Assembly: GCA_030867875.1 (NCBI GenBank)
Contig: JAOWCC010000441.1
Location: forward strand, 248,001 to 312,000
Length of the DNA stretch: 64,000 nt
Source of the DNA: Actinernus sp. WN-2022
Taxonomy: Eukaryota > Cnidaria > Anthozoa > Actiniaria > Actinernidae
Direction: 5' to 3'
Shown here: in pieces, positions 1 through 64,000 of the stretch
How the letters are laid out: every line of letters starts with the position of its first letter
Numbering within the stretch: the stretch's first letter is position 1
Program-made: the position numbers and the translations under genes
Notes under the pieces: model-generated
Databases searched by the model: none
What the model was told of the DNA's origin: nothing
Seen by the model: the letters and a program-made list of their open reading frames with translations, nothing else

Positions 1-50
1 TCCAACAGTAGTGTTGTCGACCGCTATTTGGGCACTCTATTAGCAATAGG

Positions 51-770
51 TTACAATGTAACTCGTGTTGAGAAAGTCTCCTTCGAGATATGATGCACGA
101 TCAAACACTTTTCCTTATGATCCCAACCATACACATTGATAGAAATCTCATTTTGCCTCTCTACACGTCTTATTTGTGAGGTTGGTGTTGGCGAATCCAC
201 TCCATCAAAGTTCAACCCATCGTCTTCTTGGTACTTCGATGTCCTTTCGGGGTTTTGTTTTAACGTAAGCAATTGTCATCATAGTTCTTTACGTTGATCA
301 CGGCTTTCTTACTAGCGATTTCTGGAGGTAGTAGTACATACGAACCTCCACGTAGTGGTTGATACCTAGCGATATTTATCCATAGAATATTGACCCTATC
401 TATAACCCAATTCGATCCTCGACTGATCCACTTCTCAATGACGTTATAGATCCTTGCATGTGCTTCTACTATTTCCCCACGTATCTCTTCGTTGTTGGTT
501 AAAGACGGCTTGCAAGCTACGAAAGGTTATATCATATATCGAACCCTCAGGTTTGTCAAGTCGGAGCGTTATGTTCAAAGCTAGTTGAAACTTAATGCTC
601 TTGAGGGCTTGGATCTCTTCATTGAGCATTTCGGTAGTCTGCCTACGTACACCGGCAAGAAAGGCTGCTGGGTCTGCTTCAAAATGATTACCCCTTGGAA
701 CATCCATCTTCCATCCGCGTAAATAATCCTTAATGCCATAGTGTAATACCTTAATAGTAGCCTTTCTCTA
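51..770 (-). pseudogene. Decayed DNA polymerase B-like gene, N-terminal region
   Basis: The minus strand from about 770 down to 51 encodes, in at least two frames, the amino-terminal region of a DNA polymerase B-like protein of the kind carried by Polinton/Maverick elements and related large DNA viruses. Visible blocks in order are IKFQLALNITLRL (about 600-560), RGSNWVID and YQPLRGGSYVLLP (about 395-310), KKAVINVKNYDDNCLR (about 305-260), PTPTSQIRRVERQN and INVYGWD (about 200-120). I match these blocks to that family from memory. After DNCLR the frame shifts and some codons seem to be missing. The reading ends at a stop at 51-53 and the rest of the gene would lie beyond the window edge. No palm motifs are present here. 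It is unlike the polymerase at 55.9-59.3 kb and so belongs to a different lineage. Confidence 0.55.
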
Positions 771-3072
771 ATAGGGGCAACAAAATGCAATAAAATGTAA
801 TAAGTAGTATGTATAAGTGGTGGTTATGGTGCAACACTGACATCATATTGCTGCAATATGACGTTGGTGCTGCACCAGAACCGGCACTTTGTATACTACT
901 CAGGCTCTTGATGTCCTTCATGTCAATGAGACCATCTCCACTGAAAGAAATTAGGCCATCTATAATTGCATTTACTTGAGATGCAACATAGTGTGGGAGG
1001 GAAAAGGATGCTGCCTGCTGGAACAAATGAAGGAGCTCGTTGGGGATACCCTCTTGGACTTGACAAGATAAGATACTGTTTGTAGGGTTGATGTTGTTAT
1101 CATCATTGTTAGTACTTTGATCTTCCAATCCATCACTATTGTTGACATTGTCATCATCATCGTCACCGTCATCATCGTCATCATCGTCGCAGCTTTCAGC
1201 ACTAATAACGACCTCCTCATTACTTTTATATGACTCAGTATCAGAATCATCTGAATCAAAGGGAAGAACAGTAACTTCACTCTCAACCAAAGCCTGGTTA
1301 GAGTAGAGACGACATTCAACAAAGCCGTTTTCTTGTGGCTCGATGCAGTGGAACCTTGAAATTCCTGGAATGGGAGCAGCTTCATTGAAACATTTCTTGA
1401 GGCCAAGTGTAGCAGACATTTCACTGATTTCTTGTTTTTCTACAAGTGAGACAGTCACAGATGAATTGAGCTTTCTGACGACTTCATGGAAGGAGTTTGC
1501 ATCCACGACAACAGCCACTTTTCTTGCTGCCACAGCATTACACACAAGACGTTTAACTGTGCCACCAATCCCGTCTACAACTCCCTTCCCATGTGAGGTG
1601 GCGAAGTAGTTCCACTGGATGTGGACTATCTTGTCAAGTTTGTGAAGAAAACTCACAATGTATTTGTTCTTAAACTGAGAACTTGGACCATCAGAAAAAA
1701 CAAAAACCTTTTTAACCTCAGCATGCTTTTCCTTGACAAATTTATCAAGAACAATAGACATCATTACTGAAACAGATGTCTTAACATGAGACATTTCATC
1801 AGACACAATGACATGTGACTCACAGACACCGTCACCCGAGGAATCCCTCGTCCAGATAGCAATTGTGAAGAGGGTAACCTGCTCCTGGTTCCAGTGAGCA
1901 GACTGGATCTCGACTTGGTGCTTACACAAGTAGTTCTCTGCAAAATCTACTTGAACTACAGCCTCCTCCTTGTCTAGTTTTTCTAGCCTCTGTTCAAAGT
2001 ACCTTGACTGCTGTCGCTTGATAAAGACGTGCCTTAAAAATGAAGGCATATCTGAATGAAGTAAGGCCAGCACATCTCTGATAGTGCCTTCTTTACAGAC
2101 CTTTTTCATCTTGTTAACCACTTTCTTACTGTGTAAGGCTTTCTTCCCTACTGGAACTCTTACTTCAACTCTCTCCCACTGATACCATAACGTTGTATCA
2201 TCAAGGGAAATATCGCATTGCTCTGCAATAGCATCCAGCCACTTAGGGCAGCTACTACATTTACCAAACATTCACATCTCTGAGTCAGGGTCACATACAA
2301 AGTTATTAACATAGTCCCCAGAATAGTTTGGAAAATCAGTTATCTCTCTGCTGAGACAGTCACAAATCAACCGAATATTCTCATGATATTGACAAAGGCA
2401 TACGTTCTGCGGCATATCAGACGAAAATAGAACATTCACTGGGCGAAGAGAACTGAACTTGCTCAGTCCAATCTTAACATCTGGGTTTTCTTTCATGAAA
2501 AGAGCATGAGCCTCTTTCAATGAGCACATCAGATGCCTCTTCTGGAAGTGTAATTTCTTTCCACTTTGCCAGCTGGTTACAAAGTCTTTCTTTCCAGGAG
2601 CTTGTCGCGAAATAGAATCTTGCAAGTAAAAACTTGTAACTTTTGAAACTGTTGCAGCTGGAAGGCTCTTTCTGCTCGCTGTACTGGCTTTCTTCTTTTT
2701 AGGAGTATGAATTCCTGTGGCAGAAGCTAACTTCGCAATAACTGCTTTTCTTTTCCTTGGGCTTCTTGGAAGATGGGGCTTAACTTTACCCACTGCTTTT
2801 CCAAGTGCTTGAGGTGTATGGTACACAGCTTTTTCTTCACCATCAGCTTTCTTCATTTTCTCTGCTTCCTTAGAGTTGAGTCTAAATCTCTTTACTCTCT
2901 CCCTATTGAGCCCTCTCTTCCTAGCAACCTCTGCTGAACTTTGAGTATTTGGCTTGGTTCTAACAAGTTTCTTTCATTCTAGGTCCTTGTTTTTATAAAC
3001 ATTATACTTTTCAAAATCTTCTTTCAGCTTTTTCCTGAATATCCGTGACCTCTCAGCGCTTGTTTTTGGCAT
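751..3072 (-). pseudogene. DDE-like transposase gene with two in-frame TGA stops
   Basis: A single frame runs from an ATG at 3072 to a stop at 751, about 774 codons, broken only by TGA at 2976-2974 and TGA at 2274-2272. The start region is basic (MPKTSAERSRIFRKKLKED). A lysine-rich segment follows, then the part from 2271 has VQVDFAENY (residues 106-114 of that part), FSDGPSSQFKNK (192-203) and HGKGVVDGIGGTVKR. These acidic residues and spacing suit an RNase H-fold DDE transposase. The family is a common uncharacterised one in cnidarian genomes, from memory; I cannot name the superfamily. The tail carries a long Asp run coded by a GAT/GAC repeat near 1150-1195. Both stops could be CGA to TGA transitions, typical of an ageing copy. 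Otherwise the frame is remarkably open, so the copy is fairly young. Confidence 0.6.
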
Positions 3073-3423
3073 TTTGAAACGTGCACTTCAATCTTTACAG
3101 AGAATTTGAGGAAGGAATATATAACTGGTCAGTGGAATAAGTCACTCTGGGCATGCTCAACCTTTCTTCTGAGCATGCTCATTGAGTTATTTATAACTGC
3201 TGACCCAAGTAATGCAGAAAAGTTTGCAATCATTTAAGCTGTATTATCTTTCACTTTTACATGAAGTTAATATATAACAAAACCTATTCTAAAGGCATTT
3301 ACTTGCAATGAAGTGCAAAAACTGTGTCACTGTGAATAAATTATACTTTTTTTTCCACTTCAGAGACACAAAGCATTGATTTTAACATGAAATTGTAACA
3401 ATTCTGCAAAGATCACAAAAATG

Positions 3424-3827
3424 TAATGTCCGCAACGTTTTTTGTGTAATGTCCGCAACAGATGTTTTTGCTTATAACTTTCATATTATTAGGAAACTTG
3501 AGATTTTTTTTTTTGATGTTTTGCAACTTCATTTATCATTAAGCATAGAAAATATTTTACTTTTTTTCCAACAAGTCACAACTCACAGGAAATGGAATTT
3601 GAAAATCATTAGTCAACATGTGGTTGTTTTTGCTGTAATGTCCGCAACAGACTTTTGAAAATTAATTATGCAAAAAGTATAACAGGTAGGAATGTTTTTT
3701 TGATAGATAAAGAAAGAGCTCACTCTTGTTGTTAAGTAGTGTAAGTTTCATTAGCTCAACTGATTTATCTAAAAAGTTAGACAGGGTTACATATCAATTT
3801 CCATGCTCTGACTGTAATGTCCGCAAC
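3424..3827 (+). repeat. Four copies of a 13-bp motif TAATGTCCGCAAC
   Basis: The 13-mer TAATGTCCGCAAC occurs at 3424-3436, 3447-3459, 3636-3648 and 3815-3827, all in the same direction, just upstream of the transposase gene start at 3072. Clustered short direct repeats beside a transposase gene often serve as subterminal transposase-binding sites. No matching terminal inverted repeat is visible near 750, so the other transposon end is probably lost. Confidence 0.5.
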
Positions 3828-3839
3828 GTGGAATGGGCC

Positions 3840-5000
3840 AAAAGTGCATTTTAAAGGAGTGAACTACCGAGCACTCAGTTCACATCCGTTTCCTACGGTC
3901 TCCAGAGGAAATGACTGATAATTCATGAGCTTACATATGCTATAATTTCCAAGATGTACCTTTAGTCAAAGCGGAATGCGTGTCTCTTTCCGTGCCTTCA
4001 ATGAAGTCGTCGTAAAGTGGAATTTGATGACTGCAGAGTACATGAAAAATATTATTTTATTCACCCAAATGTTGTCATTTTTTCCTTTCGCTTAGCCAGC
4101 ATCCCCGTTTACTGCTGTAAAAATATTTGGGAATTCCAATCAATATTTCTGGTCATTAAGTTTCGAAAAGTAAGACATAGTGTAGCGCACTTCACGCTAG
4201 AAAGTTCAGCAGTCATGAATTTGAAGTACATGTAGTTCGAAATATCGGCTGCCATGGACTGGATAATTAGTTTTACAGCTTCATACGTATGTCGATTGGT
4301 CCGATGGAATTGCGGTGCATTCGCCCCCGAGTCAACTCGCCCACGTCTCGAGTCGCACACGTATTTAAGTCGTTTCGCCCACGCTAGATTTAATGTAAAA
4401 AAATTATTTGAAGTGTTCGTCAATTTTTGTGAACTACAACGCTAAGTCGTTTGCGGTTTAGCCCACACTAGATTTGATGTAAAAATATTGTTGAAGCCTT
4501 AGTTTTATCTACAACGGATTAACGTACACATCCGCTATTAGCGTACATATTAGTTATATTAGAGAGCTTAAGCATCAACAACGGCAGCGAGGACAAGACC
4601 TAGAAAAATGTTTTCTCCCGAAATGTAATGTTAACTATTTTCTTCGTTCGCCTTTAATTACTTTTCACATTCATATCTTCGAAAAATATGATAAGCATAT
4701 AGTTCCGTTCACGCCGAACGAGAAAAAACGGAGTGATTTACTTTCTTACGATGGCGTTCTCTTGTAAACGTAAAATTTGTGTTTTCCAGGCAATGGTTGA
4801 AATGTGGGCGACTGCGTGCATTTCCACGTGCAGCTATTGTATTTCGTAATTAAGGCTATTGTTTTATGCCGTCGTACTAGAGGTTTCCGTCGTTGATGCT
4901 TAAGCTCTCTATTAGCTCTGTTTGACAAGGACACACTTCAATTTTTTTCTTTATTTATTACAAAATCAAGCAAATATTTACAAGCATATGGGATTATGTC
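3840..5000. other. Intergenic, no supported gene
   Basis: AT-rich sequence with only short open frames on both strands. Two segments near 4370-4400 and 4450-4490 share the pattern CGCCCACGCTAGATTTAATG / AGCCCACACTAGATTTGATG, a short degenerate direct repeat. I see no gene. Confidence 0.4.
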
Positions 5001-5021
5001 ATCAATTACTTAACAAATTTA

Positions 5022-5298
5022 TCAGTCAATTCGAGCTGGACCATTCAGTCTGGAACATGCCTTCAGTAACTGGGCCACAGTCTTTTCCCGCTGGTCATAC
5101 TGATCCCAGTGCGCATAGAGCTTGGCCCGTAGCTTGCAGTACTTCTTGTGCTGTATTCTCTTCAGCTTCTCATTTGACACAAGGCGGATGTTAACTGCAG
5201 CCGGTGTGGCTTCTCGGTGTAACAGCTGGATACATACAGCTTTATTTAGGCACGCTGGCCCCAACAACAGAACGTACTCTGCTGGTTTCTACGAGGGG
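5022..5298 (-). CDS. Possible terminal exon of an unrecognised gene
   Basis: The minus strand is open from a stop near 5296 to TGA at 5022-5024 and encodes about 88 residues ending KACSRLNGPARID. An AG that could be a splice acceptor sits just upstream (AAACCAGCAG). The middle is basic (NEKLKRIQHKKYCKLRAKLY) and the end, with W-x-Q-Y and TVAQLLKA, recalls the last helices of a death-fold domain. That resemblance is weak. Amino-acid composition looks protein-like, but no partner exons are visible nearby and no polyadenylation site was seen, so this is only a candidate. Confidence 0.25.
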
Positions 5299-5471
5299 CG
5301 TGAAATATTTTCAATATGTTAACTATTACAACTAATTAGAAATATAGTAAGTTATATTCAGACTTAAAAATGTGTTTACAAGGAGAGGTAAAAAGTAATA
5401 TTCATAGGCTATTCAGTTGGTATTATTCAAATTACTTATTATAAAAACTAATAGTATTTAAGATTGAGCTA

Positions 5472-6449
5472 TCAACGTGACCCTACATCAGGCAATTTCT
5501 TTATTTCTCTCCAGAATTGTTGGAGCGATTCCGCTAGTTTAGCTTTGCGCGGAAGGGTATTCCATAGCATAACACCATTATATTTAAAGCTTCTTTTCAA
5601 AAACTCTCTTTTTGGCTTTGGAAGTGCTAGGTTTGTTTCATAGTTTCTTAAGTTGTAGCTATTCTGACGATCGTTCAGAGTTATAAATGATTTTTTAAGG
5701 CAGGGTGCGGAGTAGCCATGAAGTATTTTGTATATTAAGATAGATTTTGTACAAGCATGCCTTACATCAAGTGTTTGCCAGCCTAGAGCATCGAGTATGT
5801 CAACAGATTAATTTCATAGCTGTCACCAGTAATTACTCTGACAACCAAGACACAGAAATGATCTATCAAAGAAAGTAATTCACCAGAAACGACAGCATAG
5901 TCGACCACACTAGTACCATTGTAAGTCTGACATGTATACTGGCCTCTGTAATCACCTTTTGTTCTCCCATTCAAAATGATTAGTCCGTTACCGCAACATA
6001 ACTCTACCAATGCCCTTCCATACGTGTTTACCTGAATGTCTCTAGAGTTCTGCCGCTCATACGAACTAACCACATTACCCATACCGTCAACGTAAGGATC
6101 AAGGACGACATCCTCGACAATCCCTATCCTAGCATTAAAATCGCCACATACATGTACATGTACATGTACAGTGTAAGATAATCTCGCCTTTCCCAGAAAA
6201 CTTGTAAATACCCTCCTGAAGAGTCTCAAAATTATCCCGATTTAACCTTTTCTCTCTAGACGAATTTTGTGGAAGAATGTACACAGAACAAACATAGTCT
6301 TTTTCCAACTTCCACCAAACGAAATCCTCACTACTATCCTTATCCAAAAACTTGACACCCTTTCGTAAAGAGGACTTTACAAGAATTGTGATTCCACCTG
6401 AATTTCTGCGAGCATTTCTAGGTACTTTCCTATACTTCAACATGGACAT
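5472..6449 (-). pseudogene. L2/CR1-like retrotransposon ORF2, reverse transcriptase deleted
   Basis: Minus-strand remnant of the second ORF of a non-LTR retrotransposon. From 6449 to about 5800 it encodes pieces of the apurinic-type endonuclease: NSGGITILVKSSLR, the catalytic-site block GDFNARIG (near 6130), then GQYTC and SVVDYAV. There is a frameshift near 6150-6180, next to a CATGTACATGTACATGTA run. At about 5790 the reading passes directly into the conserved carboxy-terminal tail of such proteins (LALPKPKREFLKRSFKYNG, then LWNTLPRKAKL) and stops at 5474-5472. The whole reverse transcriptase palm is therefore missing, so this is an internally deleted copy. ORF1 of the same element lies upstream at 6.7-8.3 kb. 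Confidence 0.7.
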
Positions 6450-6704
6450 CGTTACATGTCAGCCATGTTTCTATGAGGGAAACAAAATGAAACTCCTTAA
6501 TCATCGAAAGAAAGTCGTGATCGGCTAACGAAATCGAAAGCCCCTGTTCCATGAACAAAAGCTAAGAGCGTCTTTGCTCGTCATAATGAACCTAAACAAA
6601 TGGAGTGCTGACACCCTTATCAGTCAACAAAATAGAGAAAAAGCAAACAATAAATTCATAATAATAACACTTATAAATTAACATAATATAATAAAAAGAA
6701 TAAA

Positions 6705-8247
6705 CTAAACAGTTGACCTTATTTGTGTCCTGACATACGGGAGACCTGTCTGAGGGTTATAAAATGCGAACCCTGCTGGAGGAGGTGGAAGCATCATTTG
6801 TTGTCGTGGTAGATTATCCATAATGTTCGTTTGCACAAGTTGACTCAACGCACTCATAACATCCTTTAATTGTGACGAAATAACATTCAATTCGTCACGA
6901 TTCTCGCGAGGCTGTGCCACTGCTGTCATACGTTCTTGAGCGGGTAATTCACCTTCAACGTCTTGTACGCTCACACGGTGGCGTTGTCTGACATGAGAAA
7001 CCGGCAAGCCAAATGCCAAAGTGATACCATATTTGATATTATTCTCCAAAGGAGGAACGCCTACCCTCTTATTCATGTGTTTTGAGTCAAAAAAATAACT
7101 GTTTTCGTAAGTTACTGTTATCAACATGGGTGACATTCTTTAGTCCTTTGATCTGTTCATGGATAGCCATATTAGCATTAAACACTGCTTCATCCAAATC
7201 ATCGCTCCGAGGTGTGATACTTGATATTATAATCTTGCTATCAGGAAACGCTTTAACCGCTGTTTGTACCATACGAACCTGGTTCTGAATTATATCTTGA
7301 ACATCACAATGTTATACATCATTCTCTCTGGTATTAATTAATATTCCTTGTCGTACTGCGAACCTCGGTGATTCTAAAATATCGACCGCTCTATTTGTAT
7401 CTCCACAGGCAATAACTTTAAACTTGCTATTCCGCGGGATCTGCCTGAAGTTAAGAAACTTCCGATTAGAATCACACAAAATGACAAAATCATACTCAGC
7501 AATAGCAGTATTAGTGCGATGGTCAACCCTCACTAACTCATTAACACGCGGTGTTGGTCTTTCTTCATGAACATCCTCTTGCTCAGCTGGACTTTCTGTT
7601 ATAATTGGGCGAACTCGGATAGACTCATCTTCAACACTATGCTTAACCTCAACATTTTGTATTCTCGATTCCAAAGCCTCAACATTGGCTATCAAATTCT
7701 CGTTAAATTTCTCTAGGACACGCAGTTGTCTCTGTAAGACACCCTTCTCTTCTATTATAGAGCCAATCCGACCCTGAAGTTTCTTCACTTCTGAATCCGC
7801 CTTACATATTAGCTCCTCTACCTCACGAAAATCACCCTCGAGAGACTTCTTAAAAACGGCCATTTCATTCTTCATAGCTGTCGTCAAGTTCGCTTGATCC
7901 GACGTAACTCTTTCACTGAGCATTTTTAATGTAAACTTAGTTTCCGCAGCTGATTTATCCAATTTGGCAAATATATCTTCCAGCTTTGACAATCTATCTC
8001 CAAAAGACTGCACCACATCAAACAATTTCCGCTGTTCATTAATGGTGATTTCACGTGCTACAGGCGAGGATTTCTTCTTAGTCTGCACGGGAGAAAATAT
8101 TTTAACTGGCCGCTTCTGACCTCTACGGCGCGGAGACTGGTTTAAAACTCCCCTTGGATTTCTTGTGATGAACTTCAATTTCCCTAACTGTCTCGTCCCC
8201 TTTAATAGTATCCGAGTCATGAAATACATCAAGGGATACATCATCAA
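6705..8247 (-). pseudogene. Retrotransposon ORF1 with coiled coil and SGNH-esterase-like domain
   Basis: Minus-strand ORF1 of the same retrotransposon as the endonuclease remnant downstream. The first half, from about 8150 to 7640, is charged and heptad-rich (KLEDIFAKLDKSAAETKF) and should form a coiled coil. An SGNH/GDSL-like hydrolase region follows: YDFVILCDSNRKF (nucleophile block), ILINTRENDV, then after an in-frame TAA at about 7310 FPDSKIIISSITPRSD. After a frameshift near 7110 comes YFFDSKHMNK, which supplies the Asp-x-x-His catalytic pair. Esterase ORF1 proteins of this form are known in CR1-like elements. Upstream frames to about 8450 may hold the true start but are shifted. The gene is dead because of the stop and the frameshift. 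Confidence 0.65.
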
Positions 8248-8449
8248 GATTTAAACCATTTCCGGACAGACTCTTGAAAACCATTCTCATACAGGGAACT
8301 GATCTGAGTATTTTGCAACTCTTGACCATCAGATAAAGCATAAACAAATCGTCGTAGTTTCACAAACTCAGTGTTCTTCCAGAAACCACGATAGCGTCCT
8401 TGAACCATTACTTTCTGTTTGATCAAATAGACAGTGAAGTACATCAAAG

Positions 8450-9157
8450 TACTCGTGTCGCCGCCATTTTTAACCTTAAAAAGCTGGATTATCAGCTGAA
8501 CGAGCTCTTCCCCTTGATCAGTTTTTTTCTATCCAGTCCGTCTTGTAATCCAGTAGCGGATCTTGAGAGCTGTTAACCACTGAAGAAAACAGGAATTACT
8601 TGACACGATAAACATGTGCGCTGCGCCCTTCTCTGACGTTTCGATGCAATCAAGCTCTGCATCGCTATCTTGAGCAGACAGACTACCGGGCACGAGAAAT
8701 TTCTTCATCGCCCACCTCTAGGTCCACATCCATCTTATATAACCAATTCCAATAAAAATAACAAAAGAAAATAGGACTGAAAGAGCCAGTAGCACTAGAT
8801 GCACAGACTTAGCACACGCAAGTGTGATCAGCTGCCATCATGTTCACTGTCATAGGGCGAAAGCTATGAATACTTACTTTCAATGTGCTTATAATCATGA
8901 AGGTTCGTGGAATAAGGCATGTAAGAATATAAAAGCTGAGTTCACTAAAATGCCAGCGTCCAACTGAAATTTAAGTGACGCCGTTTAATTGTTCTTCGGT
9001 TTGTGCCAGTATTCAAATTTTCCGTAATCTGATTGGTTAAAGTTGACACTTCACACCTAGCAGGACAATTCAATCCATTGTAAGGTTTGTTGGTCGAACG
9101 ACTGGTGGCATCGGGTAATCTGTGAATTCAAGTTGTATTTAGGAAAGCGGCACCCAT
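8450..9157. other. Intergenic, probably retrotransposon 5-prime region
   Basis: No gene supported. The part next to 8450 is probably the 5-prime untranslated region of the minus-strand retrotransposon just described. A CpG-bearing stretch lies near 8620-8680. Confidence 0.3.
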
Positions 9158-9176
9158 ATAATAATAATAATAATAA
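9158..9176 (-). repeat. (ATA)n microsatellite tail of a retrotransposon
   Basis: A short ATA run lies just past the 3-prime side of the minus-strand reverse transcriptase remnant at 9.46-11.25 kb. Simple-repeat tails in place of poly(A) are typical of L2/CR1-like elements, so this probably marks the 3-prime end of that copy. Confidence 0.6.
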
Positions 9177-9457
9177 CAATATTTCTACAGGAAAACTCCC
9201 TCACGTACTGTGATTTTCAGGGAGGTCCTGCATAACTAAAAGTAATAACGAAGACTAAAAGGCTATAAAAGGTTAAGAATTAGAGCTAAAATGCTAAGAA
9301 TACTAATGTTAGACAACAGTGCTATTACTTTAAAAAAACTTTTGAAAACGATCAAATTTTCAGCGATCTTCGAATTGAGGTCTAATGCGTTCCAGTCTTC
9401 GATTGCTTGGAACGCAAAGCGCTGCTTTCCCCAATTTGTGCGGACGCGTGGGAGATG

Positions 9458-11245
9458 TTAATCTCCACTGCGGCGCGTATTGTAATTATGGTATGCATTA
9501 TTCTTTTTAAGATTAAAGTTGAAATTAATAAAGTTATTCAAACACTTAAAAATAGCTATACAGCGATGGTTGTGACGGCGACGACTTAATGGCTGCCATT
9601 GTAGTTGTTCTATAGCTTGTGTTCCTGAAGAGTATCTAGGTAGGTCTAAGATTGTTCTGGCAGCATTATTTTGTAAAATTTGTAAATGGCTCATGAGAAC
9701 TACATTGTTTTTGTCGCCCCATACTAAATCGGCATAGTCAAGTAAAGGTAAAATAAGGCTATTATACAGTGTGATACGGGCATCTAATGGCAGCAAGATT
9801 TTCACACGGCGAAGTACTCCAAGCCTCTAACAAACTTTCTTGCTTAGGGCGTCAATATGTTCAGCCCAGCTCATATTCTGTTGTATTTGTATACCGAGGT
9901 ATTTAAAAGATTCCTTCCGTTCTAGAAGGTAACCGTTTATCTCTAGCGATAAACCACTAAAGGAACTTAACTTACGCGAACTACCAAAAACTACAAATTT
10001 ACATTTATCTACGTTAAGAGTTAATAAATTGTCATTGAACCATTTGCTAAAAACCTTCAGGTCCGAGTTCAATTTGTCTGTAAGGTCCTTTACATCGTTT
10101 GAAGAGTAATATATGACTGTGTCATCAGCGTAAAGAGAGACATCGCAGCACCTCGCACAAGATGGCAGTTCATTAATATAGATGATAAAGAGGAGGGGCA
10201 CTAATACGCTTCCTTGTGGAACACCAACGGGTACGTGCTTGGCTGATGAGCTGACACCACTAACTGAAGTAACTTGCATTCTGTGGGACAAGTAAGATTT
10301 AAACCACTCCACACTGGGACTCGAAAATCCCAAACTAGTGAGCTTATTTAGTAGAAGTGAATGATCCACGGTGTCGAAAGCTTTCGATAGATCGAGGAAG
10401 ACCGCGCCCGTAACAAAACCCATGTCCATCTTTTCCAGTATTTGGTCACTGAAATGCATCGGTCTAAAACCGAATTGTCTAGATGTTAACATATTATTAT
10501 CTAAAAGATAGGCATAGACCTGTGTATGCACAGCTTTTTCAAGAATCTTACTGACGGTTGGCAGAATAGTAATGGAGGCTGTAGTTACTTGGACCGCTTC
10601 TTTCGCCTGCTTTAAAAAGAGCCGTCACTTTGCCTGACTTCCAGATTGAGAGAAAAGTAGAGGACGAGAGTGAGCGGTTGAATAGCTTTGTTAAAGCAGG
10701 GGCTATAGCAGCAGTTGAGTCATTTAGAAGGCGTGCACTAATTCCATCCAGGCCTATTGCCTTATTCGTTTTAAGTTTACTAAGCTGCCTACGCACATTG
10801 TTCCTTAACGGGCTGAAAACTAAATGTAGCCAAATTAGTGTCAGTCGAATTATGATGTAAGGAGACGTTTTCCCAAACGTAACCTAAGCCCGATTTGATT
10901 TTGTTCGCCAGCTTAGTACCAATCGAGGCAAAGTGATTGTTCATAATCCCAGCGATAGATGAAGCACTTGCGTACGAAACACCATCAAGCTTGAATAGAG
11001 GTCACAGAGGAGCTGCCTTTAGACTTACGAGAGGTAATCTCATTCAGAGTTTTCCACAGGGCACCTCTTTACTAGTTTATTGACGAAAGTTTTAGTTTTC
11101 TTGATTAGTTTATTGACGAAAGTTTTAGTTTTCTTGAAAAGCCTCCAATGATACTCGGGAGTTAGTTTTGACGGCTTTTCTGTAGTGAAAGTCGCGTTCC
11201 CGCATGGCGTTTAACACATCCGTTGTCATCCAAGGAGCCTGAAAA
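9458..11245 (-). pseudogene. L2/CR1-like retrotransposon ORF2, 5-prime truncated
   Basis: Minus-strand reverse transcriptase remnant. From the 5-prime side: APWMTTDVLNAMRERDF near 11230-11190 (linker between endonuclease and reverse transcriptase), LKTNKAIGLDGIS near 10770, QFGFRP near 10470, VFLDLSKAFDTVDHSLLLNKL near 10400 (palm motif A), GVPQGSVL near 10220, then the catalytic YADDT near 10120, and KYLGIQI near 9900. A C-terminal part (ILLPLDARITLYNSLILPLLDYADLVWG) runs from 9805 to 9458. Frame breaks occur near 9815, 10540 and in 10.8-11.2 kb. A 33-bp in-frame tandem duplication (about 11,070-11,135) lies in the linker. The endonuclease is absent, so the copy is 5-prime truncated near 11,250. 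Confidence 0.75.
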
Positions 11246-11249
11246 CCTT

Positions 11250-12120
11250 TATATACTTATACATCTCACCAACAGGGCCACCACGTTTATCAGGTGGTCA
11301 GAAAACAAGAATGGGGGAAGTCTTTATACACTGTTCAAGCTACATTGTATATAGTGCTGTTTATGCAGTGCTAAAAGCATGACCCCCAGCTGATCAATGT
11401 AAGCCCGAAGCCGTGATGCATTGAGCAATATCTCATTCTGCTACAAATCTAAAGGATTGTATCTGTCCAGTCCTACACAAATGCTTTCGGCAAATCATGC
11501 ATCAGGGAGATATTGTGAAGTTTGCTGTTGAAACGTGAGCACCAACCGCACTGAACAAATTTCACTCGATGAACAACCAAAGCATTTGATGGAATGTAAC
11601 CGGAACAGCCAAGCAATCCCATGAATTTGATGAATTACAAGACTGAGCAAGAAGATCAAAGTAAAGAAGCACCTTTCTTCAGGTAGAAAATATCCTATAA
11701 GTGTAGACATGTTATACCATTGATACACCACGTCAAAGAAATCACGAGAGATCCAGGCAGTGATTATAGTCTGCATCAGATTTTGAGGCAAACAAAAGAC
11801 AATTCATGGTTTCTAAATTATAATCCTTGAAGCCTACTCTCTATTTTAGAAATATCGGTACTGTATACATTATGACACTTTATATAAAGAAAATATTTCC
11901 AGCTGCATGATCTGGACTTTGGCCCATCAAACTCTATCCTGGGTTGTTAGATTGTTGACTCTCGCTCGAGCGATTTCACATCGGCCGCAAAAGCTTGTCA
12001 GATATAACTCGTAAGGGGTTTAGGCAAAAGTTTGTTATTGAAAAACTTAGAATGCAATTGTTAAATGAATGTCTTCTTACAATGCTGAGTATTTTCCTGT
12101 TTAAAGTAACGCTTGTTTGG
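11250..12120. other. Intergenic, no supported gene
   Basis: No convincing coding sequence or repeat on either strand. A 98-codon minus-strand frame at 11,495-11,791 has no recognisable domain and is probably chance. Confidence 0.3.
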
Positions 12121-12122
12121 GT

Positions 12123-12252
12123 CGTTTAAACGCTTTTTCAGATCGTTTAAACGCTTGCTCAGATCGTTTAAACGCTTGCTCAGATCGTTTAAACGCTTGT
12201 TAAGATCGTTTAAACGCTTTTTCACATCGTTTAAACGATTTACGTTTAAACG
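12123..12252. repeat. Palindrome CGTTTAAACG at exact 21-bp spacing
   Basis: The perfect palindrome CGTTTAAACG starts at 12,123, 12,144, 12,165, 12,186, 12,207 and 12,228, an exact 21-bp period over six copies, then again at 12,243. Spacers are variants of CTTGCTCAGAT or CTTTTTCAGAT. Weaker relatives (GTTTAAAC or ATTAAACG) continue to about 12,300. Twenty-one bases is close to two helical turns, so all sites would face the same side of the DNA. The function is unknown. A related degenerate version (TTTGCAGATCGTTTGAATGG) occurs near 35,670. Confidence 0.85.
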
Positions 12253-12309
12253 ATATTGGGAAGTGATTAAACGGTTTCAGTGATAAGCGTAAACGATTAA
12301 ACTGCTTGC

Positions 12310-13255
12310 GGAAAGCAACTCGGGAATGTCCTGTTGGCCCTGTAAACGTTTGCAGACAAGAGCGCGTCACTGGATGGATTTCTATACAGGGGCAAGAAAT
12401 TTCATTCGAAGGCGTGATCTTAGAGTTGAAACTGAAACAAAAAGCGCTAACTCATTGTAGTTTGTCACTTTCAACTTTGCGAATAACTGCAAGAAAAACA
12501 ATAACTTCAAATGCTCTAACGGGTTTCAGACAACTTAAATAAAATCGTTGTACACTTGCATCCAATCGGAATATGAACTACTCTCACGGTCATATGATTT
12601 TGGAACAAAGATTTTAGATTTAGATTTTATGAAAGTAAACTATACAATAGCGAATGCGCTCCTCGGGCAGAATCCTATTCTTTGCGACATGTACTTACTG
12701 TTGAAGAATTAATCTAAAGCGCAATAATTATAATCTAACGCATGAGCAGTTCACTTCAACGATATCTGATCGTTATGGGAATACAAATGTCCCACGGCTG
12801 ATAAGGCACCCGTCAATCAATGCCAGAAATAACGTGATGGCGCTAATTGAGTATCAGATTATTGACAATAGATATCCTCTTCAATTAAACCGACTGTTAA
12901 TTAGGCCTGCTTGAGTTAATGATGTTTGCTAAAGCCAAAAGCCTATTATGTCATTGAATGGTTTTCGAAAAGTTAGTGAATCATGATATTAGTCAGGTCT
13001 TGAGCGTATTTAGCGAACTGAAATCTTCCTGTCGAACTAGGATGTAAACACAATACAAACTGTGTGCTAAAGTTTGACTTAACCAGTACAGTAGTTCTGC
13101 AACATTCGAAATAAGATTTAGCAACTAGTCAATTGTTTTACTGCTCGCGAGAGTCATAACTGGGCAGTAATTTGTTTCAGAAATATTTTGTTTTAGAGTA
13201 CCAGTGCTCTTTCTTTTTTTCTTTTTTTTAAGTTTCCACTTTAACTTTCAAACCG
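12310..13255. other. Intergenic, no supported gene
   Basis: AT-rich sequence with no supported gene. A frame of 78 codons at 12,306-12,542 has no recognisable features and begins in repeat-derived sequence. Confidence 0.3.
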
Positions 13256-13319
13256 GATTTGCTCTGAATTCAAAACAGCGAGGCGGCAACAGCTTCACAC
13301 GCGGCAGAGTTCTGAGTCA

Positions 13320-13745
13320 ATACGACAAGGCAATTCACATTATTCTTTGCTAGTTTGACTTCTACAGCAAACAGAACCATGAAAAACGTCTCATTTATAA
13401 TCTGAATAATTCAAAATTCTGTTTTGACATCTGTTGACGATGCGCCAGAGCGTTTTAACGTTGTTCTGTTAGTTTTCATTTTCACTGAGTTCATTTTTCA
13501 AACGCCGGTTCTGAGTCAGAAGACACAACTAGTCTTTCTTTTGGTTGTTGACTTCTAGTACACACAGAAACACCAAAAAAGGTCTCATTTTAAAGCTGAC
13601 GGTTTACAAAATCCGCTTGAACATTTGTTTTTGGTGCGCTATCAATGTTTATGCTGTTCTGTTAGTTTTTTTTTAGGTCAGTCAGTTTTCCAGCGCAAAA
13701 CGGCACTTAGCCAATTACAATTGTAAAGGCTCGTGCGGCTATTGT
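13320..13745 (+). repeat. Degenerate repeat, also present inverted at 33.79-33.99 kb
   Basis: Two degenerate tandem units, about 13,320-13,540 and 13,545-13,745, share blocks such as GTCTCATTTTAAAGCTGA, GTTCTGTTAGTTTT and GCGCCAGAGCG / GCGCTATC. The second unit matches the reverse complement of 33,790-33,985, including GGCTCGTGCG and TTTCCAGCGCAAAA. The unit sits directly upstream of the chromodomain gene, so it may be promoter DNA duplicated together with gene copies, or simply a dispersed repeat. Confidence 0.55.
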
Positions 13746-13899
13746 TCTCTTTGAAAGGCCTCACAGGTTCTAAGGCTTTCCGCCCCTTTTGTTGTAATTT
13801 TGTTTCACGAAGGTTGTTTATTTCTCGACAAGGTATAACATAAATAGCTGGATTACTTTTGAGCTATTCATTCATTAGTGTATGTTAAGTGAAGACAAC

Positions 13900-14406
13900 A
13901 TGTCAAAGCGTGGAAGACACCATTCTGGATTTTATACATCTCTACTGAGTGATTCAACGGATTTCAGCTTCAAATCGAAGTTCAGACAAAACCAGCCATA
14001 ATGGGGATATATCAAGTAGAGCGTGTAGTTCCACAAAGAATGCGTGGCAGCCCAGTACTTCATTAAGTGGCAATATTTCTGTTCATCAGAAAACACCTGG
14101 GAACCGGAAGAGCTCATCACCTCCTTCGAGAACCGATGCGCAGATCTACTTCGCATCGAAGAGTGTAGGGAGCGTCTTGTTCTTCTTTTTGAAAGAGGTC
14201 TCAAGACATCGATGGGCTTCAAAGAGTCTCTGGTAACGAGGCATGATGTCGTCCAAGCTCTTTTCCCAAATATGGCTTCAGACATCCGTGGAAGTCCGTA
14301 CCTCGCCAACGAAAAAGAGCTGATCGATGCAGGCTTAGAATCTTACCTAAAGAAGTACATGACCATCACCGGAGGTGGCTGTATCGTTGAAACACCGCCT
14401 TTTTAG
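13900..14406 (+). pseudogene. Chromodomain protein gene with compensating frame breaks
   Basis: An ATG at 13,900 follows a TATA-like stretch (near 13,835-13,850) and opens MSKRGRHHSGFYTSLLSD, which stops at TAA 13,999-14,001. An ATG overlapping that stop (14,001) opens MGIYQVERVVPQRMRG in another frame, and from about 14,044 the reading returns to the first frame as AQYFIKWQYFCSSENTWEPEEL and continues to TAG at 14,406. Together these give a recognisable chromodomain: VERVV, Y-F-I-K-W and the NTWEP aromatic-cage block, with ITSFENRCADLL as its C-terminal helix. Chromodomains bind methylated histone tails. The middle 40 bases are shifted relative to both sides, as if two small indels compensated, or as if a short intron or assembly error is present. 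The tail (LFPNMASDIRGSPYL) is unrecognised. A further open frame to 14,640 has no domain I know. Confidence 0.6.
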
Positions 14407-14677
14407 ACGAACGTGCCCTCAAGACCGCCTCGCGAAAGTGAAGTTCAAGAAATCTTATTTAACTGGAAACTCTCAACGGCTTCTTTAGAAGCCACCACGA
14501 AACAAGAAAGATCTATGACCATCAGCTTCAACCAGAAATATCATTGTTTACTGAAACTACTAATGACTTGTTGCGTTCCTTTGCACCTAGCTTATACTTT
14601 GACACTTTACAAAGCGAGAAAATTAGGGTCTGAAATTTGAGTAATAAACTAGACCAAGTAGCATTTCAATGATAACA

Positions 14678-14683
14678 TTTATT
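14678..14683 (-). terminator. Polyadenylation signal AATAAA
   Basis: AATAAA on the minus strand lies about 100 bases past the stop codon of the five-exon gene and fits its 3-prime end. Confidence 0.6.
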
Positions 14684-14784
14684 TTATACTATGCTTTACA
14701 AATATTTCACTTTCTTGGTCGCTTGGCTTTTGGAACCGTTGTGTGTCCCGGCGGTCTCATTTGGTCAACCCGCGGTGTTTGCTG

Positions 14785-15664
14785 TCATTGATTGAGTATC
14801 GGCATTTGAACAACTACAACGGAATAAAAATGAAATGCACTTAATAGTTAGTATTGAAAGAAGCTTTCCTTTACTAAGTGAACAAAACTTTCCTTGACTA
14901 TAACAAGTTCATTGCACCACCATAAAAAGCCTGTATGAGATCAGGGTTCTGATGACATACAGAGTTCTACCTACCAGTGGTATTGGAAACGTTCATAGAT
15001 TGCCCTGGTATCTGATCCACGACAAACTGCGCATTATGCGCTATCATTAAGTCCCTAGAATAAAGATAAAATATGGATTCAGTCATTTTCTTAGAATTTT
15101 AACGGGACGCTGCCCCTTGTAATGTTAACAAATATTTCCATGTTTAGGCGCATCAAGAATAATTGAACTTACCATCTTGCAAACGGATCAATGTTCAGAG
15201 TGTGCTGAAATAAAAATAACATTTATTAAAATATTTGCTAATTTGTGAACTTCATATTCCAGGATTCCTAGAAGAGAAACAACAAGTACGTTATTCTACG
15301 CTTGTCTCGCTACTAGAATTGGAAACAAATACCTTCTACCGTCAGAACCAAAACCATGGGGCTTTGAACAGCTGGGCCCCAGATTTAAATGTTCTGAGAC
15401 AGACTCGTCAGTTCCGGCTTCATTTGAATCAAGAAATTTCACCTATATTACTTTGACTTCGTCAATTTGCATGAGATGATTCTCAATGTAGTTGGCCAAC
15501 TCCTCGAGATAATCTCTCACTTGACTGTCGTGGATCTGAAGCTGTAAAAGTTAAACATGAACGGCTTAACATTATGTGAAATACGAATAAATACACTACA
15601 ACACCTGCAACAGTAAGTCGTTAGTTGTTCTTACTGTGTAAGACTCTCTGGTGTTGTCCGCCAT
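14785..15664 (-). CDS. Small five-exon gene, 86-residue unrecognised protein
   Basis: Five minus-strand exons join cleanly: 15,664-15,635, 15,541-15,452, 15,204-15,173, 15,054-14,975 and 14,813-14,785. Every intron has a GT donor and AG acceptor with good pyrimidine tracts, phases agree, and the summed coding length is 261 nt, giving 86 residues plus TGA. The protein begins MADNTRESYT and contains QVRDYLEELANYIENHL, a likely amphipathic helix, then NIDPFARWDLMIAHNAQF. It has no signal peptide or membrane segment. AATAAA follows the stop. Exon 1 starts in a CpG-bearing promoter-like region near 15,670-15,780. I do not recognise the family. The intact splicing and small exons argue for a real host gene rather than a transposon. 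Residues at the C-terminus (VVQMPILNQ) are the least certain because only the last splice defines them. Confidence 0.7.
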
Positions 15665-16960
15665 ACTCAGTTGTATGTAGTCGGATACGGTACTCAGTCA
15701 GCGGCTATTCTTTACACATGATTAAGGAGGATTGGAAGGCCTTCCAATAAAATGCTGCTTGCGCGCGCTCTCGTTTATGGCGTAGTGTACAAATTATAAA
15801 TTACTAGCCATTACCCTCTAGGATCTTCAATACTTTTTTACGTTTGTTATTTATATTTTCCAGAAACTGCCTGTATGAAAACAATATTGAGCAAAAATCA
15901 ATAATCACAGGTAACCCAATCAAATAACTAAGACTGGGGCCGGGGGCTGGGCGGTCACGTGTTCAATATGGCGGCGAACATGGTGGCAATATGCATGCAA
16001 CTACTTTACAACATTTTGATTGTACAAAAAGGCCATGCAATCTTTTGAAAAATGAAAAGCTAAATACTGCTTGCTCATAACCGGATGATGGATTTGGTAA
16101 TTGTAGTTAATGGTATCTACGCCCTACGTATAACGTACTAAGCTTTTTTATGTGTCAATTCTTACATTTCAATTATAAACTTAATATAGTGGATTTGTGG
16201 CTATATATTTCATACTGTATATTTCATTCATACCATTACGTCGACTTTCTATTCGTACGAGAGTCTACATTATAAAGCTGAAATGTGTTAGGTTTGTATT
16301 AGTCTCATATGACTTTTCAGAAGAATCCCGTACGGTGAAAATTAATCCAAAATTTAAAAAATCCGCAACCCTTATCATTTTCCACCCCAAATTAATTTAT
16401 AGCCCCAACCAATCAAGTTTTTAACTTAAAAAGCTCAAATCGTTATTTTCATCATCACAATACCGTTAAGAATCCATGTATAATCACGTTTTGTGACGCA
16501 GTTGTAAGAAATATGCCTTCTTGTTAACTTATAAATGTTAATTGCCACTATAAAAAAATGCCCTTTATGATGGATATAAGTTGGGGACATGGATTTTAAG
16601 GTATAAATATAATAATATCATAGACCGAGACATGTTATATGAAGCATTTCAGGTTATTGAATTTTATTATTACAGATATTAAGTGACTTAGGTGAGCCTT
16701 TATTATCATCCTACAAGATATGAATAAATCAGATATTTCATGTAAAAATAGTATGTGATATTTCCTTTTAATTTAAGACATAATATTAATTTTATTAGTA
16801 TGCTATTGTGGCAAACTGGTACTAGGGCCCCATTTAGAAGAAATGATTTGGACCATTGATAGAAGTGAGTAATTTGAAGAGAGAAGTTTTCATTAATCAG
16901 AACTTAGTCTTTGTATAAAAATTGTCCCTAAGATTTAATATTTGAGACTATATGATATTA
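15665..16960. other. Intergenic between two minus-strand genes
   Basis: Contains the presumed promoter of the five-exon gene and a plus-strand ATG in good context (ATGGCGGCGAACATGG near 15,968) that opens only 27 codons. No other gene supported. Confidence 0.35.
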
Positions 16961-16969
16961 TTATGTTAC

Positions 16970-19864
16970 CTCTCCTTTTTGTGGATAGTGCACGAGATAC
17001 AGCTATTGTTACTTGTTGCTCCTTTCCCCATTGCTATGAGTAAGAACTGTTTAGAAAAATGCACATGAGATTTTAATACTTTTTAATATTTTACTTTTAA
17101 AGGTTACTGCTTTTTTTCTTATAGAAATTAACTTGCCTAGATAAGATGTTGAACACAAAGTTTAATCTATGGTGTTGGTAATTTGATCGTCAGTTGCCAT
17201 TTAGTTGAAAAAAGATAATAGTAATATTGACCTTGTAGTCTCCTCCCAAATAGAACTCCGGGTCAACCGTCATTCCATCAACAGTGATCTGCCCATTGTC
17301 GATTAGTCCATTGATATCTTGGATGACATTTGCAAGTGAGGCCTTGAGAGTATTATGATCCTCGTTTGCCTTCACAATTGCAACAGTGTGGTTACCTGAG
17401 ATACATGTACAATAATTATAATTTCGAAATGTGGCACAAAAGGGTAATATTTGATTTCAACCATCAAATCCTAAACTTGATACTTGTTCACTACAGTTAA
17501 TAGCAAAAGTAACTGGGCTTCATGTGGTGAGAAAAAGCTTCGATAATGCACTCTAAAAAAATATTTTTGGCGAATCATTGAAATCATACTGTTACCCTGA
17601 TGTTGTAAAATATTGCACAAAAAGTCAAAACCCATGTCACTAGCACTTTAACGATGAGGTGGGGTTCTAAAAAGGTATGACCAGGGTATTCCAAAGCTTC
17701 TAAATTCCATTTCTATTAAACTGTGGAGTCTAGTTTCTAGTTTTTGTCAATTTAAAATTTGATGCCATTATTTACGTTATTACATACCTGCACTTGACAA
17801 AACATTTTGCGCATCCTCTACAATGGCAAAGGCAAACGAATTACTGCTGTGAGACATCCTAGCCCCATCTCCAGTTATTTTAACTTTCAGCGGTTTCCCA
17901 GCCAGTGTTCCATTCATGGTTTTCAACTACAAGAAAAAGAAACTTAAGTTAATGTTATAAAAGAATGTTCATACCCCCAATATTATCAACCAATATTATA
18001 ATAGGAGGCTTGCGTTACTTTGCTGAGTTTTCAAGCCATAAAACTATTTCCTAATTATGTTCAGCATACCTTTTTATCCTATAATAGGGTTACATAATTA
18101 ATATACTTACATGCCCCCGGATTTCTTGCTCCAGTAGAAGCTGTAATGAAAGCACAGCACCTTCAGGCTCGCCTGGTGTTCTTTTGATGTTCCACCGACT
18201 GTCTAAAACCTTTACACAGCTTTCAACTAGATGCATTCTGGGGAGGGAATCGTCCACCTGAGTCATCTCATGATAGCCCTGGAGAGAAATTGAAAATCGG
18301 TCCATGATGTATAGTAGGGTTCGTATCTTCTCCTTATCGTCTTCGCTGAGTCTTTTGAAGGCCTCCTTGGGGAAAAACAGCCTAAAAGTTTAAGAATCAC
18401 GATATTTACTCTGTCGCACATATTGCTTTTTTTAAGAAGGCTTTTACTTGATTACCTGACTAATTTGAAAACTACTGTATACGATAAGTACGATATGTGC
18501 ATACCTGTGCCCATTCTGCTTTCTCTCTGCAAACTAAGGTGAAAATATTCATTTAGAATAACTTTACACTATTACATATTCATTGGCAACCAACCATTGT
18601 ACTTCAAGTAAATTGTTAATATTGTTTTCGATCTGTGAATATCTATCAATTACTTAACAAGGGAAACCTAGGAACTGGCGGCTGCGTGATTGCGAGACAT
18701 AAATGTAACATCCATGAAACTCTTGAACCAATGCGAAGCTCTACCTTATTTCCTTAAGATGACACTGCTGTTGTCGCAAACCAACTTCGATGAATTGTTT
18801 TCCCTTTTGCGTAGCCTCTGCAGCCTTGACATCCTTTAGCAGAGCCATAGCATTATAGAGTTCTGTTGCCTTATCTGCAAGATTACAAAGAAAGGAAATA
18901 GTTGTGGTTGTCGTCCATTATAAATGCTACCTACGACCGCTTCAAAGTCTGAGAAAAGGATTTCTTTAAAGACATGTGGTTCTGTGTGAAGTTTTGTAAA
19001 TGCAGTACAAACAACTAACTGAAGCGGGGGAAAATTAAAGTACTTTGAGTAACGCTAAATTCCAAGTTCATCTGTGGTTTAGCCTGGTCTTGACTTTCAT
19101 CAGCCCCTATGGTTGTTTCAGGTCCCGTTAGAAATTTAGAGTTAGAGTTTAGAGAGTATGGAAACAAACCGTATTAATAATCTTTTAAAAGTAAGTATCA
19201 CGACTGCTGAACGTTTATGCAAACGAAATCTTAATTTGAAAAGCATTGAGTTCTAAAAATGTTGAAAATAATTGTTTTCTATAAAAATACAAAAAAAACA
19301 CATCTCAATTAATATTGTAATATTTTTATGACGTATTTTGAATGAAGTCATGTTTTACAAAGATCACAAAAATAGAGTTTTGGTTATCAAAAACATGACT
19401 ATGGCAAATGTGACATCATTTTTGTTTCAATGTAATCAGACATTGTAAATTACTATAAGTTATAACATAAGAGTGTTCAGGGTAGATTACCCTATACATG
19501 ACATTGTAGAAAGATCCCATACTTGATTGACATACTTGTACAGTGTGTCTAAAAGTAACTTCTCGCACAGTATAACTGAGCAAACGTTTCGTATAGGGTA
19601 TTCTTGTATAGTATGACTAAAGCCGTGTGTTGGTTATTGTGTTCTTAGCTTTGCTAGGTCGTGATCTTAGCTTTGCTAGGAATTAACGTTACTATTATGG
19701 TTAGAATAAATGTTAGTCATGTTAGTGGGGATGCTATTTTAGGAGTGGATGCAGAGCGTGACCTGTTATTAATACACTGTTGATTAGGCTGATTACTACT
19801 GTTAGGATATGTTTTCAAAGAAAAACAGAAGGCATTCTTACCGTTAAAGGATCTTTTCTTCTGG
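16970..19864 (-). CDS. Seven consecutive exons of an uncharacterised gene, both ends missing
   Basis: Seven minus-strand exons with matching phases: 19,864-19,842, 18,874-18,745, 18,522-18,505, 18,381-18,111, 17,926-17,788, 17,395-17,232 and 17,046-16,970. They read without a stop through about 273 codons. Recognisable stretches are LYIMDRFSISLQGYHEM and IKRTPGEPEGA in exon 4, KVKITGDGARMSHSSNSF in exon 5, and, spanning exons 6-7, FYLGGDYK followed by FLLIAMGKGATSNNSCISC. I remember this pattern (LGGDxKFLL, then a Cys pair) from a large uncharacterised cnidarian family; its function is unknown to me and it could be transposon-derived. Exon 3 is only 18 nt and its acceptor was chosen among overlapping AGs to keep frame. 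No start exon and no exon after 16,970 were found, so the gene is partial or truncated here. Confidence 0.6.
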
Positions 19865-20191
19865 CTAAAAGTATAGAGTCCATTCCATGCATAGTGTTCT
19901 GATGAAAGGCAGTGTTATCGGAGAAGACATCAGGAGAGCAAGATAAATGTAATTGTTATATACAGTATTGTTCTTAAGTTCAATGTTTATGTTCTTGATG
20001 TTGGTATAAGATTCAAGAATGAGTAGCTGGATGAGTTTATAACAAGTGTTTGATAGAAGAATGCGCCAACGTATATGACAAGTCTTGACTGTCAGAGTGT
20101 ACAGTGGGTATGCATTTCGGGAGTAGTCCTTTGGGAAGAATCTTGATTCACGAGAAGTAGCGGTTGACTGCTGGTGAGTTCTTTAAGTCTG

Positions 20192-20218
20192 TGGGTCCAG
20201 GATTAGGATTAACATCCA
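20192..20218 (-). other. 2A-like motif (NPGP) in a retrotransposon-like leader
   Basis: A minus-strand frame at 20,357-20,148 contains SMDVNPNPGPT. The DV-x-x-NPGP core is that of 2A ribosome-skipping peptides, which occur at the start of ORF2 in some L2/CR1-like elements. The usual Glu is replaced and the surrounding frame is short, so this may be a decayed leader or chance. Confidence 0.25.
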
Positions 20219-20571
20219 TACTTCGAGGAATCGGGAAGGGTGAAGAACTAATATGCTTGTAATTGATGATATATAGATGGTTTGTTGCTGGTGAAGTAGT
20301 AGAGTTGTTTGAAGTAAATGTTCTAGGTTGCAATGATGTATTATTGTACGGTTCCAAGCATTATGAACAGGATGAATACGGTGAATGCGAACGCGAATGG
20401 TAGATGTGGGTGTTGTATTACATTTGAAGCGTGGTTTCCTGCAGTTCTTGACTTGTGGTGTGATGAATAGTGAGTTGGTACGAAGAGGCCGACATGGCTT
20501 CTCCATGTATTGACGTCTATATTCCCATGTTTTAATGCACTTCAGATCAAATGCAGATGTAGTTAATTGTA

Positions 20572-20640
20572 ACACACAGTTTGGTAATATTGCCATTTAT
20601 TCACAGACATTAGAATCAGACCTAAAGATTGCAGACTTTC
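20572..20640 (-). repeat. Direct repeat flanking the gag remnant, copy 1
   Basis: About 60 bases (starting GTAACACACAGTTTGG) closely match 21,325-21,385 in the same direction. The pair brackets the gag-like remnant and may be surviving pieces of long terminal repeats; on the minus strand the copy contains AATAAATGG. Confidence 0.5.
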
Positions 20641-20664
20641 CTCACACACAGCCTCAGCTAGGCG

Positions 20665-21237
20665 ATTCTTAAGCTGAGAGTCTGTCGGGTTTGAAAGAAT
20701 CGTCCAGCTGTAAAATGCGGTCAAACAACTTAACTAATTCCAGTGAGCATGCCGCAAGGTCTTCCCTGGCCCCCTGTCGGTAAGCATAGAACAGCTGAGG
20801 CAAACTGTCTCCATCCCCAAACACTCGCAACAGCACTTGGAAAATTTTATCAGGATCATTCTTAATAACTTCTCCCCGGCCGATCGCCTGGCCTGCTAAA
20901 TATTCAACTAAAAATGCAGTTTGTTCCTTAGTGCCTAAACCCTTGCACAGGTGGCTTTGGCATCCTCAATCCATTCTTCGATACATGGATCATTCACTTT
21001 CTCAGGTTTTCCACGAAACCTCTAACTTCCTTGACTGAGAAATATATACGACATGCTCCTTTACTCCCCCATACTTTTCTGATTTGCCTTGTCTTTTTGT
21101 ATCAGTTTCTTTAAATCATTCCCAACTGCTTCAGAATTCTTCTCGGCTAGTTCTACTTGTTGCGTTTTCTGCGAAATGACCAGCTTAAGCTTTACTACCT
21201 CTCCTTTCACTGCTTGCAGCTGTGTTTCGGTGTTCAT
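20665..21237 (-). pseudogene. Gag-like (PNMA/CCHC-type) retroelement remnant
   Basis: An ATG at 21,237 opens a Lys/Glu-rich coiled-coil segment (MNTETQLQAVKGEVVKLKL) ending at a stop near 21,061. After frame breaks, RFRGKPEK and CIEEWIEDAKATC (about 21,015-20,950) lead into TKEQTAFLVEYLAGQA and KIFQVLLRVFGDGDSL (about 20,930-20,780), ending at TAA 20,671-20,669. I match this order to the capsid-like N-terminal region of paraneoplastic-antigen/gag-related proteins that are frequent in coral genomes, from memory. No CCHC knuckle, protease or reverse transcriptase remains; the sequence runs straight into the flanking direct repeat. At least three frame breaks make it a pseudogene. Confidence 0.5.
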
Positions 21238-21324
21238 CTTGTCACCTGTACACTCACAAAGGTAAGAGTAAACATACACTCTATACTCACAGTTCCAATG
21301 TCAGAGTCTGTCTAACGCCACGTG

Positions 21325-21385
21325 TAACACACAGGTTTGGTAATATTTCCATTTATTACCAGACATTAGATTCAGACCTAAAGAG
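21325..21385 (-). repeat. Direct repeat flanking the gag remnant, copy 2
   Basis: Matches 20,572-20,640 with a few substitutions (GTAACACACAGGTTTGG, then CAGACATTAGATTCAGACC). See the first copy. Confidence 0.5.
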
Positions 21386-21771
21386 ATATACAAATTAATA
21401 CAAAATCTCAAATAATAATTACACAGCCTGTACTGGAGACAATACATAACTTGTGACAGTCAAATATACTATTTCTGTGTGGAGAATACATCCAACAGTA
21501 CCAAAATACAACTATTGAGGTGACTAAGTATGTAACAAAAGATTAATCAATTAAAGGTTTATGTGGCTCACCCTGACAGCGTGTATTCCTTACGAGTTAT
21601 GAACTGACTACGAAAGATACAAAATATGTGTGAACCAGAGCGAAATAAACAAACTTATAAAAGGCAAATTAAGCCTAGAGCTAATAAAGGGCAAAATATG
21701 AACCTAGCAGAGCTACTCGAGAGTAATAATTAGAACGAATGGTGAAACAGTAGCTAACTTGGAAAGCACAT

Positions 21772-22502
21772 CAGGGGCGAATTTAGGGGGGGGGGGGGGG
21801 CTAGCCACCCCCTTTAGACATATTTCCTGGCCTTTCGAGAGCAGCTCTTCAAGCTCGTACGATATTTACTTCACTTAATTACGTTATTCATACTTATTTA
21901 CCATTTTGTTTCAGTTTTATTTTTATGGAACTGTATTTATGTAATAGTTGTCCACTCGGTTACGTCAGTTACTGTGGCCTCTGGAACCAGGGTATACACC
22001 ATAGACAGCTGTTTTGTTCTTATTAGAAGTAGTCAGTATGGAATAGCCAGTAGTCCGTAATAAATAGCAAACAGTACGCACGCTTCGGTGCCAATGCACT
22101 ACCGACCCGGACTTCGCTAAGCAGCATCTAGTTACGAGCTCACAGAAAATCTTGATTATCGGGTCACACGTCATTACGTGTGGCGAAAAGCCAAAAACCA
22201 AGCAAATCTGAACTAAACGTGTCTGTGCTTTGGCGAGAAATATAGTTATGTTGGCCAGACAAGCTTTAAAAATGGTGGCAATAGCAGGAATAATCGGATC
22301 TATTTAAGACCTACGGTACAAAAATCCATAATAGAAAATATATAAGCAAATACAGTGAACAAAAAAAAACTGCAAAAATACGTTAGATCCGAAGTGAGGA
22401 CCTATACAGCCAAAAGATAAACAAGAATGAAAAGTCCGAAGACTACAGCAAAGCTGATATACAACGTAAAACCCGCCTCAAAAAATCCTAGATCCACCCC
22501 TG
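21772..22502. mobile_element. Probable non-autonomous hAT element (MITE)
   Basis: Left end CAGGGGCGAATTTAGG and, inverted at the right end, CAGGGGTGGATCTAGG agree at 13 of 16 positions. CAGGGG termini are typical of hAT elements. A long G run follows the left end at about 21,787. The interior has no intact gene. An exact 8-bp target duplication is not seen; CACAT occurs at both flanks but offset by the first base, so the boundaries are tentative. Confidence 0.5.
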
Positions 22503-22941
22503 CACATGGTCTTGGTACCAGGCCACCGTCTGCAAGAAACCACAGGGAGCCTGCAACATACTGCAGCCTCACATAATGATCGGTGTTCGTAAAATATCAA
22601 AATGTAGACTACTAAGATGCAAGGACTAATTCGAACGAAGTGCAAGTACTGGATCACCTCGTATGGGATATAATCAGCAAATACATATTAATACTAAGAC
22701 AATGAAAGGCTGATTGTACGGTTAGGGAAAATATATTATTAATACCAATATTTCGATTGGCACAGTCAACCTTCACAAGTACATGTATATGGCACGAAAA
22801 TGTTAGAAATTTAAGAATTTGAAAACGTAAATGTGAGACTAGGAGATAAAATTACAAGATTTGATGACTGATGAGTGGGCGTGATTGCAAATTAAGAGGA
22901 ATACAGTTAAATAGTAGAGACTGAGAAGTTAGAGGGTCTGG

Positions 22942-22949
22942 ATGGTGCC
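22942..22949. repeat. hAT target-site duplication, left (ATGGTGCC)
   Basis: ATGGTGCC directly before the left end of the hAT element; the same 8 bases follow the right end at 25,500-25,507. Eight bases is the hAT standard. Confidence 0.92.
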
Positions 22950-25499
22950 TAGGCATGTCCCGATTGCGCTGGAAAAATCGCCAAAAAGTGCTCGAAATTT
23001 AGAAATAGTGCTCGAAAAAATGCTCACGGGTATTCGAAAATTAAAAAAGAATAGTACAAAAAAGAAGACAATCAATACTTAAAAGCATTATGTTTGCACT
23101 ATATCATTTATTTGAGGTGATCATAAAGTTCAAGTAACAAACATTTGTCGAACGAAAGCCCTTATACAGTCAAGTAGTAGTTCTAAAGCACACATCACTT
23201 AACGGCATCACAAAACTGTCCACCTGTTATCATCCATGCATGAAAGGAATTATTAGTTAGTCTCTCTTTGACCTATTGTATCGAAGCATCACCGACGCTT
23301 CGATATAATCTTGCAGAGAGTTGTCTTGCTGGGCGTTGAAGGCGCTGGATAGTAGACTGAAAACTCGTTCAGCTGCTGCTGAGCTCGGCTGTATAAGCAG
23401 TAGCCTCTTGACGATTGCAAACCAGAATGGAAGCGTATCTCTGTGAGCGACCCACCAGCTGACTTTGTCGTCCTCACATGTGACTGTGACACCTTCTGCG
23501 GCAGCCATATACCGAGGAAGTTCTCTAGCTAGATTTGCGATCGTGGCATCGTTGTTGGCGAAAGGAAAATTTCTTAACTCCTCTAATGCCGCTGCTGTTG
23601 GGCGAAGTGCTTGTACCTGAACAGGACAACAAAGGCGGGCGGCTTTAAATGCTCTCACAGTGTCGCGGAACTGGACACTAAACTTTTGCTGGTAAAAGTT
23701 CAGTCCTGGCCGAACACAAGCTGTAGCTTCTGCGATAAGACGATTGGATAGAGCAGCATCGCCGTTTGCGATTTCGTTAGCAACGGCCTCAGTGTTAGGG
23801 TAGTGGCCGACTGCAATAGCGTGTGCAACAGCTGAGAGACGCTCGTAGCACGAAAAGATCAATGATCCATCGCCTTCTAGGTAGTACGTTGCGTTTACAA
23901 AATGCACCCCTGCGTCGATTACAACCGCCAGTTCCAAACGTAGCTTCTGGAGGCTCTCGGGATCATCAAATATTTCCAACAGATGTCTTCGATTTGCAGG
24001 AGATATTTCCTCGTTTTGGCGGAGGAAGGGCTCGATATCTGCAAACAAGTCGAGGGCTTGCTTCAGCACCTCCCATTTACTCCACCACCTGGTATCACTG
24101 TAAGTACGGACTGACTGCCCAGTCCTCTCTCTCCAGACCAGCTTTGCATTATAGCTGTGGGCGAAGAAGCCTATCCAAAAGCGTACAAAGGAATCTAAAA
24201 CTTCAAATTCGAAGTGAGATCCCACGTTGTCTATAGTGTGAGAAAAACAAATAACATCAAAAAAGTCTGCATAGAAAAACTTCACATTTCTCACGGCGGC
24301 CCCATTTACGGAAGCGCCATCTCGCATCCCACCAATGACTACCCTTGGGCCAAAGTTATATTCTACTGCCAAGCAGGATACCAATCTCTGAGCCAGTTCT
24401 TCTCCCTTCAGGGCCTTTGCGAGCACTTCTAGACGAATAAGGCGCTGAGTTGGCTTACAAATGTCTTCTTGAAAGAAACGCACAACGATTGCCAACGCTT
24501 CGCCCAAACGGGCAGTTCCGTCAAATATGACCGAAACCTCTTTTACGGACTTCAGTTCCTCCTTTAAAGTCTCTTTTTCTTTTTCTAGTATTGCAGGAAT
24601 AAGCTCACTTAGATGTGCACGGCTTGTTAACCGATGACCATATTTCTCAAGGAAAGGGCGCATTTTATTGATTTTCAATAGTGCAACTCCCGCTAACAGA
24701 GCTGATTCAACGAGCTCATAGCGATATAACTGCATATCTGCAGGCAACGTTGATCCAGCCGCATTTTCTTGTCTGGCTCTCTTCTGAAGACATTCCTTGA
24801 TTGACTGACTTTCTGTCTTATTTTTCCTACTACTTGCCAGACCCGCCACGTGTTTCTTTGATTTCGTATGCCTCTCAATAGAACTCTTCTTGTCGCTGAG
24901 ATCTTCGCTGCAAGCGTTACATCTAAGTTTTCTTTCCACCACGGCAAAATGTTGACCTGGGAATTCTTTCAGACGCTCCCATGAACTCACTTTAGTAGCT
25001 TTAGCGCTTCCTCTTTGCTTATAAATTCCTTTGGTGGTCGGCAATTTTCGATTCCGTGCTATCGATGCGCCTTGTGGTGCACGTAATGAGGCTCCAGAAT
25101 TTACTGCTACTGTTATTGGGTCTGTAACTACAGTTATTTCATCTTCGGATTCATTTTCACTAGATACGCTTAGCTGGTCTGTTGCCTCCATCTTCACAGT
25201 AATAGTATTTGACGATCAAGAACAGTTCAAGAAACAGTGCTGGCGTAAAAACATAAACAGAAAAGGGCGCCAAACGTTTACAGAAACACAAGAGTGTCAC
25301 GAGCCAATGAAAATCGACTGTTCCCACGGTCAAAGGACCATAGCTCGTGCATTTCCATGACAACCAGTCAATAAGCGATTTTATAGAACTATATTATGCT
25401 CAAAAGTCAAAAAGTGCTTAAGAGTGCTGGAAACGTGAAATAGTGCTCCAAACTCGAAATAGTGCCGAAATAGTGCCCAGCGCAATCGGGACATGCCTA
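22950..25499 (-). mobile_element. Complete hAT transposon, 2,550 bp
   Basis: Terminal inverted repeats of 23 bp, starting TAGGCATGTCCCGATT, match perfectly at 22,950-22,972 and 25,477-25,499. A perfect 8-bp duplication flanks them. Subterminal DNA at both ends is rich in AGTGCTC-like heptamers (for example near 22,985-23,030 and 25,400-25,470), plausible transposase-binding sites. It encloses one uninterrupted transposase gene. Intact ends, duplication and gene indicate a recent insertion. Confidence 0.93.
23257..25191 (-). CDS. hAT-family transposase with BED-type zinc finger
   Basis: An uninterrupted 644-codon frame starts at ATG 25,191; a GTG two codons upstream is not the likely start. 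Transposases of this family cut and rejoin DNA at the element ends in the nucleus. A zinc-finger region comes first, LRCNACSEDLSDKKSS through RHTKSKKH (about residues 90-118). The RNase H-like core shows VIFDGTARLG (first Asp), GGMRDGASVNG (second Asp) and CFSHTIDN (the C-x-x-H of the inserted helical domain). The C-terminal dimerisation region has PFWFAIVKRLLLIQPSSAAAERVFS and the tail EASVMLRYN. Length and domain order are normal for the family. No stop or frameshift is visible, so the protein may still be functional. Confidence 0.9.
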   Translation of the reverse strand: MEATDQLSVSSENESEDEITVVTDPITVAVNSGASLRAPQGASIARNRKLPTTKGIYKQRGSAKATKVSSWERLKEFPGQHFAVVERKLRCNACSEDLSDKKSSIERHTKSKKHVAGLASSRKNKTESQSIKECLQKRARQENAAGSTLPADMQLYRYELVESALLAGVALLKINKMRPFLEKYGHRLTSRAHLSELIPAILEKEKETLKEELKSVKEVSVIFDGTARLGEALAIVVRFFQEDICKPTQRLIRLEVLAKALKGEELAQRLVSCLAVEYNFGPRVVIGGMRDGASVNGAAVRNVKFFYADFFDVICFSHTIDNVGSHFEFEVLDSFVRFWIGFFAHSYNAKLVWRERTGQSVRTYSDTRWWSKWEVLKQALDLFADIEPFLRQNEEISPANRRHLLEIFDDPESLQKLRLELAVVIDAGVHFVNATYYLEGDGSLIFSCYERLSAVAHAIAVGHYPNTEAVANEIANGDAALSNRLIAEATACVRPGLNFYQQKFSVQFRDTVRAFKAARLCCPVQVQALRPTAAALEELRNFPFANNDATIANLARELPRYMAAAEGVTVTCEDDKVSWWVAHRDTLPFWFAIVKRLLLIQPSSAAAERVFSLLSSAFNAQQDNSLQDYIEASVMLRYNRSKRD

Positions 25500-25507
25500 A
25501 TGGTGCC
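25500..25507. repeat. hAT target-site duplication, right (ATGGTGCC)
   Basis: Identical to 22,942-22,949. Confidence 0.92.
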
Positions 25508-28500
25508 AACAGTTAACTGACGAAAGACCTAAAATGTAAATGTCAAATAAGGATATTTTAACTGTTAACTGATTTTGAAAATTGAAATTGAAATTGAATA
25601 TTGAAAATTTACTGCCAGCTGATAAATTCGAGATCCAGCTTTGAAATTCAACAAAATAATGCTAATTTTTGAAGATTACCCTTAAAATAGATTTCTTGCG
25701 GTTAACTGTCAACTGATAAATGGCCTAAATTTTAACTGTCAACTGACATTTCGATTGAGTTCTTAGAAAAAACGAAAGTTTTGGTCAATGAGCACGTGGT
25801 TCTCCTGTCCTTTCTCCCTTCCTCGTAATGAATTGTGCGAATTTTGCTCAATATTTCTGAAAAGAAATCCTATTTTTAAAATGCACTGCAATAGATTGAC
25901 CCCCACGCCTTATATTTCAAAACATTTCATCTTTCTCATCTCTTCTCCCCATTGGGTTATAAAATGGCGTCAATTTCCGTTCTGTTAAATCGTGTTCCTT
26001 GCTAACGCAGCTACGAAAGTTCAGCTGCATTTTGTCTTACTTTATGAAGAAATATGTTCTGGCTAATTTGAAATTAATAGCTTAAGGTTATATTTTTTAT
26101 TGAAAAATACACAATCTCCAGGCTGAGTAACGATGAACGAATAATAATAAAATACTGCCCAAGGCCGAATGGCAAATGCATGTATGAAAAAATGTATGTA
26201 TGAAAAAATGTCCATTGTACAGTCAACAAGTGTTTGTCAATATAACACAAATATAAAGTCCCTAACTCGTTTAATATTCCAACTGATCGCACAGAATGCT
26301 GTGTAGTGTGGGCACTGTCATTAGTCTAAATCACCTGCTTGGATGTACTCATAGTCTTTCGGAACGAAATTAGGTTTCTGTTCATTATCTTTAATTGGTC
26401 ATTGGGCTGGCATCATCATGCGCATACTGCATGAACTAGATGTATACTTAACTACCTTGGCTTTAATGGCTTTGAGCTCGGAGATGAAAGTTTCTCACAA
26501 CTCTTTCAGCTTCAGATTGCCTGAGGGACTACAGTTGTTGTGTAGAAAATTGTTTGGTTCGTATCTGGCAAGAGTTCCCCAGCTTTTGAACCAAACCTCT
26601 CATTCGCAAGTGAAGTGAATTTCTTAGATGCCAGGCTGAATGGAAAAATACCATCCTGGATAATGCAACCCAACCCAAGAGGCCACAGAGAACCATCGAT
26701 CTGTACTTCAGAGCCATCTCTTACTCTCTTTAGAATAAAGTCCGATGATTCATTATTTTTGCCAAGGCATACTGGTGCTGTAGATGCATAGCTGGTTATC
26801 CAAGTTACTTCTGGTATCTGCTTCAAAGTAGAAACACCACTCCCTGTGCTAGCTCCACCAATACAGTGTACCTACAACCATTGATGGTCTGATTTGGAGA
26901 AATGCTTCATCTCTAGGAACTGTTTTGTAGCTGCAATGAAGGCAACTGTAAAATAACAAAATCAGTAGGTGAGTCCAACAAAAATGACATTGTTATTAAA
27001 TAGTCGCACTTGTAGTATGTATTATCTGGGAACAGAGTATGAACAGCCTCAAACTTCTCAGAAAGTGTCATAATATTTCGAACATTCAAAGTCAAATATA
27101 TGTAGTAATTTATACAAAAGAATTATTTGCTTGCCAATAAGGAATTTTATGGCTTCTCTGATATCACAGTTTTGTATAACGAAATATACATCCGTTTGGG
27201 AGGAGAAATTATTAATTCCCCCTCTAAGGGATTATCTTCCTCATGTTATTCTCTCAAACTCGGTTACACCTGGCTCTGCATTTAGGAAGCAAGTTATTTT
27301 AATTTTCTCCATCTCCTCATGACCATCCCGACTAGTTTTTCTGGCCCTCACCTTTGCAAGGCCTGGTTTGTAAATAGCAGAACTTGATAAAAGTTCTTGG
27401 TTGATTTATTAATTTAATTCCAAAACATTGTAATTATTTTGCCTTGCAAACGGAGCTCAGCACTGTTAGCAAATGCACTCCTGTATTTGTGAATGTTTGA
27501 GGTCTTGAAAAACAATGAGCAGAATGCAAGTGCATCTAGCAGCTTTTTAAGACCTCAAAAATGCATCATTTTGTTATAGAACACAGGGAGATAATCTTGT
27601 ATGTGGTTTATGATATACAACTCGTAAAATACTAATAGCTTTATCAAAATATTTGTACTGACCAAAAGATATGGAAATGCCCATTGTTTTCATACATTAA
27701 ACCATGTGATTTGCCACACCCATTTCTAAGCCATGCTTTAGTTTAGCATTAAATCCATAAACCAATTCGATACTGTGAAATACAATATAATTCATCATTA
27801 AATTGGTATTATTCAACCATAATCCATGGAAACATGCAGTGAAAAATCAATTCAGTGCGAATCGGAAAGGTCACATGACATGACTGGGGTGTTCTTGAGT
27901 GATATTTTGAATGACATTTTGTGAAATGCAAGCAGCTTTGATAACACCTACATTTTATATATATTCAGTTGTGAAATATTGCTTTCTATGATTTACAGTC
28001 AGTAGCTCGTATATAAGAAAAACTACAAAAAATTTCGTTAGAAAATCAAACATAGAATTCCTTTTTTTTCTCTATTCTATCCTACTGATTGCCGAATTGC
28101 CAACATGTTGCTTGCTCTGAATTTTCTTAGATAATTATTTCACATAATTTATATTACTATTTCTTGATGTCGCAGAGGCCAACTCGAAAGCTTTGCTACT
28201 TTGGCCTCTGTACACTCAAATATAATTACTTTTTTTCCTTTTCTCTACCTATAATCTCTAGTTAGTCTAAGTTACATTGTTATAATATTTCCTGGAAAAG
28301 TGTAAAAATAAATTGAATTGAATTATAAAATCTATTTGAGTGTAATATTGAAGTCTAGGTAGATGTGTTAACGTGGCTGGTTTCTGAAGCAGCATGCATA
28401 CTTTTTCTTTCTCTTCTGTCTCACTTGTATTATTCAAGTTTACTTGTGACAATTTTCCTGTGGAATGTGGATGTTGTTAGTGTCAATTTTTTTTTGTCTG

Positions 28501-29060
28501 TCTCAGTTCGGTTAAGCAAAAACTGCTAAATTGTATGACACGCATTTCAGGAATTGAATACACTGTAAGTCTTAGCATCTTTCATTGTGGTCTTTTTATA
28601 CTTCAGGAGCTGACCTCCTATAGTTGTTGCTGTACTACTGGTCGATAATTGTACTTTGTATAGATGTGGCAAAATCCTTATAAGACAAGAAGAACATTCA
28701 GGCTGAGCAACAATGGGTTCACAATGGTAGCAGGCCTTGGATTAGTACAAGAATCTAGACTTTTGCAGTCCTCTTGACCTCCTAGTGATGCAACCATTTC
28801 GTCTATAAAGACAGCTCCTCTGTATTTGGAGTTTCAAACTAAGCAAACCCAAATGAAGAGCACGCTGGTAATCACACCATGACGAGGATTATCTTTGCAA
28901 ATAAGGGCTGTACCCATGTGGTCTGCCAAAGCTATGGATACAGTAATATACTGCCAGATGAGAGCAGTGTCTGTTCTGTTTCTTGAATGCTTTCCACCTT
29001 CAAAGTTTCAATCGAAATAGTTTCTGTGTTTCATCACGGCAAGTACTCTTATAAGAAAAA
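25508..29060. other. Long gene-poor stretch with repeat fragments
   Basis: No supported protein gene. Between 25,510 and 25,760 variants of TTAACTGTCAACTGATAAAT recur about five times; similar sequence flanks the hAT on the left, so the hAT landed in an older repeat. Minus-strand frames at 26,826-26,512 and 27,095-26,913 have no recognisable domain. Confidence 0.35.
28150..28335 (+). mobile_element. 3-prime end fragment of an L2/CR1-like retrotransposon
   Basis: A hairpin (GAGGCCAA near 28,174, TTGGCCTC near 28,199) is followed by an AT-rich tail ending AATTGAATTGAATT. This arrangement is the usual 3-prime terminus of L2-like elements and resembles the one at 48.58-48.70 kb. No coding part is attached. 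Confidence 0.45.
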
Positions 29061-29063
29061 TAA

Positions 29064-29261
29064 TTAAAATATCGCTAAACGCTCACACTTTGGTTCATAT
29101 GTAGCTCCTCTAACACTAGGCCAAGTTTCATCAAGATCTGACAAGTCTTCATACCCTATAAATTCACCCAAAGACAGTGAATACGCATAAAAATCTATCG
29201 GCGTTTTTGGCTTCTGAAGGTTAGGAAACACATCACACCTCATCAAAGCAAACGTCAACAC
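29064..29261 (-). CDS. Short open frame, possible exon, unrecognised
   Basis: 65 codons on the minus strand with protein-like composition (KTPIDFYAYSLSLGEFIGY). It recalls no family I can name and has no visible partner exon. It could be a terminal exon or chance. Confidence 0.15.
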   Translation of the reverse strand: MLTFALMRCDVFPNLQKPKTPIDFYAYSLSLGEFIGYEDLSDLDETWPSVRGATYEPKCERLAIF

Positions 29262-29418
29262 TTAAACCAACCAGCCAATTATATGTAAGGATCCCTGGAG
29301 CTTATGAATCAAGTCCAGAAATTCGCGGGAAATTAGTACGTGGCTCAAATTGCATAAGAAACATACATACTAGTGTCGTGTCACAAATATTCAAAAGAGC
29401 TTTGTGTTATGGCCAAAA

Positions 29419-30045
29419 CTAGAGATAATGCGCAAAAGGGAAAAAGAAAGGTAAATCAACGGGTTGTACCAAGAAGGGAGAGGGCCGGATATCGAAAACT
29501 AAATCGCGTCGAAAGGCAACGCCGCAAACAAGAGCGAAAGGAAAAGCGATTGGCAGGCAACCTCGTGCTCCGAACGTTGATGTTGATCCTAAACCTGCTA
29601 TGTTAGCTGCGATGATTCCTTCAGTTCCGCAAAATCGACCGGCTGAACTTCGCTCAAGTTCACGATTTAGAACTCTTGGATTGACCACGGCCCAGTTTGG
29701 AAACTGCGAGTCACCCAAGACATTAGAATCGGAGTCGGATGCGGACTCGCTGCTACTCTCTGAATCTTCCGTCTCTTTTCTTGTACCTGGAAAAAGTTTA
29801 AGCCTACTAGCTGAGCAGCTTTCCGTCGGAGTTGTAGCAGTACTAATAGAACTCGAAGTGGGAGTCGTCGAACATGAAGGCTGTTCGAACCACGAGCCTT
29901 TGTCGCTTTCCGTGAGCATCACTTTCTTCTCCGTATTGAAACTTTGCTCCTTCTCGAGCTCATTCTCTTGAATCTTCTTGGGGCCTGTCTTCTCTTTTTA
30001 CCTTTTATCCAAGGATTATTCTTTTCTCTTCTGGACATATCCACG
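29419..30045 (-). pseudogene. Fragment of an uncharacterised transposon-type protein
   Basis: From an ATG near 30,042 the minus strand reads MSRREKNNPWIKGKK. One frame shift later it reads a Ser/Thr/Glu-rich linker (SSSESASDSDSN) and then WAVVNPRVLNRELERS and IIAANIAGLGST. The last blocks resemble, from memory, the N-terminal Cys-containing region of a family of cnidarian transposase-like proteins, but the expected cysteines are only partly present. The opposite strand is also open and basic, so strand choice is uncertain. Confidence 0.3.
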
Positions 30046-31664
30046 ATCGATATACCGGTAAATTAAACGCTATAAAATCACTGAACTCACGAGTCACGGC
30101 TCACTGTGAGTCTGAAGCTCCGGATGTAGTTTCCCGCAAAAATTCAGCGGGGTGCCTGTGGCACGTAATGGATCAGAGGGATTTATCACGCCGATGCGAT
30201 TTATTTACTTTCCTTCAAATTACGTTTTTTTCTAATATCTCGCAAACTTTTGGATGTGGAAAAAAATTTTTTCGGAAAAATTAAGATCAATCCATCAATT
30301 TCAAAAGATTTTTTTTTTTTTTTTTTAAGAAAACATGCCGCGATGGTATACGGTAACCTTAATGGGGACAATACATCCAAGGGCAGCGTCGTTGAAGTCA
30401 ACTACGCTGGAGTAACTTTGAAAGCGGAGATCATTGGCATTCACGGTAAGCATACGGTTGATAACAATATTGCATTCGTGTTATAATTTTTTTTCTTGCC
30501 TATAAAATACAGCTGGTTTATCCAATTTTCCATAGATGATACACAGGTTCTTAATCTACTCGAGGTGGAATATCTCTGCGACCCTGAAAACGCACATCGT
30601 TTTCCGCCTGCGTTTGCAGTCGTGGAAGAAGAATATGAAGAGATAAGAACAACAATTGTTATCACTAAATACCATCTCCCTGATACAACCTACAATGTAT
30701 ACCAAAGGACGCCAAGGGACGCATAACCATCGCATGGATGTTGTTGTTCTGTGATACATGTAACTTAGTTTTTAACATTTACCTCCGGGATGAAGTTACA
30801 CCACCGCCAAAGAAGAAAAGAGCTGCAAAGCCTGTTCGTGAAAATGCCAAGAAAAAAGCTGCAAAAGGACGGGTAAGTAACACAATGCTGTAAATGCATG
30901 CATATCAAGTAATTTATATATATTTTCTTTTCGAAGATGTTTATGTTTGTTTGTTTTTATAGGATCTGACAAACAAGACAACTACATGTAGCAACACGGG
31001 TATGGCACGAGGGAAGAAACAAAATGCGAAAGAGAGGGTAAGTTTGTTTGAGTTTTGCAACAAAGCTTGGAAAGATTACAAGTTGAAGTTGTTCCGACGT
31101 ATGCGTATATTTTCTTTTCAGGATTTATTGTGTTTTAAAGAATATGTGTCATTGATTTAGTTTTCCTCTGTATGTATGTTTCAGGCAACTGTCATAGCGA
31201 CTTACAGTCCAGCAAAAGAGACAACATTGTACATTAGCAGAACTACAATTTGTACGCTGCAGGAATCATCTTTGTTGATAAACCAGACCTGGGGGACAAG
31301 CATCACTTCTCCACAGTATAGTCCCACACAATCCAGCTTAATCTCGGCACCCACCTCTCCACCTGAGTATAAATCAATCCTGTCGACTCCTGGCGCAGCA
31401 GCAACCTCTACACCAATCAGAATCCGCCGTAACATATTTGAGCAGAGTATCGACCACAATGACAAGACCGACACCGTTGAGATCCTGCGACGAATAGAGC
31501 GGAAATTAGACTGCATGGACGAGTTGGAGAGAAAGGTATGTTATGGAACCTAATTCCTGTAGACGGCTTGCTCACTATGACTCCAAAACTTGACTCGGCA
31601 ACCATTCAGTTGACATCTCTTTACAACATTATCATAAAGATATCATAAAGGGCTTTTGGATAAG

Positions 31665-31925
31665 TCAGGGTTGCCACAGGTCAGGGAAAGAATATTTTTC
31701 AAGGTCAGGGAATTCTAAATTTCTTGTCAAAAGTCAGGGAATGTTATTTTTAAGTTGCCACGATGGCCCCTCATGCATCAAAAAATTATGTGAAGGGAGG
31801 CTACAGGTTTTAATAATGATTGGACGAGGAAATGTCGAACGGTCGTATTTTGTCAGTGAAAATTGTTTTCTAGTCAGGGAAAAGTCAGGGAATATTTTTC
31901 CTGATGGATGGCAACCATGTAAGTG
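31665..31925. mobile_element. Intronic MITE-like repeat with GTCAGGGAA motifs
   Basis: Within a BEN-gene intron, GTCAGGGAA recurs five times, and the ends GGTTGCCACAGGTCAGGG and (inverted) GGTTGCCATCCATCAGG are similar. It carries no gene. Superfamily not determined. Confidence 0.45.
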
Positions 31926-32169
31926 TTTTAGACTAATAAACTTGTAGTTAAATAAGTGTTTGATAACCGTGTTTTAACAGGTTGACCAGTTGCTTGACCT
32001 GCTGTCAGACAATCACCAGCCACAGCGCATGCCAGAGCCCCAGGGCAATGCGGCTGCAGTGTCAAACATGGCCACACCGACACCACCCACGAGACAAAAC
32101 TCCGCAGAGGATTGGGAGACTCCCGACGGTGCCTCCACTACCGCTGAGGAGCAGGGGTCTTCACTTCCC

Positions 32170-32178
32170 ACCATCCGA
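32170..32178. repeat. Target-site duplication, left (ACCATCCGA)
   Basis: Nine bases repeated exactly at 33,139-33,147. Joining the two flanks at this duplication restores a continuous BEN-gene reading frame. Confidence 0.85.
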
Positions 32179-33138
32179 TAACCTGAGTATCAGACCCTTC
32201 CCCCCCCCCCCCCCCCCCAAATAGAAAGAAAGAAAAGGGAGGAGAAGGGCCTGATACAAATACTGGTCGAGACGCGTGTAAAACGACCGAATTTCGGTCG
32301 TTACTCCTAATCGGTCGAAAGACAATGATAGTCTAAATGCACTGTCCTGATTGGTGTTGCTAATCCTGAATCAGCTTCCGGTTGTTTTCCAAAAACAGTG
32401 AGTGTAAATTTGAAACGGCGATACAACATTCACTTGACCATTTTCCTGTAAAATCTCTGAAGCCAGAGCAGAGGGATTGCATAAGGAGACTGATCTGTCT
32501 GAATGAAGGCGTCCTTGCAATTCTTCCCACGGGCTATGGAAAAAGCCTAATTTATCAACTTCTGCCGAAAGTTTGCGAGAAGTTTTTCGAAGGCCACCAC
32601 GACGAAACGAGTGTACGGTTTCCTATCGTAGTTGTTAGTCCCTTGGACTACATAAGGAAGCAACAGGTTAATAATTTGAACAAGGCCAAAACTAGTCTAC
32701 AAGCTGCAGCGATTGGCGAGTCCGAAGAGAAAGACAGGGAAATTTTAAAATCATCTGAACAATGCTGAACAATGGCCAAGCGAAAGATGGTCAAAATGTT
32801 TAAAATGTGGTGCATTGCACAAAGCCAAAGTTCTTGTGGTTGACGAAGTCTAGTAGTATGGATACATGGTAAGTAGCCTAGTATTATTTTGGAATAGAAA
32901 TAATGTTTTAAGTGGACATGATACTACGAGGTTCGAATGTGTGAAAAGTTTTTCATGTTTACTTGCGGCTAATCTCGAAAGCACTTACATGATTCAGTTG
33001 ACATGATTGTGACAGGCGACGTGACAAGGGGCGGAAGGTGTCTCGAATAGTATTTGTATCAGGCGTTCTTTTCCCCCTCTCGCGCGTTGTTTTTCTTTCT
33101 TTTTCTCGGGGGAAAAGGTAAGCCTGATACTCAGGTTA
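32179..33138. mobile_element. 960-bp DNA transposon carrying a RecQ-helicase fragment
   Basis: Inverted ends share TAACCTGAGTATCAG, then continue imperfectly for roughly 100 bp, including an inner block GCCTGATACAAATACT at both ends (about 32,252 and, inverted, about 33,050-33,065). A perfect 9-bp target duplication flanks it, which suits the Mutator-like group among others. The interior contains no transposase but a piece of RecQ-type helicase coding sequence, as in gene-capturing Pack-type elements. A poly(C) tract lies near 32,201-32,218. Confidence 0.8.
32382..32870 (+). pseudogene. RecQ-like DNA helicase fragment inside the transposon
   Basis: The plus strand encodes the first part of a RecQ helicase core: LKPEQRDCIRRLICLNEG, the Walker A block LPTGYGKSLIYQLLP (near 32,525-32,570), IVVVSPLDYIRKQQVNNLN (motif Ia region), and after a break near 32,765 KAKVLVVDEV (Walker B/DExH, near 32,825-32,850). 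A GT donor-like GGTAAGTAG follows at 32,868. Motifs III-VI and the C-terminal domains are absent, so it cannot be an active helicase. The first codon of the open part is not ATG. It looks like captured exonic sequence. Confidence 0.7.
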
Positions 33139-33414
33139 ACCATCCGAGCACAGGCCAGCTCATCCATGAATTTCTCGGTGCGCCTTCTACGGAGAGACTT
33201 CACCAAAGAGGAGCTGTACGGGAGAAGTGTCAACGGCTTGAGGGGAAAGGACAGGATCGATGCGGAGATGGTTGAGAGAATTCGGCAGCTGGTGTTCCAA
33301 TATTACCCCATTCCACATTTTTTGCTTCATTTTATTTTTTTGCTCTTCCCGTTCACTCCTTTATCGTCCGCCATATTGCGAGAAAGTGGAGCTAAATACG
33401 CATGCGGACAGTAA

Positions 33415-33785
33415 TAAACAACTGAGGACAAAACAGTGCAGGCTCAGAAAAAATGGAACGGGTACGTAAGCATTTACACGATGCACAGGAACTGAAAACA
33501 CCGGTACCGAACCCAGTTCTATCCGTTTCGTTTCGGGACCATAGGCGGCTATGGTCCCAGAATGGGTAAAATTGGCACAGGTAAAAGTATGGTACGGATC
33601 GTTTACACGAATGAAATTATCCGAACAGTTCTAGTTTTCTTATCCGAGCCGTGCCATTTTTTCCAGTCGTGTAAACGGCCCTTTAGTATTATCGAAATTA
33701 AAAGCATCTCTTGGCTTACAAATGTATAACCTCCTCCCCTATAGACAATAGAGTGCACGCCGGCTAATGAAGCATTGAAATTGAC
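33415..33785. other. Repeat-like non-coding DNA
   Basis: No gene. Segments GCATTTACACGATGCAC near 33,472 and GTCGTGTAAACGGCCC near 33,667, with CGTTTACACG near 33,600, suggest an old inverted-repeat element, not delimited here. Confidence 0.25.
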
Positions 33786-33789
33786 GAGT

Positions 33790-33985
33790 CGCACGAGCCT
33801 TTGTAATTGTAATTTCATTGGCTAAGTGTCTTTTTGCGCTGGAAAAATGACTGCTCTGAGTAACTAACAGAACGTTGTAAAATTCGATATCGCATCAAAA
33901 ACAAATATTCCAGCAGATTTTGTAAACCTTCAGCTTTAAAATGAGACCTTTCTCGTTTTTCTGTGTGCACTAATAGTGAACAAAC
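33790..33985 (-). repeat. Inverted copy of the 13.55-13.75 kb repeat
   Basis: Reverse complement matches the unit upstream of the chromodomain gene, including GGTCTCATTTTAAAGCTGA, TTCTGTTAGTT, TTTTTCCAGCGCAAAA and AAAGGCTCGTGCG. Similarity weakly continues to TTAAGTGAAGACAACA near 34,010. Confidence 0.55.
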
Positions 33986-34182
33986 AAAACTGAAGAATGA
34001 ATCTAGCTGTTGTCTTCACTTAACCGGCTAAGTGTGAAAGAGAGCGGCATTGTTGTTTTGATTTTAAACCAAAACACTAGAAAAACTGAACCAAAATTCT
34101 TGTGTTTCTGTACGATCGATTTAACACTATTTCATTTATTGACAAAGAGGCGTTGTGGTCTATGACTTTTTCAACATGTGGT

Positions 34183-34198
34183 GGCTCTAAAAAGAGCC
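34183..34198 (-). terminator. Histone-type 3-prime stem-loop
   Basis: The minus strand reads GGCTCTTTTTAGAGCC followed by ACCAC: a 6-bp stem, 4-base loop and the ACCA flank of replication-dependent histone mRNA ends. A purine-rich stretch (GTTGAAAAAGTC) follows, where a histone downstream element would be. It lies about 40 bases past the Tc1/mariner stop codon. No histone gene is recognisable immediately upstream. Confidence 0.55.
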
Positions 34199-34239
34199 GG
34201 TTTTTGTTGTTGTAAGGGGGTCTTGGATGCTGTATCTGG

Positions 34240-35286
34240 TTAGTACCCTGATGCTCTGTCCTCTCGTGCGATGACATCTGGAACAACTTTCTGCAAATGG
34301 CCGATGTACCGCTGGCACTTCTCTTTGGTGACGGTTTCCCAGAAGTGGTAGATTCCTGCAAGCAGCTCATCCTTGATCTTCGGCTTGACCACTCGGCGTA
34401 GGAAGCTCTTCAGCTCACTCCAAAGCATCTCAATCGGATTGAGGTCGGGGCTCTCAGCTGGTGTTGGCCAGTAGTTTATGTTGTTGTCCTTTATGAACTG
34501 CATTGCCAGGCGACCTTTAAAGTAATAAAAGTAAACAACAAAGTGCGTCGCGGAGGATGCTATCGCCGTAAAACTCCTTGAGCATGATGCCGGTGAACAC
34601 CACGATCTTGGTGGCTCCATGCTTCGATATGCCGGCCCAGACGTGTACCTTGTACGGATGCTTTGCCTTCGGTTTCAACTTTGCTGGCATGCTCCTTTTG
34701 CGGAAGCAGATGCGGCCATGACGCTCGAGCCAAATGCTGCTTTCGTCCGTAAATATGACGTCATCAAAGGTTTCGTTTATGAGGGCGCATCTTTCCGCAA
34801 AGGCTAAACGCGCAACTCGGTTCGCCTCTGACAATCTGGCAGTACTGTGGCCCTGTCTTTCTCCAACCAAGCTTCCAACGTGTGGCCTTCAGGACTGACA
34901 TGCAAGGGGCGAAACCGAACTCTGCAAGGAATAGTTCGCGTAGTCCTGAGAGAAACATTGAAAGGTACATTAGATAATAGTTGTTCTTCAGCTTAATCTT
35001 ACCACTAAGTAATTACTGCACCTGGAGATGTTAGTTCATCATTTTCCTCTAGCTTCTGATCAATAAAGTCGTGGTGACGCTGTGAAAGTAGTGGCTTCCT
35101 ACCGCCTGTTGGCGCGTCTACGATAGGAGCATCAGTCCGGAACTTCTTGAAAAGCCTTGCGACTGTCTTGCAGTTAATAGAAATATGTTCGATTTCTTTC
35201 AGTTTTCTTACTACCTCAGATTTTGTTTTGTTTTGTTTAAAAAGTGAGAGGACTCTCAGTTTTACGTATTCGGATGTTCTGACCAT
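34240..35286 (-). pseudogene. Tc1/mariner transposase, catalytic-core deletion
   Basis: ATG at 35,286 opens the paired helix-turn-helix DNA-binding region (KLRVLSLFKQNKTKSEVVRKL, then VARLFKKFRTDAP, GGRKPLLS) to a stop at 35,005. After frame shifts the catalytic part appears: FDDVIFTDESSIWLERHGR with the first Asp (about 34,770-34,720), then VHVWAGISKHGAT. At about 34,550 the expected block holding the second Asp (D-N-D-P-K-H type in the family) is missing and replaced by unrelated bases. The reading resumes as AMQFIKDNNINYWPTPAES, PDLNPIEMLWSELK, giving the third acidic site region, and ends at 34,240. Deletion plus frameshifts make it inactive. Confidence 0.8.
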
Positions 35287-35843
35287 AATGTTTTCGAGTG
35301 AAGTGTGCCACTGCTGAAATTGGTAAGATTGATATACCAGTTACGTAGCAACGGTTGCACAAAATATTGATTTGATTGGTTGTCAGACAATGCCTTTGTT
35401 TTCACGAATTAGCTGGGCTGCGACTAAGACATTATAAATAAATGTAGGACAAAAGCAAAGAGAGATTTTGACATTTATAGCCGGAAGAACTTGAAACACT
35501 GAAGCAGAATGCTTTGCCGATAACAACACAACAAAAATCACAAATACGTGGATGAATATTATTACCTGTAACAAGTAATCATATGTAATCTCACCCCGGA
35601 ATCTCACACAGGAAAACATACACTAACGATTTTCCGTTAAACGGGCAACTTTAAACGGTAAGCTAACGCTTTTGCAGATCGTTTGAATGGGCAAGCAAAA
35701 CATTCTCACGATCTGCCAAATCGTAAAAAAAAAACGTTTTTCAGTACTTGTTTATTAATTACCATGTTGCGTAATCAGATAGAATCTTACAGGCTAAAAC
35801 ACGATACAGCACAAACACTTAGACAATAGCGCCTTTCATCGCA

Positions 35844-35849
35844 TATAAA
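35844..35849 (+). promoter_or_regulatory. TATA box of a short intronless gene
   Basis: TATAAA about 70 bases upstream of ATG 35,920. Suits a compact intronless gene. Confidence 0.4.
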
Positions 35850-35919
35850 TCATTGTTACGTTCGATCAAACAGTTTGCGCGGCAAAGTGAGAAACGACTT
35901 CAGTGAATGCACCGTTAAG

Positions 35920-36153
35920 ATGGAGTTGCTTGAAAGACTGCATCACGTCGAATTACTGAAAGAAATCGAGATGAAACTGCCCCAGTTCCTAATCACGTTA
36001 TCAAATTTAAATGACGAAAGTTATCGATCCGCGGCCACCAACGGTCAAGTCATAACACGCTGCAAAGTCTTCAAATCAAGAACGCTTGCCCACCTCAGGG
36101 AACTGGACGCCCTGGAAGAAAGGGTCAAGGGATTTCGCCTTAATTCTACGTAA
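35920..36153 (+). CDS. Small intronless gene, 77-residue unrecognised protein
   Basis: ATG 35,920 follows a TATA box and opens 77 residues: MELLERLHHVELLKEIEMKL, then a Ser/Asn-rich middle, VITRCKVFKSRTLAHLRELD and a basic end. It is mostly helical with charged heptads. No domain recognised. A stem-loop (GCTCC, loop TTTA, GGAGC, then CAACA) lies 13 bases past the stop and resembles a histone-type 3-prime end. TATA box, no intron and such a stem-loop together suggest a cell-cycle-regulated transcript, which is inference. It could also be part of the repeat family around it. Confidence 0.4.
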   Translation: MELLERLHHVELLKEIEMKLPQFLITLSNLNDESYRSAATNGQVITRCKVFKSRTLAHLRELDALEERVKGFRLNST

Positions 36154-36166
36154 TTAAAATAAAACT

Positions 36167-36180
36167 GCTCCTTTAGGAGC
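36167..36180 (+). terminator. Histone-like 3-prime stem-loop
   Basis: GCTCC TTTA GGAGC, 5-bp stem and 4-base loop, followed by CAACACAAAAC. It is weaker than the consensus because the sixth pair is missing. Confidence 0.35.
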
Positions 36181-36381
36181 CAACACAAAACAAAAGTCAT
36201 GACTATGCTTGCTTCAATAAGCAAAGTAAAATATATTGTGAAGTTAAGAACCTTGCACGAAGCCTGAGGTGATATTAAATTTTATAGGAAAGGCTAAACT
36301 ATAGAATTACCCGTCCACTCCACGTAGTTCATAGAATCACTGCCATCTTGCAGAATATAGGACATTTGTTGTTCTAAAATG

Positions 36382-36621
36382 TTAATTCATCGACTGTGGG
36401 ACCACGGTAGCAGCTAGTTTCACGGCTTCAATAATGGACGGGTATTTAGTTGCTGGTAACGTTTTATTTGCTGTGGGATCCCTGTGGAGTCCAGCTTTCG
36501 CTCGACCGAGCAAGTGCCTGGCTGCTGAGCAACGAAGCCGAATAAACAAACAGAAGTTGTTCGCTGGCCCGGCAAAGCAGTAATCCTGTACCGCTCGAGA
36601 CCGGTATTCTGATTGCACCAT
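36382..36621 (-). CDS. Short unrecognised open frame
   Basis: ATG 36,621 opens 79 residues (MVQSEYRSRAVQDYCFAGP to KLAATVVPQSMN). The composition is plausible but there is no known domain, and no promoter or polyadenylation signal was identified. May be an exon or chance. Confidence 0.2.
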   Translation of the reverse strand: MVQSEYRSRAVQDYCFAGPANNFCLFIRLRCSAARHLLGRAKAGLHRDPTANKTLPATKYPSIIEAVKLAATVVPQSMN

Positions 36622-36924
36622 TATACTGTAGCCCTATTGTTTTCGTACTGCACGTTCTATCTCATTTTGGACTCAAAACCTTGAGGAACAGTGTGTGAAG
36701 AATTTAACGTTTGGTTCGGTTCCTCAGATGTATAAGACGAGCAACGACGCGAGATGTTCGAAGACGGTAAAGTATACGTTGGCTTTACAAGTGCGAGTTG
36801 TTGTTTACCGTTTTCATTTATTACAGTGTACTTGTAGTTTATGTCACTCTGTAAAAGGAAACCAAATTAGCGGTCAGGCAGTGTTGATATTCCAACTTGC
36901 ATGAGATGTACATGTAGATGTTAC

Positions 36925-37115
36925 ATGCGGTCGCGGTTAGCGCCGCGGCATGACCACCGCGGTACGATTACCGCGGCGACCTCAAAAGTGACCGCGGCGA
37001 CCTCAGGAGTGACCGTGGTCACCGCAAAAATGACCGCGGTTTTTCGCGGTAAAACCGCAGGCATTGCATGCGGCACAGCCGCGGTAAATGTCCCTATAAT
37101 TCCCGGCGGTACTGT
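36925..37115. repeat. Cluster of ACCGCGG/CCGCGGT motifs
   Basis: About ten ACCGCGG or CCGCGGT words, several as the full CCGCGG palindrome, occur in roughly 190 bases (for example CACCGCGGTACGATTACCGC). The block is strikingly GC-rich and CpG-rich in AT-rich surroundings. No gene; short open frames on both strands only reflect the repeat. Confidence 0.7.
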
Positions 37116-37267
37116 ATGTACCATTGTCTCTTTATTGCCTAATACTATCCTAATTGTAGAGTAATCCTCTGCTATATGGTCTCAGTACGTTTGCAAAATA
37201 TTTGCCATAGATCTGTCTTAGAATAAGGCGGACTATCCCCACAAGTCCACCAATAGCTCACCAAGCA

Positions 37268-37620
37268 GTGGCAACATCCATTCGTTTTTGCCCCAAGGAC
37301 TGGAATAAAAGATCATCACAGCGACAGACCTTTTCTCCTCCGACAACAGCAGCCGATGTCCGTGTTGCCAGTGCAGGCACTAATAACGGCCAAGACCTAA
37401 ATGGTACTTCAAGTCAAACAAATGCGGTAGAAATTGGCGCCAAAAACTCGGTTAGGTGGAGTGAGGAACAAACTGTTGTACTTGTCCAAGAATGGAAGGA
37501 AAACATTGAAAAAGTAGAACGTTGCCAAAACCTTGAGGCCTGGTAAAGTATTGTGGACAATGTTAACCAAGCTGGGTCTTCGTTTTTAAATTACCAAGCA
37601 TGTTATTACATATAATACAT
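37268..37620 (+). pseudogene. Myb/SANT-like DNA-binding domain fragment
   Basis: The plus strand reads SVRWSEEQTVVLVQEWKENI, then an in-frame TAA at about 37,544-37,546 and SIVDNVNQAGSSF. The W-S-x-E-E-x-x-x-L start and the trailing W-x-x-I spacing fit the Myb/SANT-like domain of the MSANTD/Harbinger-associated kind. The upstream part is Thr/Ser-rich, with no ATG in frame. TAA could be a CAA mutation. It looks like a single dead exon. Confidence 0.5.
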
Positions 37621-39680
37621 ATCAAATCATAAGTATCTATTTAAAACTTGACAGTTGACACCTGGCCTCTAATTCTAGTCAACTCTAATAGACTAGTTCG
37701 CGGATAATTCCGCCATTTTTAAAGGGGCGCAAACATGGCGCGAAATACAGTGTTTGTATAGGAATCCGATGCCAAATAATTTCCATAAAATCGAATATCT
37801 GAAATATTCACAGTGTATACTGCAAACTTAAGATACCAGGTAAAAGATTAACTGATCAAAAGTTGAGGGATGTAGTTGTGCTGGGAAACGTGCAATCATG
37901 TTGTCAGTTTGCCATACATTTATTTCTCTGTTAATTTTCCCGCAGACTGGGTCGTTGTTACAGACAAATGTATGGAAAACTGACAACACGATTGCATGCT
38001 TCCCAGCACAAACACATTTTGATCCATTTTTATTTATTATGATGTTGATTGTTTATCAAATAATCAGTTCCTTCAAAATCTTTGGTCTTTGATTTTATAG
38101 GATATGTTGTGGGGCAATTCTGAACACTGGTTGAATTTGTTTTTAACCGGGGCAAATATTTTTGAACTGGGGCAAATATGTTTGAACTGGCCATGGCGCA
38201 ATTATCAAGATAAATGATAAATACAAACAAACTCACATGTCTACCTGTGAACTCTAATCACCAGTTACAAATGTAGCTCTAAAAAAACCTGGTGTTATCA
38301 TCTTGTGGAGATTCATGTAGTTCAACTTCAACTGCAGCTGTTTCTGTTTCTGATTTTTGTGCAGCTTGGGTTGGCTGTTCTGTGTGATCAGGATTTGTTC
38401 AACTTTCCTCTCGGTGAGTCTTAAAGGCACACACTGCTTCATAAGGAGTAACTTTGATGGCTATATGTGATGTTTCTAATGTACGAAGCTTCTCAAACAT
38501 ATTGGCACCATCTTTTGACATCTTTTCCAGGGGTACTGGTTATTATTGATCTCATGTCCTCCTTCCAAGATCTGTTGGCTCTTTCTACCAGTCCCTGGGT
38601 TGTAGCCGTACGAGGGGCGCATGAGCGAGTTCAGTGGTGTTCTGTTTACAAAATATTTCCATTTTCTTAGTACAATTTTTTTTTTTTCTAATAATGTTTT
38701 TTTTAAATGATAATTTCCATGGGAAATATACATGGAAGTCGTAGCCATCGAGTGGAAAGGGGAACTGTACAGACAAGAGATTATATGGTACTAAACCTTA
38801 TATAATGATGTTAATGGTTTGAATTTCAAGCCAGACATTTTACAGCCAGACATTACAGCAATGAAAGTCTATATTGCCACCTAAGCATTAGCTGAAGAAT
38901 GAACTAATTACCACAGATAAAAATCCACGATTGAATCGTTGAGAAAACGCCCTTCTTCAAGTCTATTAACGCACGCCCTGTAGACTGCAACTCCTCCCTT
39001 TTCTGGCAGTTGTGGATACACAAAAACTGCCCTAAGAAATAAACGACCTAATTGATCGTTTGCACTGACGTCACAAAAAAAATTGCCTTAAGAAAAAACT
39101 TATATTAGTAAAATATTTTTAATGCAGTGTATACAGAGCAGGTAAACATATAGAAATGACCGAAATTTTGGAGCAATAGAGTACTTCGTAACCGAGCTGT
39201 CGGCCAAATAATATTCGAACAATTTAGTGTAATTAGTATGCGGCGGCCATGTTGGTGTACAGCTTTAAGTACACCAAGATGGCAGCCAAAAACGTACAAA
39301 TAATGCTGTTTTTCCCATCAATATGATTACCATTCACTTCAAAACACTTTAGATATCACTTTAAAAGGTTTATCAAGTCTAGAATTTGAAATTGGCCGAA
39401 ATATATGGATTTCTTTGACATTTAGGAAACACACTGACCTGGGCTGTCACAAAATGCAAAGTACTGTAACTCAAAAACAAATCACCGTATCGACGTAAAT
39501 TTTTCGAAGAATACTGAGAATACCGATATCTAAATCATATTAAAAGAACAGCTTCATATATCTCATAGTTTAGATTTTAGGATTTTGATGACGTCACATG
39601 CAAAGGATCTATTAATATAATCGGTAGTCATCATGTAAACTGAGAGACGTAAAATCAAAATACGTGATTATTGTTGTACA
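37620..39680. other. Intergenic, no supported gene
   Basis: AT-rich, with only short open frames. A near-duplicate pair (GTTTGCCATACATTTATTTC near 37,907 and, inverted, ACAAATGTATGGAAAACTGA near 37,962) makes an inverted repeat of about 25 bp arms, perhaps a small MITE (37,890-38,010). Confidence 0.3.
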
Positions 39681-39686
39681 CACCTT

Positions 39687-39975
39687 TCAGCTGCTAGTGT
39701 GTTGTCCTTCCAACGTGACAACTTCTCTAACGATCACTTCCATCATCTCAAAGGAGCGTTGCCTTAACGTTCTATCTATCCTTCTACCCTTCACGCCAGC
39801 ACATCTAGCAAACTCTCGTAGGTGTCTACAAAGAGATCCTTCATCTTTGAATTGTAGTAGTACAGCAGTACCATTTGGTGCAACGAAACCATCTTTGTTA
39901 TGAGAGTGAGAGTCAAAAAGAAACCATCCACCAGTGCATATAAATACAATACGATATACGTTTATTTCACTCAAA
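39687..39975 (-). pseudogene. C-terminal piece of an OTU/C76-like peptidase
   Basis: Minus strand reads GGWFLFDSHSHNKDGFVAPNG then TAVLLQF. The FDSHSxNxxG and nG-x-AVLL-x-F pattern is, from memory, the end of an OTU/peptidase C76-like domain in cnidarian transposon proteins, with His as the catalytic residue. It is probably the continuation of the fragment at 41.4-41.8 kb, separated by the retrotransposon remnant. Confidence 0.45.
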
Positions 39976-40199
39976 ACAAAAACAAATAAGAAATTTAACA
40001 ATAATTACTGTATAAACCAAGGGGTTATCAAGTCAGGAACACCTTTACAAGCAGGAGATATAGGGACAAGAAGCTAATAATTAATTAAAGACTAGTTATT
40101 ACATTAATAAAAGAATAATGACAATAAACTAATAAGATAAATGAAGAATATCGTAACATGGATTACGAGAGGAGTTTAAGTAGCTCTAATAGTAATTAA

Positions 40200-41040
40200 G
40201 TAGAGTTGAAGTAAAATATTAGTGAATTTTACTGTTCGTCTGAGTATTCGTTAATTAACATAGCAGAAATACTTTTCTTAAATAAATTTCTGTTTTTGGA
40301 TCTGATATGTTGAGGAATCATTTCCCAAATGTTAATGCCGTTATGATTAATGAATCTTTTCCTGTAGTCAGTTCTAACAGCTTTAACAAAAAATTAGTTG
40401 ATGAAGTACCATTTATTGAAACTAGTTGATATCGATTTGATAAATAAGATTTGAACCAGTCAAGGACAATACCTCTTAGGTCATAGTGTTCCAATTTATC
40501 TAATAATATATTATGGTTTACAGTGTCAAATGCAAAATCAAGCAAAACTACTGAGGAAAACATATTTTTTAAAAGGAATCAATGATATTATTGGGCAAGT
40601 CCAGTGTTGCCAGAACAGTTGATATCTGTTTTGGAAAACCATATTGGTATTCAAATATTATTTGTTTTGTTTCTAGAAAATGTTTTAGTCTTGATAACAT
40701 AACTTGTTCAAATAACTTAGAGAATATTGGTAAGAGAGATGTTGGTCTATAATTATTAACAAATAGTGTGGAGCCACCTTGGTGAAGAGGTTTTTTTTTT
40801 TTGAATTTTTAGTTTATCAGGGAAGCACCATTTAAAAAGGATCATTAATTATAAATTCTAGTGGCATTACAATTTCACTGTTAACAAGTTTTAATAATTT
40901 AATAGGAAAATTGTAAATCCCAGGACTTTTGTTAGGATCAAGATTATCAATTAAAGTTTTAATTTCAAATGAAATCACAGGGGTAATGAAAAAGCTATCA
41001 TTTATGCAAGATCGCAGAAAGTCTTTATGACATGGATAGT
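40200..41040 (-). pseudogene. Decayed L2/CR1-like reverse transcriptase, palm deleted
   Basis: Minus strand pieces: LDPNKSPGIYNFPIKLLKL (about 40,950-40,890), then frame-broken thumb/finger sequence, LLDFAFDTVNHNILLDKLEH (motif A, about 40,550-40,480) and LDWFKSYLSNRYQLVSING. At about 40,385 the reading jumps directly to the C-terminal tail RKRFINHNGINIW, so the YADD part is deleted. The insertion lies between the two peptidase fragments. Confidence 0.65.
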
Positions 41041-41376
41041 TTGTTTTCTACGGCTACCAGCTTTGCTGAAATTGATTCATTCAGATCCGTCAAAATCTTT
41101 TCAATATTTGTCAAACGAGCTTCTAATGCAGTTTCAGACATCTTAAATTCTCAATATAATTAAACTCAAGTTTCAAACGATTTTCCTTTTCATTAAACCA
41201 CGATTTTGCTTCTCGTCATATCCAATGCATATCACCAAGGCAACGGTCAAATCCAGCATGCGAAGGAGAAAGCCTCGCGTATCAGACTTGAGTGGCGACT
41301 CAAAGCAATGCTCAAGAGTCGTATCGTAATCAACGTTGGGATGCGTGTTGTCTGTTAATTTCTTTAAGATGTTCCC

Positions 41377-43104
41377 TTAAAATGTATGGCCTTGCGTCAA
41401 GTTGAATGAGCGATCCCAAATGGTCAGATTTGATTCCAATTCATCAAAATGCAGTTGACTGTCGGTAGGCCTACCAAGTTCTAAAAGGCGGGAGTAATGC
41501 AATTGGCCACCATTCCTTACCACGCTGTCTATATCTTGTTGGTTCGATGTCGAGATCGGAAGGAACAAAGAGCGTATGAGGGCACAGTAAGCGATTGATG
41601 TACATTGTACTCCTGGGCACATTATAGTCAGTTGCGCCTGATGAAATGTCCCCACACTTTGGAGCCTACCTTGATTGGCGTTATCAACCTTTATGATAGC
41701 CACTGATTTTATATATGGCGTTTTTACTTTAGTTGGTTGCCTTCTTTCTGTCTGACGTGCCAGTTTCAACATCCAAATTACTTCGCCAAGTAGCACCACG
41801 ATTGGAAATGTTGACACGTTTTTTTCTAGTTAGTCGAGGTATTTTCAGGAATATTCATACGAATATTGTCACGTTTAAGGGTCTTTCCTCCTTGTAGCCT
41901 TGGTTTTTTGGTATCAACGTCTAAAAAGGAAGTTGCGAACGGGTCTGTCATATCTTTATTGGTAGTGGTGCAGTGTTTACGCTTTCTTCCTGACTTTGAC
42001 TTTGTTGTAAAGGATATACACATGTTGAAAGCTGAAGAAGGAAGCCACGTGTCGCCATCACTTGAATAACCTCAGAACCGTACTTTGTATTCATAGGTTA
42101 GTGTGGCAGGGTTGACACGTCTGTCCACGATGTCTTCTACCTTGTATACGTCCCCTGGAAGATCGTGTTAAACATCATTTTCACCATCCTTTTCCTGAAA
42201 TGATATCATTCGTTCTGTTCCGTCATTGTTAAAACCAAGTTAATGCAATCTTCGTATCATCGCACTTTTCACGACTTCTGGCATGCCGAAGTAATTTATC
42301 TTAACTCTTTCGTAGATATAACATCTGATATTACAATCATCAGCAGCTGACCTGGCGCTCGGTACGAGCTTCCCATCTTTCTTTGTTTCAATGTGAAATA
42401 ACCTCCTTTTTGCATTTTAATGGCAATGTCACGAAACTGAATGACATCGTGATCCTTGTCAAGTGGCTTTAAGGCTGGCAAATGATTAGACACCCAATGT
42501 CGTCTTGCTCGATCAAGGTGCACATACTCTTTAGGAAGAACTATCTTCAGTGCCCGCCGTATCTGTAAACTTTCCGTTTAACCTGTCTTGTAATGAACCA
42601 TCTATTTTTCATTTCTGTCTGCTCCTCGTCTTCAGTTTCGCTATGAAGGGGATCTTCAACATCTTCAGATGGCATTAGATTATCATCTTCCTCATCTTCA
42701 TACTTCTTTTCCTCTTGAGCTTTGCCATGTTTGCATCTCAACAAGGACATGAAGTCAAGTTTGTCATAGTCAACATGCAGTTCTTGGCAGTCTTCTCCAA
42801 TGACTTTCATCTCATTCGGAAATGAGTATTCGTAAGGAACATCCCACGCACCCTTGCTTTTCAAAAGTTGAATTGCTGCATTTGGGAGATACTTCTCCAT
42901 TAACGTCTAAGCCAGCTATACACCTTGGAGATGTACGTTACGTTGATCTCTAAGAAACCTCTGATAAGTGTCTGAATAATTATACTCCAAGGAATATTCA
43001 TGATTCTTGAATTTGAACAGTGTTTTCTTTCTAGACGACGATGGAGCAATTTGGACTCCTTTGGCGGCAAGCTTTATAATGGCTGTTACATTGAATTGCA
43101 CCAT
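41377..43104 (-). pseudogene. Transposon-type gene with N-terminal half of a peptidase domain
   Basis: A series of minus-strand frames separated by shifts: MVQFNVTAIIKLAAKGVQI (43,104), MEKYLPNAAIQLLKSKGAW with an acidic tail (42,900-42,547), RARRHWVSNHLPALKPLD and GGYFTLKQRKMG (42,515-42,300), a basic segment (SGRKRKH, 42,000), and QCTSIAYCALIRSL with DIDSVVRNGGQLHY (about 41,620-41,500). The last resembles the Cys-containing start of an OTU/C76-like peptidase. The whole looks like one gene of about 1,000 codons in a cnidarian transposon family I cannot name, broken by several frameshifts and then by the retrotransposon at 40.2-41.0 kb. Confidence 0.4.
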
Positions 43105-43234
43105 GGATGATCTAGAACTCTAATGGGTTCAAGGGTTGTAGAATGAGCATTTCCCCATAACAGGTTAGCATAGCTTAAATAAGGAATACATAATGAATAG
43201 TATAATTGCAATAAAATGGCCCAGGTTGAGAATC

Positions 43235-43460
43235 TTTCCAAGATCTTGTCAAGATCTTATTTATTTCTTGCAAGATCTTGTGCAAAGACCCTGCCGGATC
43301 CTGTAGGATCTTACAGGATCTTACAAGATCTTTGCAAAGATCTTTGCAAAGATCTTAGCAAGATCTTACAGAATCTTTATAAATATTGCCAAGATCCTAC
43401 AAGATCTTACAGGATCTTTATAAACATTGCCTGATCCTGCAAGATCTTACAGGGTCTTTA
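43235..43460. repeat. Dense AGATCTT/GGATCTT repeat
   Basis: About 19 AGATCTT, GGATCTT or GATCCT words in roughly 225 bases, often CAAGATCTTACAGGATC or TTTGCAAAGATCTTTGCAAA. AGATCT is itself a palindrome, and two larger near-repeats (GGATCTTTATAAACATTGCC and relatives) end the block. No gene. Confidence 0.8.
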
Positions 43461-43464
43461 TAAA

Positions 43465-44235
43465 AATAATTCCTGCAAGTGTTATGGACAGAAGAATTGA
43501 TCCATAAGTGATATCTAGTGCACAATTTGCAGGCAGGGCTTGACATTAAGTTTTTTCCCAAGACGTCAGTTGGTGGCTAAACAAAACATATTTGCAACCA
43601 GTTTTGAAAGTTTGGTCACCAGGGCAAACATCTTAGTTATATTGGTGACCAGTAAGTCGCAATGTTGAGCCCTGGCAGGACAGTTACAATGTACACAGCA
43701 ACAGATGTAGAAATACACAGGGAATAATTATTTGAGAGCGAACATTGTTTTTCAACTGAGGTTCCCTTTAAACATTTAGCCACTATGAGTTTTTAAATCT
43801 AACGACATGTATATAATATATTCTTAAAATAATTATGCTGAAACTGCTGTCAGAAATACATGTATAGTAAAACTGATTTGTAATACAAGTACCTGCATCA
43901 GTACAGACTTTTATATGAAAAATTATATTTATACTAAAGGTTAGAGTTTAAAGGGCTGTGTCATGGTATTAATGAGCGGCTTTTGTAATGATCTCCTTAA
44001 CGATCTTCTGACAGGTTTGTAGCATGAAAGGATTAAGTTGAAGCAAGAATTTCAGGAAAAAAGGAAGTTGACTCCAAACATGGACAATTTTTGCAAACAA
44101 ATATTAGATTTTGGACAAAATCTAAAAACCACTGAATGTGCTTGGAAAAAATTTGCAGTCTCGGCTGCACACAGTTATTTTCAGCAAATTTTAAATGAAC
44201 TAAGGAACCTTCTGCATATGTGGGGTGGTTAAATT
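43465..44235. other. Intergenic, upstream of a retrotransposon
   Basis: AT-rich. No supported gene. Confidence 0.3.
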
Positions 44236-44345
44236 ATAGCGGTCAGCGGTCAGCGGTGGCGGAGCAAGATGGCGGCAGATTTATCTGCTCCACGAGAAAG
44301 CTCAGTTTTGTAGACTTTTTGTGTGTATTTGTGTGTTGTACAACT

Positions 44346-45152
44346 ATGGGAGACTCAGTTCTTACTAAAGAAGTGCTTGAGCAAGTTCTAGAGGTAATGT
44401 TTGACCAGAAACTCCAGCCATTCAATGAAAAATTGGAGGATGTGTCGAAGGCGCTAGATGAGCTTCGTGAATCACTACGATTTATCAATGATGAGTTTGA
44501 CAACTTCAAAGTGAGATTGGGTCATTATGAAACGTTAACCAAGGAATTTAAGCAGGAAAATTCATTTTTGAAGTCTGAGGTTCTTCGCTTATCTGATGTA
44601 GTTAAGCGCCAAGCCGACAATTCGAACAACCTCGATCAATATCTGAGGAGAGATTGTGTTGAGATCCGTGGTATCCCGGAGAATCCGCATTTGGAGGAAG
44701 ATACTACTCTTTTGACGATACAGATTGGTAGCCTGATGGGCTTGGAGCTAACTGAAGAGAATATATCGGTCAGTCATCGACTCCCCAAGCAAGATAGCAA
44801 TTCTCAACAACCGAGAGGCATAATTGTTAAATTTACGAGGAGACAAGTACGGGAAAGATTCTATCGTGCTCGTGGCGAGTTGAGAACGAAGACTACTGGT
44901 GATCTTGGCCTTACACAAGTGAACCATAATAACATTTATATTAATGAGAATCTGACCCAGAGGAATAAGGAGCTATTCAGCAAAGCCTTGAAGTTGAAGA
45001 AGGATTTGAACTTTAAGTACATCTGGTCACACTCGGGCAAAATATATCTTCGCAAGGCCAAGGACTTTGCCGCCCAACTGATCAGCTCTCCTCGAGACCT
45101 TGAAGAGCTGAGAGGCCGATCTGAAGCTAACTCAAGTTCCTCTCCTGGATGA
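44346..45152 (+). CDS. Retrotransposon ORF1 protein, coiled coil plus RNA-binding region
   Basis: ATG 44,346 opens 268 residues without interruption; the longer frame starts at GTG 44,220 in the 5-prime leader. The first 100 residues are heptad-rich (VSKALDELRESLRFINDEF), a coiled coil for trimerisation. After LDQYLRRDCVEIRGIPENP comes an RRM-like fold (SVSHRLPKQ, GIIVKFTRRQVRERFYRAR) and a C-terminal region (IYINENLTQRNKELFSKAL). This matches L1-ORF1p-like nucleic-acid chaperones, which coat the element RNA in the cytoplasm. Confidence 0.8.
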   Translation: MGDSVLTKEVLEQVLEVMFDQKLQPFNEKLEDVSKALDELRESLRFINDEFDNFKVRLGHYETLTKEFKQENSFLKSEVLRLSDVVKRQADNSNNLDQYLRRDCVEIRGIPENPHLEEDTTLLTIQIGSLMGLELTEENISVSHRLPKQDSNSQQPRGIIVKFTRRQVRERFYRARGELRTKTTGDLGLTQVNHNNIYINENLTQRNKELFSKALKLKKDLNFKYIWSHSGKIYLRKAKDFAAQLISSPRDLEELRGRSEANSSSSPG

Positions 45153-45161
45153 ACACGTAAT

Positions 45162-46530
45162 GGAGCCTAGATAGGAATTCGTTTGCCCAATTTGTAGTAA
45201 GTCCTTTTGCAAAAACAGTAATGCAATTGAATGTGACCATTGTAATAAATAGCTTCACCGTAAATGCAGTGGGCTAACTATGGCGGAGTTTAGATTCTAT
45301 TGCAGAACAAATGACTTTTGGCTTTGTATAAATTGTAGGTATGATATTTTTCCATTTAATTCTCTAAGCATAAGCGAATTGCTTGAATTATCCTATAACT
45401 TGAATACAACTTGTCTTTGTTCTGATTCTATTTCAGAAGCATTACTTAGTACACTGCCATGTCATGATTTATTATCTTCTATTGAATCTATACCTTATCT
45501 AGCTGATTTTGATATGGATTCTCAGTTTCCTACAATAGCTAACTTTAAATATTATTCTCCACATCAATTTCATGCCAATTCAGATATTCAGAATTGCTCA
45601 ATAAATAGTTTTTCTGTCATACATTGCAATATTCGAAGTCTTCAAGCTAATTTCGATAGTCTTGTAAATATGCTAGCAGAGTTAAATTTTACTTTTTCCA
45701 TCATAGGTTTGTCAGAAACAAAATTCCAAAAAGGAAAACATTATAGCTCTAATACAAATTTAAATGGTTATTCCTTTATTTCACAGCCTAGTAATTTATG
45801 CTCTGGTGGTGTTGGAATGTATGTCAGGAATAATATCAAGTATAATCTAAGAGATGATTTAAGTACTTGCACAAATGAATACGAATCAATCTGGATTGAA
45901 ATTGAAAACAAAAAAGGAAAGAATATTCTTATTTCAGTCTTTTATAGGCATCCTAATTCATCTTTAGACATTTTCCTCAATGATTTTCATAAAACTCTTG
46001 ATGATGTCTCCAAACAAAACAAATATTGTATTATAATGGGTGACTTTAACATTAATTTGATTAATTGCGATTCTCATCCCTTAACACAAGATTATATTAA
46101 TACGCTCAGCTCTTATTCTTTTCAACCCCTAATCATCAAACCTACAAGAATAACCCATCATTCAGCCACATTGATAGATAATATTTTCTTTAATTCTTTA
46201 GATCATTTTACTGTTAGTGGAAATATTATTTCTGATCTTTCTGATCACCTTCCAAACTTCGTCATTATTGATAAGGTTTATACTTGTATTAATAAGAGTG
46301 TTATCTACAAAAGAGATTATTCTAAATTGGATTCATCAAACTTGATTGAGGATTATACTAAGGTTGACTTTACAAATCTATTTCCGACTGAATCGTGTTC
46401 GCCTGATGATCTTTTTAAAATATTCCATGCAAAAACTAGTGAAATTCTTGGTAAACATGCTCCTTTGAGAAAGTTATCTCGTAAAGAGATAAAGTTGTCC
46501 CAAAAACCTTGTATAAATCGATTTGCATAA
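45162..46530 (+). pseudogene. Retrotransposon ORF2, PHD-like finger and endonuclease
   Basis: An ATG near 45,162 starts a Cys-rich finger (VCPICSKSF, ECDHCNK, LHRKCSG, LCINC) interrupted by two TAG codons, at positions where Gln (CAG) would fit. The endonuclease follows: VIHCNIRSLQANF, GLSETKF, GGVGMYVRNNIKYNLRDD, SIWIEIEN, SVFYRHPN, IIMGDFNINL (catalytic Asp/Asn), and SDLSDHLPNFVII (Asp-His). The frame breaks at about 46,520 between endonuclease and reverse transcriptase. This enzyme nicks target DNA for target-primed reverse transcription. Confidence 0.8.
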
Positions 46531-48476
46531 AAAATAATCTATACAGACATTACATCAAATCCAAGAGTCATTATCATCATTCAAAGTACAAATATTATAG
46601 AAATAGATTAAAATATTTAATTCTTCTGAGTAAGAAGAAGTATTACCATGATTATTTTGAGATCCATGCTAAAAGTTCTAAAAATCTTTGGAAAGGTATC
46701 AAACAAATTATATCAACTAAGAATACCTCAACATTTATTCCCTCTAAAATATTTGTGAAGAACAATGCAATAACTGATCCACTAGCTATTGCTAATTCAT
46801 TTAATGCTTTTTTCTCCAATATGGGTAAGAATTTAGCTAATTCCATTAAATCCTCTAATATTTCCCCACTTGGTTACATGAAAACTCCAGTTAAGGAAAG
46901 TTTTTTTCTTTTTCCCTGTACATCAGAGGAAATTGCATTAGAAATTGATAAGCTTTCTACTAACAAAGCAGCTGGGCCCTCTAGTATTCCAGTTTCAATT
47001 ATGAAACTCCTAAGGGATCTGATATCAAAACCTCTTGAGATAATATTTAATTTATCTCTTTCCACAGGCACTGTACCAGACTCTTTTAAAATAGCAAGGG
47101 TAATTCCAGTGTTTAAAAATGGTGAAAGAACTATTATGAATAATTTTAGACCCATATCACTTCTTTCAATTTTTAATAAACTTCTTGAAAAGCTTATGTA
47201 TAATCGCCTTTGGAATTTTCTTGAAAAACATCAAGTTGTATCTAATTCACAATTTGGTTTTCGCCCAAAACACTCCACAATACATGCTATTTTACTGATA
47301 ATTGATAAAATCCAATGTGCTATCGAAGATGGGGAATTTGCCTGTGGTATTTTCTTAGACTTTAGTAAAGCTTTTGATACCGTCAATCATAATATTCTGA
47401 TCCAAAAACTTAATTTTTATGGTGTAAGAGGTATCCCAAATTTTTGGTTTTCTTCATATTTATCTAATAGAAAACAGTTTGTATCCATTGGTAATGTATC
47501 TTCTGACCTAAAGCCTGTCCCATGTGGTGTCCCTCAAGGATCAGTACTGGGACCTTTACTTTTTTAAATTTATATTAATGATTTTCCTTACTGTTCCAGT
47601 GTATTTAACTTTTATTTATTTGCAGATGATTCAAATTTATTTTTAGCAAATAAGAACTTAGATCAACTTGAATCTACCATAAATGTTGAATTGGAGAAAA
47701 TTAAGGACTGGTTAGCTACCAATAAGTTATCTTTAAATATTGATAAATCTAATTATGTTATTTTTCATCCATCACAAAAGAAAGTATACCCTATAAATAT
47801 TGTTATAAATAGGAAGACTCTATGTTGCAAACCTTATATTAAATACCTTGGTATCTTAATAGATGCTAATCTTAATTGGAAATATCAAATCCAAAATGTA
47901 TCGAAAAAAGTATCTAAAGGGAATGGAATTCTATCTAAGATTAGGCATTTTGTACCCCTTGACACCTTAGTTAAAATGTATTATTCACTTGTGTATCCCT
48001 TTTTTACGTATGGTCTATTGGCTTGGGGTAGTACTTATCAGACCTCTCTTAAACCCCTTGTTATTTTACAAAAAAAAGCACTACGTATAATGACCTTTTC
48101 CTCTTTTAATGCTCATACTAATCTCTTGTTTAAAGATCTTGGCATACTGAAATTCTCTGATTTAATATTCTTGTACATCTCAGTGTTTATGTTTCAATAT
48201 AACCATAATGATCTCCCCTCATCTTTTGATAATTTCTTTACCCACGTCACTAATGTTCACCATCATAATACTCGTTTGGCTTCCAAAGCAGCATACTATG
48301 CACCTAAAATTAGAACAAATTATGGAAAATTTAGAATAAGATATACTGGTGTACAGATTTGGAACCAAATTAAGGGTGAGCTAAAGCAACTATCAACACA
48401 TAAATGTTTCAGCAAAAATCTAAAGCAGGAGTTTCTATCAAAATATAAAAAAAAATTTTTTTATGGAACTTGAACA
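46509..48476 (+). pseudogene. Retrotransposon ORF2, reverse transcriptase
   Basis: One frame from 46,509 to 48,476 broken only by TAA at 47,565-47,567. Motifs in order: TNKAAGPSSIPVSIMK, ARVIPVFKNGERTIMNNFRPIS, QFGFRPKHSTIHA, FLDFSKAFDTVNHNILIQKL (catalytic Asp), VPCGVPQGSVLGPLLF (just before the TAA), YLFADDSNLFLA (catalytic Asp pair), KYLGILID, and a C-terminal tail with FRIRYTGVQIWNQI. Frame is kept across the TAA, so a single substitution is the simplest explanation. Upstream it is out of frame with the endonuclease. Confidence 0.85.
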
Positions 48477-48580
48477 ATTATACTAAGAGTCTTTCCCTTT
48501 TTGTTATTTATGTGTGTGTGTATATGTGTTGTGTGTGTATCTAGCTTAACCACCGTAACTATTTAATTTCTTTTTTTAAA

Positions 48581-48622
48581 GGTAGCCCTGACTAGATTGA
48601 TATTTTATCATTTCGGGCTACC
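48581..48622 (+). other. 3-prime hairpin of the retrotransposon
   Basis: GGTAGCCC at 48,581-48,588 pairs with GGGCTACC at 48,615-48,622, followed by an AT-rich stretch and the GTT tail. Terminal hairpins of this kind are recognised by reverse transcriptases of L2/CR1-type elements. Confidence 0.55.
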
Positions 48623-49105
48623 TGACACTTGCACTGCACTTATGTTATTATTTATTGTAATATTGCAATTTGGTGTGAATAAAATGTTGTTGTTGTTGTA
48701 AAGCAAAAATGACTAACAAATTGTATGCAAAAAGAATGACTGTATACAGGTGGTACACCTTAACATAGTCCCCTTAAAATCTAGCTTAGGGTTTAGGCAA
48801 AAACTAACAGAGTTAATAATTGAATGTTCCAAGCCATTCTAACTTTTTAACTTTTAGTTTATTTAGTTATAGGTTTTATAAACTATACAGTTTTAAATAC
48901 AAATGATTCTGAATTTCACTCACTACTTGGCAGTCAACGTTTCCCTGATTAGCTTTCATTGTTGGTGATGATTTAAAGAATTAACCCTTCAGCCCCAACA
49001 TTTGGAGTCTGATCAAAATTTATCCAAATGTATAGAGAAAAGAAGAATTTGGATGTGACTTTTGGGGCTGAAATGGTTAAAAACTTTGGTCCTGCATCTT
49101 GAATT

Positions 49106-49530
49106 CTAAGCCAGCCTGTAAAAACAATTAACCAAAATAAGAATTACAATTTTAGATGAGTACCAGTACTGTGGTGTATAAAGTGTCATGCGGTTTGCCA
49201 GCCGGAAACTGGAAAGCGACAAATATTTATCTACATCCACTTCCGTTACGTTTCTACCAAAGTGACTTCGGTTTTGTGGCTGATTGTGTTGATCAGGATA
49301 TTGAGATTTAAATGAGAAGCACTCTAACATGAAACATTTTAGAATGATAAAATTCGAAAGAGGATTAACAAGACCCGGGACAAGTTCGGATGAGTTTCGT
49401 CGTTCCAAAAAGGCGGAATCGTAAACTTGATCTCTTGCAAGGCAAAGCAAGTATTTGACCACATAGGAGCTTTCATAAATAGTTTCTTCAAATATATCTT
49501 CGAATATATTCAAGTATACTGACTACATTA
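49106..49530 (-). CDS. Open frame, possible exon, unrecognised
   Basis: About 135 codons on the minus strand without ATG near the start. An acceptor-like TAGTCAG lies at about 49,523. It reads EETIYESSYVVKYLLCLARD, NPLSNFIILKCFMLECFS and TEVDVDKYLSLSSFRLANR. Composition is protein-like. No family recognised, no partner exons found. Confidence 0.25.
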
Positions 49531-49604
49531 TAGCAAATGAGCAAATATATAAGAACAAATTTATTAACGAACCGAACGCGAACATAAACTTCTGCTCACC
49601 TTCT

Positions 49605-49735
49605 CGATAACATAACTTGTTCAAATAACTTAGAGAATATTGGTCTATAATTATTAACAAATAGTTTGGAGCCACCTTTGTGAAGAGGTATGATTTTTTG
49701 AATTTTTAGTTTATCAGGGAATCATCCCAGATTTT
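49605..49735 (-). mobile_element. L2/CR1-like fragment, second copy of the 40.7-40.8 kb piece
   Basis: Nearly identical to 40,690-40,830 (for example AACATAACTTGTTCAAATAA), with a short gap. Same family as the remnant there. Confidence 0.6.
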
Positions 49736-49804
49736 CAGCACGAACAACGTCTTTTCCTCAAGAATATAAAGTATGAGACCCTCGAGCTGACCATATGGCT
49801 GGGA

Positions 49805-49985
49805 CTCCTTATAGATCACATTTTCATTAATTCATTAAAATCAAACCTAATCTCTGGTAATCTTATACCTCATATAACTGATCATTTACCTAGTTTCTTA
49901 CTCATAACTGATATCAATATATCCTTTAAATCCTCTAAAAAACATACTGAGAAGAAACTACTCAAACTTTATCCCTGATAACTTC
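49805..49985 (+). pseudogene. L2/CR1-like endonuclease C-terminal fragment
   Basis: The plus strand reads DHIFINSLKSNLISGNL then PHITDHLPSFLLITDI, the last endonuclease block with catalytic Asp-His. It is in the opposite direction to the neighbouring fragment, so the two pieces were inserted or rearranged separately. Confidence 0.6.
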
Positions 49986-49989
49986 TTGG

Positions 49990-50840
49990 TGCCATTCCCA
50001 CGATAACGTGCCATTTCTAGAAGCCGCCTGGCTGTGTAGCCCTTACTTGGTGTGGGACAGAGACAATGGACGATCGGGGTTTTTTCATTTGAGTACAAGG
50101 GAGAGAAATTGTGCACTGAAACAGCTAGCCAATTTGCCTTCCTTTACGTAATGGTCTATAGTACGCTTTAGTGCGTCGAAGTCATCCTTGTCGCCCTTAG
50201 AAGCATTTTGTCATGGTATCTTCAACAACTGATGACCCCATTCATCAACGCAAGGCGACCATGCTTCCCTTAGAACGAGCCTACCGTCTTTCCCAACCAT
50301 GGGTTCAAGGTATCGAAGAGCCCTTGATTCTATAACCGGTCCGCCATCGTATTCACTGCCTTATCTATTGCTTCCCAGTTTCAGCCAGGGAATAGTTTCA
50401 GATTTGATGCCACGAAGTTTGTTGCCGTACGGCTGCAGGGCAAACCAAAGATATCTTGAAGGAGGGCATAATTCATTTCGCCAAGCCTGTTCACATGAAT
50501 TCCGGTAATGTAATGTATAGACGCTATGCATAAAGCTGGAACCTAATTTACATAAATTCAGAATTTTAACATTTTTAGAAGAATTGACACTGTAACCTGA
50601 AAGAGCAAGTACATGTTATGCATCATATGCAATTTAATAGTTCTATCACAAATTTCTCCAAAGTTATTACCATTTAAGGCTCAGGAAAAGCATGAAAGCG
50701 AGGCTGGTAGGGCCAGGGTTGACTATTTTCATACAAATCTCTCTTATTTCAAAAGTTTATTACTCTGTAGCAATGTAACTTATGACACTCAAATTTCACA
50801 GCATTACGTATTTTTGCATGTTCTTTAACGTGACAATGTT
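49990..50840. other. Intergenic, no supported gene
   Basis: Only short frames; none recognised. Confidence 0.3.
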
Positions 50841-50845
50841 GGCTT

Positions 50846-51386
50846 TCACAAATATTCATTGCTGAAAGGAGAAATCCAGCTATAATCAAAATGTCCTTTA
50901 TGCATAGGGTGTATGAGCTCAACATATTGGTTGTTACGATTCCTGATAAGCATACCAACTAGGTTCTTGATGACGTTTAATTGAATTGGGTGTTTTTCCT
51001 CGACACCTTGCTGATGCAGAAGGTCTACAACAAGCTTTTGTTGGTCACCGTTCTGGCATGAGTCTAATAGCATCTCCTCCCACATCTTTGCATCTCGTAG
51101 AATCTTCCAAAGTCTTAGTACTGACTTTTCTGCCTTGTTCCTCTTGTTAATTTCCTCTGCGAGGGTGTGCTTCATTTCAAGTTTAGTAGCGACCTCATGT
51201 CCCATACCTGACAGGCCAATTCGCCTACCTCATAAATTTCCCAACTTCGTTTTTTAACGCTTCCTCAAAACATCATTATGGTGGGTGTTTTGTTTGTAGC
51301 AGTTGTTGCAGGTATAAGGATGGTTACCAATTGAAGAAGCTAGTGCAGAACAAAAGGAATCCAAGCTTTTGATCGTGCCGATAATT
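50846..51386 (-). pseudogene. Downstream half of a transposon-like gene interrupted by the Polinton-like element
   Basis: Directly beyond the left target duplication the minus strand is open: IIGTIKSLDSFCSALASSIG then HPYTCNNCYKQ, to TAA near 51,255. After frame breaks it continues as GRIGLSGMGHEVATKLEMKH, RLWKILRDAKMWEEMLLDSC and PIQLNVIKNLVGMLIRNRN to 50,846. The Cys pair followed by a helical region and the NLVGxLIRNRN block resemble the C-terminal half of an uncharacterised cnidarian transposon-type protein, from memory. The upstream half lies beyond the other end of the element, at 63,361-63,626. Confidence 0.5.
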
Positions 51387-51392
51387 ATTGTC
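51387..51392. repeat. Target-site duplication, left (ATTGTC)
   Basis: ATTGTC immediately before the left inverted repeat; the same six bases follow the right one at 63,355-63,360. Six bases is the duplication made by Polinton/Maverick integrases. Confidence 0.9.
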
Positions 51393-51770
51393 AGTAGTAA
51401 GGGGGCCCAGTATGGGTAGCCAGCGAGCCTCCTGATTGGCCGAGAGAGGGGGCGGAGCTAAATATGACGTCACAAGTTTCGTGACGTGACAAGGGCCTGT
51501 CACCCGCTGGTGCACAAAGCCAGGCTTCTGATTGGTCGGAAGTTTAGGGGGGTCCCGCCAGGTTCGGAGGGGTTGGAGGGGAGCCCAAAGCCAGGCTTCT
51601 GATTGGTCGGAAGTTTAGGGGGGTCCCGCCAGGTTCGGAAGGGTGTCGGAGAGGCGTCGGGGAGAACAAACCCAGGGCCCGGATTGGTCGGCGGGGTTGT
51701 CGGGGGAGAACAAACCCAGGGCTCGGATTGGCGCCCGGAAAAGATCCGGGACGTATAAGAAAGTGAACCC
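51393..51770 (+). repeat. Left terminal inverted repeat
   Basis: About 378 bp matching the reverse complement of 62,989-63,354. Outer 170 bp are essentially identical; the inner part has small differences and a 13-bp length difference. Inside are two copies of a 70-bp unit (CCAGGCTTCTGATTGGTCGG) and two of GAACAAACCCAGGGC. Confidence 0.92.
51449..51760 (+). promoter_or_regulatory. Viral-type promoter inside the left inverted repeat
   Basis: In order: GC box GGGGGCGGAGC (51,449-51,459), CRE palindrome TGACGTCA (51,465-51,472) with further TGACGTGAC half-sites, five inverted CCAAT boxes (ATTGG at 51,435, 51,531, 51,602, 51,683 and 51,727), and TATAAGA at 51,754-51,760, 35 bases before ATG 51,795. 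Arrangement and distance fit an RNA polymerase II promoter for the left-arm genes. Confidence 0.65.
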
Positions 51771-51794
51771 TCCCTTGTAAATTTAGTGTGAACG

Positions 51795-52709
51795 ATGCCC
51801 CCTACGTGCTTTTGTGGGTGTTACGCCAAAGCCGTCAAAGGATTAGCCGGGACGCCAGAGTGTGTGTACAAGTGTGGACAAACAGCGGATTACAAGGCGC
51901 AACCCCCAGTGTTGCCGTGCAGTTTTTATTTTACGGAGAAAGACCTTCCTCTGGTGAAAGCGGCTATCCCCTACGGCACGTTGTACAACACGTTTCCCAA
52001 TTGTGGCCACAATTTGTGGATGAAAGTGGGGGTGAGCCGAAGCGAGAAAAATCCGAACCGCGTGTTCTTTACGTGTACGGCCCCGGCGCCCAACCCGAAG
52101 TGCGAGTACCCGCTGGGATTTATGTGGTCCGGCCCCCCGGCACAACCTATTGTGGACGGACCCTCATCCCCTAAGAAAGCCCAATACTACGCCTCACCAT
52201 GGACGTCACAGGCCCCCCAAGGTCCGCCACCCGTCGCTTGGATCAATCCCAACGCCACTACGCCTCTTACGGGTCCCCCCGCGGAAACACCAGGGCCCCC
52301 CGGTGGGGAATATATGGAACCCGTCAGAGACGTCCTCCGGACCCCCTACTGGTATAGTGGCCGTGGGTCCCCCGCCCTCCCCACCCCCTATAGACATCCC
52401 GACAACGAGCCGGACACCTCGCTACCAGCCCCACGCGACCTATTGTCCGTGAGCCAAGAAGACCCAGATTTGGGGGACATGCCGGACAACCGGGATTTAC
52501 CCGCCCTAAAAGCCGGGTGGGCTTTGCACAAAACGCTCTACGTCATGGCGTGCATCCGGGAATGCATGCGAGAACGTGGTCGGCACTGTGAGGGGTGTGC
52601 TTATAGTCAACAGAGTCAACAGGCCGAACGGTACCATTCCTGTTTATGGACTTTTTCCGAGGAAAGTTTCAACCCGAAGGTGGCGGAGCCCGGTCTCATA
52701 TTACCCTAG
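51795..52709 (+). CDS. GRF-type zinc-finger protein, element left arm
   Basis: ATG 51,795 opens an intact 304-residue frame 35 bases after the TATA box. The first 30 residues are Cys-rich (CFCGCY, CVYKCG). Residues 70-111 contain NCGHNLW, KNPNRVFFTC and CEYPLGFMW: the N-P-N-R-x-F-F-x-C and C-x(n)-F-x-W signature of the GRF zinc finger, which binds single-stranded DNA in enzymes such as TopIII-alpha, APEX2 and NEIL3. Residues 112-235 are Pro-rich and probably disordered. The C-terminal part (LHKTLYVMACIRECMRERG) holds further Cys. A role beside the element polymerase in replication is inference. The 3-prime end overlaps the next gene by 64 bases in another frame. Confidence 0.7.
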   Translation: MPPTCFCGCYAKAVKGLAGTPECVYKCGQTADYKAQPPVLPCSFYFTEKDLPLVKAAIPYGTLYNTFPNCGHNLWMKVGVSRSEKNPNRVFFTCTAPAPNPKCEYPLGFMWSGPPAQPIVDGPSSPKKAQYYASPWTSQAPQGPPPVAWINPNATTPLTGPPAETPGPPGGEYMEPVRDVLRTPYWYSGRGSPALPTPYRHPDNEPDTSLPAPRDLLSVSQEDPDLGDMPDNRDLPALKAGWALHKTLYVMACIRECMRERGRHCEGCAYSQQSQQAERYHSCLWTFSEESFNPKVAEPGLILP

Positions 52710-52999
52710 AGGCTCTACGGGCTACGGGCTACCGGGCTTTGCAGAGTTTGCACCTCACGGGGATTATTGCTCCCCTTACTTATTCCGTGTTTGAACGGTT
52801 GCAAAAACTAAAGGAGGCCGAAATTTACGAGTATTGTAAACGGTATTATTTTGAAGAATGCGAAGACCCCCTTATCACTTACAAGAATCGAATTTGGCAC
52901 GCGTTGGGCCAAGCTTTGATTTACGAAGACAATCCCCAGGACTATATTGAAACTGGAGTGGCTACCCTTGTGGCTGTATGTGATTCAACCACTATGTAA
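52646..52999 (+). CDS. Small unrecognised protein, element left arm
   Basis: ATG 52,646 opens 117 residues to TAA 52,997-52,999, overlapping the previous gene. It is helical and acidic (FERLQKLKEAEIYEYCKRYYF, ALIYEDNPQDYIETG). An AATAAA lies 10 bases past the stop, consistent with this being the last left-arm gene. The overlap could be natural or a shifted continuation of the upstream protein. No family recognised. Confidence 0.55.
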   Translation: MDFFRGKFQPEGGGARSHITLEALRATGYRALQSLHLTGIIAPLTYSVFERLQKLKEAEIYEYCKRYYFEECEDPLITYKNRIWHALGQALIYEDNPQDYIETGVATLVAVCDSTTM

Positions 53000-53008
53000 T
53001 AAGGAGTC

Positions 53009-53014
53009 AATAAA
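53009..53014 (+). terminator. Polyadenylation signal of the left-arm transcript
   Basis: AATAAA 10 bases after the stop codon at 52,999, in an A/T-rich run. Confidence 0.6.
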
Positions 53015-53179
53015 ATTTTAAAAATAAATAAAAAAGAATGGAACGAAGAATGTTTTAGAGAAACTGTTTCTGTAGAGGCGCTCTTACTAGAGCGAAGGTC
53101 CTAGGAGAGGGCCTCGAAAAAACCCTATAAAAAATAACCAAATTGAACTTCCTAAAGTGGGGAAAATTTGCCAATAAAA

Positions 53180-55610
53180 ATGAACGGTGTGTTAAGCAGC
53201 TACCGAACGCTACACTGTCTTTTAGGGGGAAGGGAGAACATCAACAACTTACATGAGCCAGGTTCATAGCGTCTGCACCATAAATATTCTAGAAAAGCAA
53301 AAGAAAAAATTAGTGATTGTGTTCAAAGACACAAAAAACTTCAGCAGGGATAGTACCTCTCTCGCTCTGTTGGGACCGCGGCCAGCCATTGATGTTTTTG
53401 TTGTTGTTGTTGTTGGGCACTTCTGTGGAGTGTAGAAACAACAAGAGGCCCTGAGTGGCCTTAACTCGGGCCATCTATAGCATGTACTGCATGGAGTTCT
53501 AGCATAATTTTGTGTCAGCATCGTTTGTGCTAGAGTAGCCAGAGAATTGGTTCTCTACTGATGCTCTTATCTGTCAAATGTCAATGTGCAAATGCCCCAC
53601 GTATTCCGGGGGGGGGGGGTTGGTTAGGGTTATGGTATGCTGGGGGGGGGGGGGGGGAGTTGGAAATGATATAGCCATAATACACACACAACACACACAT
53701 ACATGCAGTGCATGCAGTACATTTCAGCCACAATTTCCTTCAATTCTGTAGTTTAACATTACTTTCTTTTCAATATTGTTCCTTGAGGGTCGTTAGAATT
53801 ATTACAAAAAAACTTGGTATGGGTGTTGATTGAAGTGCAATGGTTATTTGAGTAGTCTGCACGATATCGAGTCACTCACATTTGATGCATTGTAATTATA
53901 TCTCGATCAGGTGCAGTACGACTATGAATAATCAAGGAATTTAGAACAACAAATTCCACATAATGTTGCTATTCATTGTGAATAGTTAGGTAATGTCATT
54001 CTACATGTGAAATAAAGTCATCTATTTGTAATTCTCAATTATTAACAAACCAGTGGTGACGGCTGGAATTCAGGCTAAATTCTCAATACAATATTTTCGA
54101 TTGAGGTCGTAAACTACAGACCACCATTTTCTAGTATTAGTGAGCTGCCACTGTGCTAGTGCTCATTTTCTACATCTTGAAGGAGACTGAAACTTATAAT
54201 GGCAGGCCACAAAGAAACAAGCAATGTCCACTCATTTTTTTATATCATTGGGGTCGCAGCATGATTAATTTTCATTCCCAAATAATTCTTAAAAGTACTC
54301 ATACTCCTGATCATGACCGAGTGAAAGTGACGATGCTGACGCTAAGAACTGAGGAACAACAACAACAATTACATTTATTTTCTCATAAGATGATGGAAAT
54401 GTTTACGAGTAATAAGGCATAATAAGAAATACAATGATGATAAGGTAGGTCCTTTAGGTAACCTTAGGGTTATCTTAAGCCAGGACCACCTCAGATGGAA
54501 AACACTGAAACAAGATCTAGCTTGCATGGCAATATATTGGTACCAAGAAAGGGGAAGGGAAAGAAAGAGTGCCACTTGCATGTAAGTATACTCTCAGTTC
54601 TTGACCAAATTTAGTTATGTTATGTTATAAACTTGCAATAATGATAAATACACTACTCTATACATAATATCATTATGTCAGTTCTAAAAAAAAAAACATT
54701 AAATACACTGTAGAATGCCTGAACCCAGAGATAATAATCAAATACAAAGAGGTACAGGCCAGATGTAAATAGACCCGGGAAATAGAACAAAATAAAACCA
54801 GTGTCAATAACACGCCACAGATAAATATGCGATTTCCACATCAGTCATTTATCGTTCGTTTGAAAAAATCTTCATTTCGGATTACTTACTCAGTTTATAC
54901 TCACTCACTGCATGCTGGGATTTTCGTTCCCGAATTTATAAACATTTAAATACATGTGCATGGGGGGCGAAACGACTGTAATTCTTTTAAAAGGCCCCTG
55001 TCAGTCAGAGAACTGAGAAATCGGGTCATTTCTACTACACTTTCGAGAGGTTAATAACAATAAATAACAACACAACGACAGTCAATTGGTATAAAGGTTA
55101 TCATGTTCAGATTAGCGGCTACTTACATTTACAAGCTGTTGTGTTGACTGTTGTCTTTATAGTCAGAGCTGTGTTCTGTCACGAGTGTATCTTAAAGCAT
55201 GTCGCATAATATGTGATAAATTCCCGTCCAAAGCCCGTGAAACACCCTTCAGCTTTAGAAAAGAGAAAAATCTTGGTATCGCACTTGAAGGAACCTTTGG
55301 TTTACACAAAAAAACAGCTGATATTAAAGGTTTTGCTAAGTCAAACTCCCACTCGCCGCCATCTTGAAAAACATGAAAATATTGTCCACTGTTCACGTGA
55401 CCAGCACAGTGCAATCTGATTGGTACGCTGGCGAAAACAACTTCCAAAGAAGGCGCAATGCGATTGGTTGACGGCGAAATACCTCGACACAAAAAATTAA
55501 AAAAATACAAACACTTGCAAAACTAGACTCGGGCCTGCCCACAGGCAGACCGAGTAAAAAGGAAACCAAAGAATAAACGATTAGTACAGAAGCGTGTTGA
55601 ATTTCAACTA
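53180..55610. other. AT-rich block inside the element, no element gene
   Basis: Base composition drops sharply to host-like AT-rich DNA. It contains GTT runs (near 53,395), two long G tracts (near 53,608 and 53,642) and no open frame of note. The opposite-strand frames at 55,163-55,510 and 55,626-55,393 lack recognisable domains. It is best explained as a foreign insertion, perhaps together with loss of element genes. No inverted ends or target duplication were found. Confidence 0.5.
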
Positions 55611-55647
55611 CCCTTTCTCCTCGCAAGAACCGTTTACACTCCCCGAG

Positions 55648-55925
55648 ATGGAGACTCTAGAGGACGACATCACCGAGGAGGAAGTAGAAAGACTCGTCGC
55701 CGCGCTGAACCTCCCCGCCGTGCTTCCAGAATTGACGGGCTAAGACCTGGAAAGCTTATTTCGCGTGGACACTCGAAACCCTTACCACCTCAACCTCTTG
55801 TGGGGAAAATTGGGGCCCAATTCCCCACAGACAGAGAACGAGAACCACGAGGAGGACAACGAGAACGATTTTGATCCAGAGGGAGGCGTACGAAGAGAGG
55901 ATGACCGAGGGCGCCACTTGGCCTA
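55648..55925 (+). pseudogene. Short acidic reading frame between left and right arms
   Basis: ATG 55,648 opens METLEDDITEEEVERLVAAL and stops at TAA 55,741-55,743. The same frame then stays open (DLESLFRVDTRNPYHLNLLW, then an Asn/Glu/Asp-rich run) until it becomes antisense to polymerase motif C near 55,925. The composition looks genuine. The TAA may be a nonsense change, and the direct collision with the polymerase suggests a deletion junction. Confidence 0.4.
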
Positions 55926-58900
55926 TTTTCTGCGTGAAATAGATGCTGTCCGTATCGTGGTAGACGATGCGGTCCTTCAAGAGGTGGAGGTAAGAATAGA
56001 GTTTCAGGCGTGCGTGGGCTGTGGTGTAGGCGGCAAACATGACGTTGGTATGGGGGTTGGAGTCGATGTGCTGCGGGGTGGCGTTGTAATGCACTTGCAC
56101 CATGTCTTCGTGGACAAACAGAATGTCCTGGACTTCATTCTCGTCGCTCATCATGAGCTCGAAGTAGCGGTCCAACTCGGTGACGTACTCCGTCTGCCGA
56201 GGGTTCTGCTTCTGGCCGAACTTGCCCCACAAGGTGTTGAGAATCCATTTCGCCAGGGCCCGCATCCCCGGGTTGAACGCGTACCTGGCCCACTCCAGTA
56301 AAATCCCCATGGCCCTCCGGTAACTGTCTATAAAAGAGGCTTCCTCGGCGTCGGTGTTGCACCCGGGCGGCCACCCACTCGCTTCTTGTTTCATCTTGAG
56401 GAAAGTGTTCACGTAGTCTGTGAACAACACCTGGGTCCCGGTTGCGGGATCGTACTGTTCCGACTCGGAATAATGCCATACCCGGTACATTTCCAGGACC
56501 CGGTACCCTTGGCGCAGGGCCTCGTGGAGTTTGTGGCTCACCCAAGTGCCTGTCAAAGCCCGGGCCTCGTTGTTGTGGCGGCAGGTTTCCTGGTTCTTGT
56601 CTTCGGTGCAGGACCGACAAAGGGTAAATAGGAGTTTTTCCCCCACATGTGTCGGGAGGACCGGGAAAAACAGCCGGCGTGGCGGCAAGATCTTGAGGTG
56701 GATTAACCCCTCGTACGGGTGGGTAGGGTCTAAGTTCTCGGTAAGGATTTCTGGATGGCCCAGCGGGAACCGTTGCGTCTTTTGCACCCAGGGGTACAGG
56801 GAGCACACATCCAGCACCTCCATCCATTCTCTCCCCCATTCTCCCTCGCTCGCTTCCCAGTAGGTCTTGATCCCGTTGGTCCGCCCTCCAAAGAACGCTT
56901 TCTTGGGGTCGAGGGGAAGCTGGGCTTGAGGGATGGGCGCTAGGGCGACGATAGTCGGGTCCAAGGCCATGGCCGCACGAATTTCGCACTCCCTGATCTG
57001 GACCACGCGGTACCCTTGCTGTTTCAGGTACAACATTTTGTCTCGGGTCCGGTCGGCCAACGTTTTCATCGTGCAGTGCAGTAAGGGGTGCACTCTCTCT
57101 TGATGGGTGCAACGGTCGCATCCGTGCCAGAAACAGCCATTTATTTCGTACGCCGTGTGGGTGGCAGCGTGGTACCCGTCCAGTTTGTAGGGGCTCACGT
57201 GCTTCTCTCCGAAATTGCCCGCGTGCTGGATCTGAATTCCGTCCCGCCGCTCCACGTGGGCCAACCATTGGAGGGCCAACCATTGGAGCGCCAACGCCGA
57301 CTGTACGTCCTTGGGCCGGTAGCCGAGCCGTGTCAAGACCGCAATGGTGTTAGGTCTGAGGAATTTCTTGCGGAACACTAGGTTGCATAGGGAGGCGAGT
57401 GTGACGGTCCTGGTAAAGGGGTCTATACCCGCCGCTTTCATCATAATAGCCCGGAACGCCAAACAGGCCCGTTGCAAGATGGCCACATCCCGATGGCGGT
57501 AGAGGGCCAACTCTTTCTGGAAGTCGAAGACCCCACCGCGGGCCCGTTCGGCCGCATGCCAGGCCACCAGTTCTTCTTTGCCTTGCGGACTCAGCGAATC
57601 CGGTTCGTAATAATGAAGGTCTGGTAGTGGGCCCACGTACTGTTGATGTTCTGGTTTGTTAAAAAAGATGGGGAAATCCAGCTTGTTGAGGTTTTCGGCT
57701 TGGAAACCGAACGTGACGGGAAATTGTTTGAGGGCCAGAGCAACGAGTCTTTGATAACCAACTTGTACTCGGGGATGGTTACCACCATCGCCTTGCCGCC
57801 GCGGAAGAGCACTTTCGGTTTTATGGCATTCTTGAAGATGTATTCCAGGATGGGATACGAGTCGTACCCCATGGCGTTGTGGGCCGGGCACACGTAGTTT
57901 TTGTGATCCCCCGAGAAGAGCCAGTCGCAGAATTGGGGGAGGGCCGTGGGGCCTCGGAACTCTACTTTCCGTGGGCCGCATTGAGTGCAGGTGGTACAGT
58001 CTGTGGACACACAGAGATCGCAAACTTTCGAGACCCCTGCAAAGTTGACTACGTGCTGCGCTTCCAGGGGCATGGCTTCGAAGTCAAAAAAGAGGTACCG
58101 GAACTTGTCCTCGTGCCCCTCGTCTTCCGCGGCGGCTCTCTCCGTCTCTTCTTCTTCCGCCAGGGGGGCTGCGTATGCATCTGCTTCTTCATCTTCTTCT
58201 TCTTCTCCTCCTCCCCCTTCTGGGGCTAGGCGCGGGACTTGTTGTCCGCCACTTGCATGTAGCACAAGTAGTCCGGGGGGACAATAGCTTTGCAATTCCG
58301 GCACTTGTATTCTCCGCACACGTGGTTTCCGAGCCGGCCCCGAGCCAGATGGTCCACCGTCGCCCCACACTGGACACAACGTGTGTACCGTTCGCACGAA
58401 CTCCATTCTCTGGTGTAGAGATTCCCTTGCCCCGTCCGGTGGGGTTGGTGACGGCGGTGGTTGTCGAAGCAGTCCCCACTCTTGAACCATCGACGTCACT
58501 GGTCACATTTTCTCCAAGACCATCTCTCCCCATGGGGGAGGGGAGAGCAATCTTTGACCCCACAACAGACACAGGTCGTGTCACAAGCGTGTTGTCTAGG
58601 GTCTTGGTAGGTCTTCTGGCAGAGGGGGCAGAAGTATTTGGCATTCAGGAGACCCCTCATGTTGTTGATGACGTCATAGTGGTGGTTCTCGGTTTGGTAG
58701 AGGTACACGCGGTAGCGGGCCTCAGGGAGGTAGCCCGAGTAAATAATGCTGTTCATATGCTCTCGGGAGACCAGATTGACTTCTACCCCTTGGCCTGCCA
58801 AGTACGCTTGGAATCGCTTGAGCTCCGGGATCCCACACGGTTGAATAGGGACGCCTGCCTGGTGGTGGAGCTCCAAGGCTAGAGTCCGTTGTCGGGGTCT

Positions 58901-59335
58901 CCCTCGTCTTATTTGGTGGTACTGAGGATGTTGCTGCTCCCTGGCCAGGGCCTCTGGCCATGCACAATTCATCATAATTGTGTATCCTCACAATGCTTTG
59001 TTTGATTTTTTTAAATTTCGCCAAGTCGGCCGTACAGCAACGGGCCACACGCCCTCTTCCCGCACTGGGTATTTTCACGTGAAACACATGGATGTGGAAG
59101 CGGCCCCTCATAATGAATTCTTGATTCGATTGTGTGATCTCACCAATTCTGGCCATGATTAGGGCGGGGGTGAGGGTGGACCTCATCAGGTATGGAAAAG
59201 CCAATGGGTAGTCCAGATGAGGAGCGTCTAGGGTCAGGCGTACTCTGTCTTGCGGCTCGGTTTCCCCTAGGGTGGTCTCCAGGACCCTCTCTATAGCGAC
59301 CGTGACGTCTTGAAGGGCCTGTCCATAAAAAATTA
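55925..59335 (-). pseudogene. polB: Type B (protein-primed-type) DNA polymerase of the element
   Basis: The gene runs leftwards through about five frames. N-terminal conserved blocks: IHNYDELCMAR near 58,980-58,950; then HHYDVINNMRGLLNAKYFC and a zinc cluster (near 58,700-58,580); CERYTRCVQCG and EYKCRNCK near 58,400-58,290. Exonuclease: FFDFEA (58,085), HNAMGYD (57,881), KDS (57,752). Polymerase: VTFGF, then a nuclease-like insert with LDGYHAATHTAYEINGCFWHGC (57,195-57,118) resembling a Vsr-type endonuclease fold, motif A LDVCSLYP (56,814-56,791), motif B KWILNTLWGKFG (56,250-56,215), motif C YHDTDSIYF (55,962-55,936). Frame changes near 58,945, 58,500, 58,230 and 57,740; a 15-bp duplication at about 57,255-57,290. 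The C-terminal thumb after motif C is missing. Such enzymes replicate linear genomes primed by a terminal protein. Confidence 0.85.
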
Positions 59336-59339
59336 TACA

Positions 59340-59480
59340 TAAAATAAATAATACATAAAAAAATTAAAAATTAAGAAATATTTTTTTTATTTTATTTTTA
59401 AATTAAAAATAATAAATAAAAAAGTGGGGCACTCTGTAGTCCGGCTAGAGGAGATAAAGAAGAAAAAGAAAAAAAGGGAA
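59340..59480. other. A/T-only stretch between polymerase and the minisatellite
   Basis: About 80 bases of almost pure A and T with several AATAAA-type words on both strands (59,340-59,425). It may serve as polyadenylation DNA for the right-arm transcript. Confidence 0.35.
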
Positions 59481-59689
59481 AAAATTGGATTTCCTCACGG
59501 GGACTCTTGGAACAGGAGATTTAACCCTTGGCGCCACCTCGCGCGCGAGCGCTGTGACGTCATGCCAAAATAGTGTAGTCAACCCTTACTTCGGGCAGAG
59601 TCGCGCGGGATCGCGTCCTTATTCTTAGTTCGTAGTCCTTACATGTCGTCTTGAATTTTTTGCACGCTCTGGACCGGGTTTGTAGGTGT

Positions 59690-60150
59690 TCAAAGTCCTC
59701 CTCCTCCTCCTCCTTCAAATTCCTCCTCCTCCTCTTCTACCTCTTCCTCTTCCTCTTCCTCTTCCACTTCCTCTTCCTCTTCCTCTTCCTCTTCCTCTTC
59801 CTCCTCCTCTTCTTCCAACCTCTTCTTCCAACCTCTTCTTCCAACCTCTTCTTCCAACCTCTTCTTCCAACCTCTTCCTCCAACCTCTTCCTCCAACCTC
59901 TTCTTCCAACCTCTTCTTCCAACCTCTTCTACCAACCTCTTCTACCAACCTCTTCTACCAACCTCTTCTACCAACCTCTTCTTCCAACCTCTTCTTCCAA
60001 CCTCTTCTTCCAACCTCTTCTTCCAACCTCTTCTTCCAACCTCTTCTTCCAACCTCTTCTTCCAACCTCTTCTTCCAACCTCTTCTTCCAACCTCTTCTT
60101 CCAACCTCTTCTTCCAACCTCTTCTTCCAACCTCTTCTTCCAACCTCTTC
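59690..60150. repeat. 13-bp minisatellite with a (TTCCTC)n leader
   Basis: TTCCTC hexamers (59,730-59,808) lead into about 26 tandem copies of TTCTTCCAACCTC up to 60,150. Variants TTCCTCCAACCTC (two) and TTCTACCAACCTC (four in a row) form local blocks. Because 13 is not a multiple of 3, every frame cycles through the same 13-residue peptide and all six frames stay open. Long Pro/Leu/Ser and Lys/Glu frames here are therefore by-products. Confidence 0.9.
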
Positions 60151-60329
60151 TCTCTCTTCGCACTCTTTGTAGTGCCGTCCTCTTCTTCCTCCATGTCTTC
60201 GTCGTCGTCAAGCGCCATCCTATGGTCCACCCTCTTGTCGGCCTCTTCTTCTTCTTTTAGATCGTCGTCGTCTTCCTTATCTCCCTCCACTTTATACTTC
60301 GCTAGGGCTGTACTCAAGTGTTCCCTCAA
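60150..60329 (-). pseudogene. Acidic tail frame, probably the shifted end of the large right-arm protein
   Basis: Minus strand reads EHLSTALAKYKVEGDKEDDD, then Glu/Asp-rich sequence until it enters the minisatellite. It overlaps the last codons of the large gene in another frame. An acidic, disordered C-terminus reached by one frameshift is a reasonable reading; it could equally be low-complexity chance. Confidence 0.35.
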
Positions 60330-62922
60330 GGCAGGATTTCCTCGCGGGGGTCAGCCGATCCACCCCCTGCGTCGCAGGAAGGACACAGGCACGCACTTTA
60401 CGATGGATCAGGCTCGTGGTGACCATAGAATGGCTGAGGTTGTAGGCAAGGCGGTACAGCCGTTCGCTTTGCCAGGAGCAGGTTCGCCTTCCCTGGACGT
60501 AGGCGTACAACTCAAACTCCGAATAGTCATAGAGTTGGTACAACAGCATGGTGGTCCAGTGGTCCCAGATAGGCAACAGAAGATCATACTCTTCGTTCAG
60601 GATTTGGTTCGTGACATGGGGGCATAACTCCTTGAGTGTTTTCTTGTGATGCTTCCTCACCTGGGTCTGGCATTCGTCAAAACTCAGACCGAGGTTGTGG
60701 GTGTCGTTCCAGTGCAGGGTGGCCTGGCTGTACCGTTCACACAAATGGAAGTACAGGTAAGCGAGGAAGTGCTGATACTCTACTATGATGGCACGCTCTC
60801 TCATGTACCGGGTTTCTTGCGCTGGGAAGTCGGGGTCCGGGAGTAGTTCGCCGAAGCTTTTGTCGAAATGGGACTGGCACGCCGACTCTATCTTCAGGTA
60901 GCGGGAAGAGATGATTTTACTGACCACCGTCATCCCCGCATCGTAGGATTCGGCGTGGTACCAATACCTGTCGTTACGGACGTCTTGGGTACGGCTGCGG
61001 TACAAGCAACCCTGCTCTCCCCAGACCAGGTCTTCACGCATTCGCGTCTCGCACAACTCGTGCCATTCCAGCTTCAGGCACTGCTTCAGGGGAAACCAGT
61101 TGAACAAGAAGTTCGTCCTCTCCCTCAGGAAATTGCAGCGCATGGAGCAACTGGACCATTTGGCGCCCACTCCCAGATGGTGGCACACGGCCGCCTCGTT
61201 CATGTAGGCGAATTCCTTCATGACCATAGATAGATAGATAGATAGATCGTTTATTATAATTACCTTACTTACAGCATAACTGAATTACTAAGGATCACAA
61301 TTCTAAACATTAATTACGTATACTTATAAACTAATTCGATAAAATGTTATGATATTAAAACTAACAGTTAAAAGCAGCTATTTGGCTAATTCAAGACCTG
61401 TGTACTAACTTAAATGATGTGAGTTATAGTGTCGAACACTAGAGTTGATGAAAGTGTTCCGGAATCGGTTTGTTTTACTAAGCGGAAGTGTGAAAGACCT
61501 CTTATACCGTAGTGTGACAGTCGGATTACTAAGGTTATGTGGTAAAAGATGATATAAATTACCATTAGGATTAGATATGATTTTACGAAAAAGAGTATGA
61601 CATAGTTCAGATCTGCGATGATAAAGGCTAGTAAGGCCGGACAAAGCAAGAGCTTGTTCGTAAGGTAAGTCGTAGCCATGAAGAATACGCATTGCTCTCT
61701 TTTGTATGCGTTCTAAGGTAAGACTAAGGTATTCTGGTAAACTGTAATGAAATACTTGACAAGCGTAGAGTAAAATAGATTGTATACAAGCAACATAGAA
61801 TTTAACTAGGTCCTTAGCTGGAACGTTTGCACGTTTTAATTGTGTTAAAAAATAAAGTCTGCCAGAAGCTTTCTTTATAATGTAATCAATGTGAGAGTTC
61901 CACTTTAAATCACTCTGAATTATTACACCGAGAATTTTTACAGACTGTACAAGATCGACCAAGCAATTATTAATATATACATCGTTATGTACTTTTGGAG
62001 AACGTGAAAATGAAATCATCATCGCGTACAGCACCTCCCGCTCAGCGGGGAGCACATCTATGCAAAGCCAATAATGCACACACCCCGCCAGCATGTGTTG
62101 CAGTTCCTTCAAATACCGCACCTCCAGCAACTTCTTCACGACAGGGAACTCCTTCTTCACCACCTCATCTAACTTCTGCCGGTCCTAGATCTCTCTCTCG
62201 CTCATCAGGTCTTGGTAGAATTTGGCCAAGAGGGCCCGGCACACACTCCTCATGTCCTTCTTGTACTTGAACACGAGTACTTTGTTATCGTCGTATTTGA
62301 ACAACCACGCGTCCTCCGCGTTATAGCCGCGAGGAATCTTCAAAGTCAAGGCTTTGCGTTTGCCCTCCCGTTGGGCCACTTGCTTCACCCGCTGAAAACA
62401 ATCCCCGTTCGCGTAGGAGACCACCGCCATGTACAGGGAGGCCAACGTGACGTGCATCGGACTCATGGGAGGGAGGTCGCTATGCCTCTGATAGGTGTTC
62501 ATGAGGTGTACCCTCTGCAGAAATCCTCCAAACAATTTGGCCATGTCGTCCGTCCCCTTTTCCCACAGTTTGCCTCGCCACGTTTGCAAAATGACATACG
62601 CTTGGTCGGTCGTGAGTTGTTTCAGGCTGGCCACCACCTCGTCCCTCATCTCTAGCGTTACGGGCAACGCACACATCTGCCCAAAATAGGGCAGGAATTC
62701 GTTCAGGTGTTCCGGCGAAAAACCTTGGCGAGCTTTCTCCCAATTCTCGGCGAATCCCTCTTTCGGACGAATTATTTTCCATTGCGAAATGTCGGCGGTC
62801 ACCAAAGCCACGTACAAATGCTGGGTCAATGCTTTAAATTGTTCACGGCTCGCTTTCTCTACTTCGTTTGCCGATAGGAATTTCATCGTGTTGATCATCT
62901 TCCCAAAGTGTCCACACTTCAT
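60292..62922 (-). pseudogene. Large unrecognised right-arm protein, split by a stop and a retrotransposon
   Basis: ATG 62,922 opens 245 codons (KCGHFGKMINTMKFLSANEV to YQDLMSEREI) to TAG 62,187-62,185. The same frame continues (LDEVVKKEFPVVKKLLEVRY) until a retrotransposon interrupts it near 62,020, and resumes at about 61,230 (KEFAYMNEAAVCHHLGVGAK) to a stop at 60,292. Without the lesions it would be a protein of roughly 615 residues. It is rich in Leu, Lys, Glu, Tyr and Trp and looks mainly helical, with several Cys/His. I do not recognise it; by size and position as first gene of the arm a structural or replication role is possible but unsupported. The TATA box in the right inverted repeat lies about 75 bases upstream. 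Confidence 0.6.
61228..62020 (-). mobile_element. 5-prime-truncated L2/CR1-like retrotransposon insertion
   Basis: Minus strand encodes the C-terminal reverse transcriptase region: VKILGVIIQSDLKWNSHIDY, YFLTQLKRANVPAKDLVKFY, RIQKRAMRILHGYD and a tail with RYKRSFTLPLSKTNRFRNTF to a stop at 61,405. Its 3-prime end is a (ATCT)n tail at 61,230-61,250, next to the resumed host frame. It inserted into the large right-arm gene, so it is younger than the element. A clear target duplication is not resolved; only short CAT/ATG matches flank it. Confidence 0.8.
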
Positions 62923-62988
62923 GGTACTCTCGATAGAGCATAGACACCACGGCAAAGAACCAAAACAACATGAATGCCTTCTCCCCAA

Positions 62989-63354
62989 GGGTTCACTTTT
63001 TTATATGCCCCGGGTCTTTTCCGGGCGCCAATCCGAGCCCTGGGTTTGTTCCCCGCCGACCAATCCGGGCCCTGGGTTTGTTCTCCCCGACGCCTCTCCG
63101 ACCCCCTTCCGAGACTGGCGAGACCCCCCTAAACTTACGACCAATCAGAAGCCTGGCTTTGGTCTCCCCTCCAACCCCTCCGAACCTGGTGAGACCCCCC
63201 TAAACTTCCGACCAATCAGAAGCCTGGCTTTGTGCACCAGCGGGTGACAGGCCCTTGTCACGTCACGAAACTTGTGACGTCATATTTAGCTCCGCCCCCT
63301 CTCTCGGCCAATCAGGAGGCTCGCTGGCTACCCATACTGGGCCCCCTTACTACT
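62989..63354 (-). repeat. Right terminal inverted repeat
   Basis: About 366 bp, reverse complement of 51,393-51,770. See the left copy. Confidence 0.92.
62997..63305 (-). promoter_or_regulatory. Viral-type promoter inside the right inverted repeat
   Basis: On the minus strand the same order as the left end: GC box near 63,290, CRE TGACGTCA (63,275-63,282), CCAAT boxes at 63,308, 63,212, 63,141, 63,060 and 63,028, then ATATAAAAAA (63,006-62,997). It would drive the right arm leftwards. Confidence 0.65.
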
Positions 63355-63360
63355 ATTGTC
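63355..63360. repeat. Target-site duplication, right (ATTGTC)
   Basis: Identical to 51,387-51,392. Confidence 0.9.
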
Positions 63361-63626
63361 CTTGTTTTGCAAACACAGATAGTCTGCTTAGAGCATGGCA
63401 CAAACACTGACCTGGATAAAGTTTTGGATTCTGCCAAAAGAGGTTTCGCATCTAGAGGATGCATTTGCGACCACCTCTTGTAGTTGCTGCAGAACTTGTG
63501 ACTATTGTCTGTACATCTCATTCCATTCTTTTTCTTCTTCTTGAACAACCTTTTGGCACTTGTGCGTCTGATGGATTGGTCATCTTTAAAATGATTAACA
63601 CCTCTGGATCCCATAAATGCAGACAT
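63361..63626 (-). pseudogene. Upstream half of the transposon-like gene interrupted by the element
   Basis: Minus-strand frame from about 63,614 (MGSRGVNHFKDDQSIRRTSA) through KKKKKNGMRCTDNSHKFC and LAESKTLSRSVFVPCSKQ to VCKTRT at the target duplication. Removing the element and one duplication copy continues this frame into 51,386 and below. Basic and Cys-containing, unrecognised family. Confidence 0.45.
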
Positions 63627-63731
63627 GGAACCTGTTTCCCTTTCTTGCCTGGTATCGTTTGAGATTCAGAGGTCGTTAGCAGTTTAAACGTTTTGTTGGA
63701 CCTTTAAAACAAAAATTCTCTATACTTTTAC

Positions 63732-63935
63732 CTAATGGATTATACAATCATCTCCGTTTTCATCATCTTCTGACTGACAAAACCATTTTATTACCTCCTG
63801 GTGTGCTTTGGATATGTAGTGTTGGTATGCTTGTCTTGCACCTTTAAGAACTCTTTCATCGTTGGCTTCTACGGCCTTCAGCTTTGCGTGCTCAACAACG
63901 TTTTCTAGTGCCCATTTTTGATAAATGATGCACAA
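63732..63935 (-). CDS. Short open frame, possible exon of the same interrupted gene
   Basis: 67 codons, helical and charged (MCIIYQKWALENVVEHAKLK, then an acidic end). It could be an upstream exon or a separate fragment; no splice connection established. Confidence 0.25.
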   Translation of the reverse strand: MCIIYQKWALENVVEHAKLKAVEANDERVLKGARQAYQHYISKAHQEVIKWFCQSEDDENGDDCIIH

Positions 63936-64000
63936 GGAGCAATGCCAAGAACCCGTTGCTTGCTACCAACACACGCTTAATATATAGGCTTGAATTTCAT

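Follow-up and report, generated by a model that had tools for sequence, protein, structure and literature searches.

Evidence that a 12-kb Polinton/Maverick-like element in the genome of Actinernus sp. WN-2022 is a defective, rearranged copy of a repeated family

The window analysed here is a stretch of 64,000 nt of DNA from Actinernus sp. WN-2022, and the element at 51393-63354 within it is almost certainly a defective, rearranged copy belonging to an ordinary, repeated Polinton/Maverick (adintovirus-type) family of this genome. The earlier note on this DNA had proposed that its small gene set results either from a large internal deletion or from its being a distinct compact lineage mobilised by another element's integrase. 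The former has held, with an inversion now added to it, whilst the latter is not supported, given fuller copies with the same ends and a junction that, among the 40 places scored, occurs in the window alone. The supposed compact, integrase-less Polinton lineage is dropped, and such a picture can come from one rearranged copy. The parent family, with many copies in one genome, provides a usable set for the study of Polinton decay and carries a large protein for which no relative was found in our searches.

Ends, remaining genes and foreign insertions

The element is flanked by an exact 6-bp target-site duplication (TSD), and both of its termini are AGTAGTAAGGGGGCCCAG. Alignment of the two arms of the terminal inverted repeat (TIR) covers 379 positions, includes a 12-bp gap and gives a match of 93.7 %, and their outermost 162 nt are identical; the TIR and TSD match is far beyond chance, which rules out a chance origin of the ends. 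The exact duplication and the inverted repeats starting AGT, both read from the sequence beforehand, were thus confirmed at their original positions, as was the type B polymerase (Pfam DNA_pol_B_2, 7.6e-24), which is of the organellar/viral family-B type. These are traits of Polintons/Mavericks: a 6-bp TSD (ATTGTC here; TCCATG and GGCGTT in relatives), long TIRs (~370 bp) with (AGT)2//(ACT)2 ends, and a family-B polymerase, truncated in the window copy, for which protein priming is predicted from sequence. Features are listed in Table 1.

Table 1. Features of the element and its target site (window positions)
Feature	Position	Strand	Basis or remark
Left target-site duplication, ATTGTC	51387..51392		Identical to 63355-63360
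Left terminal inverted repeat, AGTAGT at start	51393..51771	+	Arm-to-arm alignment
GRF-like zinc-finger protein, first ~300 codons, frameshift before C-terminal part	51792..52709	+	86 % identity to L019:8461-9600, residues 1-304
'Small protein', frameshifted C-terminal part of GRF-like protein	52607..52999	+	83 % identity to L019 frame, residues 305-346
Dispersed host repeat inside element (AT-rich block)	53440..55530		49 of 50 matches elsewhere in genome; right edge approximate, query ended at 55500
Acidic-protein frame, 3' half; 5' half lost	55607..55884	+	96 % identical DNA in L019:3152-2875, frame longer there
Filler, 18 nt, at rearrangement junction	55885..55902		No other scored place spans 55884|55903
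Protein-primed-type (predicted) family-B polymerase, four pieces, last 121 residues lost	55903..59189	-	Pfam, homologues, best relative
TCC-rich tract and 13-bp minisatellite (27.6 copies) at second rearrangement boundary	59696..60151		Repeat listing, copy alignment
Large protein frame, split by stop at 62185 and retrotransposon piece	60292..63000	-	Matches L028:1693-4047, residues 1-310 (80 %) and 330-627 (55 %)
Non-LTR retrotransposon piece	~61227..62016	-	Absent from copies L028, L030 and L036; Pfam ALKBH8_N 1.6e-11 in its frame
Right terminal inverted repeat, ACTACT at end	62988..63354	-	Arm-to-arm alignment
Right target-site duplication, ATTGTC	63355..63360		Partner of left ATTGTC

The polymerase had 362 homologues at E ≤ 0.001 (7999 candidates scored). 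Genome-encoded proteins of sea anemone, clam and mussel share 41-44 % identity with it, and 'PolB-C [Rhodactis coral adintovirus]' 41 %. In the window it stops at the equivalent of residue 1067 of the 1188 in its best relative. Strong PHROGs matches, to polymerase and endonuclease families, were confined to this frame, and no OTU model of Pfam matched its window pieces, which are short and frameshifted.

Among the other genes listed beforehand, the GRF-like and large-protein frames stood, whereas the 'small protein' did not survive as a gene of its own and the acidic frame proved to be a 3' remnant only. The reference for the first of these, a protein that we take to be GRF-like from its motif, is a 380-codon open frame in another copy (L019:8461-9600), although in L019, too, the frame is lost beyond residue ~346. 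As both the GRF-like and the 'small protein' parts match this one frame, and as a single frame in L027 spans the two, they represent one frameshifted gene; a separate 'small protein' gene was accordingly rejected. The GRF-like frame had no match in Pfam or PDB and nothing at E ≤ 0.01 in the protein database, and among the literature matches listed we found no mention of a GRF finger in Polintons. For the large protein, the piece at 60292-61233 likewise gave nothing at E ≤ 0.01 in the protein database, and PDB gave no match for its two pieces, for the full large frame or for the polymerase piece. Five IMG/VR scans of viral contigs returned no relative.

The earlier reading that integrase, ATPase and protease are not recognizable was upheld from two sides: Pfam scans of nine window frames revealed neither an integrase nor an A32 ATPase or C5 protease, and when 13 frames of other copies were compared with the whole window (E ≤ 0.01), matches were limited to the GRF-like, polymerase and large-protein frames. 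The rve integrase and FtsK/A32 packaging ATPase of Polintons/Mavericks were not found in the window copy by these searches, whereas same-end copies carry both; for the integrase, this means that the family possesses the gene and the window copy has lost it.

Two foreign insertions interrupt the element. Most of the AT-rich block is a repeat dispersed through the host genome, with matches of >1 kb at 90-97 % identity, most of which begin at 53433-53440 (40 of 4231 candidates scored); the adjoining stretch 53016-53439 has partial matches (72-82 %) in the fetched pieces L019, L025, L031 and L032, and may be the element's own sequence or another repeat. The second is the retrotransposon piece, and the Pfam model that its frame matches is one commonly hit by LINE reverse-transcriptase tails. 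Neither the AT-rich repeat (words of 7) nor the retrotransposon piece (words of 8) showed a direct repeat at its edges. The minisatellite (59794-60151) has a unit of 13 bp, which is not divisible by 3, so that it encodes a 13-residue repeat in every frame and creates spurious open frames. The part of the window before the element (1-51386) contains several frames that, judged by eye, belong to other transposable elements, including reverse transcriptases (9827-10624 and 45253-48473) and a hAT-like transposase (23257-25215).

Copies with the same ends in the host genome

The window's own assembly (1.39 Gb, 1772 contigs) was searched with the left 601 bp of the element, giving at least 50 matches (40 of 748 candidates scored). 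Two of these were the window's own ends, leaving at least 48 further left-end matches, several of them in one copy. Ten copies, in 20 pieces that extend no further than 18 kb beyond the left end, were fetched, together with four further places. Both ends could be paired in three of the ten (copies A, B and C), all with AGTAGT...ACTACT termini. Copy A (C685:7203728-7218141) spans 14.4 kb with TSD TCCATG, and copy C (C685:6402278-6418237) spans 16.0 kb with TSD GGCGTT. Copy B (C1380) has the same 12-nt flanks as copy A on both sides and is therefore taken as a duplicate of that insertion, so that A and C are the two independent insertions of this set. Copies C1706:4590352 and C1422 also have a common left flank, so that independent insertions are fewer than the copy counts.

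The fuller gene content of the family is best seen in copy A. An A32-type ATPase (Pox_A32, 3.2e-6) and an rve integrase (1.1e-13) with a C-terminal chromodomain (1.7e-9) all score above the Pfam cut-offs, the latter two being supported additionally by PDB integrase and chromodomain sequences. A Peptidase_C5 match (0.014) lies below its cut-off, and that frame has no match in the window. Copy A is without the N-terminal half of the polymerase; no capsid model matched in its Pfam scan, and several of its frames are without a convincing Pfam match. Copy C has matches to the ATPase and integrase frames of copy A, the integrase being broken, as well as a frame that, judged by eye, is presumably penton-like. 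At E ≤ 1e-8, gene matches in the ten fetched copies comprised the GRF-like gene in all 10, the ATPase in six, the polymerase in four, and the integrase and the large protein in three each; in none of the seven remaining copies was the right end located, so that gene absences there say little. The integrase itself was matched at 93-100 % identity over nearly its full 386 codons in at least 107 places (107 scored of 6638 candidates; shared ends not checked), most with one in-frame stop and a minority with none.

The search of the same genome with the inverted repeats, proposed in the earlier note, thus yielded same-end copies with integrase and ATPase, although capsid and protease are unproved among them and none of the copies seen is complete. 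The note had held that the standard gene set between the same ends would tell against a compact lineage, and since same-end copies carry integrase and ATPase, this is largely what was found.

Several further arrangements were observed. Three left-end copies on one strand of C235 (42297814, 42307411 and 42316930) lie ~9.5-9.6 kb apart, which suggests tandem duplication, and the GRF-like gene is the only match in their fetched stretches. A 16-kb stretch (L059/L060; C790:8095323-8111628) has left-end and GRF-like sequence at both ends in opposite orientation, and these enclose ATPase matches as well as a third GRF-like piece. Furthermore, eight loci in GTDB contigs (L001-L008) contain Polinton-type polymerases in records filed as bacterial (Limnohabitans, Photobacterium, Epulopiscium and others). 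Judging from titles and content, these are most likely animal contamination of bacterial assemblies; in the four loci whose frames were listed, ATPase-, integrase- and capsid-like frames were named by eye.

In copy A, the large protein is a 785-codon open frame (L028:1693-4047, minus strand) that has stretches of acidic and basic residues towards its C-terminus and lies beside the right end, as it does in the longer copies. It had no Pfam match below E 0.05 and no relative in PDB or among viral contigs. From its position only, we would guess that it is possibly a replication or terminal protein.

The rearrangement and its explanation

Compared with copy A, the window copy is missing ~9.3 kb (the copy A span between the equivalents of 55903 and 60118), a span that in copy A contains the ATPase, the integrase and unnamed frames as well as the ends of both the polymerase and the large protein. 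The block carrying the polymerase (55903-59749) is, moreover, inverted relative to L019/L020 and L027. When 55700-56100 was compared with the genome, 40 places were scored (of 640 candidates), of which 37 begin at 55903 and two end at 55884; the window alone spans the junction 55884|55903, which occurs in none of the 39 others. Two other copies, at C685:16.40 Mb and C796:0.44 Mb, show the two flanks of the junction ~4 kb apart on opposite strands, whilst in the window they share one strand, in agreement with the inversion being the window's own change. In other copies, TCC-rich repeats are found both within the large-protein gene and ahead of the polymerase, and it is plausible that the right boundary, itself within such repeats, was a joining site.

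Selection was assessed as dN/dS by the Nei-Gojobori method. For the polymerase, a comparison of two other copies with each other gave 0.15 (430 codons) and one of the window with copy A gave 0.23 (312 codons); between the window and its nearest copy the value was 1.17 (333 codons; dN 0.048, dS 0.041), which reflects few changes and may be inflated by some codons beside a frameshift. The GRF-like gene gave 0.37 and 0.20, the first half of the large protein 0.42 and 0.31, and its second half 0.83 and 1.32; copy A against copy C gave 0.65 for the large protein (483 codons). Within the family, selection had constrained both the polymerase and the GRF-like gene; no clear constraint is seen on the second half of the large frame, and the window copy looks to be decaying.

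We propose that the parent element would have been integrated by its own rve-chromodomain integrase and replicated from its inverted ends by its protein-primed polymerase. Deletion and inversion probably arose once, whether in the inserted element or shortly beforehand in a defective genome, and low-complexity tracts such as the TCC-rich repeats of the right boundary may have been the joining points. The window copy also carries frameshifts and the two insertions, the dispersed repeat and the retrotransposon piece.

That the short form instead represents a distinct compact, non-autonomous lineage, keeping polymerase, GRF-like and large proteins and mobilized in trans by the integrase of full copies, is barely credible. 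Both ends and the TSD are preserved, and integrase matches are many in the same genome, but its junction recurs at none of the 39 other scored places, and with the polymerase truncated and frameshifted and the large protein broken, nothing looks to have been kept by selection in the short form. An assembly misjoin, giving rise to the inversion or the deletion, is very unlikely: the right boundary does lie within low-complexity repeats, yet the left junction falls outside the listed tandem repeats and carries the filler, and the TSD and ends match exactly.

It is possible, although we consider it unlikely, that deletion and inversion occurred during replication in a one-off defective (DI-like) genome and that the short molecule was then integrated in trans. 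The retention of both full ends with a perfect TSD and the abundance of integrase matches in the genome would agree with this; the same facts are, however, explained by simple decay after insertion, and the inserted host repeat and retrotransposon piece imply that the locus was disturbed at least twice more. A bolder combination, which we regard as quite improbable, would have the short form as a DI-like particle genome, with its inverted polymerase block, integrated in trans by a full-length relative and so fixed in an animal chromosome and, separately, the 785-codon frame as an undescribed Polinton protein. A defective, rearranged copy of the ordinary repeated element is thus the reading that we retain.

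Comparison with known Polintons and adintoviruses

Vertebrate Mavericks/Polintons have 5'-(AGT)2//(ACT)2-3' ends, a 6-bp TSD and TIRs averaging 402 bp; intact elements measure 12.7-24.6 kb, and mutational degradation affects 96 % of the loci surveyed (Barreat & Katzourakis, 2021; PMC8097293). The window copy resembles these in its end motif, 6-bp TSD, TIRs of a few hundred bp and a polymerase B of the predicted protein-primed kind, and the longer copies do so in carrying integrase and ATPase. In contrast to that description, the ATPase of copy A shares its strand with the integrase and not with the polymerase, the GRF-like and 785-codon frames adjoin the ends, and the window copy is without the integrase module. 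With adintoviruses, for which a chromodomain integrase is a described trait and a hexon and an OTU-like polymerase domain are defining according to Buck et al. (2024, preprint; PMC11071296), the family shares the rve integrase with C-terminal chromodomain of copy A, which was not found in the window copy. The window polymerase, at 41 % identity to the Rhodactis coral adintovirus PolB-C, adds to the resemblance; the likeness lies in integrase-chromodomain and polymerase, as against the hexon and OTU-like domain of that account. Taken together, the family fits the described Polinton/adintovirus traits, with the window copy as one of its degraded members.
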